Assembly (NCBI RefSeq): GCF_024346135.1
Contig: NZ_JAGQCJ010000004.1
Location: 62,001-126,000 of the forward strand
Direction: 5' to 3'
DNA: 64,000 nucleotides
Source of the DNA: Cyanobium sp. CH-040
GTDB taxonomy: Bacteria; Cyanobacteriota; Cyanobacteriia; PCC-6307; Cyanobiaceae
The notes beneath the pieces were generated by a model, which saw only the letters and a program-made list of their open reading frames with translations, was not told the DNA's origin and did not search any database. This document shows, in pieces, positions 1-64,000 of this stretch (its first letter is position 1; each line of letters begins with the position of its first letter). Both the position numbers and the translations under genes were made by a program.

Positions 1-824
1 GAGCCGGTGTGCAGGTGCTGCAGGTTCCACCAGCCGCCGGCATCGCTGGCCACCACCAGCTCGCCGGCGCCGATCCAGAGGGGCTGGAACACCGAGATGC
101 CGCGATCGTCCGCCGGGCCGGACCCGGCCACCGGCCGGGCGTTGCGGAGATCCCCGGCCGGCGTCACCTCCGCCAGCCACAGCTGGCTGCGCTCCCAGGG
201 CATGTGCGGCTGCTGCCACTCCACCCAGGCCAGCTCGGCCCCGTCGGGGCTGAGGCAGGCGTAGCCGCAGAAGTCCGCGGGCCGGTGCAGCACCGCGGGC
301 TCGCCACCCGCCAGCGGCACCGCCACCAGCCAGTCGCGCTCCCCGGCTTCCATCACGCCGATCCAGCGCTGCCGGGCGGTGTCGATCAGGCCATCGGCGA
401 AGGCCCGCGCGGCCGGGGTGGTGAGGACCTGCAGCGGCCCCGCAGGCTTGCCGCTGGTGCGGTCCACAGGGCAGCGCCAGAGGCAGCGGTCGCCGTCGTG
501 CACGAACACCAGCGTGCCGTCGGCATAGGCGTAGCTGCCGCCCCCATAGGCGTGCACGCGGCTGCGCAGGTTCCAGGGCGCCGGCGTGAGCTCCACCGGC
601 TCGGCGCCGGGGCGGGCGGCTGGCCGCGCCAGCAGCGTGGTGCGGCCGCCCTCCTGGGGCCGCTGCTCCAGCCACAGCAGCAGTCCATCGCGCAGCAGGG
701 GCTCGCGCAGGGCCGGGGCGCTGCCCACCACCAGCGCGGCCGGCAGGGGAGGCTGTGGCGTTGGCTGTGGCGTTGCCTGCGGCGGTGGCGGGTGGTCTGG
801 GTTGGCGATCGGCGACTGCCCCAT
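1..824 (-). CDS. S9-family (prolyl oligopeptidase-like) peptidase, N-terminal part
   Basis: The frame is open from an ATG at 824 to the window edge, so the last part of the gene, including any catalytic domain, lies outside. About 274 residues are visible. After a Pro/Gln-rich leader they form repeated beta-propeller-like strands (for example LLWLEQRPQEGGRTTLLARP, then LSPDGAELAWVEW, then PLWIGAGELVVASDAGG), the pattern of the N-terminal propeller of acylaminoacyl-peptidase/dipeptidyl-peptidase proteins. The expected role is cytoplasmic oligopeptide hydrolysis. No signal peptide is seen. The family is inferred from the propeller half only, because the Ser-Asp-His triad is not in view. Confidence 0.75.
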   Translation of the reverse strand, partial: MGQSPIANPDHPPPPQATPQPTPQPPLPAALVVGSAPALREPLLRDGLLLWLEQRPQEGGRTTLLARPAARPGAEPVELTPAPWNLRSRVHAYGGGSYAYADGTLVFVHDGDRCLWRCPVDRTSGKPAGPLQVLTTPAARAFADGLIDTARQRWIGVMEAGERDWLVAVPLAGGEPAVLHRPADFCGYACLSPDGAELAWVEWQQPHMPWERSQLWLAEVTPAGDLRNARPVAGSGPADDRGISVFQPLWIGAGELVVASDAGGWWNLQHLHTG

Positions 825-893
825 GGTGCGGGCACCCCGACCCGGATGCCTGTTCAGCCGCCTTAAGCTGCCATAAACAAGGGAGATCGGTTC

Positions 894-1499
894 TTGGCAC
901 GCAGCTTCGCCCAGATGGCCCGCACGGCGGAGCAGCCCGGCCGCAGCGTCCAGGTGCCCAAAGAGCCCCTCGCCCAGTCCCCCATGCCGATCCACACCCT
1001 CGGCGACCGGGTGCTGCGCACCCCCGCCAGGCGGATCGGCAAGGTGGACGAATCCGTGCGCGATCTGGCCCGGGACATGCTGCGCAGCATGTACACCGCC
1101 CAGGGCATCGGCCTGGCCGCACCCCAGGTGGGCGTGCACAAGCAGCTGCTGGTGATCGACCTCGATCCCGACAACGCCGCCACGCCGCCTCTGGTGCTGA
1201 TCAACCCCGAGATCCGCTCCTTCGGCTCCGGCCTCGACTCCTACGAAGAGGGCTGCCTGAGCATCCCCGGGGTGTATCTCAACGTGGTGCGTCCCTCCAC
1301 GGTGGAGGTGACCTACCGCGATGAGCTGGGCCGCCCCCGGCGCCTGAAGGCCGATGGCCTGCTGGGTCGCTGCATCCAGCATGAGATGGACCATCTCAAC
1401 GGGGTGCTGTTCGTGGACCGGGTCACCGACGAGCTCAGCCTCAACGCCGAGCTGCAGGAGCATGGCTTCCAGCGGGGCGACGTCCAGCCGATCCACTGA
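894..1499 (+). CDS. def: Peptide deformylase
   Basis: This enzyme removes the formyl group from the N-terminal methionine of new proteins. All three metallo-enzyme motifs are present: GIGLAAPQVG at residues 71-80, EEGCLS at 118-123 with metal ligand Cys121, and QHEMDH at 162-167 with His163, Glu164 and His167. The protein has 201 residues. The chosen start is TTG at 894, because the MARSFAQ N-terminus resembles cyanobacterial orthologues as I remember them. An internal ATG at 915 would remove seven residues. A small membrane-protein gene follows after 8 nt and is probably co-transcribed. Confidence 0.95.
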   Translation: MARSFAQMARTAEQPGRSVQVPKEPLAQSPMPIHTLGDRVLRTPARRIGKVDESVRDLARDMLRSMYTAQGIGLAAPQVGVHKQLLVIDLDPDNAATPPLVLINPEIRSFGSGLDSYEEGCLSIPGVYLNVVRPSTVEVTYRDELGRPRRLKADGLLGRCIQHEMDHLNGVLFVDRVTDELSLNAELQEHGFQRGDVQPIH

Positions 1500-1507
1500 T
1501 CCCCGCC

Positions 1508-1705
1508 ATGCCGATGAAACCCCTGGCCGGGCTGTTCCTGGCCCTGGCCTGCCTGCTCGGCATCGCCGCCACCGGATCCGTCTTCGAACTCGCCTACGGA
1601 GACCCCGATCTGGGTGTGGCGACCACTCGCTCGATTCTGGCCCTGAGCCTGCCCGGCACGGTCCTCAGCCTGCTGCTGGCCATCCGCATCAACAGGCCGG
1701 TCTGA
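1508..1705 (+). CDS. Small two-helix membrane protein
   Basis: A 65-residue protein begins 8 nt after def. It consists of two hydrophobic segments (about residues 5-25 and 42-60) joined by a short polar loop with Tyr-Gly-Asp, and ends in a basic tail. I recognise it only as a conserved-hypothetical type in picocyanobacteria. A second ATG at 1514 would give a start at MKPLAG. The close spacing suggests one operon with def, but nothing visible indicates function. Confidence 0.7.
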   Translation: MPMKPLAGLFLALACLLGIAATGSVFELAYGDPDLGVATTRSILALSLPGTVLSLLLAIRINRPV

Positions 1706-1758
1706 ACGCTCGCCTCACTGGCCCCCACCCCTGGTGAGCCAGGTCCGGACTGCATACC

Positions 1759-2544
1759 ATGGCGATCTGCCTGGTCTCCCTCGCCATGCCCTTCCCCGCG
1801 CTGCTCCGTCGCAGCCCCCTGGCCGGTGTCGTGGTGGCCCTGGCTGCCTCGACCGTGTCGGCCGTCCCGGCCCTGCCGCCGGCCGGCGCCGCGTCACTGT
1901 TCCAGACCGCGGAGCTCAATCCCGACAACTTCGTGCTGGTGGCGGCGCCGATCGGTGACGGCACCCGTGCCCAGCTGAACATCTACGAACAGATCAACAG
2001 CCGCCGCCCCTGCTTCGCCGTGGCCGAGGGCAGGCCGGCCCGGGTGGAGCCCCTGCTGGCCACCTTCGACTTCACCGGCATCTGCGGCCGTTACCTCGAT
2101 GCCAACGGCTATTCGGTGCGGATCGGTGGCAGCGATCTGGCTCCCGCTTACCGGTTGAGCGTGGTGCGCGTCAACGACGACAACCTGCTGCTGGCGGTGC
2201 CGACGCGCTCCGGCGTGGGACCGGAGATGGTGGTGGCGCGCACCCTGGGCCCCGGCACGGACTACCTGCGGCTGGTGCTCGAACCGGGTTGGCAGCTCAT
2301 GCGCCGCGCCTACAACGGACGCAATCTCGGCCACGTGTACTTCTACCGCGACACCTGGCCGGGAGCCCCCGCCGATGTGGCCGGCAGCGGCGGGAGCACG
2401 GTGGGCGACGCTGTGCCGGCTCCAGAGACCACAGCTCCTGGGGCGTCGGCACCGGGTCCGACCGGTCAGTCCGGCCCGGTGCCGCTGGATGTGCAGCTGG
2501 GCAGCGATGCCCTGCTCATGGGCCCCGGTGGACAGGGTTTGTGA
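1759..2544 (+). CDS. DUF3747 domain secreted protein
   Basis: This 261-residue protein has a hydrophobic N-terminus ending near Ala-Gly-Ala-Ala, typical of a Sec signal peptide. The body matches the cyanobacterial DUF3747 pattern: FVLVAAPIG, LNIYEQINSRRPCF, FDFTGICGRYLDANGYSVRI, and a C-terminal EPGWQLMRRAYNGRN...GHVYFYRD. Two conserved-looking cysteines (in RRPCF and GICGR) could pair after export. The C-terminal 60 residues are Pro/Gly/Ser-rich and probably disordered. A start at the second methionine (1786) is also possible. The function of the family is not known to me; the location is probably periplasm or outside. Confidence 0.8.
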   Translation: MAICLVSLAMPFPALLRRSPLAGVVVALAASTVSAVPALPPAGAASLFQTAELNPDNFVLVAAPIGDGTRAQLNIYEQINSRRPCFAVAEGRPARVEPLLATFDFTGICGRYLDANGYSVRIGGSDLAPAYRLSVVRVNDDNLLLAVPTRSGVGPEMVVARTLGPGTDYLRLVLEPGWQLMRRAYNGRNLGHVYFYRDTWPGAPADVAGSGGSTVGDAVPAPETTAPGASAPGPTGQSGPVPLDVQLGSDALLMGPGGQGL

Positions 2545-2597
2545 GGCCGCAGGCCGCCTTGCTAGGTTCGGAAACTCCGTGAGATGAATCCAGCTTC

Positions 2598-2768
2598 ATG
2601 ACCCAGGTCACCGTCGGCGAGAACGAAGGCATCGAGTCGGCCCTGCGCCGGTTCAAGCGCCAGGTGTCCCGGGCTGGCATCTTTGCCGATCTGAAGCGGC
2701 TCCGCCATCACGAGACCCCAACCGAGAAGTACAAGCGCAAGGCCCAGCAGCGCCGCCGCCGCCGCTGA
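2598..2768 (+). CDS. rpsU: 30S ribosomal protein S21
   Basis: A 56-residue basic protein starts at ATG 2598. It has the S21 layout: [20 protein letters not shown], then [20 protein letters not shown], then [12 protein letters not shown]-type Arg-rich tail. S21 joins the 30S subunit late and helps initiation at the Shine-Dalgarno region. It stands alone here, between the DUF3747 gene and an uncertain ORF. Confidence 0.96.
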
Positions 2769-2836
2769 ACCGCGTTTCTACCGATTGTCGGGGTTCTCTT
2801 GCGTCTCCAGCCTGGGGACAGCGAGACCGAACCCCC

Positions 2837-3055
2837 ATGGCCCGGCACCTGTTTCCACGATCCACCTCCGTCGGCTCCCAGGCCCTGATGCAGTGGCCCC
2901 GGACAGGGCTGGCTGAGGACCTGGCCCAGCTTTCCTCCTGGTTCGCCGTGGCCCTGGCCCATGCCATGGGCAGGGCACTGGGGCCTGAGCCGGTCCCCCC
3001 TCCCCTGCTGGGCGTTCAGCCCTACCGGGACTGTCCCCGTCGCCGTCGTCGCTGA
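2837..3055 (+). CDS. Uncertain small ORF
   Basis: A 72-codon ORF with an ATG start lies between rpsU and the convergent comM. It has one amphipathic stretch around residues 30-48 and a Pro-rich then Arg-rich tail. I recognise no family. Chance open frames of this length are common at this GC. The main reason to list it is that it fills a 316-nt gap in which I see no other gene. Confidence 0.3.
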   Translation: MARHLFPRSTSVGSQALMQWPRTGLAEDLAQLSSWFAVALAHAMGRALGPEPVPPPLLGVQPYRDCPRRRRR

Positions 3056-3084
3056 GAGGCCCATCCGTGAGCCTGGGTTTGGGC

Positions 3085-5067
<1,983 letters not shown>

Positions 5068-5133
5068 GTGGCAGCGGGCCTGGCGCGACGGGCAGGTGAC
5101 GGCGGTGAGAATGGGCGGCAACAGAGCCCGGAC

Positions 5134-7119
5134 ATGAACGCCTTCAAGGCCCTCCGCACCCAGCTGAGCAAGCTGCAGCGACTGGCCCAGCCCTATTTCC
5201 TCCCTGTCGAGGACACCCAGGCGTGGCAGTTTCCCCTTCTGGTGGCGGCCCTGGTGGCGGTGGTGGTGGGCATCACCCTCCTGCTCCTCACCGGTGTCGT
5301 GGCCCTCAGCCGGCTGTTGATCCCTGAGCTGAGTGGCCGGTTCCTGCCCGGTGTACCGGAGCAGGTGGCCGCCATCTGGCGGGGACCCTGGGGTGCCGGG
5401 GTGATGGTGGTGCTCGCCGCGGGCCTGGCCACGTTCGCTGCCCTGCGCGCCAAGCTGCGGCAGGGGCGCTGGGTGCCCTGGACGATCCTGGGGGTGATCG
5501 TGCTGCTGATCCTGGTGATCAACGGCATCAATGTCGGCATCAGTTTCATTGCCCGCAATGTCGACAACGCCCTGGTGGCGTTCGACCAGGATGGCTTCTG
5601 GAAGATCGTCGGCATCTATGCCTTCTGCCTGGTGCTGGCGCTGCCGATCCGCGCCCTGCAGAGCTACCTCATCCCCAAGCTCGGCCTGCTGTGGCGGGAA
5701 TGGTTGAGTGGACGTCTGCTCGGCCGCTATCTCAGCAACCGCGCCTACTACGAGCTCAACCCCAACGACGAAACCAGCGAGGAGATCGACAACCCCGATC
5801 AGCGGATCTCCCAGGACACGGCCAGCTTCACCAATACCAGCCTGAGCGTGACGGTTGAGGTGCTGTCGGCGCTGCTCACCTTCTTCAGCTTCATCATCGT
5901 GCTGTGGAGCATCAGCGACCGGTTGGCGCTGCTGTTGCTTGCCTACTCCGTCGGCGGCACGGCCCTGATCGTCTTCGCCAGCCGTAAACTGGTGAAGCTG
6001 AATTATCAGCAGCTCAAGCTCGAGGCTGATTTCCGTTATGGCCTCGTGCACATTCGCGACAACGCCGAATCGATTGCCTTCTACCGCGGAGAGCAGCAGG
6101 AATCGCGTGAAGCGGTGCGTCGCCTCGATGGTGCCATCCAGAACTACAACCGTCTGATCATCTGGGAGGCGTTGATCAGCGTGATTCAGCGCTCCTACGA
6201 TTATTTCTCACGTTTCCTGCCATGGCTGGTGATCGCGCCCATCTATTTCGCCAGAGAGGTTGATTTCGGTGTGTTCGGTCAGGCCAGCATCGCCTTTTCC
6301 CAGGTGCTGTTCTCGGTCAGCTACATCGTCAACAACATCGACCGCCTGGCGGCCTTTTCGGCCGCCATCAGCCGACTGGAGGGATTCCAGGGCAAGGTGG
6401 ACGAGATCAGCGCCAGCTCCCGTCTGCCCGGCCGCAACGGTGCACCGGGCGGTCTGCGGCCCGACTCCATCCAGCTCAGCCATGTGGATCTGGTGCCGCC
6501 GCGCACCGACCGCACGCTGATCCACGACCTCAGTCTGGAGGTGGACCGCCAGCAGCGGCTGCTGGTGGTGGGGCCCTCGGGCTGCGGCAAGACGTCCTTC
6601 CTGCGGCTCGTGAGCGGCCTCTGGCCCCCGGCCGCCGGCCAGGTGGAGCGTCCCAGTGAAGGGGAACTGCTGTTCATCCCTCAGAAGCCCTACATGTTGC
6701 TGGGCAGCCTGCGCGAGCAGCTCTGCTACCCGCTGCAGCCGGAACGGTTCAGCGATGAGCAGCTGCGCCATGTGCTGCGCGAGGTGCGTCTGCCGGATCT
6801 GGCCCACCGTTACCCCGACTTCGACATCAAGCAGGACTGGCCGCGGGTGCTCTCTCTCGGTGAGCAGCAGCGCCTGGCCTTCGCCCGCCTGCTCCTGAAC
6901 GCGCCTCGGATCGTGGTGCTCGATGAGGCCACCAGCGCCCTGGACGTGGACACCGAGCGCCACCTCTACCAGCTGCTGCTGGAGCGCGACATCGCCTTCG
7001 TGAGCGTGGGCCACCGCCCCACCCTCACCGCGTTCCACGACACGGTGCTGGAGCTGGACGGGACCGGGGCCTGGCGGTTGATGCCGGCGGCCAGCTATGT
7101 ATTCGGAGGTCATGCCTGA
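5134..7119 (+). CDS. ABC transporter, fused permease and ATPase (ABC_membrane_2/SbmA-BacA/ABCD type)
   Basis: The 661-residue half-transporter has transmembrane segments around residues 33-62, 86-105, 117-140, 157-175, 241-285 and 362-395. The motif EEIDNPDQRISQD at 216-228 is diagnostic of the peroxisomal ABCD/SbmA class. The ATPase has Walker A GPSGCGKT at 480-487, signature LSLGEQQRLAFARLL at 573-587, Walker B IVVLDEATSALD at 593-604 and switch His627. It probably works as a homodimer in the thylakoid or plasma membrane; the substrate is unknown. The start is ATG 5134. An upstream in-frame GTG at 5068, adjoining the HIT stop, is less likely. The last codons overlap the HLIP gene. Confidence 0.93.
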   Translation: MNAFKALRTQLSKLQRLAQPYFLPVEDTQAWQFPLLVAALVAVVVGITLLLLTGVVALSRLLIPELSGRFLPGVPEQVAAIWRGPWGAGVMVVLAAGLATFAALRAKLRQGRWVPWTILGVIVLLILVINGINVGISFIARNVDNALVAFDQDGFWKIVGIYAFCLVLALPIRALQSYLIPKLGLLWREWLSGRLLGRYLSNRAYYELNPNDETSEEIDNPDQRISQDTASFTNTSLSVTVEVLSALLTFFSFIIVLWSISDRLALLLLAYSVGGTALIVFASRKLVKLNYQQLKLEADFRYGLVHIRDNAESIAFYRGEQQESREAVRRLDGAIQNYNRLIIWEALISVIQRSYDYFSRFLPWLVIAPIYFAREVDFGVFGQASIAFSQVLFSVSYIVNNIDRLAAFSAAISRLEGFQGKVDEISASSRLPGRNGAPGGLRPDSIQLSHVDLVPPRTDRTLIHDLSLEVDRQQRLLVVGPSGCGKTSFLRLVSGLWPPAAGQVERPSEGELLFIPQKPYMLLGSLREQLCYPLQPERFSDEQLRHVLREVRLPDLAHRYPDFDIKQDWPRVLSLGEQQRLAFARLLLNAPRIVVLDEATSALDVDTERHLYQLLLERDIAFVSVGHRPTLTAFHDTVLELDGTGAWRLMPAASYVFGGHA

Positions 7120-7321
7120 GCCCATGTCCTCCACTGCCGAGACCGCCGCTGCCGGGGTGCCGGCCACCAGCGCCACCACCGGCGATGTGCCCGCCTTCGG
7201 CTGGAGCGCCTACGCCGAGCGGGTGAACGGCCGCTTCGCCATGGTGGGTTTCGCGGCGGTGCTGGTGATCGAAGCCCTGAGCGGCGAAACCTTCCTGCGC
7301 TGGGCCGGCCTGGTGCCCTGA
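7112..7321 (+). CDS. hli: High-light-inducible (HLIP/Hli) chlorophyll-binding protein
   Basis: The 69-residue protein has a single membrane helix carrying the Lhc-type chlorophyll-binding motif ERVNGRFAMVGF at residues 36-47. Here Glu36, Asn39 and Arg41 supply the ligand and ion pair between two helices. A Ser/Thr/Ala-rich N-terminus precedes it. Hlips dimerise, bind chlorophyll and carotenoid, and protect PSII assembly and chlorophyll synthesis intermediates. ATG 7112 overlaps the ABC gene by 8 nt, so translation is probably coupled; ATG 7124 is an alternative start. Confidence 0.93.
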   Translation: MPEPMSSTAETAAAGVPATSATTGDVPAFGWSAYAERVNGRFAMVGFAAVLVIEALSGETFLRWAGLVP

Positions 7322-7382
7322 ACGTCAGGTCTGCCAGTCAGGTCTTGCGATGAGGCTTGCTGAGGGCCAGGCCGGGGAAGCG

Positions 7383-7886
7383 TCAGGGCAGGGAGATCAG
7401 ATCGATCTGCCAGAGGCCGTTGCGGCTCACCTCCACGGCCAGCTGGCGTCCGTCGGCGCGCAGGTGCACCCGCCGCGGCACTCCGGCCGGGGTGATCGGC
7501 AGCGGCCGCGCATTGCCCAGGGATCGCTGGTAGAGCACCAGCTCGGTGCGCCCCTGCAGCTGGCGCACCACCGCCAGCCGTTCGCCGCTCACGTCCACCG
7601 ACACGCTCAGCGGCTGGGCGTCAGGGCGGTTCAGGCCCGGCAGGGGCAGCTGCACGCCCCGGTCCAGATCCACCAGCTGCACCCGATCCCGCCCCTGGCG
7701 CGCGCTGATCAAGGCCAGCCAGCGGCCCGCCAGTGAGGGTTCGCGGCTGCTCTCCTCCTGCTCCAGCGCCTGGTTCAGAGCCACCAGGGGCACCGGCTGA
7801 AGCCCAGCGCAGCCTCCTGCCAGCAGCAGGCCCGCCAGGGGGAGCAGCGGCGCCAGGATGCGCCAGGCAGCTGCAGCCCGGTTCAT
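7383..7886 (-). CDS. Lipoprotein with beta-propeller-like repeats, downstream member of a pair
   Basis: The 167-residue protein has a lipoprotein signal ending LLLAGGC (Cys about residue 26). Two or three TolB/PD40-like strand units follow, including GRWLALISARQGRDRVQLVD, SVDVSGERLAVVRQLQGRTE and HLRADGRQLAVEVSRNGLW. Its ATG overlaps the stop of the upstream lipoprotein gene by 4 nt (ATGA). The two proteins share the same design, so they may be tandem duplicates or halves of one propeller. Periplasmic localisation is inferred. Confidence 0.75.
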   Translation of the reverse strand: MNRAAAAWRILAPLLPLAGLLLAGGCAGLQPVPLVALNQALEQEESSREPSLAGRWLALISARQGRDRVQLVDLDRGVQLPLPGLNRPDAQPLSVSVDVSGERLAVVRQLQGRTELVLYQRSLGNARPLPITPAGVPRRVHLRADGRQLAVEVSRNGLWQIDLISLP

Positions 7887-8440
7887 GGCGGCGGGCCGCC
7901 ACCCTGCACCGCCGTGCCGGCCGGCAGGTCCCGTTCCAGCAGGCCGCTGAGATCGAACACCTGCACCCGCCGCTCGCCCTGGCGAAGCATCTGCACGGCC
8001 AGGCGTGAGCCATCGGCGGCGAGGCTGATCCGCTCGGGCTGGCTTCCGGCCTGCAGGGGAAGCCTCAGCAGCCTGCCGCGCAGACGATCCTCGATCACGA
8101 CCCGTCGCCGCTCTCCCTCCTGCACCAGCACGGCCACGTATCGCCCGGTCCAGCTCAGGGCCGGCGACTGGTGCGGCTCACGGCGGCGCAGCCGCAGCGG
8201 ACGGAGGTTGCCGCCGGGCTGGTCCTGCAGGATCAGCCGGGCTCTGCCGTCGCGCTCCAGCACTGAGGCCAGCAGGCGTCCGTCGCCGCTGAGTGCCGGA
8301 TCGATGCGGTTGCCGCTCCCTGGGCCGGTGCCCGGTGCCTGCCGAACCCGCCCCAGGGAGCATCCGCCCACCATCAGCGCCAGCAGGGACGACACCAGCA
8401 GAGCGGTGCTGCGAGGCCGGAATCCAAGCCCAGCTGCCAT
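7883..8440 (-). CDS. Lipoprotein with beta-propeller-like repeats, upstream member of a pair
   Basis: The 185-residue protein has a lipoprotein signal ending LMVGGC (Cys about residue 27). PD40/TolB-like units follow: IDPALSGDGRLLASVLERDG, SPALSWTGRYVAVLVQEGE and ISLAADGSRLAVQMLRQGE, each a Ser/Gly-containing turn followed by a Leu/Val strand. It comes 18 nt after ycf66 and overlaps the next lipoprotein gene by 4 nt. It is too short for a full propeller. Function is unknown. Confidence 0.75.
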   Translation of the reverse strand: MAAGLGFRPRSTALLVSSLLALMVGGCSLGRVRQAPGTGPGSGNRIDPALSGDGRLLASVLERDGRARLILQDQPGGNLRPLRLRRREPHQSPALSWTGRYVAVLVQEGERRRVVIEDRLRGRLLRLPLQAGSQPERISLAADGSRLAVQMLRQGERRVQVFDLSGLLERDLPAGTAVQGGGPPP

Positions 8441-8458
8441 CGGGGCCGGGGGTGCGGG

Positions 8459-9445
8459 TCAGTCGTCGAAGCGCGAGGAATTGTCCCTGGGTCCGGCGGG
8501 ACCGCTGCCGGCGCTGGGGGCGCCGCTCCGGCGGGTGCTCCCGCCTGGGGCTTCCGAGGGGGCCTCGGAGGCCCGAGGGCCTCGTGCGGCACGCGCGACC
8601 GGGCTGTAGTCCGCGTCGCTGATGGCGCCCTCCTCGGGGCCGCGGCCGCGGATGGGCGAACCCTGGGGGATGCCCGGACGGCTCGGATCGCCGCCCGGGC
8701 CGGGCGCACCGGGCCCCGCCGGGCCGCGGCGGCTGGAGCGGGGCATGGTGTCGGAGGCGGCGGCGGGCCGGCTGCCCCGCCGCACTTCGGGCTGGCTGTC
8801 ACGGTCGCGGCGGCGGGCGCCGAACTCGGGTGTGGAACTCGGCCGGCCGGAGCCGAAGCGGGCGGGCGGCGCGGGAGGAGCGCTGGCGCGGGGCTCGTCG
8901 TCCCAGCTGTCTGGGGCCGCGCGACCGCCATCGCTCGAGCGACGGCTGGCGGCCCGCTCGGGAATGGCGGCCCGGCTGGTGCGGCGCGGACGGTAGAAGT
9001 CGTCTTCCTCGGCGTCAGCGCCCCTGCTGGGGATCCGGCGACGCAGGGGCTCAGGTTCATCGAAGCGGTCGGCTTCACCGCCCTCCTCCCAGCTGCGCCC
9101 CCCCATGCGTGGGCGGTAGGGCGGAGCGGAGGGCAGGGGCTCCTCGTCGTCGAAGTAGGCCGAGCGGCGTGCCTGCTCGGTGGTCACACCCCGCAGGCGC
9201 ACGCTTTCGTAGGCGAAGAACACCGTCGTGCCGGCCAGCAGGAACTGTCCGAACTGGAGAATCGGATCCAGACGCCAGCCCTGGAAGAAGAGAATGCCGC
9301 CGCAGAGCAGGCCCACCGCGGCGAAGAACACGTCGTAGTCGCGGGCCAGGGCCGGCTTGAAGTTGCGGATGAAGTAGAGCAGCGCTCCACCCACGGCCAG
9401 CACGATGCCGACGATGCTGGCCCAGTTCAGACTGGCGTTGACCAC
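8459..9445 (-). CDS. ycf66: Ycf66-family membrane protein with long disordered tail
   Basis: The N-terminal 90 residues fit the Ycf66 family: NWASIVGIVLAVGGALLYF, then KPALARDYDVFFAAVGLLCG, then FFQGWRLDPILQFGQFLLAG, ending VFFAYESVRLRG. They form three or four membrane segments. The remaining 235 residues are hydrophilic and rich in Arg, Pro, Ser, Asp and Glu, with no visible domain. The protein is conserved in cyanobacteria and some plastids without a settled function. It lies between psbX and the lipoprotein pair on the same strand. Confidence 0.9.
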   Translation of the reverse strand: MVNASLNWASIVGIVLAVGGALLYFIRNFKPALARDYDVFFAAVGLLCGGILFFQGWRLDPILQFGQFLLAGTTVFFAYESVRLRGVTTEQARRSAYFDDEEPLPSAPPYRPRMGGRSWEEGGEADRFDEPEPLRRRIPSRGADAEEDDFYRPRRTSRAAIPERAASRRSSDGGRAAPDSWDDEPRASAPPAPPARFGSGRPSSTPEFGARRRDRDSQPEVRRGSRPAAASDTMPRSSRRGPAGPGAPGPGGDPSRPGIPQGSPIRGRGPEEGAISDADYSPVARAARGPRASEAPSEAPGGSTRRSGAPSAGSGPAGPRDNSSRFDD

Positions 9446-9522
9446 GGCCGATCACCCTCGGAGCGTGGGCCCACTGTAGGGAGGGCCAGGGCGGGAAACC
9501 CGGTGGCGCCCCGGGATCGGCT

Positions 9523-9645
9523 TCAGAGGCGGCGGTCCACCTGGTCGGTCTGGCTGATCAGCACCAGCGCCACGGTGATGGGCACCACCACGATCACCGC
9601 GCCCCAGACGAGGCTGCTGAGGAAGTTGGCGAGGGAAGGGGTCAT
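9523..9645 (-). CDS. psbX: Photosystem II protein PsbX
   Basis: A 40-residue single-helix protein starts at ATG 9645. It has the PsbX pattern: [17 protein letters not shown], then a hydrophobic helix [15 protein letters not shown], then the polar end QTDQVDRRL. PsbX is a peripheral small subunit of PSII near cytochrome b559 and influences quinone turnover at QB. It lies 77 nt upstream of ycf66 on the same strand, so the two could be co-transcribed. Confidence 0.93.
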
Positions 9646-9735
9646 GGGGAGGCCGCCGCGGTCACGCGATTCGAGGCGTGATCCTAGGCAGTGACGGCGG
9701 CTTTCTACGCTGTGGCCACCACTGCTTAGAGGTTT

Positions 9736-10056
9736 GTGACGGCCCTGCCCGCCTCCCCCCTGGCCTGGATCCATCTGTCGCTGGGCATGCTGCTGGCGCT
9801 GTGGACGTTGCTGTTCCTGTTCCGGATCGTGCTCACGTGGTACCCGCAGGTGGACCTGCAGCACGGCGTGATGCGCCTGATCGGCCTGCCCACCGAGCCG
9901 CTGCTGGCGCCCACCCGGCGGCTGATCCAGCCGATCGGCGGGGTGGACGTCACCCCCGTGGTGTGGGTGGGTCTGGTGAGTCTGCTGCGGGAGCTGCTGG
10001 TGGGGCAGCAGGGCCTGCTGACGCAGGTGCTGCAACGCTCCCTGCCGGTGGCCTGA
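9736..10056 (+). CDS. YggT/Ycf19-family membrane protein
   Basis: The 106-residue protein has two hydrophobic segments (about residues 10-30 and 70-88). The linking segment [13 protein letters not shown]...[27 protein letters not shown] is the YggT/CCB3 signature. Members are linked to cytochrome b6f assembly and nucleoid or thylakoid organisation in plastids and cyanobacteria. The start is GTG 9736. It ends directly against the convergent accC; the two stop codons together read TGATCA. Confidence 0.9.
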
Positions 10057-11409
10057 TCAGTTGCGCGGGAGCATTTCCTGCTCCACGAACTTGGTGTGCA
10101 CTTCACCTGCCTGGAACTCGGGGCGGTCCAGCAGCTGCAGGTGGAAGTCGATCGTGGTGGGGATGCCGGTGACGGCGCACTCGGAAAGCGCCCGGTGGAG
10201 CCGCCGCAGGGCGTGGTCGCGGTCCACCCCCCACACGATCAGCTTGCCGATCAGCGAGTCGTAGAAGGGCGGGATCTCGTAGCCCGTGTAGACGTGGCTG
10301 TCGAAGCGCACCCCAGGCCCGCCGGGGGGCAGCCAGCCTGTGATCCGGCCCGGCGCAGGGCGGAAGTTCTGGCGCGGGTCCTCGGCGTTGATGCGCACCT
10401 CGATGGCATGGCCCGTGAGCTTCACCTGCTCCTGGCTCACGGATATCGGCTCGCCACCGGCGATGCGCAGCTGCTCGGCGATCAGGTCGACCCCCGTCAC
10501 CATCTCCGTGACGGGATGCTCCACCTGGATGCGGGTGTTCATCTCCATGAAATAGAACTGGCCGCTGCGATCCACCAGGAACTCCACGGTGCCGGCGCCC
10601 TCGTAGCCGATGGTGCGGGCCGCGGCCACGGCCGCCTCGCCCATCTGGCGGCGCAGGTCGGCGTTGATGGCCACGCTGGGCGCCTCCTCCAGCAGCTTCT
10701 GGTGCCGGCGCTGGATCGAGCAGTCGCGCTCGCCCAGGTGAATCACGTTGCCGTGGCGGTCGGCCAGCACCTGCACCTCCACGTGCCGGGGCCGGTCGAT
10801 GAATTTCTCCATGTAGAGGCCCGGGTTGCCGAAGGCGGCCTCCGCCTCGCCCTGGGCCGCCTTGAACAGGCTCTCGAGCTGGTCGGCGCCCGGCACCAGG
10901 CGCATGCCCCGGCCGCCGCCACCGGCCGTGGCCTTGATCATCACCGGGTAGCCCATGGTCTCGGCCAGCTCCAGCGCCTCCTCCGCCGTCTGCAGCAGTC
11001 CCTCGCTGCCGGGGATGGTGGGCACCCCCACCCGCTGCATGGTGGCCTTGGCGGTGGACTTGTCGCCCATCGAGCGGATCGCCTCGGGCGAGGGGCCCAC
11101 GAAGGTGATGCCGTGGTCGGCGCAGATCTCGGCGAAGCGATCGTTCTCGGCCAGGAAGCCGTAGCCGGGGTGGATGGCATCGGCGCCGCGGGAGGTGGCC
11201 GCCGCCAGGATGTTGGGGATGTTGAGGTAGCTCTTGGAGCTTGGCGCCTCGCCCACGCACACCGCTTCGTCAGCGAGCTGCACGTGCAGGGCGTTGCGAT
11301 CCACCGTGCTGTAGACCGCCACCGTGGGGATGCCCAGCTCGCGGCAGCTGCGCAGGATGCGCAGAGCGATCTCGCCGCGGTTGGCGATCAGCACCTTGCC
11401 GATGGACAT
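10057..11409 (-). CDS. accC: Acetyl-CoA carboxylase, biotin carboxylase subunit
   Basis: The 450-residue protein carboxylates biotin on AccB with ATP and bicarbonate, the first step of fatty acid synthesis. It opens with [17 protein letters not shown], has the [10 protein letters not shown] segment at residues 80-89 and the ATP-grasp glycine loop GGGGRGM at 163-169. It also shows [17 protein letters not shown] and [15 protein letters not shown], the catalytic and metal-binding segment. The length is normal. No accB gene is adjacent. Confidence 0.97.
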
Positions 11410-11581
11410 CCGCCGCGTCTCAGCTCATCCAGGCCGCAGCGGACTGTATCAGTGTTGACACGCCCGTCCCGGGGGCGGGGCGGGATGGGCAAAGGCCGGG
11501 CAGGGCGATGGGTATATTGCGGTCCGGTGCGCTGCGGCGCGCCGCCTCCGGAGCGGGATCCGCGTCCTGCCCGGCACATCA

Positions 11582-11663
11582 GCGGATGTGGTGGAATTGG
11601 TAGACACGCACGTTTGAGGGGCGTGTGGCTTCGGCCTTGCGAGTTCAAGTCTCGCCATCCGCA
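11582..11663 (+). tRNA. tRNA-Leu (anticodon GAG)
   Basis: The sequence folds as a class II tRNA of 82 nt. The acceptor stem is GCGGATG paired with CATCCGC. The D arm contains GGAATTGGTAGA. The anticodon stem CACGT/GCGTG closes the loop TTGAGGG, giving anticodon GAG. A short variable arm follows, and the T stem is GCGAG/CTCGC around TTCAAGT. CCA is not encoded. It reads CUC and CUU codons. Confidence 0.95.
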
Positions 11664-11708
11664 TTTTTCCTTCAACCCTGAGCCGCCACGCCTGAGCCGT
11701 TCGCCATC

Positions 11709-12965
11709 GTGCTGGTGAGCAACGGCCCGGGGGAACTGGGCACCTGGGTGCGTCCCCTGGCCCAGATCCTGCACCGCCGGCTCAGCCTGCTCCCCTGCAG
11801 TCCCGGGGCCGCCGGCAGTCTTGAGCTCGTGCTGGTGCCCTGCCCCAACGGCACCGGGCGGGAGCACGAGGCGGCCGCGGCCTGGGGCCTGTTCGAGCGG
11901 ATCATCCCGGCCCGGGAGTTCTGGCGGCTGCTGCTGCGACCCGCCCGTCGCGGCGCCTGGCCCCGCCGGGGCCTGGTGGTGTTCCTGGGGGGAGACCAGT
12001 TCTGGACCGTGCTCCTCTCGGCGCGCCTGGGCTACCGGCACCTCACCTATGCCGAATGGGTGGCGCGCTGGCCGCGCTGGAACGACCGCATCGCCGCCAG
12101 GACGCCGGAGGTCGCCGGCCGTCTGCCGCCGCGCTGGCGCCGCCGCTGCCAGGTGGTGGGCGACCTGATGGCCGATCTCGGCCAGCATGCCGGCGACGAC
12201 GGTCCCCTGCCCGGAGGGCCCTGGATCGCCCTGCTGCCGGGGTCCAAGCGGGCCAAGCTGGTGGTGGGCGTGCCGTTCCTGCTGGAGACGGCCGACCGGC
12301 TGGCGGCGCTGCGGCCGGACTGCCGCTTCCTGCTGCCGCTGGCGCCCACCACCAGCCTGGAGGAGCTGCTGCAGTGCGCCGGGCCCGCCAATCCGATCGC
12401 CCGCCACTACCGCTCCGGCCTGCCGCGCCCCCGGCCATCCGCCCTGCTGGAGCCCGACGGCCTGGCTCTGGTCACCCCCGCCGGCACGGCCATCGCGGTC
12501 ACCCGTGCCGTCCCGGCCCACCACCACCTCAGGGGGTGCACCCTGGCCCTCACCACGGTGGGCGCCAACACCGCCGAACTGGCTGCCCTGGGGGTGCCGA
12601 TGCTGGTGCTGGTGCCCACCCAGCACCCGGAGGTGATGGAGGCCTGGGATGGGCTGCTGGGCTGGCTGGCCCGGCTACCCGGGCTGCGCCATGGGCTCGG
12701 CCTGGCGCTCACCGCCTGGCGGCTGCGGCGCCGAGGCCCCCTGGCCCTGCCCAACATCGCCGCCGGGCGGCTGGTGGTGCCGGAGCGGGTGGGGGCCATC
12801 ACGCCGGCGCAGATCGCCGCCGAGAGCGCCGACTGGCTGGCGCAGCCCGCCCGGCTGGAGGGTCTGCGCCAGGAGCTGCGCCGGCTGTGGGGGCCGGGGG
12901 GAGGGGTGGACACCCTGGCGGCACTGGTGTGCGAGCTGCTGCCGCCGGCCGGTGCCGATTCCTAG
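11709..12965 (+). CDS. LpxB-like (lipid-A-disaccharide synthase-related) glycosyltransferase
   Basis: The 418-residue protein opens with [19 protein letters not shown], like the nucleotide-sugar-binding start of GT19/LpxB-related proteins. It has [10 protein letters not shown] near residue 178 and [32 protein letters not shown] near 275-305, the donor-site segment of GT-B enzymes. It may act on a lipid-linked sugar, but substrate and reaction are unproven. The start GTG 11709 is tentative, because the frame stays open back towards the tRNA. msrB follows after 29 nt. Confidence 0.65.
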
Positions 12966-12994
12966 GGTCTGGAGCGCAGCATGTTCAGCCCACC

Positions 12995-13435
12995 ATGTCC
13001 GACCCCACATCCAACCCGGCATCGGCCTGCGGTGTCGACAGCGGCCTGAGCCGGGACTCCCGGGAGGAGGTGTGGCGCCAGAAGCTCACCCCCGAGCAGT
13101 TCCGGATCACCCGCCAGGGCGGCACCGAGCGTGCCTTCACCGGCCAGTACTGGAATCACAAAGGCACGGGCACGTATCACTGCGTGTGCTGTGGTGCGCC
13201 GCTGTTCGACAGCACCACCAAGTTCGAGTCCGGCACAGGGTGGCCCAGCTTCTGGGACGGCGTGAACCCGGCCGCCATCAGCACCCATGTGGACACCAGC
13301 CACGGCATGGTCCGCACCGAAATCCGCTGCGCCAGCTGCGAGGCGCACCTCGGGCACGTCTTCGGCGATGGCCCGGCGCCGACCGGTCAGCGCTACTGCG
13401 TCAATTCGGCATCCCTGGAGTTCAAGGCCGGCTGA
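12995..13435 (+). CDS. msrB: Peptide-methionine (R)-S-oxide reductase
   Basis: The 146-residue protein reduces methionine-R-sulfoxide in proteins. Visible features are [21 protein letters not shown], the two zinc-binding CxxC pairs ([10 protein letters not shown] and [14 protein letters not shown]), [11 protein letters not shown], and [11 protein letters not shown] with the catalytic cysteine. ATG 12995 gives a 50-residue non-catalytic leader that contains one extra Cys. It should work with thioredoxin. The next gene is convergent, 3 nt away. Confidence 0.96.
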
Positions 13436-13438
13436 TCC

Positions 13439-14425
13439 TCACCAGGGATCGCTGAGCTCGTCGGCTTCCACATCCAGCGGCTCCCGGTTCACGGGCGCCA
13501 CGGGTCGGGGTCTGGGCCGATCGCCCGGCCCCCGCGGCTCAGCTCCCCGGCGCTCACCGCCGTCGTCCCTGAAACGCTCCGGCTCCCGGCGGGGAGTCTC
13601 TTCCTCGTCGAGATAGCGGCGCTGGCGCAGCGGTTCCCGCTCGCGGCGCTCCTCCACCTCCACGTAGTCGTAGCTCTCGTCCGGCTCGAAGGAGCGGCTG
13701 CTGGCGGGCTGGATGCGGCGCTGCTCCTGAACGGCCGGCAGCCCGGGAGCCAGCTGGTTCTCCACCGGCACCATGCTGCCGCGGTAGCGCTGGCGTTCCT
13801 CCTGCTCCCAGCTCGGGCCGCCGATGCCGAGCTTCTCCAGCAGGCCGCTGCCGAGCTGCTTCAGCTTCTCCTCGGCGCCCTCGTAGACGATGATCCGGTC
13901 GCTGCCACTGCTGACGATCTCCTCCACCGGCAGCTCCCAGGTGCTCAGCACCCCCTCGCCCAGCAGCGGCACCCCCAGGGCGGCCAGCACCAGGGTGGTG
14001 AGCTCGCCGGTCTCGATGTCGAAGCTGAAGCCCAGCACCTTGCCGAGCTGCTCGCCGGCCTCGGTGACCACCTGGCAGTTGATCACCTTGCTGTAGCGCT
14101 CCGGATTGAAGCTCTCGGCCAGGGAATCGGCGGAGTCCACCAGGATCACGTCACCCACCTGACGGATGCGGTCCAGCGGCATCCAGCGGGGCAGCCCCGG
14201 CAGGAAGCGAGTCAGGGGGTTGTCGCGCAGGCCGAGGGCCACCACCTCACGGCGGTCGATGTCCACCACCACCTCGCCGACAACGCCGAGGCGACGTCCG
14301 GTGTCGCGGGTGATCACCTGGGTGCCCATCAGTTCCGAGCGCAGCCAGAGCCTGTCGCTGGGGGGAACGGCCAGGGAATCGCTGGGCTGGGCGAGGCGAT
14401 CGCCCCCGGGCGGTGTCGTCGTCAT
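13439..14425 (-). CDS. PRC-barrel domain protein with charged disordered tail
   Basis: The 328-residue protein has two PRC-barrel-like modules. The first covers about residues 28-95 (LMGTQVITRDTGRRLGVVGE). The second covers about 105-185 (SKVINCQVVTEAGEQLGKVL). A tail from about residue 205 is rich in Arg, Glu, Pro and Tyr. PRC barrels are small beta-barrel adaptor domains, found for example in photosynthetic reaction centre H subunits and RimM. The gene starts 27 nt after the smc stop on the same strand, so an operon with chromosome segregation is suggested. The function is not established. Confidence 0.8.
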   Translation of the reverse strand: MTTTPPGGDRLAQPSDSLAVPPSDRLWLRSELMGTQVITRDTGRRLGVVGEVVVDIDRREVVALGLRDNPLTRFLPGLPRWMPLDRIRQVGDVILVDSADSLAESFNPERYSKVINCQVVTEAGEQLGKVLGFSFDIETGELTTLVLAALGVPLLGEGVLSTWELPVEEIVSSGSDRIIVYEGAEEKLKQLGSGLLEKLGIGGPSWEQEERQRYRGSMVPVENQLAPGLPAVQEQRRIQPASSRSFEPDESYDYVEVEERREREPLRQRRYLDEEETPRREPERFRDDGGERRGAEPRGPGDRPRPRPVAPVNREPLDVEADELSDPW

Positions 14426-14452
14426 GGCCGCATTCTCCCCCAGAGACCGGGG

Positions 14453-17400
14453 TTACGCCGCTGGCGGTAAACCCACCACCTGGGTGTGGGCGCCGCGGGC
14501 CTGGGTGACGCCGATCGTGCGCTGGGCCGCGGCGATCATCGGGCGGCGGTGGCTCACCACCATGAACTGGGCCTCGTGGGCCTGGCGGGCGATCAGGCCG
14601 GCCAGCCGCTCCACGTTCACGCCGTCGAGGAAGCTGTCCACCTCATCGAAGGCGTAGAAGGGCGAGGGACGGAAGCGCTGCAGGGCGAACAGGAAGCTGA
14701 GCGCCGTGAGCGACTTCTCGCCGCCGCTCATGGCGTTCAGCCGGCGCACGGCCTTGCCCTTGGGGTGTGCCACCAGCGTGAGCCCGCCCTCCAGGGGGGC
14801 CTCGGGATTGTCGAGCTGGAGATAGCCCTCGCCATCGGAGAGCTCCGCGAAGATCGTGCGGAAATGGCCGTCCACCGCCGTGAAGGCCTCCATGAAGGCC
14901 TCCTGGCGCAGGGTGGCCACGGTCTCGATGCGCAGCAGCAGTTCCTCCCGCTCCTGGCTGAGCACGCCCATCCGCTGCTCCAGATCCGCCAGGCGTCCGT
15001 CGAGCTGCTCGAGTTCCTCCAGGGCCAGCATGTTCACCGGCTCGAGCTCCTCCATGCGGGCCTGGAGGCGACGCAGCTCGGTGGTCAGGGCCTCGAGCCC
15101 GGCGGCGCGCACCGCCTCGGGGATCTCGGGCAGGGGCTCCGGCAGCTGCCGCCGCAGCTCCTCCAGCCGCAGCTCCTCGCTGCGGCGCTGCTCCGCCAGC
15201 GCCTGCAGCGCCTCCCCCAGCCGCTGCAGCTCCCACTGCCGCTGCTGCAGTTCCTGGCGCCGGGCGGCCACGCCGGCCTCAGCGGCGTCCCGTTCCCGCC
15301 GTCGCTCGCCGAAGCGGGTCTGCAGCTCGCTCTGGCGTGCCTCCAGCCCCCGGCGCTGCTCCGCATCGGCCTGCTGGCGGGCCTTCCACTGGTTGCGTTC
15401 CCCCACCAGGGCCTGCACGGCCGCCACCAGCCGCCCTTCCTCCGCCTCCAGCGCCTGGCGCTGCTGGCCCAGCCGCTCGACCGCCAGCAGCCGTTCCCGC
15501 CGGGCGGCCAGCAGCCGGTCGCGCTCCAGGCGGGCCTCCACCAGGGCCTGATCGGCCGCCTCCAGCTCCTGCTGCAGGCCCTGCCAGCGGGCGGCGTCGC
15601 CCGCTCCGGCGGTGTCGGCCTCGGCCTTCTGCAGGGCCTGCAGCTGCCGGGTGAGCGGCTCCAGCGCCCCCTCGAGGTCCTGGCGGCGCCGTTGGTCGGT
15701 CTCGAGACTCTCCCTGAGCTGCCGCAGCCGTTGCTCGCGCTGCTCCTGCTGCTGCTGCCGGGGCGCCAGGGCCCTGCGGGCGCCGGCGCACTCAGCCTCC
15801 AGCGCCGCGCGGCGCTGCTGGCGGCCGCTGAGCTGCGGCCGCAGGGCCTCCAGCTGGCGGGCCAGATCGGCCTCCCGGCGTCCGCAGGCCACCAGGCTCT
15901 CACCCACCTCCAGCAGCCGGCGCCGCAGCGGTGCCGCCTCATCGCCGTCCTGGCTGCGTCCGAAGCTCAGCTGGCCGCCGCGCTGCTGCAGGCTGCCGCC
16001 GGTCATCGCCCCGCTGCGCTCCAGCAGATCGCCATCGAGGGTCACCGCCCGGCAGCGTCCGAGCTCCCGGCGGGCGCTGGCGAGATCCTCGAACACCAGC
16101 GTTTCGCCGAACACGTAGCGGAACACCTCCGCATACACCGGTTCGTGCCGCACCAGATCGATGGCCCGGCCCAGCAGGCCCCTGCCTGCCGTCATCCCGC
16201 CGCCGCGCTGCAGGGCGGCCGCGGCTCCGGAGCCGCCGCGGATCCGGTTGAGCGGCAGGAAGGTGAGCCGGCCGGCCCGGCGCTGGCGCAGCAGTTCGAT
16301 CGCCCGGGCGGCGATGCTGTCGTCGTCCACCACCACCTGGGCGAGGCGGGCTCCAGCCGCCACCTCCAGGGCGACGCGGAAGCGCTCCTCCACCTCGCCC
16401 AGCTGCGCCACAGGTCCGTGGATGCCCTCCAGACCGGCCTCGAGCAGCACCCGCAGGGCCCCGGTGCCGCGGCTCTCCTGCAGGGTTTCGCGGCGGCTGT
16501 CGAGCCGGGCGATCTCTTTCTCCAGCTGGCCCTGCTCCTGCAGCAGCCGGCCCCGGGTGCGCTGCTGCAGGGCCAGCGCCTCGGCCAGCTCCTGCACCTG
16601 CTGCTGGCCGCTGCCGCTGCTGTGGTCGAGCTGCTGCAGCTCCTGCTCCAGCGCCCCCAGCTGCTGCTGCGCCTGGTCCAGGGCCTCTCGCTCCTGCCGG
16701 TGTTCGCCCTCCAGTTCGGCGTGGCGCTGCTCGTTCTGGCGGCAGCGCTCGCGCAGCTGCTGGCGTTCGGCCTCCAGCGGTGAGACGGCCTCGCTCAGGC
16801 GCTGGCGCTCCTGGCTGCGCCGCTGCTGCTCCTCCAGCCAGCTGCGCGAGCGGCCGGCCACCTCGCCCAGCCGCCGGCGCGACAGCTCCACGGCGGCCTC
16901 GCCGCTGCGGCAGGCGGCCTCGGCCGCCTCCAGCTCGTCGGCATCGTCGCCGGCCTCGAGCTGCCGCTGCTGGTGGTCCAGGTCGGCCTGGCGGCTGGCC
17001 AGCTCCTGCCGCTGGCGCTGCAGGGCCTCCGCCTCCTGCTGGTGCTTCTCCGCCTGGCGGGCCAGCTCGCGGGCCCCGGCCTCCAGCCCGGCCAGCTCCG
17101 CCTGCACGGCCAGCAGCTGGTCTTCGCCCAGGGCCTTCACCTCCGCCTGCAGCGCCTCCAGGGCGCTGACGGCCGTGCCGAGGCTGTGCTCCTCGGCGGC
17201 GATCGCCTCGCGCTCGCCCTGCTGGCGGCCCTGCAGGTCCTGCTGGCGCCGATCCAGCTGGTGCAGGCCGTCGCGGGCCGCCTCGAAGGCGAGCAGCTGC
17301 TCCTGGCGCCGGCCCTCCTGCAGTCGGGCGCGCAGCTCCTGGTAGGTGCGGGCCCGGGCGCAGTCGCGCTCCAGCTTCTGGCGGGCGGCCAGCAGTTCCT

Positions 17401-18049
17401 GCTGGACGATGGCGCAGCGCTCCTGGCGGTCCTGCACCTCCTCGAGCTTGGTGCGGCTCTGCTCGATGCGGGAATCGAACAGGGCCACGCCGGCCAGCTC
17501 ATCGATGATGGCCCGCCGGTCGCGGGCGCCCATGGACACGATGCGGGTCACGTCCCCCTGCATCACCACGTTGCTGCCCTCCGGATCCACCCGCAGCCGG
17601 CGCAGCTGGGTCTGCAGCTGCTGCAGGTTGCAGGGGATGCCGTCGGCGCTGAAGCTGCTGGCGTAAGTGCCGCCGGGTGCCACCCGCAGCCGCCGGGTCA
17701 CGGTCCAGTCGCTCTGGCCCGGCCGGATCCAGGGCCCCTCGTCCGGCGCCTCCAGGCCGGCCTCGGCCTCATCGGGCTGCCAGTCGCGCAGGTCGAAGCG
17801 CACGCTCACCACCGTCTCGGCCGCCCGGCCGGCGCGCAGCATGGCGCTGTTGATCAGATCCGGCAGCCGTTCGGCGCGCATGCCGCGGCTGCTGGCCAGG
17901 CCCAGGCAGAACAGCACGGCGTCGAGGATGTTGCTCTTGCCGGAGCCGTTGGGGCCGGTGACCACCGTGAAGCCGTTGTCGAGCGGGATCGTCATCGATC
18001 CGCCGAACGACTTGAACTGATGCAGCTCGACCTGATTGATGTGAACCAA
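14453..18049 (-). CDS. smc: Chromosome segregation protein SMC
   Basis: The 1198-residue protein has the complete SMC layout. Walker A is GPNGSGKS at residues 32-39. Long Gln/Glu/Arg/Leu coiled coils flank a hinge around 515-670. The C-terminal ATPase signature is SGGEKS at 1108-1113, with Walker B FDEVD at 1134-1138. SMC with ScpA and ScpB extrudes DNA loops to organise and separate sister chromosomes. A 112-nt intergenic space separates it from the divergent gene at 18162. Coiled-coil codon bias leaves very long antisense ORFs. Confidence 0.98.
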   Translation of the reverse strand: MVHINQVELHQFKSFGGSMTIPLDNGFTVVTGPNGSGKSNILDAVLFCLGLASSRGMRAERLPDLINSAMLRAGRAAETVVSVRFDLRDWQPDEAEAGLEAPDEGPWIRPGQSDWTVTRRLRVAPGGTYASSFSADGIPCNLQQLQTQLRRLRVDPEGSNVVMQGDVTRIVSMGARDRRAIIDELAGVALFDSRIEQSRTKLEEVQDRQERCAIVQQELLAARQKLERDCARARTYQELRARLQEGRRQEQLLAFEAARDGLHQLDRRQQDLQGRQQGEREAIAAEEHSLGTAVSALEALQAEVKALGEDQLLAVQAELAGLEAGARELARQAEKHQQEAEALQRQRQELASRQADLDHQQRQLEAGDDADELEAAEAACRSGEAAVELSRRRLGEVAGRSRSWLEEQQRRSQERQRLSEAVSPLEAERQQLRERCRQNEQRHAELEGEHRQEREALDQAQQQLGALEQELQQLDHSSGSGQQQVQELAEALALQQRTRGRLLQEQGQLEKEIARLDSRRETLQESRGTGALRVLLEAGLEGIHGPVAQLGEVEERFRVALEVAAGARLAQVVVDDDSIAARAIELLRQRRAGRLTFLPLNRIRGGSGAAAALQRGGGMTAGRGLLGRAIDLVRHEPVYAEVFRYVFGETLVFEDLASARRELGRCRAVTLDGDLLERSGAMTGGSLQQRGGQLSFGRSQDGDEAAPLRRRLLEVGESLVACGRREADLARQLEALRPQLSGRQQRRAALEAECAGARRALAPRQQQQEQREQRLRQLRESLETDQRRRQDLEGALEPLTRQLQALQKAEADTAGAGDAARWQGLQQELEAADQALVEARLERDRLLAARRERLLAVERLGQQRQALEAEEGRLVAAVQALVGERNQWKARQQADAEQRRGLEARQSELQTRFGERRRERDAAEAGVAARRQELQQRQWELQRLGEALQALAEQRRSEELRLEELRRQLPEPLPEIPEAVRAAGLEALTTELRRLQARMEELEPVNMLALEELEQLDGRLADLEQRMGVLSQEREELLLRIETVATLRQEAFMEAFTAVDGHFRTIFAELSDGEGYLQLDNPEAPLEGGLTLVAHPKGKAVRRLNAMSGGEKSLTALSFLFALQRFRPSPFYAFDEVDSFLDGVNVERLAGLIARQAHEAQFMVVSHRRPMIAAAQRTIGVTQARGAHTQVVGLPPAA

Positions 18050-18161
18050 CAGGCCCGTGCGCCGAGCAGCCGAAATGTAGCGGAGGGTTTCGCAAGCTCA
18101 AGGCCCTGCCTAGGTTGACGTCAGGCCGGCTCCCGGCCTGCGGACGAGCTGCCGAAGAGCG

Positions 18162-18650
18162 ATGACCAGCGAGGACACCAGCGGGCACAGCAATGGCGCC
18201 CAGGACGCCGGCCAGGCCGGCGCCGCGGTGCGGGATGAAGGCTGGGCGGCGGAGGCGCTGGCCGACGGCTTCCGGGAGCGTTTCGAGACCCTTCTGCCCC
18301 GCATCCAGCAGCAGTGGCCGGAGGTGGCCCGCCACACCCTCGAGGCCACCCGCGGCAGCTTCGACGAGGTGACCCATGTGATCGCCGAGCAGAGCGGCCG
18401 CACCGCCACGGCCGTGCGCCGCCAGCTGCTGGAGCTCGCCGATGTGGCCGGCGATCAGACCCACCGCCTGGCGGAAACGCTCGAACCCCTGGAGAAGCAG
18501 CTCGAGGGCCTGCTCGATGAGCTCAACGCCACCCTGCGGCCGCGCATCGAGAAGCCGGTGCGCGAGCGGCCGCTGATGGCCATCGGCATCGCCGCCGGGG
18601 TGGGGGTGCTGCTGGGGGTGCTGCTGGCTTCGGGCCGGCGCTCGGCATGA
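18162..18650 (+). CDS. DUF883/ElaB-like membrane-anchored coiled-coil protein
   Basis: The 162-residue protein has a long amphipathic, coiled-coil-like middle (about residues 45-130). One C-terminal transmembrane helix (about 138-156, AIGIAAGVGVLLGVLLAS) follows the VRERPLMAIG motif usual in DUF883 proteins. ElaB/YqjD-type members anchor ribosomes to the membrane in E. coli; that role here is inference. Its stop overlaps the start of the next gene by 4 nt. Confidence 0.7.
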   Translation: MTSEDTSGHSNGAQDAGQAGAAVRDEGWAAEALADGFRERFETLLPRIQQQWPEVARHTLEATRGSFDEVTHVIAEQSGRTATAVRRQLLELADVAGDQTHRLAETLEPLEKQLEGLLDELNATLRPRIEKPVRERPLMAIGIAAGVGVLLGVLLASGRRSA

Positions 18651-19069
18651 GCGTCCCGGCGGGCAACGGCGACGAGCGCCGCGATCGGGGCCCTGGGCGC
18701 TCCGGCGTGCCCCTGGGCGCCATGGGCCGGGTGGGCGCCCTGGTCACGTCCGTGATGGACCTGCACGTGCGCATCGCCCTGCAGGAGGCCGATCGCGAGA
18801 AGCGCCGGCTGATCAGCGGCGCCCTGCTGCTCAGCGGTGGGCTGGTGCTGCTGCTGCTGGCCCTGATCGCTGCCGAGGTGGCGCTGCTGCTTTGGATCCC
18901 CGGCGCGCTGGGCTGGACCTGGATCCAGAGCGCCCTCGCCCTGGCGGCCCTCAACCTGGTGCTGGCGGGTCTGTTCCTGCGCATCGGCGGCCAGCTCACC
19001 AAGGGGCCCTACCTGCCCCAGACCACCGCAGGCCTCACAAAGACCACCCGGGCCCTGCTGGGCCGCTGA
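18647..19069 (+). CDS. Holin-X-like (phage holin superfamily III) two-helix membrane protein
   Basis: The 140-residue protein has two strong membrane helices (about residues 56-83 and 89-113). A short helix containing LHVRIALQEADREKRRL lies before the first, the pattern of the Actinobacterial Holin-X family that appears in many bacterial chromosomes. It is ATGA-coupled to the DUF883-like gene, a partnership common in bacteria. No phage genes are nearby, so a lytic role is unlikely; envelope stress or membrane organisation is a guess. Confidence 0.65.
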   Translation: MSVPAGNGDERRDRGPGRSGVPLGAMGRVGALVTSVMDLHVRIALQEADREKRRLISGALLLSGGLVLLLLALIAAEVALLLWIPGALGWTWIQSALALAALNLVLAGLFLRIGGQLTKGPYLPQTTAGLTKTTRALLGR

Positions 19070-19072
19070 GGG

Positions 19073-20230
19073 TCAGCGGATCTCGTAGCGCAGCCAGCGG
19101 CAGTCGATGCCGCCGTTGCTCACGGGAATGCGTCGGCTGGCCTTCAGGCGCAGGGCGCCGGTGAGCTCCGGGTTGCCGCTCAGCAGCCAGAGCGTCCAGC
19201 CGGAGCAGCGCTCCTTCACCATCGTTCCTAGATCGCCATAGAGCGCCTCCAGGGACTCGCGCTCGCCGATCCGCTCGCCGTAGGGCGGGTTGCACACCAG
19301 TACACCGGCCCCGGGGGGCGGCTGGAACTGCCGGAAGTCGCCGGCCTGCAGATCGATCCAGGGCGCCACCCCGGCGGCGGCGACGTTGTGGCGGGCCTGG
19401 GCGAGCACCTCGGGGTTCTCCTCCACCCCCATCAGCGGGGCCAGGGGGCGGCCATCGGCCAGCCGATCGCGGGCCAGCCCCCGGGCGGCCTCCACCTCCC
19501 GCTGCCAGAGGGCGGCATCGACATCGGGCCAGCGCTGCAGGGCGAAACGCCGGCCCAGGCCCGGTGCCCGGCCCAGGGCCATGCAGGCGGCCTCGATCAA
19601 CAGGGTGCCGGAGCCGCAGAGGGGATCGGCCAGGGGCAGCGAGCCATCCCAGCCGGTGAGGGCGATCAGACCGGCGGCCAGGTTCTCCTTGAGGGGCGCC
19701 AGGCCCATGGCGGCGCGATAGCCGCGGCGGTGCAGGCTGGCGCCGCTGCCATCGAGGCTGAGCACCGCCTCGCCGCCGCCCAGGTGCAGATGGAAGGAGC
19801 GATCCGGATCCTCCAGATCCACCGAGGAGCGGCGGCCGAAGTGCTGGCGCTGCAGGTCCACCAGGGCGTTCTTCACCTCCAGGGCGCTGTAGTGGCTGTG
19901 GGCCAGGCCCGGGGCCGAGCCAGTGGCATCCACCCGCAGGGTCGCCTCCGGCGCCAGCCACTGCTGCCAGTCGGCCAGTTCCAGGATCGCCGCCTGCACC
20001 CCGGCATGGAGTTCCTGGCGGCTGCGGCAGGGGAAGCGGGCCAGCTCGCGCAGCAGCCGGAAGGGCAGGCGGGCCTGCAGGTGCAGCCGGACGTAGCCGG
20101 CCAGGTCGGTGCGGAAGCCCACGGCCCGCCGGCCCGTCGCCACCGCATCGCAGCCCAGGGCCCGCAGTTCGGCCGCGGCCGGCTCCTCCAGCCCGGGGGG
20201 CACCACCGCGATCGCAGCGAAGGAGGTCAT
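19073..20230 (-). CDS. THUMP-domain class I methyltransferase (RlmL-type 23S rRNA guanine-N2 methyltransferase)
   Basis: The 385-residue protein (ATG 20230) has an N-terminal ferredoxin-like/THUMP part (residues 1-155), then a Rossmann methyltransferase. The latter shows DPLCGSGTLLIEAA, MGVEENPEVLAQARHNVAAAG and the catalytic NPPYGERIG typical of N2-guanine enzymes. It should methylate a guanine in 23S rRNA. The RlmK half seen in the E. coli fusion is absent. ATG 20314 is possible but would add 28 low-complexity residues. Confidence 0.88.
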   Translation of the reverse strand: MTSFAAIAVVPPGLEEPAAAELRALGCDAVATGRRAVGFRTDLAGYVRLHLQARLPFRLLRELARFPCRSRQELHAGVQAAILELADWQQWLAPEATLRVDATGSAPGLAHSHYSALEVKNALVDLQRQHFGRRSSVDLEDPDRSFHLHLGGGEAVLSLDGSGASLHRRGYRAAMGLAPLKENLAAGLIALTGWDGSLPLADPLCGSGTLLIEAACMALGRAPGLGRRFALQRWPDVDAALWQREVEAARGLARDRLADGRPLAPLMGVEENPEVLAQARHNVAAAGVAPWIDLQAGDFRQFQPPPGAGVLVCNPPYGERIGERESLEALYGDLGTMVKERCSGWTLWLLSGNPELTGALRLKASRRIPVSNGGIDCRWLRYEIR

Positions 20231-20351
20231 TGCCGAAGGGACAGCGACAGGAACAGGACCGGTCCAGGCGCTGAGGCCATGGTGCCCCTGGGGCCCATCG
20301 GGCCCGTCAACCACCTCAGCACGGGCCGGTGCTTCGCTTCATCCCACCCCG

Positions 20352-21413
20352 TCACAGCGGCACCGAGGCCGTGACGGTGCCGTCGAGGCTGGTGAGGGTG
20401 TGGGCATCGCGGTAGAAGCGTGGCGTGCTCAGCAGCAGCCGCCACGCCTGGCCGGCTCCCAGCAGGCGGAAGCGTTCGGGGTGGCGGCGCAGCAGCAGCT
20501 CGCGCACCTGGGGGTAGTAGCTGCTGTTCAGCCCCGGAAACACATGGTGTTCGCTGTGGTGGGAGAAGTTGAAGTGCAGCAGATCCAGCCAGGCGGGCAC
20601 CCGCAGCGACAGGGAGCTCACCAGGGGATCGTTGTCCTCCGTAAGCGGTGACAGCATGTGATTGGTGTAGATGTACGCCATCGACATCGCATAGCCCAGC
20701 CACAGCGGCAGGAAATAGCCCAGCAGCAGGGGCACTGGCCCCGGGCCGACCCAGCCGATCAGCAGCCCGTGCAGGCCCACCAGCAGCAGCAGTTCGGCGG
20801 CGATCGTGCGGCGCTCAGCCGGGCTCACCTGGAAGGCCGCCGGCGCGAAGCGGCTGGCGCCCGCACCGCCGGAGCCGTTCCGGGCGCCGTTGCCCAGCAG
20901 CACCTCACAGCTGGTGCGGAAGTGGTGCAGGGGCCAGGCGCTGGTCATGCCCAGGGCCAGTAGCAGGGGGTTGCTCTCCGACGAGGGGGCGATGGCCTGG
21001 AACAGGCGCTTGCCCCAGCTGCCCGGCTGGCTCTCCAAGTAGCTGCGGTCGGGGTCCACCAGGGCATTGGTGTTGCCGTGGTGCTCTCGGTTGTGCACGG
21101 CCTGCCACAGGGTGGGCGTCATCCAGGAGACGCTGAAGGCCGCCATGGCCGCCAGGCGCCGCAGGAGCCGGCTGCGGGGGAAGGACCCATGCATCAGGTC
21201 GTGCCCCGCCAGACCGAGCACGAACACGCTGTTGCCCATCACCAGGGCCAGGGGCAGCCAGGCCAGCAGCCAGGGCCTCGGCCAGTGGTGCAGCTGGGCC
21301 GCCATCGTCCAGCCCAGCAGCAGGATCGCAGCGTTGATGGCCACCAGCGCCAGGCGGTGGGGGCTGGTGCGGAAGGCTTCGGGGGGAAGCAGGGGCCGCA
21401 GCTCCCGGGCCAC
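20352..21413 (-). CDS. Membrane fatty acid desaturase-family protein
   Basis: The protein has the three histidine boxes of membrane di-iron desaturases: GHDLMH, HNREHHGNTN and HSEHH in FNFSHHSEHHVFP. Four or more hydrophobic segments lie between them. It should introduce a double bond into, or hydroxylate, a membrane lipid. The start is uncertain: GTG 21413 gives 353 residues beginning MARELRPLLPP, TTG 21527 is a second option, and the open frame continues towards ssrA. Confidence 0.85.
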   Translation of the reverse strand: MARELRPLLPPEAFRTSPHRLALVAINAAILLLGWTMAAQLHHWPRPWLLAWLPLALVMGNSVFVLGLAGHDLMHGSFPRSRLLRRLAAMAAFSVSWMTPTLWQAVHNREHHGNTNALVDPDRSYLESQPGSWGKRLFQAIAPSSESNPLLLALGMTSAWPLHHFRTSCEVLLGNGARNGSGGAGASRFAPAAFQVSPAERRTIAAELLLLVGLHGLLIGWVGPGPVPLLLGYFLPLWLGYAMSMAYIYTNHMLSPLTEDNDPLVSSLSLRVPAWLDLLHFNFSHHSEHHVFPGLNSSYYPQVRELLLRRHPERFRLLGAGQAWRLLLSTPRFYRDAHTLTSLDGTVTASVPL

Positions 21414-21659
21414 GCTGCTGGCCGGTTGGCGGTCGCTGGGCGGGTGGCCTTCGGGGTGGAGCGTTCGGACGGGAGCCGAGGGGTCTGGGGAGCCCTGATG
21501 GGCTGCCCGGTTGGCAAGGGTTCTCAAGAAAAGGGGTCTGGCCTTCAGGGTCGCCCCCTGAGGCTGTCGCAGCCCCAGGGCCCTCCATGATGGCGAGCGG
21601 TTCGGGGATCCCCCATCGGCGTCCGGGGTCGCGCACCCGGTAGCTGTCACAATCAAGAG

Positions 21660-21965
21660 GTCCGGCTCCGGCCGGACTAGGTGGCTCACACCAGTGTTTC
21701 GGACAGCGGTTCGATTCCGCTCAGCTCCATTCCCCCCTCACGGGGCTGCAATGGTTTCGACGGGGCATGAGGAGAGTGACTGAAGCCTGCTCGGTGAGAG
21801 CAAACCCGTAACAGCGAACAACATCGTTCGTTTCTCCCGTCAAGCCGCCCCCGTGGCTGCCTGACATCTCTAAGGGAGATGGGGTGAGGTCAGCCTTATC
21901 ACCCAAATGACCCATGGGGCCTGGAAGGGCCCCTCTTCCCTGCCTAGCCTCATGGGGTCACTGCC
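21660..21965 (+). ncRNA. ssrA: Two-piece (circularly permuted) tmRNA
   Basis: tmRNA rescues stalled ribosomes and tags the nascent peptide. The order is permuted. The acceptor part comes first: hairpin 21660-21677, the tail GTTTCGGACAGCGG, a T arm with TTCGATT, then CAGCTCC at 21722-21728 and discriminator A. After a 12-nt spacer comes the coding part, starting GGGGCTG at 21742-21748, which pairs exactly with CAGCTCC. TTTCGACGGGGC follows, then the tag frame at 21814, the hairpin CATCTC/GAGATG and a GGGTGA/TCACCC stem. CCA is not encoded. The outer ends are estimates. Confidence 0.93.
21814..21864 (+). other. tmRNA tag-peptide reading frame
   Basis: Inside the coding piece of ssrA, the frame begins at the resume codon GCG 21814 and runs to TGA 21862-21864. 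It encodes ANNIVRFSRQAAPVAA. The Ala-Ala end is the usual degron for ClpXP-type proteases. Confidence 0.94.
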
Positions 21966-21974
21966 TCTGAGCTG

Positions 21975-23126
21975 ATGGCGTCGGATGCGACCGTTGCTGC
22001 TCTGAAGCCGGACACCCCTCCCGCCACGATCGGTCGCAGGAGGCTCTGCTCCACCGTTGGGTGGCTGATGCTGGCGGGCGCCGGCCTGGTGCCGTTCGCT
22101 CCCGCCTGGGCGGTGGGGTATGGGCAGGACAGCCGCTTCCCCGCCAATCCACCTCTGGCCCACGACAGCACCGAGAGGGCGGCCAGGGCCAGCCAGTTCG
22201 GCTTCGATCTGCGCATGGATGTGGAGATCGATATTGGCTCCGGCCCCAAGCCGGCACGGGTGTTCGTCAACTCCCGCGACGGCTCGATGCTGCTCGATCA
22301 ACCCACACTCACGCTCTGGGCCTTCGGGGCCGGCGATCTCATCAACCGCGTGAGCGTGCATCATCTCCTGGTGGATGATGGCCAGGCGCTCGCCTGTGGC
22401 GAGCCAAGAGACGCCCGCACTGCCGCTCAGGCCGAGCGGCTTTTCGCCAGTCAACGCCTCTGCTTTGGGGTGGGGCAACTCTCGCCGGTGATCAACGCCA
22501 CGAACGCGGAGGCGGCACGCCAGATCTTCTTCGACAACCTTCTGCCGTCCCCGCCTTCCCCGCCATCAGGGAAGCTGCCTGGTGCAGCACAGCTGGAGGC
22601 GGTGGTCGGCGAGACACCATCCGGGCGCCTCGCCCTCTGGCTGGAACCCGGGTCCTCCACCATTGCCACCCGCGCCCCGTTCCTGGGTCCAGCTGTGGGT
22701 GTGGTGAAGGACCCGCGCGTCAACCGCAATCGAGTGGTGCGTCACGCCTGGCTCCACAGCCCCCAGAACGCCGGAACTCTCCTGCCGGTGGATACCTTCA
22801 TCACGCTCAGGGTGCTCCAGCCCGCGACCCGCACCCTGGCGCTGAGCGGCTACCAACGCGTCACCGCCTTCACCTCCGGAAATCCATACAGTCCCGGAGC
22901 CCAGCGAGGGGGACTGGATCAGATGCAGGTGCTCAGCCGGCAGCTGAGGGATGGACTGCAGCAGGTGGAGCTGATGGACCGCAATGGAAACTGCCGGGGA
23001 GCTCAGGAGCTCTACTCTTCTCTGATGGCGAGGCTCGCCGAGTTTCAGGGTCGCCATGGCCTGGCGGCGGACCAGCCCTACCGTTACCGTTGCCGCCACG
23101 GCAGGGCTCAGCCTCCTTCCCCCTGA
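21975..23126 (+). CDS. Unrecognised secreted protein
   Basis: The 383-residue protein has a long N-region followed by a hydrophobic signal (about residues 29-47) ending at an AWA site. The mature part has mixed alpha/beta composition with cysteines in ALACGEP, RLCFGVG, GNCRGAQ and RYRCRH, which might form two disulfides. I know no family for it. It starts right after the tmRNA. Its codon usage looks like the rest of the genome, unlike the pseudogene that follows. Export to the periplasm or outside is likely; the function is unknown. Confidence 0.75.
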   Translation: MASDATVAALKPDTPPATIGRRRLCSTVGWLMLAGAGLVPFAPAWAVGYGQDSRFPANPPLAHDSTERAARASQFGFDLRMDVEIDIGSGPKPARVFVNSRDGSMLLDQPTLTLWAFGAGDLINRVSVHHLLVDDGQALACGEPRDARTAAQAERLFASQRLCFGVGQLSPVINATNAEAARQIFFDNLLPSPPSPPSGKLPGAAQLEAVVGETPSGRLALWLEPGSSTIATRAPFLGPAVGVVKDPRVNRNRVVRHAWLHSPQNAGTLLPVDTFITLRVLQPATRTLALSGYQRVTAFTSGNPYSPGAQRGGLDQMQVLSRQLRDGLQQVELMDRNGNCRGAQELYSSLMARLAEFQGRHGLAADQPYRYRCRHGRAQPPSP

Positions 23127-23178
23127 TGTGCGCCTGGCAGCTTGGGGATTCAAGCTCCTTGGGTCCGTGTCAGGTGCG

Positions 23179-24490
23179 TCAGAAGGATTGCAGTTCCAGC
23201 TCTTCATCTGGATAGCTGAGCATCAGTTCTCTTTGCTCCGGAGAATTTTCCCAGCTATACCGTTGAATGGCGTTGACATAGTTGTTGCTGCGGTCTTTGA
23301 TCACCTCATAGGTCACGCCCTGTCGGCCGAGCAGGTCAAGGGCTTGGTGAAAGCAATAAATCGTTCTTAGGTGCTCACCAAGTGAAACGACCCCTGGGAT
23401 GAAGGTGCCACCCACGTCCTGCGACCAGGGTCTGGGCGCTGAGCAGGGTCTTGACATCTTTGCGTAAAGACGACTTCAGAGGCTTGGTGAAGGGGATGCT
23501 GCGCTCTCGAAGCCATTTCTTCAGCGGCCTGATGACCGGATTGTGCATATCCTGATACACGAGATACACAATTCTGGGCTTTCCATGCTCCACTACTTTT
23601 CGATAAAAAGATAAAGGGGGCTGGCCGTAGTCGGGATGGATTTCCCCCGGGGTTTGAATATGTCGCCGGAGCGAATGTGGATGACAATCTCGTCTTCGCC
23701 TATAATTTCCGTTTGATCATATAGATTTGTCGCGTAGGAAAACGACCGGATGGCTTCGTGGGTGGATGGCAGGTTCTTATAAAACTCTCTCTGAGACGAG
23801 CGAGCATGTAAAAATCTGCCTTCCAGGCAGTTGTCTCGTCCATCAGGATTGCCGATGTGAATGGTGACCTCCAGTCCCTGGCATGGAAACTGGTTGCCTT
23901 TGGGAAAAATGTCGCGGATGCGTTTGCACTCTGGGACGAAGACATTCCTCGCTTTGATGCCATGGGCAAACAGGACGGCATGGGCAGTCTGAATCAGTGC
24001 GTTTGAAAATCTGTTCAATGCCGATATATAAACACTGTCAACTCCACGATCGATGTCGAATCTTGACGACCAGATGGGTTTTATGTGTAGCGGCAGGCCA
24101 TGTTTTCTGACGCGATCGTAGATCCATCCCCGCTCGTTCGCGCGGAGATTGCATTGGCGCGAAAATCTGTTCAGGCCGGGGATGCTGCGCTCGACGATGC
24201 GGTTGTAGTCCTACTCGAGCAAGTCCCCGATTGTGATTTGACTGATATGGATCGGGTCACCTTGTCCGTCTCTTCTGAGCATGATGTAGTTGGGCGCACC
24301 TTTGCTCAATCCTGGTATGGACTTGCGATTGTAAACGTGCTCATCGTCTAGCTTGATGTCGACCTCATCCCAGTCGTGATTGTCTTCTGACACGTACACC
24401 CTGTTCCCATGTATCCGTTCGGAAATGCCGCCCTTCCCGCATCGATTGTATAGAAAGACGACCTGGCCTCTTTGTGCTTCTGGTAGCTAA
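23179..24490 (-). pseudogene. Broken low-GC sugar-transferase-like gene
   Basis: Read on the minus strand, one protein can be followed in pieces. QRGQVVFLYNRCGKGG (about 24470) runs to GDLLE and an in-frame TAG at 24211-24213. DYNRIVERSIPGLNRFSRQC continues in the same frame through VIHIRSGDIF to the CCCCGGGGG run near 23650. A one-base shift there leads into HPDYGQPPLSFYRKVVEHGK. An extra base near 23412 separates LVAGRG from GGTFIPGVVSLGEHLRTIYC, and the end is at 23179. The HxRxGD-like motif HIRSGD recalls fucosyltransferase-type enzymes, which is inference only. GC is visibly lower than the flanks, suggesting transfer followed by decay. Confidence 0.75.
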
Positions 24491-25022
24491 ATGACAATCT
24501 GGGGAGGCGGATCGCTTCTGCATGTATGGCATATGAACTGACTCTGACTGTTGACCGTGTGGATGCTTCTCCTGAGCGGGTTGCTCTCTTCTGCTGATGT
24601 TGATTCTCTGGGTGATGCCTCGGGGCCTGGGAGCATGAGGGCTCTCTGAAGCTGAATGGGATCTTTGTTGAGGAAGCCTTGCTTCGCGCTGTGGGGAGGG
24701 GTGGCGGAGCCCTTCCTGCCTGTGCTGTTGATGGGCTTGGGCAGCCGAACTGTGATGTGATCTGGAGTCGTGTTTAGGCTCGCCTGGCGCTGCCAGGCCA
24801 GTCTTCACTGCGTTGGCTCCGCAACCATTGGGCTCGGTCCCGCCGCCAGGCAGTGTTTGACCGAATCCATGGAAATCCTGCAGGCCTGCTGATCCGGCAG
24901 GCTGGTGCTGCGCAGGGCAGGCATGGTCAGCTCGGCTGCTTGGCCATGGGATTCAGGTCCTTCTGACCGGAAGCTGCGTTCGCCCGCTGCAGCCCATCGG
25001 GTCTGTGTCTGGCCCGTGACAG
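24491..25022. other. Gene-poor stretch of intermediate GC
   Basis: About 530 nt lie between the pseudogene and the next small gene. I see no convincing coding frame, tRNA or terminator on either strand. GC is intermediate between the pseudogene and the genome, so it may be eroded remains of the same transferred segment. Confidence 0.5.
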
Positions 25023-25478
25023 TCAGTATCTGCGCAGTGCCCGCATCAAGGAACCGTAACAAAGGCCACCGTGGGAGCAATAGGGCACCAGCTGTCCGTT
25101 CACCTGGGCTGTGGTGAGCGTTTGCGGCCCGCCTGCCGCGGCACCGCTGGCACCCATGGCCCCGAACAGCTCCATGAGCGGCCCCAGCAGGGCGGCTGGA
25201 GGTGCCGGTGCGCCTCGGCCGCCGCCCCCCCCGGCGCCACTCAGCTGCTGCAGCGCCTCGAGGCGCAGCTGCTCGGTCTGGTTGAACTGATCCACGCTTC
25301 CCCGGCTGCGCTCGATCACGCCGCTGGCTCCACCGGCGGGCAGGCTCTGGAGGCTGTTCTGGATCGCACCGGCGCCCATCACATCCAGCAGGGTCTGGGC
25401 GTGGGCCGGTGATCCCGTGAACCCCAGCAGCACGAGGCCAGTTCCCAGGAAAGCGGTTCGCAGCAGGGGAGTGACCAT
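25023..25478 (-). CDS. Small secreted hypothetical protein
   Basis: The 151-residue protein starts at ATG 25478. Its signal peptide is clear, with a hydrophobic core FLGTGLVLLGFTG and an AHAQ cleavage site near residue 28. The mature part is Gly/Ala/Leu-rich with a polyglycine stretch about residues 83-87, and ends with two cysteines in VPYCSHGGLCYGSLMRALRRY. No family is recognised. It follows the thioredoxin-like gene on the same strand (57 nt), so that protein could oxidise or isomerise this one; this is inference. Confidence 0.65.
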   Translation of the reverse strand: MVTPLLRTAFLGTGLVLLGFTGSPAHAQTLLDVMGAGAIQNSLQSLPAGGASGVIERSRGSVDQFNQTEQLRLEALQQLSGAGGGGGRGAPAPPAALLGPLMELFGAMGASGAAAGGPQTLTTAQVNGQLVPYCSHGGLCYGSLMRALRRY

Positions 25479-25534
25479 GGCCGACGGGTGCATTGGTTGG
25501 AAGGCGTGCCACAAATCTGCCGCAAGCCGGCGGT

Positions 25535-26011
25535 TCAGGGACGGGCCACGCTCCCGGCTCTGGACGGGAACCCGCTCCAGGTCTTGAGCTCATCGAGGCT
25601 CTGCACCCCCTCGAGAGTGGGCTTCCCCTCCATCTTCCAGGTGGGGAACGCCCGGATTCCGGCCGCCTTGCAGCGCTCCCGACCGTCCTCGCTGTCGCAC
25701 TCCACGTAGGGGAGGGCGTTGCCGGCCTGCTTGCCGAAGAGGTTCTTCTGCTGGAAACAGGCTGGACACCACCAGGCTCCGTAGAACACCGCCCCTTTCG
25801 CCCGCAGATGGGCGCCGAGGGCTTTCTGGTCGGAGTTGGACTCGCTCAACGCCTCGCCCAGCCGGGGTGAGGTGGACTCGGTCGCACCTCGCGTGTTGGC
25901 CTGGGCGCTGCCGTTCCCGCTCACGCCGGCATTGGCGCAGGCGACCAGTGCTGCCAGACCGAGGCCGAGGGGGAACAGCAGAAGCGGACGGCGCCAGCCG
26001 GATCGGTCCAT
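25535..26011 (-). CDS. Thioredoxin-fold lipoprotein with CPAC motif
   Basis: The 158-residue protein (ATG 26011) has a lipobox-like LVAC at residues 22-25, so it is probably membrane-anchored outside the cytoplasm. The thioredoxin core has VFYGAWWCPACFQQ with CPAC at 82-85, a second pair of cysteines (VECDSEDGRERC), and the cis-proline segment RAFPTWKMEGK near 121-130. The layout resembles the thioredoxin-like domain often found with cyanobacterial VKOR, a disulfide-forming partner. No VKOR gene is nearby. Confidence 0.82.
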   Translation of the reverse strand: MDRSGWRRPLLLFPLGLGLAALVACANAGVSGNGSAQANTRGATESTSPRLGEALSESNSDQKALGAHLRAKGAVFYGAWWCPACFQQKNLFGKQAGNALPYVECDSEDGRERCKAAGIRAFPTWKMEGKPTLEGVQSLDELKTWSGFPSRAGSVARP

Positions 26012-26166
26012 GCTCCAGTCACCATTTCCGTCCACGCTACGGGGCATGCCCCGCCACCGTCACGTTGCTGGCGGGGAGGTCCCCCGAACCCCCGGCCGTC
26101 GCAGGGCCAGGCAGGGAGCTGAGAGACTGAACCACTGCCAGTGCCAGCTCCTGCCAGGTTTCTGCG

Positions 26167-27165
26167 ATGAACGCCAACGGCTACCGCGACTACTTCAAGG
26201 TGCTGGGTGTGGACCGAGGTGCTGACGCCGACACCATCAAGCGGGCCTTCCGCAAGCTGGCGCGGCAGTACCACCCGGACGTCAATCCCGGTGACAAGGC
26301 CGCCGAGGCCCGCTTCAAGGAGATCAGCGAGGCCTACGAGGTGCTCTCCGATCCCGACAAGCGCCGTCGCTACGAGCAGTTCGGCCAGTACTGGAGCCAG
26401 GCCGGTGCCGGCGGCGGCGTGGGCGGCATGGACGTGGACTTCGGCCGCTACGGCAACTTCGACGAGTTCATCAACGACCTGCTCGGGCGCTTCGGTGGCG
26501 GCGCCCAGCCGGGCGGCGGCAGCGGCTTCGGGTTCGGCAGCGGCTTCCCCGGAGGGTTCGGGTCCGGCGGCTTCGGGGCCGGCTTCCCGGGAGGTGGTTT
26601 CGCCGGCGGCGCCCGCAGTGGCGCGGCCAACCTCGATGCCGAGGCCAGCATCCGCCTCTCCCTGGCGGAGGCCTTCCGCGGCTGCGAGCGCACCCTGGCG
26701 GTGAACGAGGAGCGGGTGGCGGTGCGCATCCCCGCCGGTGTGCGGCCCGGCAGCCGGCTGCGCCTCAAGGGCAAGGGGAACCTGCAGCCCGGCACCGGCC
26801 GCCGCGGTGACCTCTACCTCACCATCCAGCTGCAGGAGCATCCGGTGTGGAAGCTCGACGGCGATCAGCTGCGCGGCGAGCTGCCCCTCAGCCTCGACGA
26901 GCTCGCCCTCGGCGGCCAGGTGCGGGTGGCGACCCCTGACGGCGAGGCCTCCGTGCAGGTCCCCCCGGGCCTGACCCCGGGCCGCAGCCTGCGGCTCAAG
27001 GGCAAGGGCTGGCCGGTGAAGGGCGGCCGCGGTGACCTGCTGCTCACCCCCGTGCTGAAGCTGCCCGAGCCCCTCAGTGAGCGGGAGCGGACCCTGCTGG
27101 AGGAGCTCCGCGCCGCCCGCAGCGCCGACCCCCGGGCCGGCTGGATTCAGCTCGCCCAGCTCTAG
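26167..27165 (+). CDS. DnaJ-family co-chaperone (CbpA-like, no zinc finger)
   Basis: The 332-residue protein begins with a J domain carrying HPD at residues 36-38, which stimulates DnaK ATPase. A Gly/Phe-rich linker follows at about 110-150 with repeated [10 protein letters not shown]-type units. Two C-terminal substrate-binding barrels come next, with [14 protein letters not shown] and [14 protein letters not shown]. The CxxCxGxG zinc finger is absent, making it a type II J protein. The start is ATG 26167; hemB follows after 61 nt. Confidence 0.93.
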
Positions 27166-27226
27166 CAGGGGCGGGGCGTCTCTCTAGGATCCCGAGCACC
27201 GACACCGCCTCCCATTCGCCGCGCCC

Positions 27227-28228
27227 ATGGAGCTCTCCTATCGCCCCCGCCGGCTGCGCCGCACTCCGGCCCTGCGGGCGATGGTGCGGGAGCATCAGCT
27301 CAGCGCCGCTGACTTCATCTACCCCCTGTTCGTGCATGAGGGCGCGAGCAACGAACCCATCGCCGCCATGCCCGGCTGCCAGCGCTGGAGCCTGGAAGGT
27401 CTGGTTGAGGAAGTAGGCCGGGCCTGGGATCTGGGCATCCGCTGCGTGGTGCTGTTCCCCAAGGTGGCCGACGGCCTCAAGACCGAGGACGGCGCCGAGT
27501 GCTTCAACGAGCACGGCCTGATCCCCCGGGCGATCCGCCGCCTCAAGGAGGTGCACCCGGCCATGGCGATCATGACCGACGTGGCCCTCGACCCCTACTC
27601 CTGCGACGGCCACGACGGCATCGTCAGCCCCGAGGGGGTGGTGCTCAACGACGAGACGGTGGCCATCCTCTGCAAGCAGGCCGTGGTGCAGGCCCGTGCC
27701 GGAGCCGACCTGATCGGCCCCAGCGACATGATGGACGGCCGCGTGGGTGCCATCCGCGAAGCCCTCGATGAGGAGGGTTTCGAGCATGTGGGCATCATCA
27801 GCTACACGGCCAAGTACGCCAGCGCCTACTACGGCCCCTTCCGGGAGGCCCTCGATTCGGCACCGCGTGCCAGCGGCGGCAAGCCCATCCCCAAGGACAA
27901 GAGCACCTACCAGATGGATCCGGCCAACGGCCGCGAAGCGATCCTCGAGGCCCAGCTGGATGAGAGCGAAGGGGCCGACATTCTGATGGTGAAGCCCGGT
28001 CTGGCTTACCTCGACATCATCCATCGCCTGCGCCGCGAGAGCGAGCAGCCGATCGCCGCCTACAACGTCAGCGGCGAATACGCCATGGTCAAGGCGGCGG
28101 CGGAGAAGGGCTGGATCGACGAGCGGGCCGTGGTGCTGGAAACCCTGCTCTGCTTCCGGCGTGCCGGCGCCGACCTGATCCTCACCTATCACGCCTGCGA
28201 CGCGGCTCGCTGGCTGCGGGAGAGCTGA
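27227..28228 (+). CDS. hemB: Porphobilinogen synthase (delta-aminolevulinate dehydratase)
   Basis: The 333-residue enzyme condenses two 5-aminolevulinate molecules to porphobilinogen for haem and chlorophyll. The Schiff-base lysines are Lys196 in ISYTAKYASAYYGPF and Lys256 in DILMVKPGLAY. The metal segment DVALDPYSCDGHDG at 118-131 has the Asp/Ala/Asp pattern of Mg-dependent plant/cyanobacterial enzymes rather than the triple-Cys zinc type. Its stop overlaps the VOC gene by one base. Confidence 0.97.
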   Translation: MELSYRPRRLRRTPALRAMVREHQLSAADFIYPLFVHEGASNEPIAAMPGCQRWSLEGLVEEVGRAWDLGIRCVVLFPKVADGLKTEDGAECFNEHGLIPRAIRRLKEVHPAMAIMTDVALDPYSCDGHDGIVSPEGVVLNDETVAILCKQAVVQARAGADLIGPSDMMDGRVGAIREALDEEGFEHVGIISYTAKYASAYYGPFREALDSAPRASGGKPIPKDKSTYQMDPANGREAILEAQLDESEGADILMVKPGLAYLDIIHRLRRESEQPIAAYNVSGEYAMVKAAAEKGWIDERAVVLETLLCFRRAGADLILTYHACDAARWLRES

Positions 28229-28671
28229 TGGCCACCGTGCCGCCCTTGCCCGAGCCGCAGCTGCCCGTCTCCCACCGCCTCGGCCATGTGGCCCTGCGCG
28301 TGCAGGACATCGGCCGCGCCAAGGCCTTTTACCAGGCCCTCGGCCTGCGGCTCACCTGGGACGCGCCCGACTGGGCCTACCTGCAGTGGCCGGGCGACGC
28401 TGCCGGCATCGCCCTGCTCAGTCCGGACTACACGGCCGCCGGCCCCCACCTCGCCCTGCATGTGCGCGAGCGGGCGGAGGTGGACGCCGCCCGTGACGGC
28501 CTCGTGGCCGCCGGTCACCGTTGCGGTCCGGTCCATGACCACCGCGACGGCACCGCCAGCTTCTACCTGCAGGACCCTGAGGGCAACTGGCTGGAACTGC
28601 TCTACGAGCCCCCTGGCGGCATCCCCAGCAATGTGCCGGGACAGTCGCCGATTCCGCCGCCCTCGCCGTGA
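28228..28671 (+). CDS. VOC-superfamily (glyoxalase-like) protein
   Basis: The 147-residue protein has the paired beta-alpha-beta-beta-beta modules of the vicinal-oxygen-chelate fold: HVALRVQDIGRAKAFYQALG at residues 20-39 and ASFYLQDPEGNWLELLYEP near the end. His20 and the C-terminal Glu are plausible metal ligands. It resembles lactoylglutathione lyase-like proteins, but the substrate is unknown. The gene overlaps hemB by 1 nt and mutS2 by 4 nt, so the three are probably translated together. Confidence 0.88.
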   Translation: MATVPPLPEPQLPVSHRLGHVALRVQDIGRAKAFYQALGLRLTWDAPDWAYLQWPGDAAGIALLSPDYTAAGPHLALHVRERAEVDAARDGLVAAGHRCGPVHDHRDGTASFYLQDPEGNWLELLYEPPGGIPSNVPGQSPIPPPSP

Positions 28672-31118
28672 CCCCGGCCGCGATCGAGCAGGAGACCCTG
28701 GAGCTGCTGGAGTGGCCCCGCCTGGCCGACCAGCTGGCCAGCTTCACCGCCACCGCCGCCGGCCGCCGCCACTGCCGCACGCTGCCCCTGCCGTCGGCGC
28801 TGGAGGAGAGCCGCACGCTGCTGGCCGAGACCGCTGAGCTGCTGGGCCTCGACGGGCTCACCGAGGGCGGGCTCAGCCTCCAGGGTGTGGCCGACATCGC
28901 CGCCAGCGTGAACCTCTGTGCCAAGGGGGGCACAGCGTCCGGCGAGGACCTGCTGCAGCTGGCCGCCACCCTGGCTGCGGCCCGGCGGCTGCGGCGCCAG
29001 ATCGAGGATCCGGCCCTGCGGCCGGTCACCACCGCCCTGGTGACGGAGCTGCGCACCCTGCCGGAGCTGGAGCAGCGGCTGCGCTTCTGCCTCGAGGAGG
29101 GCGGCCGGGTGGCCGACCGGGCCAGCGTGCCCCTGGCGGCGCTGCGGCGGCAGTTGCAGGGGGCCCGCGCCGAGCGTCGCGAGCGCCTCCAGGAGCTGCT
29201 GCGGCGCTGGGCGCCGCTGCTTCAGGACACGGTGATCGCCGAGCGCCACGGCAGGCCCGTGCTGGCCGTGAAGGCCGGTGCCGCTGGTCAGGTGCCGGGC
29301 CAGGTGCACGACAGTTCCGCCTCCGGCCAGACCCTGTTCATCGAGCCCCAGGCGGTGCTGGGGCTGGGCAACCGCATCATCGACCTGGAGGGCCAGGAGC
29401 GGGAGCTGGAGCAGGTCCTGCTGCGGGAGCTGAGCGGCGAGGTGGCGGTCCACGCCGCAGCGCTCGAGGTGCTGCAGGCCATCCTGGTGCGGCTGGACGT
29501 GGCCCTGGCCCGGGCCCGCTACGGCGCCTGGCTGGGGGCGGTGCGCCCGGAGCTGGGCAGCACGGCCGAGGATCCCTTCGAGCTGCGCGACCTGCGCCAT
29601 CCCCTGCTGCTTTGGCAGCAGAAGCGGCAGGGGGGCCACCCCGTGGTGCCCGTGACGGTCAGCGTGGCGCCGGAGCTGCGGGTGGTGGCGATCACCGGTC
29701 CCAACACCGGCGGCAAGACCGTGACCCTCAAGAGCATCGGCCTGGCCGCGCTGATGGCCCGTGCCGGGCTCTTCCTGCCCTGCAGCGGCACCCCGCGCCT
29801 GCCCTGGTGCGGCCTGGTGCTGGCCGACATCGGCGATGAGCAGTCGCTGCAGCAGAACCTCTCCACCTTCAGCGGCCACATCCGCCGCATCGCCCGCATC
29901 CTCGAGGCTCTGCAGTCCACGGCCGGCGGCGCTCCGGGGGCTCCAGCCACCACCGCCGGCGGCGCTGCCCTGGTGCTTCTGGACGAGGTGGGGGCCGGCA
30001 CCGATCCGGTGGAGGGGGCGGCCCTGGCCACTGCCCTGCTGCAGCACCTGGCCGGTTGCGCCCGGCTCACGGTGGCCACCACCCATTTCGGTGAACTCAA
30101 GGCCCTCAAGTACGCCGACCCCCGCTTCGAGAACGCGTCGGTGGCCTTCGACGAGGAGACCCTCGCTCCCACCTATCGCCTGCAGTGGGGGATCCCGGGC
30201 CGCAGCAACGCCCTGGCGATCGCCAGGAGGCTGGGGCTGGAGGCGTCGGTGATCGAGCAGGCGGCGCGGCAGCTTCAACCCCGCGGGGAAGGCGAGGTGA
30301 ACCAGGTGATCGCCGGCCTGGAGGAGCAGCGCCAGCGCCAGCAGGAGGCCGCCGAGGAGGCCGCGGCCCTGCTGGTGCGCACCGAACTGCTGCATGAGGA
30401 GCTGCTCTCGCGCTGGCAGCAGCAGCAGCAGCAGAGCGCCGAACTCCAGGAGCAGCGCCGCCAGCAGCTGGAGCACTCCATCCGCGAGGGACAGCAGGAG
30501 GTGCGCCGCATCATCCGCCGGCTGCGTCAGAGCGGCGGCGGCCGCCGGCCGGACACGGCCGTGCTGGGGGAAACGGCCCGTCAGGCCGGCCGCCGGCTCA
30601 AGCACCTCGAGCAGCAGCACCGTCCCCTGCCGGAACGGCGGCAGCACGCCGGCTGGATGCCGGTGGTGGGCGAGCGGGTGCGGGTGCTGTCCCTGGGCAA
30701 GGCCGGCGAGGTTCTGGAACTCACCGATGACGGCCGCGAGCTCACCGTGCGCTGTGGGGTGCTGCGGCTGAGCGTGCCCGTGGAGGGCATCGAGGGGCTG
30801 CAGGGCGAGAAGCCCACGCCCCCCGAGGTGAAGGTGCGGGTGCAGGGCCGCCGCGGACTGGCCGCTCCCGGGCCGGACGTGCGTACCGAGCGCAACACCG
30901 TGGATGTGCGCGGCCTGCGGGTGCATGAGGCGGAAGCCGCCGTGGAGGAGACGCTGCGGGCCGCCAACGGACCGGTGTGGGTGATCCACGGGGTGGGCAC
31001 CGGGCGGCTGAAGCGCGGGCTGCGCGCCTGGCTGGACACCCTGCCCTACGTGGAGCGGGTCACCGACGCGGAGCGCTCCGATGGCGGACCCGGCTGCAGC
31101 GTGGTGTACACCCACTGA
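28668..31118 (+). CDS. mutS2: MutS2-family DNA/ribosome-rescue ATPase
   Basis: The 816-residue protein lacks the mismatch-reading domain of MutS. It has a clamp/coiled-coil half, Walker A GPNTGGKT at 344-351, Walker B ALVLLDEVGAGTDP near 434-447, and ATTHFGELKALKY. A long Gln/Glu/Arg coiled coil (about 560-620) follows, and a C-terminal Smr domain with VDVRGLRVHEAE and VIHGVGTGRLKRGL. MutS2 limits recombination or splits collided ribosomes, depending on species. The start is GTG 28668. Confidence 0.95.
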   Translation: MTPAAIEQETLELLEWPRLADQLASFTATAAGRRHCRTLPLPSALEESRTLLAETAELLGLDGLTEGGLSLQGVADIAASVNLCAKGGTASGEDLLQLAATLAAARRLRRQIEDPALRPVTTALVTELRTLPELEQRLRFCLEEGGRVADRASVPLAALRRQLQGARAERRERLQELLRRWAPLLQDTVIAERHGRPVLAVKAGAAGQVPGQVHDSSASGQTLFIEPQAVLGLGNRIIDLEGQERELEQVLLRELSGEVAVHAAALEVLQAILVRLDVALARARYGAWLGAVRPELGSTAEDPFELRDLRHPLLLWQQKRQGGHPVVPVTVSVAPELRVVAITGPNTGGKTVTLKSIGLAALMARAGLFLPCSGTPRLPWCGLVLADIGDEQSLQQNLSTFSGHIRRIARILEALQSTAGGAPGAPATTAGGAALVLLDEVGAGTDPVEGAALATALLQHLAGCARLTVATTHFGELKALKYADPRFENASVAFDEETLAPTYRLQWGIPGRSNALAIARRLGLEASVIEQAARQLQPRGEGEVNQVIAGLEEQRQRQQEAAEEAAALLVRTELLHEELLSRWQQQQQQSAELQEQRRQQLEHSIREGQQEVRRIIRRLRQSGGGRRPDTAVLGETARQAGRRLKHLEQQHRPLPERRQHAGWMPVVGERVRVLSLGKAGEVLELTDDGRELTVRCGVLRLSVPVEGIEGLQGEKPTPPEVKVRVQGRRGLAAPGPDVRTERNTVDVRGLRVHEAEAAVEETLRAANGPVWVIHGVGTGRLKRGLRAWLDTLPYVERVTDAERSDGGPGCSVVYTH

Positions 31119-31145
31119 CGCCGGCGGCAGCCCGTCGCGGGGGTG

Positions 31146-32372
31146 TCATCCGAGATCGGGCAGCACCGGCGGGTCCTGGCCTGGATGGCGCGGCAGGGGC
31201 AGGGCGTCGCCACCGGCGTCGAACAGGCGCCAGCCGCCCGGATCCACCTCCAGGTGAACGGTGCTGCCGGCAGGGAGCTTCTCCTCCGGGCTCACCCGCA
31301 GCTGCACCAGGTGGTCGCCCTCCTCCAGCCGGCAGGTGACCAGCTGCTCGTTGCCCAGGGCCTCGCCATGGCTCACCGTGGCGCGCAGATTGCGGTTGGT
31401 GGCCGGCGCCAGCCGCAGGTGCTCCGGGCGCAGGCCACCGGTGAGGTGATGTCCCACGCGTCCCGCCACCACTTCGGCCAGGGGACCCTCCAGGGCCAGC
31501 CTGCGGCCGCCCAGCTGCAGCGCCCCGGCTCCCACCACCTCCACCGGCAGCAGGTTCATGGGCGGGCTGCCGATGAACTGGGCGACGAACAGGTTGGCGG
31601 GCCAGCGGTAGAGCTGCATCGGCGTGCCCAGCTGCTGCAGCCGGCCGGCGTTGAGCACGGCGATGCGGTGCCCCATCGTCATCGCCTCCACCTGGTCGTG
31701 GGTCACGTAGAGGGTGGTGGTGCCCAGGCGCCGCTGCAGCTCCACGATCTGGGCCCTCGTGCCGGTGCGCAGCTTGGCGTCGAGGTTGCTGAGCGGCTCG
31801 TCCATCAGGAACACCGCCGGCTGGCGGGCGATCGCCCGCCCCAGCGCCACGCGCTGCTTCTGCCCGCCGGAGAGCTCCTTGGGCAGCCGCTGCAGCAGCG
31901 GCTCGAGCTCCAGGGTGGCCGCCACCTCGGCGATGCGCCGTTCGATCCGCTCCTCCCGGGCGGAGGGCACCCGCAGCGGCGCGGGCAGACGGCGGCTGGC
32001 CTGGTGCAGGCTGTCCTGCACCTGCTGCAGTGGCGTGCGGGATCGGCTGCGCCGCAGCCCGAAGCCGATGTTGCCCGCCACCGAGAGGTGGGGGTAGAGG
32101 GCGTAGCTCTGGAACACCATGGCCACGTCCCGCTGGGCCGGCCGCAGCTCCGTCACCGGCCGGTCGCCCACCAGGATCTCGCCGGCGCTGGGCTGCTCGA
32201 GGCCGGCGAGCAGGCGCAGCAGGGTGCTCTTGCCGCACCCGGAGGGCCCCACGAGCACCAGAAACTCGCCGTCGGGGATGTGCAGGCTGAGATCCCGCAG
32301 CACCTGCACCGGCTCACCGCCGCGCCGGGGCGGATAGGTCTTGCTCACCCGCTGGAAACGAACCTCGGCCAA
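31146..32372 (-). CDS. MalK/UgpC-type sugar ABC transporter ATPase
   Basis: From TTG 32372 the protein has about 408 residues. Walker A is GPSGCGKST at 42-50; the Q-loop is [12 protein letters not shown], the signature [15 protein letters not shown], Walker [13 protein letters not shown], and a C-terminal TOBE/MOP-like regulatory domain follows. This is the CUT1 ATPase that powers sugar or polyol uptake. No permease or binding protein is adjacent, so it must serve genes elsewhere. About 35 extra residues lie between the Q-loop and the signature. An ATG at 32432 would overlap the divergent obgE. Confidence 0.9.
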
Positions 32373-32421
32373 CTTGCGTTCCCAGACGACCCCTGATGGC
32401 CGCGATCCTAAGTTTGAGCCA

Positions 32422-33423
32422 ATGCAGTTCATCGATCAGGCCCGCATCGCCGTCAGGGCCGGCCGCGGCGGCGACGGCATCGTGGCCTTCCGCCGAGAGA
32501 AGTACGTGCCCGCCGGCGGCCCCTCCGGCGGCGACGGTGGCCGTGGCGGCGACGTGCTGCTGGTGGCCGACGCCAACCTTCAGACCCTGCTGGACTTCAA
32601 GTACAAGCGGCTGTTCGAGGCCGAGCCCGGCCGCCGTGGCGGTCCCAACCGCTGCACCGGCGCCAGCGGCCGGCCCCTGCTGATCCGCGTTCCGTGCGGC
32701 ACGGAGGTGCGCGATGCCCGCACCGGCATCCTGCTCGGGGATCTCACCGGTCCCGGCGAGGAGCTGCTGGTGGCCCTCGGCGGCCGCGGCGGCCTGGGCA
32801 ATGCCCATTACCTCAGCAACCGCAACCGGGCCCCGGAAAAGGCCACCGAAGGGGCGGAGGGGGAGGAATGGCTGCTGCAGCTGGAACTCAAGCTGCTGGC
32901 GGAGGTGGGCATCATCGGCCTGCCCAATGCCGGCAAGAGCACCCTGATCTCGGTGCTCAGCGCCGCCCGCCCCCGCATCGCCGACTACCCCTTCACCACC
33001 CTGGTGCCGAATCTGGGGGTGGTGCGCCGGCCCAGCGGCGATGGCACGGTGTTCGCCGACATCCCCGGCCTGATCGCAGGCGCGGCCCAGGGCGCCGGGC
33101 TGGGCCACGACTTTCTGCGCCACATCGAGCGCACCAGGCTGCTCATCCATCTGGTGGACGCAGCCGCGGAGTCGGTGCTGGAGGACGTTCGCGTGGTGGA
33201 GCGGGAGCTGGAGGCCTACGGGCACGGTCTGGCGGACCGCCCCAGGCTGCTGGTGCTCAACAAGATCGAGCTGGTCGACATCGCCGGACTGCAGGAACGG
33301 ATCGAAGAGCTGGAGGGCCACGCTGGTGGCCCTGTGCTGGCCGTCTCGGCAGCCACCTCAGCCAATCTCAGCGCATTGCTGGCCGCCGTGTGGGGTCAGC
33401 TGGGCGTGGTGGAGCCGGGCTGA
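32422..33423 (+). CDS. obgE: GTPase Obg
   Basis: The 333-residue protein has the glycine-rich Obg fold (residues 1-158, e.g. [19 protein letters not shown]). The G domain follows: G1 GLPNAGKST at 166-174, switch [13 protein letters not shown]3 DIPG at 213-216 and G4 NKIE. Obg binds the 50S subunit and links ribosome assembly to the stringent response. A C-terminal OCT domain is absent, as in many cyanobacteria. ATG 32422 is the family start. Confidence 0.96.
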
Positions 33424-33429
33424 GACGGC

Positions 33430-33648
33430 TCAGTCGTCGTACACGCGGCACTCCGGTGCCTCGGGGTTCATGTCGCAGTACACCTCGAGGGGGCTCGGAT
33501 CGTGGCTGTCCTCGGGGTGGTGCGCCTTGTACTCCTCCAGGCCCTTGAGCTCATCCTCGAGATGACGCACCTTGCCCAGGTTGCCTTCGGCCCGGGCGGC
33601 CTCGATCTCGCTCTTGTCCTTCTGGATGTGATCGTCGATGGAGTTCAT
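33430..33648 (-). CDS. cp12: CP12 protein (C-terminal cysteine pair only)
   Basis: The 72-residue acidic, mostly disordered protein has the CP12 C-terminal module YCDMNPEAPECRVYDD, with Cys58 and Cys67 forming the redox switch that inserts into GAPDH. The middle contains the PRK-binding-like helix (LEDELKGLEEYKAHHPEDS). In darkness CP12 bridges GAPDH and phosphoribulokinase and shuts the Calvin cycle. The N-terminal cysteine pair found in plant CP12 is missing. The start is ATG 33648; an in-frame start at 33693 would add 15 residues but no cysteine. Confidence 0.92.
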   Translation of the reverse strand: MNSIDDHIQKDKSEIEAARAEGNLGKVRHLEDELKGLEEYKAHHPEDSHDPSPLEVYCDMNPEAPECRVYDD

Positions 33649-33764
33649 GCGTGGGCGCCCGGGTCGGGTTTCGCGGCTCGTCTGGCCCACCATACGGGTG
33701 CTCCCATGCCCGGGGAGGGGTTTTTGGGCAGCTGCTGATCAGTCCCCTCACGCCGGCGGTTCGC

Positions 33765-35747
33765 TCATGTGGGCAGTTCGCTGAGCTCGAGCCAGCGCTC
33801 CTCGCCGGCGCTGATCCGCTCGCTCAGCCCGGCCAGTTCCCGGGTGAGTTCCTGCAGGGCGGCGTAGTCGCTGCTGCCGGAGGACAGCAGGGTCTCCAGC
33901 TCCAGGCGGCGCTCCTCCCAGCGCGGCAGGTCCTCCTCCAGCTGGCTCAGTTCCCGTTGCTGGCGGAAGCTGCGGCGCCGTGCCGGGGCTGCAGCTTCCG
34001 GCGGCTTGCCCGGGCGCGCCGGCGCTGCCTGCTGCGGCTGGCCGGCCGGGGGCTGGGCAGAGCGTTCGACTGAGCGCTCCTGCTCCAGGTAGGTGCTGTA
34101 GTTGCCCTCGAAGCGCTCCAGCCGGCCGTCCCGGACCACGAACAGCCGGTCGACGGTGCGATCGAGGAAGTAGCGGTCGTGGGACACCACCACCACGCAG
34201 CCGCGGAAGTCCTCCAGAAAGTCCTCGAGCACCGTCAGGGTCTGGACGTCGAGGTCGTTGGTGGGCTCGTCCAGCAGCAGCACGTTGGGCGCCCCCACCA
34301 GCAGCCGGCAGAGGTGCAGCCGCCGGCGCTCACCCCCCGACAGCCGGCTCACCGGCTGGTGCTGCTGGGCCGGCGGGAACAGGAACCGCTCCAGCAGCTG
34401 GGAGGCGCTCAGGGTGCTCCCCCCCAGCTCCACCGTGGCGGCCGCCTCCTTGAGCACGTCGATCACCCGCCGTTCCCGGCCGGCGGCGTCGCGGCTGGCC
34501 TCGAGCACGTGGCTGTGCTGGTCGAAGTAGGCCAGCCTCACGGTGGTCCCCAGCTCCAGCCGGCCGCTGTGGCAGGCAGTGGCCGCCGCCGGCGCGGCGC
34601 TGCCGCCGGTCGCCGCGGTGGCGATCAGGTTCAGCAGGCTGCTCTTGCCGCTGCCGTTGGGCCCGATGATCCCCACCCGGTCCTCGGGGCTGAAGTCGTA
34701 GCTGAATCCCTTCAGCAGCGGTTCCTCGCCTCGGTGGCGGGCCGCGCCGCTGGCCCAGAGGGTCAGCGCCTCGGCCTCGATCGTGCGCTTGCCCAGACGG
34801 CGGCCGTCGCTGGCCAGCTGCAGCCGGCCCCGCTCCTGGCGCCGCGGCAGCTCCTGCAGCGCCTCGATGCGCTGGATCCGCGCCTTCTGCTTGGTGCTGC
34901 GAGCCTTCGGGCCACGCCGCAGCCACTCCAGTTCGCGCCGGAGCAGCCCGCGCAGCCGGGCCTCGCCGGCGGCGGCCGCGGCCTCCTCCTCGGCCTGGCG
35001 GGCCAGGTAGGTGGCGTAGTTGCCCGCATAGGCGCGGGCCTCGCCGCGATCCACCGCCACGATCCGCTCGGTCACCCGGTCGAGCACGTAGCGGTCATGG
35101 GTCACCAGCACCAGGGCGCCGGGGAAGCGGCCCAGGTAACCCTGCAGCCACTGCACCCCGTCGGCGTCCAGGTGATTGGTGGGTTCGTCCAGCAGCAGCA
35201 CGTCCGGCTCCGCCACCAGCGCCGCCGCCAGGGCGACCCGGCGCTGGTAGCCGCCGGAGAGTTCACCCACCCGGCGCTGCACATCGTGCACGCCGAGGCG
35301 CTCCAGCACCTCCCGGATCTGCTGCTCCAGACCCCAGGCCTGGCTCTGATCCATGCGGGTGTTGAGATCGGCCAGCTCCGCCAGCAGCGCGGTGTCGTCC
35401 TCCCCGCGGCGGTGGGCGAGGGCCAGGGCTTCGCTCACGGCGGTGTAGCGGCCCAGCAGCTGGCGTTTCTCGCCGCTGCCGGCGAACACCTGCTCAAGCA
35501 CGGTGCGCTGCGGGTCCAGGCCGGGCTCCTGGCTCACCAGCACGATGCGCGTCCCCGGGACCGTCCGGCGGCTGCCGGCACCGGGAGGTTCGTCACCGGC
35601 CAGCAGCCGCAGCAGGGTGCTCTTGCCGGCGCCGTTGGGTCCGATCAGCCCCAGCCGCTCCCGCTCCCCCACGTGCAGGTCGAGGTTCTCGAACAGGGTG
35701 CGGATGCCGAAGTCCTTGCGGACTCCGGTGAGGCTGATCAGGCTCAC
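33765..35747 (-). CDS. uup: ABC-F ATPase, Uup type
   Basis: From GTG 35747 the protein has 660 residues and two ATPase domains. The first has Walker A GPNGAGKS at 36-43, LSGGYQRR at 163-170 and VLLLDE at 183-188. The second has Walker A GPNGSGKS at 362-369, with LSGGERRRLHL and VLLLDEPTNDLD further on. The linker (about 250-320) is highly basic, and the C-terminal 75 residues form a coiled coil as in Uup. Such proteins act in ribosome quality control or DNA-related functions, not transport. The start overlaps the DUF2301 stop by 4 nt. Confidence 0.93.
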   Translation of the reverse strand: MSLISLTGVRKDFGIRTLFENLDLHVGERERLGLIGPNGAGKSTLLRLLAGDEPPGAGSRRTVPGTRIVLVSQEPGLDPQRTVLEQVFAGSGEKRQLLGRYTAVSEALALAHRRGEDDTALLAELADLNTRMDQSQAWGLEQQIREVLERLGVHDVQRRVGELSGGYQRRVALAAALVAEPDVLLLDEPTNHLDADGVQWLQGYLGRFPGALVLVTHDRYVLDRVTERIVAVDRGEARAYAGNYATYLARQAEEEAAAAAGEARLRGLLRRELEWLRRGPKARSTKQKARIQRIEALQELPRRQERGRLQLASDGRRLGKRTIEAEALTLWASGAARHRGEEPLLKGFSYDFSPEDRVGIIGPNGSGKSSLLNLIATAATGGSAAPAAATACHSGRLELGTTVRLAYFDQHSHVLEASRDAAGRERRVIDVLKEAAATVELGGSTLSASQLLERFLFPPAQQHQPVSRLSGGERRRLHLCRLLVGAPNVLLLDEPTNDLDVQTLTVLEDFLEDFRGCVVVVSHDRYFLDRTVDRLFVVRDGRLERFEGNYSTYLEQERSVERSAQPPAGQPQQAAPARPGKPPEAAAPARRRSFRQQRELSQLEEDLPRWEERRLELETLLSSGSSDYAALQELTRELAGLSERISAGEERWLELSELPT

Positions 35748-36424
35748 GCGGCGGCGGCTCGGCGCTGAGACTCCAGATAAGCAAACACGCTCTTGTCGCC
35801 CACGTCGGCCGCGGCCGGCATCGGGAACTTGCGCAGGCACAGCACCAGCAGCAGCACCGCCTGCAGCGCCAGCAGCCGGCCCGCCAGCGCCGGCGCCAGC
35901 AGCCCGCTCAGGTGGCCCAGCAGGGCTGCCGGCAGCAGCAGGGTCACGCCGATGGCCTCGGGGCGGCGGAAGCAGAAGAACTCCTTGAAGCCGATCCCGG
36001 CCAGGGCGGCGAACAGCGGCCCGACGGCCCAGACCCAGCGTCCGTCGGCCTGCAGGCTGGTGGCCATGGCCTCCGGGCCGGCCCACAGGCAGAGCCCCAC
36101 CAGACCGGCGCAGCCCAGCAGCCAGAACAGCTGCAGCGCCCGGTGCAGAGGCCGCAGGTAGATGTGGATCCAATGCAGCGCCAGGCCCACGCCAACGGCC
36201 AGGGGCAGCAGCCACGGCCACAGCCACTCACCGCCCAGCCAGTGCCACTGGGCCAGCAGCGCCAGCTGGGCAATGGCCGCGGCCGTGAGGCTGAGGCGGT
36301 AGGCCAGCACCTCCCGCCGGTCGGCGGCTGTGATCGTGAACGGCCCGTACAGCCCCTGGTGCACCGGCTCGGCCGCCGCCCGGGCGGCCGTTTCACTCAG
36401 GGCGTCGGGGCTGGGATCCGGCAT
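35744..36424 (-). CDS. DUF2301 membrane protein
   Basis: The 226-residue protein has about six hydrophobic segments. It carries the conserved WIHIYLRPLHRALQLFWLLG and GFKEFFCFRRPEAIGVTLLLP segments of DUF2301, a cyanobacterial and plastid family. Its ATG lies inside the end of the GST-like gene (32-nt overlap) and its stop overlaps uup, so the three are coupled. The function is unknown. Confidence 0.85.
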   Translation of the reverse strand: MPDPSPDALSETAARAAAEPVHQGLYGPFTITAADRREVLAYRLSLTAAAIAQLALLAQWHWLGGEWLWPWLLPLAVGVGLALHWIHIYLRPLHRALQLFWLLGCAGLVGLCLWAGPEAMATSLQADGRWVWAVGPLFAALAGIGFKEFFCFRRPEAIGVTLLLPAALLGHLSGLLAPALAGRLLALQAVLLLVLCLRKFPMPAAADVGDKSVFAYLESQRRAAAA

Positions 36425-37403
36425 CGGCGGCGGCCATCGGACAGCTGCCCACCAGTGTGGCCAGCGCCGGGCCCGCCGGCACGATGCCCGAGGGATGGAG
36501 CGGAAACAGGGCCCCGAAGTAGTCGCGGCGCCAGGCCTCGGGACAGCAGGTGTCCGCCACCCCCGGCAGCTGGTGGAAGCGGCTCCGCCAGTGCCAGAGC
36601 GCCGGGAACTGCCACAGGGGCCGGCGGCTGACGCCGAACAGGGGCGCGTAGACGAGTTCCAGCCGGATCAGGGTGGGGAAGAGCTGCACGTCGGCGAGGC
36701 TTGGATGGGGGCCGCTGAGCCAGCCCGGCTCCCCTGCGCCGGCGCCGCTCGCCGCCAGCGCCTGCTCCACGGCATCGAGGGTGGCGAACAGCTCGGCTTC
36801 GGCGCTCTCGTAGGCGGCCTGGCTGCGGGCGAAGCCGCAGCGGTACACCCCGTCGTTGACGCCGGTCTGCAGCCGCTCGCGCCAGGCGGCCGTGGCCGCG
36901 CGCTGCCCGGGAGGATCGAGGTCGAAATCCCTGCCGGCCGGCCAGCGGTTGAGCAGCTCGATCAGGCGGGCGCTCTCACCCACCACCACCTGCCGCCGCC
37001 GGCGGTCGTAGAGCACGGGCACGGTGGCGCGGCTGCCGGGCGGAGCGCCGCAGCGCCCGTAGAGCTCGGCGAGGGTGGAGCAGCCCTCGAACGGTTCACC
37101 GAACCGCCAGCGGCCCGCCCGCGGATCCGGTTCCACCACCACCAGCGCGACCGTGGCCTGCAGCCGGCGCAGTGCCCACACCAGCCAGGCGCGATGGGCC
37201 CAGGGGCAGCTGCGGCCCACGATCACCACATGGGCGTCCGCCACGCCGGCATCGTCCGGCAGCGCCAGGGCCTCGGCGAAGGCCGCGGGCGGGCGGCGGT
37301 AGTTTCCCTGCGCATCGGCCGGCCCCAGTCCGTTCATCAGCTGCAGCCACTGCCAGTGCCAGAGGTGGCGGGCACTGCGCACCAGCCAGGGTGGAGGGAG
37401 CAC
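36393..37403 (-). CDS. Glutathione S-transferase-like protein (glutathionyl-hydroquinone reductase type)
   Basis: From GTG 37403 the protein has 336 residues. After an N-terminal extension with WQWLQLMNGLGPADAQGNYRRP it has VVIVGRSCPWAHRAW, with Cys66 in the CPWAHR motif of Xi-class/omega-like GSTs. VPVLYDRRRRQVVVGESARLI and an alpha-helical C-domain with NDGVYRCGFA follow. These enzymes reduce glutathionyl-hydroquinones. A start at ATG 37487 is possible. Confidence 0.85.
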   Translation of the reverse strand: MLPPPWLVRSARHLWHWQWLQLMNGLGPADAQGNYRRPPAAFAEALALPDDAGVADAHVVIVGRSCPWAHRAWLVWALRRLQATVALVVVEPDPRAGRWRFGEPFEGCSTLAELYGRCGAPPGSRATVPVLYDRRRRQVVVGESARLIELLNRWPAGRDFDLDPPGQRAATAAWRERLQTGVNDGVYRCGFARSQAAYESAEAELFATLDAVEQALAASGAGAGEPGWLSGPHPSLADVQLFPTLIRLELVYAPLFGVSRRPLWQFPALWHWRSRFHQLPGVADTCCPEAWRRDYFGALFPLHPSGIVPAGPALATLVGSCPMAAADAGSQPRRPE

Positions 37404-37499
37404 GATGGAAGGCGTTGCGTTCCAATCTCGGACGATTGGACCGGAAAATCCAGCACCGTCCGTCACCGTCCGCGCGGCGGCGATCATCACGCCGCATTC

Positions 37500-37537
37500 A
37501 TGAACACCGTGCAGCGATGAACACCGTGCAGCGATGA
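37500..37537 (+). promoter_or_regulatory. Two tandem mini-ORFs coupled to aspartoacylase
   Basis: The 17-nt unit ATGAACACCGTGCAGCG occurs twice in direct tandem (37500-37516 and 37517-37533). It is followed immediately by ATGACC, the start of the next gene. Each copy reads ATG AAC ACC GTG CAG CGA TGA, a six-codon ORF whose TGA overlaps the next ATG by the ATGA arrangement. Re-initiation through these could set the translation rate of the downstream gene. Translation of the mini-ORFs is not shown. Confidence 0.6.
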
Positions 37538-38529
37538 CCGCCACGATGCCCCCGGCCGCGGTGCTGGTGGTGGCCGGCACCCATGGCAATGAGCGCAACG
37601 CGCCCTGGCTGCTGCAGCACTGGCAGCGTCATCCCGATCAGCTCGCCGATGCGGGGCTGGCCCTGCAGCTGGTGCTGGGCAACCCCTCCGCCCACGCCGC
37701 CAACCGGCGCTATCTGGAGCGCGATCTCAACCGCTGTTTCGCCCCTGCACTGCTGGAGGACCCCGCCGCCACCGGAGCGGATCTGGAGCGGGCCCGCGAA
37801 CTGCTGACGCTGCATGGCCGGCAGGGCCTCGAACCCTGCGCTGTGGCCCTGGATCTGCACAGCACCACCAGCGCCATGGGCAATTCACTCGTGGTGTACG
37901 GGCGGCGTCCCGCCGATCTGGCTCTGGCGGCCGGCATCCAGGCACGGCTGGGGTTGCCGGTGTACCTGCACGAAGCCGATGCCCGGCAGAACGGGTTTCT
38001 GGTGGAGTGCTGGCCCTGCGGCCTGGTGATCGAGGTGGGCCCGGTGCCCCAGGGGGTGATCCAGGCCCCGATCTGCCGCCAGACCCAGCTGGCGCTGGAG
38101 GGAACCCTTGCCGTTCTGGCGGATGCCCGGGCCGGGCGGCTGCGTCTGCCGCCCGGCCTCGTGGTGCATCGCCACCTGGGCAGCCTCGATCTGCCCCGGG
38201 CTGCGGACGGCACCCCTCTGGCCTGCATCCATCCGCGACTGCAGCACCGCGACTGGCATTCCCTGCGCCCGGAGGATCCGCTGTTCCTGGATCGGGCCGG
38301 CCGCAGCGTCACGCTTGGCTCGGCGCTGAGATCCGGCTCGGCCCCGGAGGCGCTGGCTCAGGGCTCAGGGCCCGATCCCCTGGTGCCGGTGTTCATCAAT
38401 GAGGCGGCCTACGGCGAGAAGGGCATCGCCCTGAGCCTCACCCGTCGGGAGCGCTGGCCCGTGCAGCCGGCTTTGGCGGAGGCTCTGGAGCAGCTGGCGG
38501 CAGGCCTGGCGCTGCGCCCGGCTCACTGA
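37534..38529 (+). CDS. Aspartoacylase-family (N-acyl-amino-acid hydrolase) protein
   Basis: The 331-residue protein belongs to the AstE/AspA zinc carboxypeptidase-like family. Zinc ligands are His17 and Glu20 in AGTHGNE and His109 in [21 protein letters not shown] holds the substrate-binding Arg/Asn, and a catalytic-Glu-like [12 protein letters not shown] follows. It should cleave N-acetyl-aspartate or a similar N-acyl amino acid. A gene of this kind near psbA is familiar in picocyanobacteria. The start ATG 37534 follows the two mini-ORFs. Confidence 0.9.
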
Positions 38530-38936
38530 GCCGGCGCAACCGCGCTGGACTGCTCCGGCCGCGGCGGGCCGTTGTAGATGACCTGCAGCACGCTGCGGCC
38601 GTCGGCGGAGATGCGCACCTCCGTTTCCACGCTGGCCGGCATCTGGAACTGCTCCCATCCCGGCACCCCGCCCAGAAAGCGGAACAGGAAGCTGTCGTCA
38701 TCCATGCTCACGAGACAGGCGTTGCCGGCATCGGCCGTCTGGAACATGCACTGGGCCGGGCGGTAGACGCTCAGACCGCCGTTCTGCTGCACGGCCACGT
38801 TGCGGGCCAGGTTGAGGGCTCGCACGGCGCTGAAGGTGACCTGGGCCTGGGCCGGGGTGCCGCTGAGGCCTGAGGTGCCGAACAGGATGGCGGCGAAGGT
38901 GGCCGCACCCATGGCCAGGGGCCTGACGAAGCGCAT
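38523..38936 (-). CDS. Secreted small hypothetical protein
   Basis: The 137-residue protein has a signal peptide ending TPAQAQ near residue 32. The mature part (about 105 residues) has two cysteines ([16 protein letters not shown]) likely to form a disulfide, and strands such as [22 protein letters not shown] know no named family. The 3' end overlaps the convergent aspartoacylase by 7 nt. Confidence 0.75.
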
Positions 38937-38997
38937 CGCTGAATGAAGCGGTCAAGGTGCCAGATCAGCCGTTCGTCAGACCGATGTCAAGCCGTCC

Positions 38998-39363
38998 TCA
39001 GCCGCACACCAAGGTGGCCTGTTCCTTGGTGCAGGGCAGATCGCTGCTGGTGCCATCCGCCCAGTAGATGCGCAGCCGGTCGTCTTCCGTGCCGCTGCGG
39101 TAGGTGATCGAACGCACCGGTCCGGCGGGAGCCTTGTTGGGCCGGTCCTCCGGGTCCCTGGGGGTGACGCCGTGCAGTTTCTGCTCCAGCTGCTGAAGCT
39201 TGAGATCGAGCTGCTCCTGCCGCTGCTGCAGTTGCTTCACCTCGGATTGCAGATCCGTCTTCTGGCAACCGCTGAGCACCAGGGCGCCACAGAGCCCGAG
39301 CAGACCGATCACCCCCGTGGCTTGCAGGCGGCGGGGACGGGGTTGGGGGGCGGGCAGTGCCAT
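38998..39363 (-). CDS. Small lipoprotein with coiled coil
   Basis: The 121-residue protein starts at ATG 39363. Its signal ends LVLSGC (lipobox Cys about residue 33). A heptad-like coiled coil follows (about 38-63, with KQLQQRQEQLDLKLQQLEQK), then a small C-terminal part with DDRLRIYWADGTSSDLPC and a second Cys. The overall design, a lipid anchor plus a coiled coil, resembles Lpp- or murein-linked proteins, but the family is unrecognised. Confidence 0.7.
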   Translation of the reverse strand: MALPAPQPRPRRLQATGVIGLLGLCGALVLSGCQKTDLQSEVKQLQQRQEQLDLKLQQLEQKLHGVTPRDPEDRPNKAPAGPVRSITYRSGTEDDRLRIYWADGTSSDLPCTKEQATLVCG

Positions 39364-39401
39364 GCCGTGCAGGCCAGGGGAGACCTGCACATCTAGCAAC
39401 C

Positions 39402-39542
39402 TCAGAGCACCCGTGCCAGCCGCTCGCTCCAGTACACGACGGCGCCGATGCGCTCCAGTTCCGTGCGGCGGCGGCGCGCCAGCTCCAGAGGCACCCGCTC
39501 GGCATGGCGTTCGCCGTTGAGGGCCCAGCAGAGCAACACCAT
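39402..39542 (-). CDS. Possible 46-residue protein upstream of psbA
   Basis: A short frame from ATG 39542 encodes a basic peptide with ALNGERHAERVPLELARRRR and a Trp-containing end. The composition looks protein-like rather than random, and I have a vague recollection of a similar picocyanobacterial hypothetical. An upstream ATG at 39620 extends it to 72 codons with poorer composition. Support is weak. Confidence 0.4.
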   Translation of the reverse strand: MVLLCWALNGERHAERVPLELARRRRTELERIGAVVYWSERLARVL

Positions 39543-39811
39543 CGCCGCAGTGCCATGGGGCGGAACCCCGAACCTGCCCCGTGACCCGGATGGGCGCCGC
39601 GGGGATGGGCAAAACCACACATGCCGGCAGCAGGCCCCATGCAGCCAGGCCCCTGCAACGCCCCTTCACAAACCCCGCAATGTTCTGTTACGTTGCTTTC
39701 TGACGGGTTCCCGTCCTGCATCCCTCCGGGCCTGCCCTGCCGTTGCGGCAGGGCCGCCGTCAGCTCCGCCTGGCCGGTCGTCCGGAACTCTCGTTTCCAA
39801 CCCCTGTTCTC
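39543..39811 (+). promoter_or_regulatory. psbA upstream region
   Basis: About 270 nt without a convincing gene precede psbA. AT-richer sequence around 39660-39705 (TTCACA, then TGTTACGTTGCTTTCTG) could hold the promoter: TTCACA as -35 and TGTTAC or TTACGT as -10, with spacing of 15 or 17. The transcript would then have a leader of roughly 100 nt. The start site cannot be fixed from sequence alone. Confidence 0.4.
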
Positions 39812-40891
39812 ATGACCACCACTCTCCAGCAGCGCTCCGGCGCCAACAGCTGGGAGCAGTTCTGCGGCTGGGTCACCTCCACCAACAACCGCCTCTACGT
39901 GGGCTGGTTCGGTGTGCTGATGATCCCCACCCTGCTGGCTGCGACCATCTGCTTCATCGTGGCGTTCATCGCCGCTCCCCCCGTCGACATCGACGGCATC
40001 CGTGAGCCCGTTGCCGGCTCCCTGCTCTACGGCAACAACATCATCTCCGGCGCCGTTGTTCCTTCGAGCAACGCCATCGGTCTGCACTTCTACCCCATCT
40101 GGGAAGCCGCTTCCCTCGATGAGTGGCTCTACAACGGCGGCCCCTATCAGCTGGTGGTGTTCCACTTCCTGATCGGCGTGTTCTGCTACATGGGCCGCGA
40201 GTGGGAACTCTCCTACCGCCTGGGCATGCGCCCCTGGATCTGCGTCGCCTACAGCGCCCCCGTGGCCGCTGCCAGCGCCGTGTTCCTGGTGTACCCCTTC
40301 GGCCAGGGCAGCTTCTCCGACGGCATGCCCCTCGGCATCTCCGGCACCTTCAACTTCATGCTGGTGTTCCAGGCTGAGCACAACATCCTGATGCACCCCT
40401 TCCACATGCTGGGTGTGGCCGGTGTTTTCGGCGGCAGCCTGTTCTCCGCCATGCACGGTTCGCTGGTGACCAGCAGCCTGGTGCGTGAGACCACCGAAAC
40501 CGAGAGCCAGAACTACGGCTACAAGTTCGGCCAGGAGGAAGAGACCTACAACATCGTGGCCGCCCACGGCTACTTCGGTCGCCTGATCTTCCAGTACGCC
40601 TCCTTCAACAACAGCCGCAGCCTGCACTTCTTCCTGGCCGCCTGGCCTGTGGTGGGCATCTGGTTCACCGCCCTTGGCGTGAGCACGATGGCGTTCAACC
40701 TGAACGGCTTCAACTTCAACCAGTCGATCCTGGATGGCCAGGGCCGGGTGGTGAACACCTGGGCCGACGTGCTGAACCGCGCCAACCTGGGTATGGAAGT
40801 GATGCACGAGCGCAACGCCCACAACTTCCCGCTGGACCTGGCGGCCGCTGAAGCCACCCCGGTGGCGCTCACCGCACCCGCCATCGGCTGA
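39812..40891 (+). CDS. psbA: Photosystem II D1 protein, Glu130 (high-light, D1:2-like) form
   Basis: The 359-residue PSII core subunit binds P680 chlorophylls, pheophytin, QB and the Mn4CaO5 cluster. Key residues are all at standard positions: TyrZ 161, Asp170, Glu189, His190, His198, His215, Ser264, His272, His332, Glu333, His337, Asp342 and Ala344. A 15-residue C-terminal extension after Ala344 should be removed by CtpA. Residue 130 is Glu, as in high-light D1:2 isoforms, rather than Gln as in D1:1. ATG 39812 gives the normal start. No second psbA is in the window. Confidence 0.99.
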
Positions 40892-40957
40892 GTCCGCTCG
40901 TCTGAGCTCCTGACATGTTGATCGGCTGAGTCATCAGAGATCTGATTCATCTCAGTC

Positions 40958-41022
40958 TGATCAACCAGAGTTCGAGTGATCAAAGTTCGCTCAAGTCCAC
41001 TGTGATCAATCCATTGTGATCA
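40958..41022. repeat. Cluster of four TGATCA palindromes after psbA
   Basis: TGATCA occurs at 40958, 40977, 41003 and 41017. Related TTGATCGG and GATCTGAT sequences lie just before. The segment is AT-richer than its surroundings and lies between the psbA stop and its terminator. The role is unknown. Confidence 0.6.
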
Positions 41023-41052
41023 GATCGCCCAATCTGGATTCACGCTCTACAG

Positions 41053-41078
41053 CCCTCGCCCTGCGGCGGGGGTTTTTT
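41053..41078 (+). terminator. Intrinsic terminator of psbA
   Basis: CCCTCGCC pairs with GGCGGGGG around a CTGC loop, followed by six T. It lies about 160 nt after the psbA stop and before aroC, so aroC probably has its own promoter. Confidence 0.85.
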
Positions 41079-41159
41079 CATGCGCGCCTTTCGCCAGACC
41101 TCCACACGTCCAAGGAGAGCGGAGACGACTCGTTAGGCTCGCCCCAGCGCGCATTCCCC

Positions 41160-42248
41160 ATGGGCAGCAGCTTCGGCCGGCTCTTCCGCATCCACACCTT
41201 CGGTGAGTCCCACGGCGGCGGCGTGGGCGTGATCGTGGATGGCTGCCCGCCCAGGCTGGAGCTGGATCTGGAGGCGGTTCAGAGCGAACTCGACCGGCGC
41301 AAGCCCGGCCAGAGCAGGATCACCACGCCCCGCAAGGAGGACGACCGTGTCGAGATCCTCAGCGGCCTGCTGGACGGGGTGACCCTGGGCACGCCGATCG
41401 CCATGGTGGTGCGCAACAAGGACCAGCGCCCCCAGGACTACAAGGAGATGGAGGTGGCCTTCCGCCCCTCCCACGCCGACGCCACCTACCAGGCCAAGTA
41501 CGGCATCCAGGCCCGCAGCGGCGGCGGCCGCGCCTCGGCCCGGGAAACGATCGGCCGGGTGGCCGCCGGCGCCATCGCCAAGCAGCTGCTGGCCAAGGCC
41601 CACGGCACCGAGGTGCTGGCCTGGGTGCAGCGCATCCACACCATTGAGGCCCAGATCGATCCCGCCACCGTGACGCTGGAGGCGATCGAGAGCACCATCG
41701 TGCGCTGCCCCGATGCCGCCAGCGCCGAGCGGATGATTGAGCGGATCGAGGCGATCGGCCGCGAGGGCGACTCCTGCGGCGGCCTGATCACCTGCCTGGT
41801 GCGCCGGCCGCCGGTGGGTCTGGGCATGCCCGTGTTCGACAAGCTGGAGGCCGACCTGGCCAAGGCGGTGATGTCGCTGCCGGCCACCAAGGGCTTCGAG
41901 ATCGGTTCCGGCTTCGGCGGCACCCTGCTCAAGGGCAGCGAGCACAACGACGCCTTCCTGCCCACCACCGACGGCTCCCTGCACACGGCCACCAACAACT
42001 CCGGCGGCATCCAGGGGGGCATCAGCAACGGCGAGGAGATCGTGATCCGCGTGGCCTTCAAACCCACCGCCACCATCCGCAAGGAACAGCAGACGATCAA
42101 CGCAGCCGGCGAAGCCACCACCCTGGCGGCCAAGGGCCGCCACGATCCCTGTGTGCTGCCCCGGGCGGTGCCGATGGTGGAGGCGATGGTGGCCCTGGTG
42201 CTGGCCGACCATCTGCTGCTGCAACAGGGGCAGTGCAGTCTCTGGTAG
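41160..42248 (+). CDS. aroC: Chorismate synthase
   Basis: The 362-residue protein catalyses the last shikimate step, EPSP to chorismate, with reduced FMN. Family signatures are [24 protein letters not shown] at the start, [17 protein letters not shown] in the middle and [16 protein letters not shown] near residue 280, with [17 protein letters not shown] at the end. ATG 41160 fits the family. Only about 80 nt separate it from the psbA terminator. Confidence 0.97.
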
Positions 42249-42272
42249 TGACCCTCTGCAGCCGCTGCCGGA

Positions 42273-42869
42273 TCAGCCGGCGCTGGCGGCCAGCCTGCTG
42301 ACCAGCAGCGCCAGCTCGTCCCAGGCGGCCGGCCCATCGAGCCGTCCCCCCAGCGCCACGGCATCCACGCCCGCATCCAGCCAGGTCGGCACGTCGTGCA
42401 CCCCCAGGCCGCCTGCGGCGATGCAGGCGGGCAACGGCCCACCGAGGGGGGCGCGCAGGCGGGGCCAGAAGCCGGCCCCGAGGCTGGCGGCCGGGAACAG
42501 CTTCACCAGGACGCAGCCAAGCTGCCGGGCACAATGCACCTCGCTGGGGCTGAACACCCCGGGCACCAGGGCGAGCCCCCGGGCACGGGAGGCCTGCAGC
42601 AGCTCAGCGTCGAGCACCGGTGAGACGGCATAGCCCAGACCGGCCGCCTGGATGGCCTCCAGAGCCTCGGCCGTGCACACCGATGCCGCACCGAGCCGCA
42701 GGCGAGGGAAGCGGCGCACCAGCGCGGTGGCCTGTGCACACCACTGGGGATGGTCGTTCCAGGCCAGTTCCACATGGCGCAGGCCGATGGCGTCGAGCCG
42801 CTCGAGCTGGGGCGAGAGCTGAAGAGGCTGCTCGGCACGAAGCACCACCAGCAGGGGCTGGTGGTGCAA
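42273..42869 (-). CDS. eda: KDPG/KHG-type aldolase
   Basis: The 198-residue beta/alpha barrel has PLLVVLRAEQP at the start, the Glu-containing VELAWNDHP, LRLGAASVCTAE, AVSPVLD and ALVPGVFSPSEV. The Schiff-base lysine lies in CVLVKLFPAASLG. It splits 2-keto-3-deoxy-6-phosphogluconate or 4-hydroxy-2-oxoglutarate. No ATG is available; TTG 42869 is the most upstream usable start after the ftsH stop, and the N-terminus is slightly short. It follows ftsH by 70 nt. Confidence 0.85.
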   Translation of the reverse strand: MHHQPLLVVLRAEQPLQLSPQLERLDAIGLRHVELAWNDHPQWCAQATALVRRFPRLRLGAASVCTAEALEAIQAAGLGYAVSPVLDAELLQASRARGLALVPGVFSPSEVHCARQLGCVLVKLFPAASLGAGFWPRLRAPLGGPLPACIAAGGLGVHDVPTWLDAGVDAVALGGRLDGPAAWDELALLVSRLAASAG

Positions 42870-42939
42870 TGCCGCCAGAAGCGTCAGTGCCGGATCGGCG
42901 GGAGGAGCGGAACTCAGAGCGGCTGGAGAGGCAAGACGC

Positions 42940-44784
<1,845 letters not shown>

Positions 44785-44862
44785 GGCCCTCGCCTCAGCT
44801 GAGAAAGAAAGTAACGGAATGTTAACCGGACCGCAGGCCGGTCGGTGGGGCCACGGCTGGGC

Positions 44863-46041
44863 TCAGGCGGCCGCCCGCAGCACCTCCACCACACTACGGA
44901 AGGCGAACCACTCCGGAATCTCCTCGCCGCCGCGCAGCATCTGGCGGAACTGGGTGCCGCTCAGCTTGCGCACGTGCAGCCCCCGGGCCTCCGCGTGCTC
45001 GGCCGTCACGTAGCCCTCCTCCTCGGTGAAGACGAGGTTGAGCGAGGGCACGGTCTCCATGCCCAGCTCGCTGGCGCTGTCGCGGGCGAAGTCCTGGGCC
45101 TGGTAGGGGCCGTAGAAGTCGTCGCCCGTCAGGGAGCTCTTGCAGCCGGCCATGTCGCGGCCGATGATGAAGTGGGTGCAGCCGTAGTTCTTGCGGATGA
45201 TCATGTGCTGCAGCGCCTCGCGCGGGCCGGCCATGTGCATCGAGTAGGGCAGGTAGGCCCAGCGGATGCGGGGATTGGCCACCTCCTCGGCCAGGCGCTC
45301 GTAGGTCTGGAAGCGCACCTCGCCAGCGATGTCGTCCTCCTGGGTGGGACCGCAGGTGGGGTGCACCAGCACCACGCCGCCCTGGCTCACGTTGTCGGCA
45401 TGCAGGGCCCGGGTGAACAGCTCGTAGTGGGCGCGGTGGATGGGGTTGCGGCACTGGAAGGCCACCACGCTCTGATCGGCCGGCAGGGTGGCGCGCACCT
45501 CGGCCGGGGTCTTGCAGGGGAACACCCGCCGGGGCAGCTCCAGCCCCTGCACGCTGCCGCCCAGGTAGAAGCGGCCGCGCTCGCTGGCGATCATGCGCAC
45601 CGCCGGGTGCTCCAGGGAGGTGGTGCCGTAGCAGCCCCTGGCCTCGCGCACCTTGTCGGGCTCCCAGCGGCTCTCCACGGTGAACACCGCCAGCTCCTGG
45701 CCCCGGTAGGTGAGCAGCAGGCGCTCGCCGACGGCGATGGTCTCGTCGTCGGTGTCGAGCACGATCGGCAGGCCGAACAGCAGGCCGCTGCTGGTGCGGT
45801 TGGTCTCCACCACCGACTCGTAGTCCTCCTGGTGCATGAAGCCCAGGAGGGGGGAGAAGCCACCCACGATCAGCAGCTCCACATCGCAGGCGTTGCGGTC
45901 GCTGCACTCCAGCCGCCTGCCGGCGCTGGCCCGCACGGCCTCGCGCTCGGCCTCGCTCACCATCAGGTTCACCAGGCTGCCGCCGTGGGGGGCGATCAGG
46001 CCCTGACGGGCTGTGTCGAGGCTGGTTTCGGTGGCGGCCAT
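44863..46041 (-). CDS. sat: Sulfate adenylyltransferase (ATP sulfurylase)
   Basis: The 392-residue protein (ATG 46041) activates sulfate to adenosine phosphosulfate for assimilation. Motifs are VVAFQCRNPIHRAHYEL with the HxxH-type ATP site, VLVHPTCGPTQEDDI, and FIIGRDMAGCKSS. KLSGTQFRQMLRGGEEIPEWF lies near the C-terminus. It is the single-domain bacterial/plant-like form without an APS kinase. A hairpin but no T-run lies in the 78 nt before ftsH, so read-through is possible. Confidence 0.97.
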   Translation of the reverse strand: MAATETSLDTARQGLIAPHGGSLVNLMVSEAEREAVRASAGRRLECSDRNACDVELLIVGGFSPLLGFMHQEDYESVVETNRTSSGLLFGLPIVLDTDDETIAVGERLLLTYRGQELAVFTVESRWEPDKVREARGCYGTTSLEHPAVRMIASERGRFYLGGSVQGLELPRRVFPCKTPAEVRATLPADQSVVAFQCRNPIHRAHYELFTRALHADNVSQGGVVLVHPTCGPTQEDDIAGEVRFQTYERLAEEVANPRIRWAYLPYSMHMAGPREALQHMIIRKNYGCTHFIIGRDMAGCKSSLTGDDFYGPYQAQDFARDSASELGMETVPSLNLVFTEEEGYVTAEHAEARGLHVRKLSGTQFRQMLRGGEEIPEWFAFRSVVEVLRAAA

Positions 46042-46114
46042 CGGCAAGGGCGATCGGGGATGGCTGTGGATTCTCCCAGACCAGCCAGAGCGGCGAGCGC
46101 TGGCGGCGCCCAGC

Positions 46115-46136
46115 AAAAAGGGGCCGTCAGGCCCCC
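46115..46136 (-). terminator. Intrinsic terminator of psbO
   Basis: On the minus strand GGGGCC-TGAC-GGCCCC is followed by five T. It lies about 85 nt after the psbO stop and before sat, so psbO is probably transcribed alone. Confidence 0.8.
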
Positions 46137-46157
46137 GGGAAGCATGCAGGCAGCTCA

Positions 46158-46185
46158 GCTGTGGAGTGGCCGGCTGTGGAGTGGC
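46158..46185. repeat. Tandem 13-nt repeat
   Basis: GCTGTGGAGTGGC occurs at 46158-46170 and again at 46173-46185 (period 15) in the space between psbO and its terminator. It is probably a slippage duplication; no role is apparent. Confidence 0.6.
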
Positions 46186-46220
46186 ACGGGCGCCTGCGGC
46201 AGAGCGACTGGGTACAGCGA

Positions 46221-47042
46221 TCAGGCCTCTTCCAGGCGGCCATAGAGCTCGCCGGTGATCTTCACATCGACGGGATCTTTGGACCCCATGTCGGTATCGG
46301 ACGGCTGGATGGCCGTGAACACGCCAGCGAATTCACCGGTGGCGCCATCGACGCGGGTGATCGAGAGCTCCATCGAGCCGGTGCCCTCGACGTAGCGCTT
46401 GATGTTCTCCCGCTCGAGCCCCTTGCTCTCAGCGCCCAGGCCCACCAGACCCTGGGTGTACTCCACGCCGGTGGTGAGGCCGCGGGCCTTGGGATCCAGG
46501 AAGTTGGAGGTGCGGTAGCTGGGCACCCGATAGGAGCCCTTGAAGTCGGTGCTGGTGCTGATCGCGGCCCCCTCGGCGGTGGCGTCGAGCTCCTTGCTGG
46601 AGAACACGAAGGGCACTTCTTCGCCACCGGGCAGCAGCACGGTGATCAGCTGGAAGTCGAGGCCGCCCTGCTCCTTGAAGTTGAGGGTGTCACCCGACAC
46701 CTTCAGATCCCCGAAGACCTGGTCGAGGCTGGTGGTGAAGCGGGTGAGGATCTTGCCGGGCACGAAGCGTGCCTCCTGGCGCTTGTTGGTCGGCTCACCC
46801 TTCACGGACACCTCGGCGGGGTGCATGCAGATCTCGCGCAGCTGGTAGCTGGATCCGGAATTCAGGGCAATCGAGCCCCGGGCCGATTCGGGCAGGGTCG
46901 GGCAGTCGTTGGCCAGACCGGTGTTGTGGATCTCGTCGTAGGTGAGCTGGGACCGATCCACGGCCTTGGCCCCACCGCTGCAGGCGGTCACCAGGGTCAG
47001 ACACAGCGCCAGCACGAGGGCCAGCAGAGGACGGAAACGCAT
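46221..47042 (-). CDS. psbO: Photosystem II manganese-stabilising protein PsbO
   Basis: The 273-residue lumenal protein shields the oxygen-evolving cluster. A signal peptide ends at LVTACSGG; Cys21 could be lipidated or simply lie at the cleavage site. The conserved disulfide cysteines are Cys47 (NDCP) and Cys72 (REICMHP). LTYDEIHNTGLANDCP, FKEQGGLDFQLITV, SYRVPSYRTSNFLDPKARG and the C-terminal ITGELYGRLEEA are PsbO signatures. It heads the psbO-sat-ftsH-eda run but has its own terminator. Confidence 0.98.
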   Translation of the reverse strand: MRFRPLLALVLALCLTLVTACSGGAKAVDRSQLTYDEIHNTGLANDCPTLPESARGSIALNSGSSYQLREICMHPAEVSVKGEPTNKRQEARFVPGKILTRFTTSLDQVFGDLKVSGDTLNFKEQGGLDFQLITVLLPGGEEVPFVFSSKELDATAEGAAISTSTDFKGSYRVPSYRTSNFLDPKARGLTTGVEYTQGLVGLGAESKGLERENIKRYVEGTGSMELSITRVDGATGEFAGVFTAIQPSDTDMGSKDPVDVKITGELYGRLEEA

Positions 47043-47181
47043 GGGAGAACGCCGCAGAGGGTGGTCGGGGACTGGGCTGGCGCGGATCCTACCGGTGCCG
47101 AACCCCCGCTCCCCCTACGATGTCGCTGCTCTCAACAACCTGTATGCGAGCCCGACCTGCCTCTGCGATCCGCGGCTGACG

Positions 47182-47580
47182 ATGGCTCCCGACGCGGCCT
47201 CCAGTTCAGACGGGACTCGGGCCCTGAACCCGGATCGCCCTGACGATGCCGGCACCGGTTCCACTTCCGATCGCCGCCAGCGGCTGAGCCTCGTGCTCGC
47301 TGAACTGGATGGCCTGGCCAGCGAACTGGCCGGCGATCCCGAGGCCCTGCTGGAGATGCTGCGTCGGTTGGAGCAGTTGCACCGCAGCATCCAGGACGGC
47401 CCCTTCCGCGCCAGCCTGCCGGCGGACCGCAACCAGCTCTTCGCCCTGCTGCAGGGCATGGAGGGCTCGGGCGGCTGGCCCTACATCCCTCGGCTGCAGC
47501 TGCGCACCTTCATGGATCTGCTGCAGCGGGAGCAGGAGCAGGTGCAGGAGGACACGGCGGAGCATCCGCTGGCGGCCTGA
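47182..47580 (+). CDS. Conserved hypothetical protein, helical C-terminus
   Basis: The 132-residue protein (ATG 47182) has a disordered Ser/Asp-rich first 35 residues. A helical region follows with LSLVLAELDGLASELAGDPEALLEMLRRLEQLHRSIQDGPF-type periodicity, and a Trp/Tyr motif GGWPYIPRLQLRTFMDLL. No signal peptide is present. Its last 71 nt overlap the convergent coaBC gene. I do not recognise a named family. Confidence 0.75.
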   Translation: MAPDAASSSDGTRALNPDRPDDAGTGSTSDRRQRLSLVLAELDGLASELAGDPEALLEMLRRLEQLHRSIQDGPFRASLPADRNQLFALLQGMEGSGGWPYIPRLQLRTFMDLLQREQEQVQEDTAEHPLAA

Positions 47581-48808
47581 TCCGCTGGCGCAGCGCGCTC
47601 AGCAGCCGGTGGGCCAGCGCCAGCTTGGACTGTGACTCCAGCTCATGCCGCTCTCCCGGGGACGGGCCGAGCAGCCAGCCCCGGTTGCTGGCGGCAGCGA
47701 AGCCGGCGCCTGGCTCATCGATCGGATTGGCGAACAGCAGATCGCAGCCCTTGCGGCCCCACTTGGCCAGCGCCTGGGTGAGCACGTCGCCACTGTGGGC
47801 CGCGAACCCGAGGATCACCTGATCGGGCGGGCGCCGGTCCACCAGGCCCTTGAGGATGTCGGGCACGGGCTCCCAGCCGCGACCCAGCTCCTGGGCCAGC
47901 TCCTGCTTGGAGAGCTTCTGCTGCAGGGGTCGCGCCCGGCGGTGATCGGCCACGGCCGCCGCCATGGCGATGGCATCGGCCCGGGGCTGGGCCTCCACCA
48001 GGGCCTGTTCCAGCTCGGCGGCCGTGGTGACGGCCCGACAGATGAGGCCGTCGAGCCAGGCCGCGGGCACCTGCAGGGGGCCGTGCACCAGCTCCACCCG
48101 GGCACCCCGCAGCCGCGCCGCCTGGGCCAGCAGGACTCCCATGCGCCCGCTGCTGGGGTTGGTGAGGCATCGGGCGGGGTCGAGCGCCTCCCGGGTGGGG
48201 CCGGCGCTCACCACCAGGTTCAGCCCCTGCCAGTCGCGCCGCCAGCCCCAAAGCGCCAGCGATTCGAGGGCCAGCAGCAGCAGCTCGGGCTCCGCCATGC
48301 GTCCGTCGCCAAGGCGGTCGCAGGCCAGCAGCCCCTGAGACGGACCGATCGGCAACACCCGCTGCCAGCCCTGCAGGGACTGCCAGTTGGCGCGCACCCC
48401 GGGGGATGACCACATGGCGGTGTTCATGGCCGCGGCGGCGAGCATGGGAGCCTCACAGGCCAGCAGCGTGCTGGCCAGGAGGGTGTCGCCGAGGCCATGC
48501 ACCCAGCGGCCCAGACTGGTGGCACTGAGCGGCGCCAGCAGCACCAGCTCGGCCCATTCAGCCAGCTCCACGTGCAGCGGCCGCGCCGCCTGGGGGCTCC
48601 ACTGATCGGCGTCGAGATGGCAGGGCTGGCGGCTGAGACAGGCCAGCGCCTCGGCACTCACCAGCCGGGCGGCGCTGGCGGTGAGCACGCAGCGCACGCT
48701 GGCGCCGCGCTGCACCAGGGCGCTCACCAGCAGGGGCAGCTTGACGGCGGCGATGCTGCCGCTGATGCCCACCAGCACGCGCCGTCCCGCCAGGGGATCG
48801 GGGCTCAC
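47510..48808 (-). CDS. coaBC: Bifunctional phosphopantothenoylcysteine decarboxylase/synthetase
   Basis: The 432-residue protein makes 4'-phosphopantetheine for coenzyme A. The N-terminal flavoprotein CoaC half has VLVGISGSIAAVKLP, LAPLSATSLG and AAAAMNTAMWSSP, with the FMN-binding and catalytic segments. The CoaB half begins near residue 195 (LVVSAGPTREALDPARCLTNPSSGRMG). The end is Pro/Ala-rich and lies on the overlap with the convergent neighbour. DUF2555 is just upstream on the same strand (3 nt). Confidence 0.95.
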   Translation of the reverse strand: MSPDPLAGRRVLVGISGSIAAVKLPLLVSALVQRGASVRCVLTASAARLVSAEALACLSRQPCHLDADQWSPQAARPLHVELAEWAELVLLAPLSATSLGRWVHGLGDTLLASTLLACEAPMLAAAAMNTAMWSSPGVRANWQSLQGWQRVLPIGPSQGLLACDRLGDGRMAEPELLLLALESLALWGWRRDWQGLNLVVSAGPTREALDPARCLTNPSSGRMGVLLAQAARLRGARVELVHGPLQVPAAWLDGLICRAVTTAAELEQALVEAQPRADAIAMAAAVADHRRARPLQQKLSKQELAQELGRGWEPVPDILKGLVDRRPPDQVILGFAAHSGDVLTQALAKWGRKGCDLLFANPIDEPGAGFAAASNRGWLLGPSPGERHELESQSKLALAHRLLSALRQRIRPPADAPPCPPAPAPAPAAADP

Positions 48809-48811
48809 GCG

Positions 48812-49021
48812 TCAGTCCTCATCGAAGGGTTCCTGATCCACCAGGTGCAGGTAGGGCCTGGCCAGGTCGGGACGGTGAATCGCCAGCGCCCGCATCAGAT
48901 GCCAGTCGGAGAGCCCGTCGAACGGGCTGGGGTAGTCGTCCTCCTCGAGCCGGCGGGCCAGGGCGGCGACGCCCGCCTCATCGAAGGCCGCCAGGCGTTC
49001 GGGGGTGATCGAGGCGGTCAT
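48812..49021 (-). CDS. DUF2555 protein
   Basis: The 69-residue acidic protein has the pattern DEAGVAALARRLEEDDYPSPFDGLSDWHLMRALAI of DUF2555, a small cyanobacterial family of unknown role. It is 3 nt from the start of coaBC and probably co-transcribed with it. Confidence 0.85.
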   Translation of the reverse strand: MTASITPERLAAFDEAGVAALARRLEEDDYPSPFDGLSDWHLMRALAIHRPDLARPYLHLVDQEPFDED

Positions 49022-49063
49022 CGGCGGCAGGGGGGCACAACGGGGAATAATGGTGGTGCTGGC

Positions 49064-49136
49064 GGGGAATTAGCTCAGCTGGTAGAGCGCTGCGATCGCA
49101 CCGCAGAGGTCAGGGGTTCGAGTCCCCTATTCTCCA
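49064..49136 (+). tRNA. tRNA-Ala (anticodon CGC)
   Basis: This is a 73-nt cloverleaf. The acceptor stem is GGGGAAT/ATTCTCC, the D arm GCTCAGCTGGTAGAGC, the anticodon stem CTGCG/CGCAG around ATCGCAC, and the T arm contains GGGGTTCGAGTCCCC. The anticodon is CGC, for GCG codons. CCA is not encoded. Confidence 0.96.
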
Positions 49137-49151
49137 CTCCCCGACCGAATC

Positions 49152-49313
49152 ATGGACTGGACCCCCGAGGCCGAGGAACGCCTCCGCGAGGTGCCGTTCT
49201 TCGTCAGGCCAGCCGTTCGCAACCGCATCGAACGGCTGGCCGGCGAGGAAGGCCTGAGGCGGATCGATGTGCCGTTCTACGAACAGGCCAGGGCGCGTTT
49301 CGCCCGGCGGTGA
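49152..49313 (+). CDS. Stand-alone PCP_red-like (protochlorophyllide reductase C-terminal domain-like) protein
   Basis: A 53-residue protein starts at ATG 49152, 16 nt after the tRNA. DWTPEAEERLREVPFFVRPA followed by a helical RNRIERLAGEEGLRRI and a short end matches the small domain found at the C-terminus of ChlB of the dark protochlorophyllide reductase. Free-standing copies are common in cyanobacteria. Their role is not settled. Confidence 0.85.
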   Translation: MDWTPEAEERLREVPFFVRPAVRNRIERLAGEEGLRRIDVPFYEQARARFARR

Positions 49314-49374
49314 GCGTTCCGGCCGGCGCCGACCCCCCGATGGGGTAAAAGAGACGCACTTCCGACCGTCTTTC

Positions 49375-49572
49375 ATGTCGCAATCCAAGCGCGAACAGGT
49401 GGTGAGCCACCTGCGCTACATCCGCCAGGAGCTTCGCGAAATGCACCAGGGCGTGATGGAGGACGGGCTGCTGCCGGAAGCGGGAGAGGTGCGCGGCGTG
49501 ATGGCCCAGATGGAAGCCCTCCTGGAACTGCTGGAGGGCAAGTCCAGCCGCAAGAAGGACAGCGACGCCTGA
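49375..49572 (+). CDS. Conserved small helical protein
   Basis: The 65-residue protein (ATG 49375) begins SKREQVVSHLRYIRQELREM, followed by EDGLLPEAGEVRGVMAQMEALLELLEG and a basic tail. It should be two helices and cytoplasmic. It looks conserved in picocyanobacteria, but I know no function. It ends upstream of a terminator at 49680. Confidence 0.75.
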   Translation: MSQSKREQVVSHLRYIRQELREMHQGVMEDGLLPEAGEVRGVMAQMEALLELLEGKSSRKKDSDA

Positions 49573-49679
49573 ACCGCTGCAACCGGCGGCGTCAAGGCCT
49601 GAAGAGGACGCTCCGTCAAACGTCCTCGCCACCCTTGCCGGCCGAGCACCGGAACGCTTCCTTGTTGGGGTCCCCATCA

Positions 49680-49713
49680 CCCGGCTCGGGCCTCTGAGGC
49701 TCCGGGCTTTTTT
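49680..49713 (+). terminator. Intrinsic terminator
   Basis: CCCGG pairs with CCGGG, enclosing an inner GCCT-CTG-AGGC stem, and six T follow. It would end the PCP_red-like/helical protein transcript. In the rest of the 330-nt gap (49573-49902) I see no gene. Confidence 0.8.
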
Positions 49714-49902
49714 ATTGGCATCCCCTATCGGTAGTGCTTCAGACCTTGCGCCACGCAAGAGATGGTGTAGACAGGTGTCGGCAGGGCTGGGCCGGGTGAT
49801 GGGGATCGCCAGTCGCTGACCCTGCCGCCTTCCTCCGCCGCCCCGTTCAACGGACGGGAGCGGCGGCTCCCGGCCAGGATCAACAGGCGCCTGAGCCAGC
49901 CG

Positions 49903-50274
49903 ATGCGAACACCGCTGCCGGCCCCGACGACCGGGCCACGCCCCCTGCAGCAGACCCGTTTCCAGCGCAGCCTGGTGCAGGTCGGAGCCCGGCTTGTGGC
50001 CTGGGCCGCGAACCCCTGGCGCCGCGCCTCGCTGCAGCTGATCACGCTGCTGATCAGCTTCTCCATCGGCGGGGTGGTGGGATCCATCAGCGGACAGATC
50101 GGGCAGATCGATCCGGTCGGGGCGCTGCTGTGCGTGCTCACCATGGAACTGGCGGTGCGCGCCCGCGGCCCCCTGCGCCGCCGCCCCGGTGATCCCCTGC
50201 CGCTGCAACTGCTGGACATGGGCCGCATCGGCCTTCTCTACGGCCTGCTGCTGGACGGCTTCAAGCTGCTCTAG
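49903..50274 (+). CDS. DUF565/Ycf20-like membrane protein
   Basis: The 123-residue protein has a basic N-terminus and two membrane segments, [19 protein letters not shown] at about residues 44-62 and [15 protein letters not shown] at about 71-86. A third weak helix lies at the end. The layout and [11 protein letters not shown] turn fit Ycf20/DUF565. In algae and plants Ycf20-like proteins affect non-photochemical quenching; a similar role here is inference. It overlaps the convergent pyrB by 4 nt. Confidence 0.8.
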
Positions 50275-51290
50275 CCGTCGGCGGCCGCCAGGAGATAGAG
50301 CAACGCCATGCGCACCGGGATGCAGTTGCGCACCTGCTCCTCCACCAGGCTGCAGGCGGGATCGTCCAGCAGGGCGCCGGCCAGCTCCACTCCCCGGTTC
50401 ACCGGTCCCGGGTGCAGCACCGGCACCGGCCGCCCGCAGAGGGCCAGCCGATCGTGCGTGAGCCCGTAGCAGCGGTGGTAGCTCTCCAGGGTGGTGAGCA
50501 GGTGCTGGTGCATGCGTTCCTTCTGCAGCCGCAGCGTCATCACGGCATCAGCGCCCGGCAGGGCCTCCTCCAGGCTGCGCACCAGCCGCACGGGGCCACG
50601 GTGAGGCACCGGATCGACCGCCTGACCCGGGGGCGGCGCCGCCACGAAGTCGGCGAACTGGTCCGGCAGCAGCGTCGGCGGACCGCAGAGCACCACCTCG
50701 GCGCCACAGGCCGTGAGGGCCCAGAGGTTGGAACGGGCGACGCGGGAGTGGAGCACGTCACCCACGATCACCACCCGGCGCCCTCGCAGTGCCTCTGGAG
50801 AAGGGGCATCCGGACTGAAGTGGCGGGCCAGGGTGAAGAGATCGAGCAGCCCCTGGCTGGGGTGGCTGTGCAGTCCATCGCCGGCGTTGAGCACGGCCAC
50901 CCGATCCCCGCTGCGGTCGAGGGCCTCCGCCAGGATCTGGGGCACCCCGGCGCAGCCGTGACGCACCACGAGCAGGTTGGCCCCCATGGCCACGTAGGTG
51001 CGGGCGGTGTCGAGGAGGCTTTCGCCCTTGACCAGGGAACTGGACCCTGGGGCGAAGCTCTGCACATCGGCCGACAGGCGCCGGGCCGCGAGCTCGAAGC
51101 TGCTGCGCGTGCGCGTGCTGGCCTCGAAGAACAGCGTGGTCATCAGCCGGCCCTGCAGGGCGGGCAGCTTGCGGGTGCCCGTCACGGGCAGGTTGCGGAA
51201 GCGCTGGGCCAGTTCCAGCACGGTGGTGAAGTCGTCGGTCGAGAAGGCCGACAGATCGATCACATGGCGGTGATCCCAGCCGCTCAACAC
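50271..51290 (-). CDS. pyrB: Aspartate carbamoyltransferase, catalytic subunit
   Basis: The 339-residue enzyme makes N-carbamoyl-aspartate for pyrimidines. The carbamoyl-phosphate loop STRTR is at residues 58-62 ([16 protein letters not shown]). [37 protein letters not shown] and [13 protein letters not shown] follow. The start is GTG 51290, giving [13 protein letters not shown]. No regulatory pyrI is adjacent. Confidence 0.96.
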
Positions 51291-51309
51291 CCGGCACCGG
51301 CGGACCCCT

Positions 51310-51930
51310 TCAACCTAGGGGCCGGCGGGACGGCTGAGGATCCCCCGGGGCACGCCGGCTGACGCTGCGGCTGCGGCGCAGATACCAGCGCCAGGGGAGT
51401 TCCCTGCCCTGGCTGATGCCGATGCGCTCCGTCTGCACCAGGTCGGCGGCGGCCAGCGCCAGGGCCTCGGGACGCGGCGACAGCCAGAGACCCCGGCCAG
51501 CAGCCACCGGCGCGCCATCGTGGCGGCGGTCGATGCCGAAGCGCCGCGCCAGCAGCCCGGGCCCGGCGGCGCTGCGCTCCGCCTCCCCGGGGAGTTCAGC
51601 GGCCCGCAGCAGCACGCCACCGGCCCAGTCGGCCCTGTCGGTGACCACGTTCACGCAGTGGTGCACCCCGTAGGTGAGATACACGTAGAAGTGCCCCGGC
51701 TTCCCGAACAGGGTGGCGTTGCTGGGGCTGCGGCGGCGGTGGCCATGGCAGGCGGGTTCGCTCTGGCAGTAGGCCTCGGTCTCCACGATCACGCCCCAGA
51801 GGTGGGAGCCGTCAGGCTGTTGCCGCACCAGCAGGCAACCCACCAGCTCCGGCGCCACCGCCCGGGCCGGACGTGCAAAGAAGGCGGTGGGCAGCACAAT
51901 GGAGGTCAGCTCTTGCGCCGTAACCACCAT
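51310..51930 (-). CDS. DNA-3-methyladenine glycosylase (AAG/MPG family)
   Basis: The 206-residue protein excises alkylated purines. It has [23 protein letters not shown], the Glu-containing catalytic [43 protein letters not shown] and [14 protein letters not shown]. This is the mammalian MPG-type fold. ATG 51930 overlaps the start codon of the divergent gene at 51929; GTG 51906 is another possible start. Confidence 0.92.
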
Positions 51931-52084
51931 GGACAGCTCCGCCGCCACCGCGGCCTCCGGCTTCAACCTGGGCACCGTGCTGCTGGCCGTGAGCGGCCTG
52001 TTCTGCCTGGCCACGCTGTTCTTCGGCACCAAGGGCGGGTACTACGACACGGACGACTACGACGGCAACGGCACCGCCCACTGA
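51929..52084 (+). CDS. Small single-helix membrane protein
   Basis: The 51-residue protein (ATG 51929) has a Ser/Thr/Ala N-terminus, one membrane helix about residues 13-32 and an acidic, Tyr-rich end [17 protein letters not shown]. The size and shape resemble small photosystem or NDH subunits of the thylakoid, but I cannot assign it. In-frame starts upstream (51887) would overlap the divergent glycosylase gene further. Confidence 0.8.
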
Positions 52085-52128
52085 GCCGGCAGCAACCAGC
52101 AACCGGCACGATGCCACGGGCGGGTGGC

Positions 52129-52419
52129 TCAGCCGCTGAGGCGCTCCGCCTCCGGACAGTCGTCGGCCATCGGCAGCTCCTCGCCGGGAGCGCGGCACAC
52201 ATAGGAGAGGCGTGTGCTCACAGCACCGATCGAGTCGAGGCGGACGCTCTCCTCCCAGCTGTGGGCTTCGTCATCATCGGTGGCGTCGTAGCGGAGGGTG
52301 ACCAGATCACCGTCGATCTCCACCACCAGCGCCTCTTCGATCCAGCGCTGCTGGTCCCGCAGAAACACCCACACCGGCCGGCGCTCGGCGGAGAATTGAT
52401 AGAGCTTGCGATGCAGCAT
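52129..52419 (-). CDS. Conserved cyanobacterial small protein (DUF6679-like)
   Basis: The 96-residue protein (ATG 52419) has RKLYQFSAERRPVWVFLRDQ, then RWIEEALVVEIDGDLVTLRY, and an acidic DDEAHSWEESVRLDSIGAV. The pattern suggests a small beta-barrel, and I recall it as a cyanobacterial DUF (6679). No membrane segment or catalytic motif is seen. Function is unknown. Confidence 0.75.
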   Translation of the reverse strand: MLHRKLYQFSAERRPVWVFLRDQQRWIEEALVVEIDGDLVTLRYDATDDDEAHSWEESVRLDSIGAVSTRLSYVCRAPGEELPMADDCPEAERLSG

Positions 52420-52538
52420 GGGCGCCAACGGCTCAGCTCGCCCACCGATCCTAGGCAGGGTGGGCAGGGTTGCCGCTGTTCACCCTGACCCGTTCAGCCG
52501 GCTTCGAGCCGCCCCTTCAGCCCACCCTCACCACAGCC

Positions 52539-53339
52539 ATGACCGAGATCGAGGCCCCCATCCCCGCGGGCAGCGCCGACACGGAGGCCATCCGGCTGCA
52601 GCTGCGCAGCTGGCCGGAAGTGGAGGCCTATCTGGAGCGCTGCCGGGGTGTGATCGTGCCCCTGGGATCGACTGAACAACACGGCCCCAGCGGCGCCATC
52701 GGCACCGACGCCCTCACCGCCGAGGCAGTGGCGCTGGAGGTGGGCCGGCGCACCGGTGTGCTGGTCACCCCCACCCAAGCCTTCGGCATGGCCGAGCACC
52801 ACCTGGGGTTCGCCGGCACCGTGAGCCTCCAGCCCTCCACCCTGATGGCGGTGCTGCACGACGTGGTGCTGTCCCTGGCGCGGCACGGCTTCGAGCGCAT
52901 CTACGTGATCAACGGCCATGGCGGCAACATCGCCACCGGCAGGGCCGCCTTCGCCCAGGCCCATGCCACCGCCGCGGCCCGGGGGCTGCCGGTGGCGCCA
53001 CGGCTGCGCTGCAAGCTGGCCAACTGGTTCATGGCCGCTCCGGTGATGCAGAAGGCGCGGGAGCTCTACGGGGATCGCGAAGGGCACCACGCCACCCCCA
53101 GCGAGATCGCCCTCACCCTGCATCTGGAACCGAGCCTGATCGACAAGCAGCGGCCCCTGCCGGAACCACCGCCGGCCGGACCGATCCACGGCCCCGAGGA
53201 CTTCCGCCGCCGCCATCCCGACGGTCGCATGGGCTCGGATCCCTACCTGGCCAGGGCCGACCACGGGCACACCTTCCTGGACCTGGCCGCCACGGCCCTG
53301 GCGGCGGATCTGCAGACGTTCCTGACGGCGGAGGACTGA
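52539..53339 (+). CDS. Creatininase-family metal-dependent amidohydrolase
   Basis: The 266-residue protein (ATG 52539) has the creatininase signature: VIVPLGSTEQHGPSGAIGTD, with metal ligands Glu and His and the downstream Asp. FGMAEHHLGFAGTVSL, VINGHGGNIA and EGHHATPSEIALTLHL follow. Relatives include MftE-like peptidases and FAPy deformylase (ArfB), so the substrate cannot be named. gatC follows after 67 nt. Confidence 0.9.
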   Translation: MTEIEAPIPAGSADTEAIRLQLRSWPEVEAYLERCRGVIVPLGSTEQHGPSGAIGTDALTAEAVALEVGRRTGVLVTPTQAFGMAEHHLGFAGTVSLQPSTLMAVLHDVVLSLARHGFERIYVINGHGGNIATGRAAFAQAHATAAARGLPVAPRLRCKLANWFMAAPVMQKARELYGDREGHHATPSEIALTLHLEPSLIDKQRPLPEPPPAGPIHGPEDFRRRHPDGRMGSDPYLARADHGHTFLDLAATALAADLQTFLTAED

Positions 53340-53406
53340 GGCGACGGGGGCTCACGGAAGCTGACCTGGGCTAGCGCTAGCGTCGCGCCAGCCGCCCAGC
53401 AGTCCG

Positions 53407-53700
53407 ATGAGCAAGATCAGCGCCGACGACGTGCGCAAGGTGGCCGGCCTGGCCCGGCTGGCCCTGCCGGAAGAGAAGATCGCCACCTACACCACCCAGC
53501 TGGAGCGGATCCTCGACTACGTGGACCACCTGCAGGCCGTGGACACCGAGGGGGTGCCCCCAACCACGCGCGCCGTGGAAGTGGTGAACGTCACCCGCGA
53601 GGACCAGGTGGAGCCCACCCGGGTGCGCGACGCGCTGCTCGAACTGGCACCCCAGCGGGAGGGAGACTTCTTCAGGGTGCCGAAGATCCTCGGCGAGTGA
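53407..53700 (+). CDS. gatC: Asp/Glu-tRNA amidotransferase subunit C
   Basis: The 97-residue protein shows the GatC pattern: [45 protein letters not shown], then [21 protein letters not shown] and [10 protein letters not shown]. It holds GatA and GatB together so that mischarged Glu-tRNA(Gln) becomes Gln-tRNA(Gln). gatA and gatB are not in the window. Confidence 0.95.
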
Positions 53701-53704
53701 ACAC

Positions 53705-54694
53705 TCAGCGCACCGGCGACACAGCCGTGCGGTGAAGCAACTCCAGCACCCGACGGCGTGCATGGCGGGTGGGCATCAGGGCCGCCAGGGGACGCAGCTT
53801 GCTGCGGCGTTTTCTGTGGCTGCGCACCCCCAGCAGGATGTCGTAGAGAAAATTGAGCACATCACTGCGGGATTCGAACAACCCCAGGCGCTGAGGGGAG
53901 CCCTTGGCATCGAGCAGATGCTTGGTGGCGTGATAGGCAGGCCGGTACTCGAACCAGGGAATTGAAGGCCAGAGATGGTGAACGAGGTGATAGTTCTGAC
54001 CCATGATCAGCCAGTTCATCAGCCTGCCCGGGTAGACGCGGGCGTTATGCCAGCGGTTGCGCGACTGGAAGGGCCGGTGCGGCAGGTAGTCGAAGAACAG
54101 CCCGAGGGTGACGCCGACCATCAGCGCCGGCGCGAACCAGCAGTTGAAGATATAAGGAAGGAACTCGTATTTGGCGGCAGCTACGACAATGGCAATGAAA
54201 ACGCCACGGGCGATTCCCCACTCCAGCAGCTCATAGCGACGCCAGAGGCGACGCTGGAAAAAGAAGACTTCGTGATAAAAGAAGCGTGGCGCGATCAACC
54301 ACAGCGGCCCGAACGTGCTGACGATGTGATCGGGATCGTGTCTGGGGTCGTTGACGTGCGCATGGTGCTGGAGATGCACCCGGGTGAACACCGGAAAACT
54401 GAAGCCCAGCAACAGGGCAGCGCCGTGCCCCATCACCGCGTTCCAGAAGCGGTTCGGATGGGCGGCGTTGTGGCAGGCGTCATGGATCACCGTGCCCTCC
54501 AGATGCAGGGCCAGAAAGCCGATGATCAGCAGCGGCAACAGGGGCCACTGGCCCACGAACCAGCCCCAGATGCTCAGGCCGGCCAGGGCGTAACCCACGA
54601 GGAACAGACCCACGGTGGGGTTCCAGGGACCCGGCGGATCGAGGAACTGCTTGGGAACCGAGCGTGGCAGCGCTGCGGCCGGGGCCAGGGTCAT
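53705..54694 (-). CDS. crtR: Beta-carotene hydroxylase, CrtR type
   Basis: The 329-residue membrane di-iron enzyme (ATG 54694) hydroxylates beta-carotene rings to zeaxanthin. Its histidine boxes are HDACHNAAH from residue 71, HLQHHAH from 107 and NYHLVHHLWPSIPW further on. Membrane segments lie around 27-65 and 88-105, with more in the middle. The sequence looks closer to cyanobacterial CrtR than to fatty acid desaturases. It is convergent with gatC, 4 nt apart. Confidence 0.9.
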   Translation of the reverse strand: MTLAPAAALPRSVPKQFLDPPGPWNPTVGLFLVGYALAGLSIWGWFVGQWPLLPLLIIGFLALHLEGTVIHDACHNAAHPNRFWNAVMGHGAALLLGFSFPVFTRVHLQHHAHVNDPRHDPDHIVSTFGPLWLIAPRFFYHEVFFFQRRLWRRYELLEWGIARGVFIAIVVAAAKYEFLPYIFNCWFAPALMVGVTLGLFFDYLPHRPFQSRNRWHNARVYPGRLMNWLIMGQNYHLVHHLWPSIPWFEYRPAYHATKHLLDAKGSPQRLGLFESRSDVLNFLYDILLGVRSHRKRRSKLRPLAALMPTRHARRRVLELLHRTAVSPVR

Positions 54695-54783
54695 GGGCGC
54701 GGACGAATCCGGGGCGATCGCACGGTGGGCCTGCAACTTAGGCAACGGTTCCGGTGCCCCGGGAGGCGGGGCCTGGCCGGCGA

Positions 54784-54865
54784 TGCCCACCGGGGGACTT
54801 GAACCCCCACGACCGAGGTCACTGGAACCTAAACCCAGCGCGTCTACCAATTCCGCCAGGTGGGC
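54784..54865 (-). tRNA. tRNA-Leu (anticodon UAG)
   Basis: This is an 82-nt class II tRNA on the minus strand. The acceptor stem is GCCCACC/GGTGGGC with discriminator A, and the D arm contains GGAATTGGTAGA. The anticodon stem CTGGG/TCCAG closes TTTAGGT, giving TAG; the T arm is GGGGG/CCCCC around TTCAAGT. CCA is not encoded. Confidence 0.95.
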
Positions 54866-54973
54866 AGGCCCACGACTGTAGGCATCGCTGACGGGAGGGG
54901 CGCAGCGGAGTTGGGCGGCGGGGATGGGCGATCCCGGTGCGGCTCAGAATGGCGGCAAACCGCGCCCCCGGCC

Positions 54974-55672
54974 ATGCTCGCCACCCTGGGCGGAGCCCTC
55001 GCACTGGTGCTGGGGCTCGCCGTGCTGCTGCTGCCGCTGCTGGTGCCGGAGCTGAGCCGCTCCCGCGACGCCCTCTGGGGCGCGGTGGTGCTGCTGCTGG
55101 GCCTGGTGCTGGTGACCAGTGCCGAGCGGCTCACCGGCGCCCCGATGCTGGGAGTGCTCTGCGGCAGCCTGCTCATCGGCCGGCTGGGGGTGGAGGTGGC
55201 GCAGGGCCGCTGGCGGCAGCTCACGGAGGAGGAGCGCCAGCGGCTCTGGTCGGCGGAGCGCTGGCAGAGGGCCCTGGGCGAACTGGGCGGCACCGCCGCC
55301 AGGCTCTGGGAGATGGCCGCTGAGGTGGTGCGGACGGCAGGAACCTGGCTGGGAGCACGAAACCGGCCCCGCGGCGGCGGCAAGCGCTGGGTGCGGCCGG
55401 AGCCCACGTCTGCGGAACCCTCCTTCCCGGAATCGACAGCCGCCGAGCCCGCCAGGAAGGACTCGCCCGCAGCGGTGGAGGCCGGTTCTGCAGCGGAGCC
55501 CGCGCCCGCGCCGGAACCCCTCTCCACCGCCGAAGTCCCCGATGCACTCGTGGTGCAGTCGTTCGAGGAGATCGAGGCGCTGATCCAGGCCAGCGAAGAG
55601 CCTGCCAACGACGATGCCGATGCTGCCGACGGTGCCGCGGACGCTTCGGGGCCTTCGAGCCGGGCGGGATAA
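54974..55672 (+). CDS. Membrane protein with acidic tail, possibly Ycf66-related
   Basis: The 232-residue protein (ATG 54974) has three or four hydrophobic segments in the first 80 residues: LGGALALVLGLAVLLLPLL, then LWGAVVLLLGLVLVTS, then GVLCGSLLIGRLGVEV. A charged middle (to about 150) and a long Ala/Pro/Glu-rich acidic tail follow. The order of helices and an Arg-Asp before the second helix recall the Ycf66 protein at 8459-9445. It lies 24 nt before ileS and is probably co-transcribed. Function is unknown. Confidence 0.75.
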   Translation: MLATLGGALALVLGLAVLLLPLLVPELSRSRDALWGAVVLLLGLVLVTSAERLTGAPMLGVLCGSLLIGRLGVEVAQGRWRQLTEEERQRLWSAERWQRALGELGGTAARLWEMAAEVVRTAGTWLGARNRPRGGGKRWVRPEPTSAEPSFPESTAAEPARKDSPAAVEAGSAAEPAPAPEPLSTAEVPDALVVQSFEEIEALIQASEEPANDDADAADGAADASGPSSRAG

Positions 55673-55696
55673 TCCCTCCTTGCCGCCTCCGGGCCC

Positions 55697-58740
<3,044 letters not shown>

Positions 58741-58744
<4 letters not shown>

Positions 58745-59238
58745 CACCGGACCAGCTGATCCAGGCTCTGGAGCTGGTGCCCCATCCCGAGGGCGGCCAT
58801 TACCGGGAGACCTACCGCGCCCGGATCCAGGTGCCCACACCACGGGGACCCCGGGCCGCCAGCACCGCCATCCTGTTTCTGCTGGCGACGGGGGAGTTCT
58901 CCCGCTGGCACCGCATCCGCTCCGATGAGGGCTGGCACCACCACGGCGGCGGCGGCCTGACGCTCTACGAGCTCTGCCCGGCGGGACGCGCACGCCGCAT
59001 CCGCCTCGGGCTGGACCTCGGCGCCGGCGAACGGCCCCAGCATGTGGTGCCGGCCGGCAGCTGGTTCGCCGCCGAGCCCCGGCCGGGCACCCCCTGGAGC
59101 CTGGTGAGCTGCACGGTGGCCCCAGGGTTCGACTTCGACGATTTCGAACTGGCCGCGCCGGAGCAGCTCAGCCCCCACCGCAGCGCTCTGAGCCCTCTCT
59201 GCCCGCACTGGCAGCGCCTGCTGACGGCCGGAGCGTGA
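58741..59238 (+). CDS. Cupin-5 (DUF985) protein
   Basis: The 165-residue protein begins GTG 58741, overlapping the ileS stop (GTGA). It has DQLIQALELVPHPEGGHYRETYR, ILFLLATGEFSRWHRI, SDEGWHHHGGGGLTLYEL and VPAGSWFAAEP, the DUF985 cupin pattern. Likely metal ligands are the His residues in WHHH. It is possibly a sugar epimerase-like or carbohydrate-binding cupin, with substrate unknown. Confidence 0.92.
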
Positions 59239-59284
59239 GGCTGCCGCCAGCGGGGCGCGAGCTCGGGTCCACAGGCCCGGGTGC

Positions 59285-59596
59285 TCAGTGCCAGGCGAGC
59301 GGATCGAGAAACGTGTGCGCCGCCGCAGGCCCCGCCAGCCGCTCCTCGGCAGCGGGATTCAGCGGTCCCCGGAGCAGCTCGGCCGTCTCGATCGAGGCTG
59401 CTGCGGGCAGCAGCGGCTGATCCGGATCGAAGGCCGTGGGGTGGCTCACGCTGCTGGAGAAACCACGGAAGATCAGCACCTCGAACGGTTCGCTGCCGCC
59501 GCATTCCGTGGGCAGGACGCCGCGCAGACGCAGCACCCGGTCGGCGCGCCCGCGGCTGATGGCCTCCAGGCCCGTCAGCAGGTCCGCGATCGTCAT
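59285..59596 (-). CDS. Conserved cyanobacterial small protein
   Basis: The 103-residue protein (ATG 59596) has a compact core: LLTGLEAISRGRADRVLRLR, then GGSEPFEVLIFRGFSSSVSH and PTAFDPDQPLLP. No signal peptide or membrane helix is seen. I recall it as a cyanobacterial/plastid DUF (7734), but I am not certain. The DUF3177 gene precedes it on the same strand, 65 nt away. Confidence 0.75.
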   Translation of the reverse strand: MTIADLLTGLEAISRGRADRVLRLRGVLPTECGGSEPFEVLIFRGFSSSVSHPTAFDPDQPLLPAAASIETAELLRGPLNPAAEERLAGPAAAHTFLDPLAWH

Positions 59597-59661
59597 GGCT
59601 TGGGGTTCGGCAGAGGGGGTGGGGTGCGGGATGGGTGCGGGACAGAGGCTGCAGAGGCTGC

Positions 59662-60303
59662 CTAGAAGTCGCCCGCGACCCGTCCCACCCGGGGCAGGCG
59701 CACCAGCAGCCACTGCAGCAGGCCGACGGCGTAGGCCACCAGGCCGAGATAGCCGATGAACGCAGCCACGGCGGGAGTCCACTGGCCGCCGAACACGAAC
59801 GCGAACACGCGCTCGAGGTGCCCGTGCAGGCCGATCGGGGCCTCCATCCAGGCAGTGCAGCGGGGGGTGGCCCTCGCCCCGGCATCGAGGCAGTTCAGGG
59901 CCATGGCACTGAAGCCTGCGCTGATCACGGCCCAGAAGCTCACGCTCCACCGCCAGATGCGCGTGGTGAGCGGCAGCGGGCGCCAGGGCGGCAGATCGGC
60001 CAGTTCCTCATTCAGGTCCACCCAGAACCAGAGGCTGCAGGCCACCAGCAGGGGGGCGATCACCAGCAGCACGAACCCGATCGGACGGCGGTCGGTGAGC
60101 AGCAGGGTGCTCACCAGGAGCAGACTCGCCACCTTCCAGTACAGGCCCAGCAGACGCACCAGGGCCTGCTCGCGGCGCACGGCGGCCCACACCAGCAGCA
60201 CCAGGGGCAGGCCCAGGCTGAAGAGAACTCCCATCCGCACATCCAGCCACACCAGCGAGCGGTAGAGCGGTTCCGGCACGACGGCGGTTCGGGAAGACGC
60301 CAT
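59662..60303 (-). CDS. DUF3177 membrane protein
   Basis: The 213-residue protein (ATG 60303) has five hydrophobic segments. WLDVRMGVLFSLGLPLVLLVWAAV, TDRRPIGFVLLVIAPLLVACSLWFWVDLNEELADLPPWRPLP and the C-terminal VGLLQWLLVRLPRVGR define DUF3177, found in cyanobacteria. It is probably in the thylakoid or plasma membrane. The function is unknown. It is divergent from the FIST gene, 35 nt away. Confidence 0.85.
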   Translation of the reverse strand: MASSRTAVVPEPLYRSLVWLDVRMGVLFSLGLPLVLLVWAAVRREQALVRLLGLYWKVASLLLVSTLLLTDRRPIGFVLLVIAPLLVACSLWFWVDLNEELADLPPWRPLPLTTRIWRWSVSFWAVISAGFSAMALNCLDAGARATPRCTAWMEAPIGLHGHLERVFAFVFGGQWTPAVAAFIGYLGLVAYAVGLLQWLLVRLPRVGRVAGDF

Positions 60304-60338
60304 TATCCGTACCTCCCCGCCGGCGATAGGGTCCATTC

Positions 60339-61652
60339 ATGGCAGCCATTCCTCTCTCCAGCTGGCTGAGCCGCCGTCTGGGATCCGGCGGCGATCAGCC
60401 GTGGTGCCGGATGGCGCTGGCCACGGATGCCTCCCTGGAGACGGCCGTCGCGACCGTGGCCCGCCAGCTGCGCGGGGCCGGCCAGGCCGACCTGGCCCTG
60501 GTGTTCGCTTCCGCCAGCTACGCCAGCGATCTGCCCCGTCTGCTGCCGCTGCTCCAGGAACGCCTGCAGGCCAGGCACTGGCTCGGCTGCCTGGCCGGCG
60601 GCGTGATCGGCACGGCGCCGGAGGCGCCTCCCCGGGAGCTCGAGCGCGAGCCGGGCCTGAGCGTCACCCTGCTGCGCCTGCCTGGCGCCCGCCTGCACCC
60701 CTTCGCGATCCAGCCCCAGCAGCTGCCCGATCTGGACGGCCCGGCCGCCCCCTGGCTGGACCTGCTCGGCCCGGCGGAGCAGGCGCAGCAGCTGGCCGCC
60801 AGCCGCTCGATGCTGCTGCTGGTGGACCCGGGCTTCAGCGGGATCAACGACCTGATCAGCGGGCTCGACTACGCCTGCCCGCAGGCCGCCAAGCTGGGCG
60901 GCATCGCCTGCCCCCACAGCGCCTCCGGCGACTCGCTCCTGTTCGCGAACGCGGTGCACGGCGGGGCGGTGGGCTGTCTGATCGACGGGGGCTGGGAACT
61001 CCAGCCGGTGGTCGCCCAGGGCTGCCGGCCGATCGGGCCGGTGTTCGAGGTGGAGGACGCCCAGCGCAACGTGGTGCTGCAGCTCAGCCGCGACGACCGG
61101 CGCAGCACGCCGGTGGCGGCACTGCAGGCGATCCTCACCGAGCTCACACCCGAGGAGCGGGAACTGGTGAAGCACTCCCTGTTCCTGGGCGTGGGCCGCG
61201 ACAGCTTCCGGCTGGAGGCCGATGGCGACACCGGCACGCCCACCTTCCTGGTGCGCAACCTGATCGGCGTCGATCCGCGCAACGGTGCCGTGGCGGTGGC
61301 GGAGCGGATGCGGGTGGGGCAGCAGGTGCAGTTCCAGCTGCGCGACGCCCAGACCTCCCGCCAGGAGCTGCTGCAGTTGCTGGAGCGGCAGCGACGGCGG
61401 CCGGGCGAGCCCCTGGCCGCCCTGCTGTTCGCCTGCCTGGGGCGGGGGCAGGGCCTCTACGGCCGCCCCGATGGCGACGTCACGGTGGCCCGGGAGGTCT
61501 TCGCAGCGCTGCCGGTGGCCGGCGCCTTCTGCAACGGTGAGATCGGCCCGGTGGCCGGCAGCACCCACCTGCACGGCTACACCGCCAGCTGGGCCTTCCT
61601 GGTGCCCACCGACGCCACCTCCACAGACACCGCCCCCAGCGACGCGGCCTGA
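60339..61652 (+). CDS. FIST-domain sensory protein
   Basis: The 437-residue protein (ATG 60339) has an N-terminal FIST domain (residues about 30-225, with [26 protein letters not shown] and [10 protein letters not shown]). A FIST_C domain ends with [19 protein letters not shown] and [28 protein letters not shown] modules are thought to bind small ligands such as amino acids. No output domain is attached. It overlaps trmB by one base (TGATG). Confidence 0.93.
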
Positions 61653-62368
61653 TGGTGCGCCAGCACGTCAATCCCCTCAGCCGTTTCCATCAGCAGCCGA
61701 GGGTTCTGCCACCCCCGGCCGAGCTGTTCGCCGATCCCGCACGGCCCCTCCATCTCGACATCGGCAGCGCCCGCGGCCGCTTCCTGCTGGCGCTCGCCCA
61801 GGCGGAACCGCAGCGCAACTACCTGGGTGTGGAGATCCGCCGCCCGCTGGTGGAGGCGGCCGAGGCCGACCGGCGGGCGCTCGGGCTGGAGCACCTCCAC
61901 TACCTCTTCTGCAACGCCAACGTCAGCCTCGAGGACTGGCTGCGGGCGCTGGCCCCCGGGCTGCTGGAGCGGGTGAGCATCCAGTTCCCGGACCCCTGGT
62001 TCAAGACCAAGCACCACAAGCGGCGGGTGCTGCAACCCGCCCTGCTGCGGGCTCTGGCGGAGGCGCTGCCGGAAGGCGGGGAACTGTTCCTGCAGAGCGA
62101 CGTGCCGGCGGTGATCGAGCCGATGGTGGCGCTGGTGGAGGCCAGCGGCTGCTTCGGCCGGCCGGATGAGGATGCCCGGCCCTGGCGTCTGAGCAACCCG
62201 CTGCCGGTGCCCACCGAGCGCGAAACCCACGTGCTGGCCCAGGGACTGCCGGTGTACCGCGTGCTCTTCCGGCGCAACGGGCAACCGCCGCCGGAGCCGG
62301 CGCTGCTGGAGCGGGCCGCGGCCGGGATGGCGGGGGTGGCCGGCAGGGAGGCCGATAATCCCAGCTGA
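61652..62368 (+). CDS. trmB: tRNA (guanine-N7)-methyltransferase
   Basis: The 238-residue protein methylates G46 in tRNA variable loops. It has [18 protein letters not shown] (SAM motif I), [29 protein letters not shown] and the catalytic [16 protein letters not shown]. The end contains [19 protein letters not shown]. The start is ATG 61652, overlapping the FIST gene. ictB follows after 17 nt. Confidence 0.96.
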
Positions 62369-62385
62369 ATCCGGCCAGGCTCGCC

Positions 62386-63726
62386 GTGGGTGATTCCAGC
62401 CTCTCCCCTGCCACCCCGCTGCTGCTGCGCTGGCAGGGCCTGCTGGCCGACTGGCGCGTCGGCCCCGTGGGCAGCCGCCTGGTGCCCATCGCCGGGGTGG
62501 TGCTCTGCGCCCTGATGGCGGGCCTTCCCCTGGTGACCCGCGCCGGCCTGAGCCTCCTGATCCTGGCCAGCGGGCTGCTGTGGCTGCTGCTCGCACTGGC
62601 CCGTCCGGCCCGGGGGATCGGCGCCATCAACGCCTGGATCCTGGCGATCCTGGCGGTGTCGCTGCTGGCCACCGGCTTCTCGCCGGTGCCGGCGGCGGCG
62701 GCCAAGGGGCTGCTGAAGCTGGTCAGCTATCTGGGGGTGTACGCCCTGATGCAGGAGGTGCTCGGCGCGGCCCCGCAGTGGTGGGACCGGATCGTGGGCT
62801 CGCTGCTGGGGGGCTCGCTGGTCACCAGCGTGATCGGCCTGCGGCAGCTCTACGCCGACACCTCGCAGCTGGCCCGCTGGGTGGACCCCACGTCGGTGGC
62901 GGCGGGCACGGTGCGGATCTACAGCACGCTGGACAACCCCAACCTGCTGGCGGGCTACCTGCTGCCGATCCTGCCCCTGGCCCTGGTGGCGGCCCTGCGC
63001 TGGCGCCGGCCGGCCCGGCGTCTGTTCGCCCTGGCTGCCCTGACGCTGGGCATCGCCACCCTGGTGCTCACCTACAGCCGCGGGGCCTGGATGGGGCTGG
63101 TGGCCTCGGCGGCCGTGATCGTGCTGATGCTGGCCATCCGGCAGACCCGCCACTGGCCGCCTCTGTGGCGGCGGCTGGCGCCGCTGCTGGTGCTGCTGGG
63201 CGGGGCGGCCGTGCTCGTGGTGCTGGTGGTGCAGGTGGAGGCGCTGCGGGTGCGGGTGCTGAGCCTGCTGGCGGGGCGGGGCGACAGCTCCAACAACTTC
63301 CGCATCAACGTCTGGCTGGCGGCGCTGGACATGATCCAGGCGCGACCCTGGCTGGGCATCGGGCCGGGCAACGACGCCTTCAACCTCATCTACCCCCTCT
63401 ACCAGCAGCCCCGCTTCAACGCCCTCAGTGCCTATTCGATCCCCCTGGAACTGGCGGTGGAGGCCGGCATCCCGGGCCTGCTGGCCGGCATCGGCCTGGT
63501 GGTCACCAGCGCCAGGCAGGCCCTGGGCCTGTGGCGCAGCCAGCCCGCCCTGGCCCTGCCGGCGATGGGCGTGCTGGCAGTGATCGCCGGGCTGGGCGTG
63601 CAGGGGCTCACCGACACCATCTTCTTCCGGCCGGAGGTGCAGCTCACCGGCTGGTTCTGCCTGGCCACCCTGGCCGCCGCCACGGCGCCGGCGGGCGGGC
63701 CGGGAGGGGCGCAGCGGCTTGGCTGA
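62386..63726 (+). CDS. ictB: IctB-like O-antigen-ligase-superfamily membrane protein
   Basis: The 446-residue protein from GTG 62386 has about ten to twelve membrane segments. IYSTLDNPNLLAGYLLPILP, TYSRGAWMGL, FRINVWLAALDMIQARPWLGIGPGNDAFN and SAYSIPLELAVEAGIPGLLA are the Wzy_C/IctB signature. IctB was first proposed as a bicarbonate transporter in Synechococcus; the domain is shared with O-antigen ligases, so transport is not proven. It overlaps the next gene by 8 nt. Confidence 0.88.
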   Translation: MGDSSLSPATPLLLRWQGLLADWRVGPVGSRLVPIAGVVLCALMAGLPLVTRAGLSLLILASGLLWLLLALARPARGIGAINAWILAILAVSLLATGFSPVPAAAAKGLLKLVSYLGVYALMQEVLGAAPQWWDRIVGSLLGGSLVTSVIGLRQLYADTSQLARWVDPTSVAAGTVRIYSTLDNPNLLAGYLLPILPLALVAALRWRRPARRLFALAALTLGIATLVLTYSRGAWMGLVASAAVIVLMLAIRQTRHWPPLWRRLAPLLVLLGGAAVLVVLVVQVEALRVRVLSLLAGRGDSSNNFRINVWLAALDMIQARPWLGIGPGNDAFNLIYPLYQQPRFNALSAYSIPLELAVEAGIPGLLAGIGLVVTSARQALGLWRSQPALALPAMGVLAVIAGLGVQGLTDTIFFRPEVQLTGWFCLATLAAATAPAGGPGGAQRLG

Positions 63727-64000
63727 CCTGATCGCCGGCTTCGATGCCGGCCAGAGCCACACCCGCTGTCGGCTGGCGCAGGCCGAGGGCGTCCCGGTCC
63801 TCTGCGAAGGGGAGGGTCCCGGGGTCCGCCACCTGGCCAGCCCCGGCGGGGCGGAGGCCTTCCAGCAGGCCCTCAGGCTGAGCCTGAGCCGGGCCCTCGA
63901 GGCTCTCGACCCTGCGCAGAGGGTCCGGCTGCTGGCGGCGGCTGTCGGTGCCAGCGGCATCGAGGTGGGCAGCCCCGTGCAGGAGCAGGGCCTGCGGCTC
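63719..64000 (+). CDS. BadF/BadG/BcrA-type ATPase or N-acetylglucosamine-kinase-like protein, N-terminal part
   Basis: From TTG 63719 about 94 residues are visible before the window ends. LIAGFDAGQSHTRCRL is the phosphate-1 loop of the ASKHA fold, and EGEGPGVRHLASPGGAEAFQ and AAVGASGIEVG follow. This matches sugar-kinase-like members of the BadF/BadG family. The start is TTG because no ATG or GTG fits better. The gene overlaps ictB by 8 nt. Confidence 0.75.
   Translation, partial: MADLIAGFDAGQSHTRCRLAQAEGVPVLCEGEGPGVRHLASPGGAEAFQQALRLSLSRALEALDPAQRVRLLAAAVGASGIEVGSPVQEQGLRL

Follow-up and report, generated by a model that had tools for sequence, protein, structure and literature searches.

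The window, a stretch of 64,000 nucleotides from the genome of Cyanobium sp. CH-040, carries a gene of the aspartoacylase family whose start is preceded immediately by a duplicated 17-nt unit (Table 1). The gene passed the NCBIfam equivalog test for aspartoacylase (PRK02259) with 342.4 bits against a curated cut-off of 180. The ATG at 37534 is its most upstream in-frame ATG, GTG or TTG, and another in-frame ATG lies at 37546. Since the glutathione S-transferase-like neighbour is divergent and its start was placed at 37403, no gene on the same strand lies directly ahead to feed the chain of mini-ORFs in front of the aspartoacylase gene, hereafter the relay, which occupies part of the roughly 130 nt between the divergent genes.

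Table 1. Features around the aspartoacylase start, in window coordinates.
Feature	Position	Strand	Basis
Aspartoacylase-family gene, 331 aa	37534..38529	+	NF002601/PRK02259 equivalog, 342 bits; PF24827, PF04952
Glutathione S-transferase-like gene, divergent; GTG start at 37403 inferred from conservation	36393..37403	-	
Conserved block upstream of the aspartoacylase gene in relatives; probable promoter/operator (inferred)	37423..37454	.	
Exact tandem duplication, 2 x 17-nt unit ATGAACACCGTGCAGCG	37500..37533	+	Sequence, Tandem Repeats Finder
Mini-ORF 1, MNTVQR; TGA at 37518-37520 overlaps the ATG of mini-ORF 2 (ATGA)	37500..37520	+	Sequence, chain walk
Mini-ORF 2, MNTVQR; TGA at 37535-37537 overlaps the ATG of the gene (ATGA)	37517..37537	+	Sequence, chain walk

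The original prediction described an exact 17-nt duplication that encodes MNTVQR twice, with each TGA overlapping the following ATG and the third ATG serving as the gene start, and both the sequence and Tandem Repeats Finder (period 17, 2.2 copies, 100% matches, score 76) confirm this description. The two copies of ATGAACACCGTGCAGCG are followed directly by ATGACC, so that array and motif together cover 37500-37539. Each mini-ORF has six codons and its TGA has two bases in common with the next ATG, which is the geometry of the NTGA class, where a stop overlaps the next start. A GTG at 37509, in the same frame within the unit, provides an alternative start inside each mini-ORF, and inspection by eye shows nothing like a Shine-Dalgarno sequence ahead of the three ATGs. 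It was further suggested that ribosomes would have to re-initiate twice because each start opens a new frame; this holds for a ribosome that begins at the first ATG, but direct loading on the second or the third ATG is also possible. A search of the 2.9-Mb assembly for the 21-nt unit at up to three mismatches returned the two window copies and no third place. The rare trait of the window is the exact double unit, a single chained mini-ORF being common. The identity of the copies makes the array look young, or it may have been homogenised.

The conserved block between the aspartoacylase and the glutathione S-transferase-like gene reads approximately GAATCTGCGTCAGGCTGG...GAAATCCAG in many family members and AATCTCGGAC...GGAAAATCCAGC in the window, and might serve both genes as a promoter or as the target of a regulator. 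Between 37300 and 37700 a promoter scan gave no match to the sigma-70 consensus and a terminator scan gave 0 terminator-like sites, while the RNA fold of 37456-37590 was weaker than that of most shuffles (z = +1.36), pointing to no special structure there. The intrinsic terminator (37300-37700) and the strong leader structure (37456-37590) that would mark a leader-peptide attenuator were thus not found.

Start regions of orthologues and of a second gene

The aspartoacylase gene is present in 13 of 13 genomes of the genus, the window's own included, and in 364 of the 400 genomes of the family scan. For the comparison of starts, 80 aspartoacylase loci from GTDB species genomes were added to those of the genus and of the family scan; 16 of all these loci lacked the exact GTHGNE motif, and the loci with it gave 74 distinct start regions. 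An in-frame ATGA start at most 120 nt from the motif was found in 9 of these 74 regions, and an ATG mini-ORF chained to such a start in three, namely the window, Cyanobium sp. Prado107 and Cyanobium sp. ATX 6A2; the remaining 71 regions had no ATG mini-ORF chained to an ATGA start. The Prado107 relay, first reached via protein homology and not via a pattern search, occupies the same place as the one in the window and belongs to a gene with 85% protein identity. It consists of ATGAGCATCTCGCAGCC and ATGACCACCCTGCAGCG followed by ATGACCGCG, two 17-nt units in diverged form that encode six codons each (MSISQP and MTTLQR). Both relays span 34 nt with 7 base differences between them, and the spacer just upstream differs by indels. 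In ATX 6A2 an 8-nt unit, ATGAAGCG, stands before the start and is chained to it by ATGA, with a GTG-started 8-nt unit ahead of it. In the equally close CSSed165cm_191R1 and PLM2.Bin73 (L005/L006; 81% identity) the start is instead repeated in frame as a 12-nt unit (ATGACCGCCGCG/ATGACCGCAACG), which yields two in-frame ATGs and no relay. Thus, repeats of 17, 8 and 12 nt occur at the start of one and the same gene.

A single start with unrelated sequence upstream, the outcome that would have spoken against a relay, is found in most of the 74 regions but not in Prado107 and ATX 6A2. Of the two readings offered in the original prediction, compact translational control is a hypothesis taken up below, and the other, in which slippage recently duplicated the start and thereby created a relay, is well supported by the recurring and frame-biased class of arrays described below. 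Given the diverged relay of Prado107, the event is not solely a last-moment one, although the identical window copies look young or homogenised.

A gene of the glyoxalase family, traced in 42 genomes of one genus with matches in 26, allows a similar comparison. Among the best 24 of its loci, the 17 with the motif used were read and 7 were without the motif. Two genomes (G218 and G291) have a single ATGA at the start and zero extra units, and one (G100) has GTGA. In G285 an 11-nt mini-ORF, ATGGCGCTCCC, is chained to the start by ATGA. Two extra 17-nt units are present in G234 (MTLAAP/MTLAVQ) and G180 (MTLATP/MTLAAP), where the first ATGA overlaps the stop of an upstream coding ORF. This is the picture expected if copies of the start were inserted at the junction with the stop-start chain left unbroken.

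Arrays at other genes and the effect of spacing

Among the 13 genomes of the genus the pattern ATGA-N13-ATGA-N13-ATGA gave 7 rows at 5 sites in 5 genomes and its reversed control gave 0. Each of these five 17-nt arrays runs into a gene-like ORF, in G002 and G012 by way of one further chained short ORF, and outside the ATGA the units agree at 12 or 13 of 13 bases at four sites and at 8 of 13 in Prado107. The longest chain, in G006, opens at the stop of the preceding coding ORF and has four units, MSRHRP and then three times MSHALP, ending at an ORF that begins with MSHG. In G012 three units precede a protein whose N-terminus resembles glucokinase and which, from reading its sequence, we take to be glucokinase-like; in G002 two units are followed by an ORF of 28 codons and this, via ATGA, by a 338-aa ORF, presumably, again by reading, a look-alike of the formylglycine-generating enzyme. 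The window's own genome holds further cases. Two 14-nt MSRAR units lead into a glycosyltransferase-family gene (G000:C13:21922-21953; L220:1501-1532), one 17-nt unit stands before a radical-SAM/TRAM gene (L134), and the start of the CTP synthase gene (L123:14321-16005, minus strand), ATGAGCAAGTTC, has a 14-nt near-copy, ATGAGCAAGGAGCC, ahead of it that forms MSKEP-stop and is chained by ATGA. Arrays of three to four units were found at L137, L160, L161, L342 and L344. Tandem mini-ORF relays built from gene starts may be undescribed, as far as the titles and the openings of abstracts in open-access literature go.

In the wider family, 17-nt ATGA trios occurred in 70 of 400 genomes against 13 of 400 for the reversed control. 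Many of the trios from other parts of the family are built of unrelated units and resemble chance matches; between the units of L143-L151, for instance, only 1 to 6 of 13 bases are alike. For the window itself, chance or an assembly artefact is extremely improbable: one chained mini-ORF is indeed common, since 151 of 522 genes with an NTGA start have a single short ATG or GTG mini-ORF, opening no more than 41 nt upstream, that is chained to this start, but the exact 17-nt duplication, the lack of control matches in the 13 genomes and the related architecture in sister species contradict such an origin. Chained uORFs being favoured genome-wide was likewise rejected on ATG-by-distance statistics for 391 ATGA genes and 869 ATGB genes, as the upstream ATGs of the ATGA genes showed no general 3k+2 excess (27, 50 and 34 for 0, 1 and 2 mod 3). 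With chance single mini-ORFs common and no 3k+2 excess, relays are rare events.

Other repeats were encountered on the way. A six-unit 13-nt tandem array of ATGACTTAC type (G012:C75:5893-5974, L328) reaches no gene; 17-nt units of the ATGAT.TGGCTGT type form chained mini-ORFs at G014:C149:1355-1426 (L171), where the walked chain reached no long ORF; and a long run of imperfect ATGACGACG-type repeats at G001:C1:991142-992600 is probably part of a repetitive protein gene. A variable-gap ATGA pattern was noisy in the 13 genomes and was excluded from the counts.

The dependence on spacing was determined in one fixed set of 80 related genomes at 13, 14, 16, 17 and 20 nt. ATGA trios gave 38 rows at 17 nt (24 genomes), 50 at 14 nt (27), 22 at 13 nt (14), 8 at 16 nt (6 genomes) and 2 at 20 nt (2 genomes), and the reversed-pattern controls gave 2, 7, 1, 1 and 0 rows, respectively. 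The 17-nt rows for the 80 genomes were hand-picked from the 400-genome scan and correspond to 31 sites. An ORF was considered gene-like if it had at least 60 codons and a dicodon coding score above 20, under a model built on 1822 script-called genes from a four-genome sample of 2.06 Mb. By this measure 16 of 31 sites at 17 nt and 24 of 38 at 14 nt lead into a gene-like ORF, compared with 0 of 14 at 13 nt, 0 of 7 at 16 nt and 0 of 2 at 20 nt. For 14 and 17 nt together (40/69) versus 13 and 16 nt together (0/21), Fisher's test gives P = 4.4e-7. Chains were followed past further short ORFs for 3k+2 spacings only, which decides L136 and L140 and without which the 17-nt count would be 14 of 31; with the two sites that need one further ORF dropped, P is 1.4e-6. 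Merging orthologous sites by eye leaves 32/57 versus 0/17 (P = 1.2e-5). In these counts L342, L344 and L166, which fall under the score cut, stand as not gene-like, and L351-L356, L375 and L376, which lie outside the 80 genomes, were left out.

Tandem ATGA repeats of 3k+1 length do occur, one of them six units long, and 0 of 21 reach a gene. Conversely, no gene-like ORF is reached at 29 of the 69 sites with 14- or 17-nt spacing. At 20 nt, also a 3k+2 spacing, there are two rows and no gene, so that frame is not the sole rule and unit length counts too. Nine of the 16 gene-leading sites at 17 nt and 7 of the 24 at 14 nt have a coding ORF upstream whose stop is precisely the first TGA, which places the array within the stop-start overlap of neighbouring genes at those sites; the stop of a coding ORF also precedes two 3k+1 sites (L224 and L321).

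Exact duplications behave in the same direction. In the 2.06-Mb sample, five exact tandem duplications with a period of at least 10 lie at called gene starts (periods 11, 12, 14, 17 and 17, window included), of which three are ATGA-led relays (11, 17 and 17) and the 12- and 14-nt ones are not. The period is 3k+2 in 4 of these 5 versus 4 of 23 between genes (P = 0.015) in a test that omits the "edge" class (6 duplications of period at least 10, three of them 3k+2), and with this class added the figures are 7/11 versus 4/23 (P = 0.016).

As a control for the ATGA itself we used ATGB trios at 17 nt, which matched in 68 of the 80 genomes; most of them look non-repetitive and some are reverse complements of relays. 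From the matches listed, 16 repeat-like places were chosen by eye and 15 were tested, L417 being below the similarity cut. In this by-eye sample among the matches listed, 4 of 15 arrays end at a gene-like ORF, and the comparison with 16 of 31 for ATGA is not significant (P = 0.13). At L408 (G343:C4:106159-106196) the exact 17-nt repeat ATGCCGATCCACCTCTG occurs twice before a 329-codon gene-like ORF and forms five-codon mini-ORFs, each of which joins the next start as TGATG; the final mini-ORF of L421 joins its gene in the same way. Relays may therefore also use a -1 overlap (TGATG), judging from these junctions. At L411 the mini-ORFs overrun the next ATG and at L416 the first and the last ATG are in one frame, and these two cases imply that ATGA is not required for 17-nt duplications of a start.

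Predicted hand-over of ribosomes and its alternatives

We propose, with a probability of roughly 0.6, that tandem duplications of gene starts survive when they are 3k+2 nt long, the copies acting as mini-cistrons that would pass ribosomes on by termination-reinitiation. A stretch beginning at an ATGA start would undergo tandem duplication, and a copy of 3k+2 nt would, barring an internal stop, create a (k+1)-codon ORF terminating at the following ATGA, i.e. six codons for 17 nt. A ribosome coming from any of the three ATGs, or from an upstream gene, would then be delivered to the real start. Because of this delivery a 3k+2 duplication would do little harm and persist, whereas a 3k+1 copy would send ribosomes over the real start in the wrong frame and would tend to be lost. 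What the sequences show directly is the geometry, how it recurs at unrelated genes, the bias in frame and the sharing of relays between sister species. From them we infer initiation on the mini-ORFs with subsequent re-initiation, as well as selective loss of 3k+1 units. Selection against broken chains would be expected to leave such a bias, which is in this sense an indirect sign that ribosomes use these ATGs. Owing to the ATGB result, it is the difference in frame from the 13- and 16-nt arrays that carries the case for a hand-over; the same result takes weight from the relay reading and adds it to the neutral and DNA-level rivals.

The neutral alternative holds that slippage merely duplicated part of an untranslated leader and that the mini-ORFs see no ribosomes. 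Exact copies and a patchy distribution are consistent with this, as are the tandem repeats of many periods found between genes (65 exact ones of period at least 7 in the 2.06-Mb sample) and the ATGB arrays that also reach gene-like ORFs. Untranslated repeats should, however, ignore frame, which is at odds with the contrast between 14 and 17 nt on the one side and 13 and 16 nt on the other, and we regard a purely neutral origin as decidedly unlikely.

At the opposite end, the relay could be a positively selected regulatory device in which the number of units sets expression. In a funnel form three loading sites would serve one start, which would help genes that lack Shine-Dalgarno sequences, and in an attenuator form some ribosomes would be lost at each reinitiation. 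The common relays with diverged unit sequences in sister species argue for such a device, and so do the arrays of three to four units and the single units before the CTP synthase and radical-SAM/TRAM genes of the window's own genome. The arrays are nonetheless patchy among close species, as neutral or nearly neutral events would be, and we consider selection for regulation unlikely. A broader version of the hand-over reading is likewise tentative and rather unlikely: frame-locked start arrays of 14 and 17 nt might constitute an evolvable, quantised translation control, a funnel or a rheostat, for genes without Shine-Dalgarno sequences in this cyanobacterial family. Every copy would then add one mini-cistron, and a change in copy number would leave the relay intact.

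A last alternative places the function in the DNA, with the repeat as a direct-repeat operator for a regulator of the divergent pair or as a mobile micro-element of the MIRU type. Its position in the short divergent intergenic region, adjoining the conserved block, would suit an operator. The absence of the unit, at up to three mismatches, from the rest of the assembly counts against mobility, different genes have different units that are often similar to their own start, and a frame bias would be meaningless for DNA binding; hence, we judge a DNA-level element very improbable.

Relation to known systems

NTGA/ATGA overlaps (-4 nt) with coupling of termination and reinitiation are well described (Huber et al. 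2019, PMC6728339; Brown and Wade 2025, PMC12548453), and according to the latter review a short upstream ORF could bring the ribosome to a gene. The relays share with these systems the stop/start overlap as ATGA and the predicted hand-over of the terminating ribosome, but the cases described there link two adjacent genes, or a gene and a single short ORF (PMC6728339, PMC12548453). In the relays, mini-cistrons five or six codons long follow one another as tandem copies, two to four per array.

Mycobacterial interspersed repetitive units (MIRUs) have units of some tens of base pairs, with tandem copies at senX3-regX3. The window unit has 17 nt, and there is no homologous unit at many loci, since the window unit is not dispersed in its assembly at up to three mismatches and the units of other genes differ. 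PMC12548453 describes MIRUs as insertions at start codons whose small ORF is coupled to the gene at -4 nt, likely with minimal effect on that gene. An inserted unit with a small ORF at -4 nt to the gene is thus a likeness to the relays, by geometry alone; MIRUs are dispersed and apparently mobile in that account, while relay units are mostly 14 or 17 nt and gene-specific. The two-codon minigene of axe-txe (PMC8708949) is another very short upstream ORF that acts in cis on the next gene, but it lies 15 nt from the gene and has a Shine-Dalgarno sequence, in contrast to the 4-nt overlap, the tandem arrangement and the lack of a visible Shine-Dalgarno sequence in the window.

If ribosomes do transit the chains, the relays would represent a natural test of multi-step termination-reinitiation, and because orthologues in related species differ in the count of near-identical steps, the efficiency per step would be measurable. 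The frame bias could in that case be read as a footprint of evolution, suggesting that ribosomes of these cyanobacteria re-initiate at ATGA efficiently enough for 3k+2 insertions at starts to be tolerated. Moreover, start-site annotation could place starts wrongly in such arrays. The array before the glycosyltransferase-family gene of the window's genome (L220) has, in addition to its two units, a GTG-started 14-nt unit ahead and a 15-nt in-frame near-repeat of the gene start behind.
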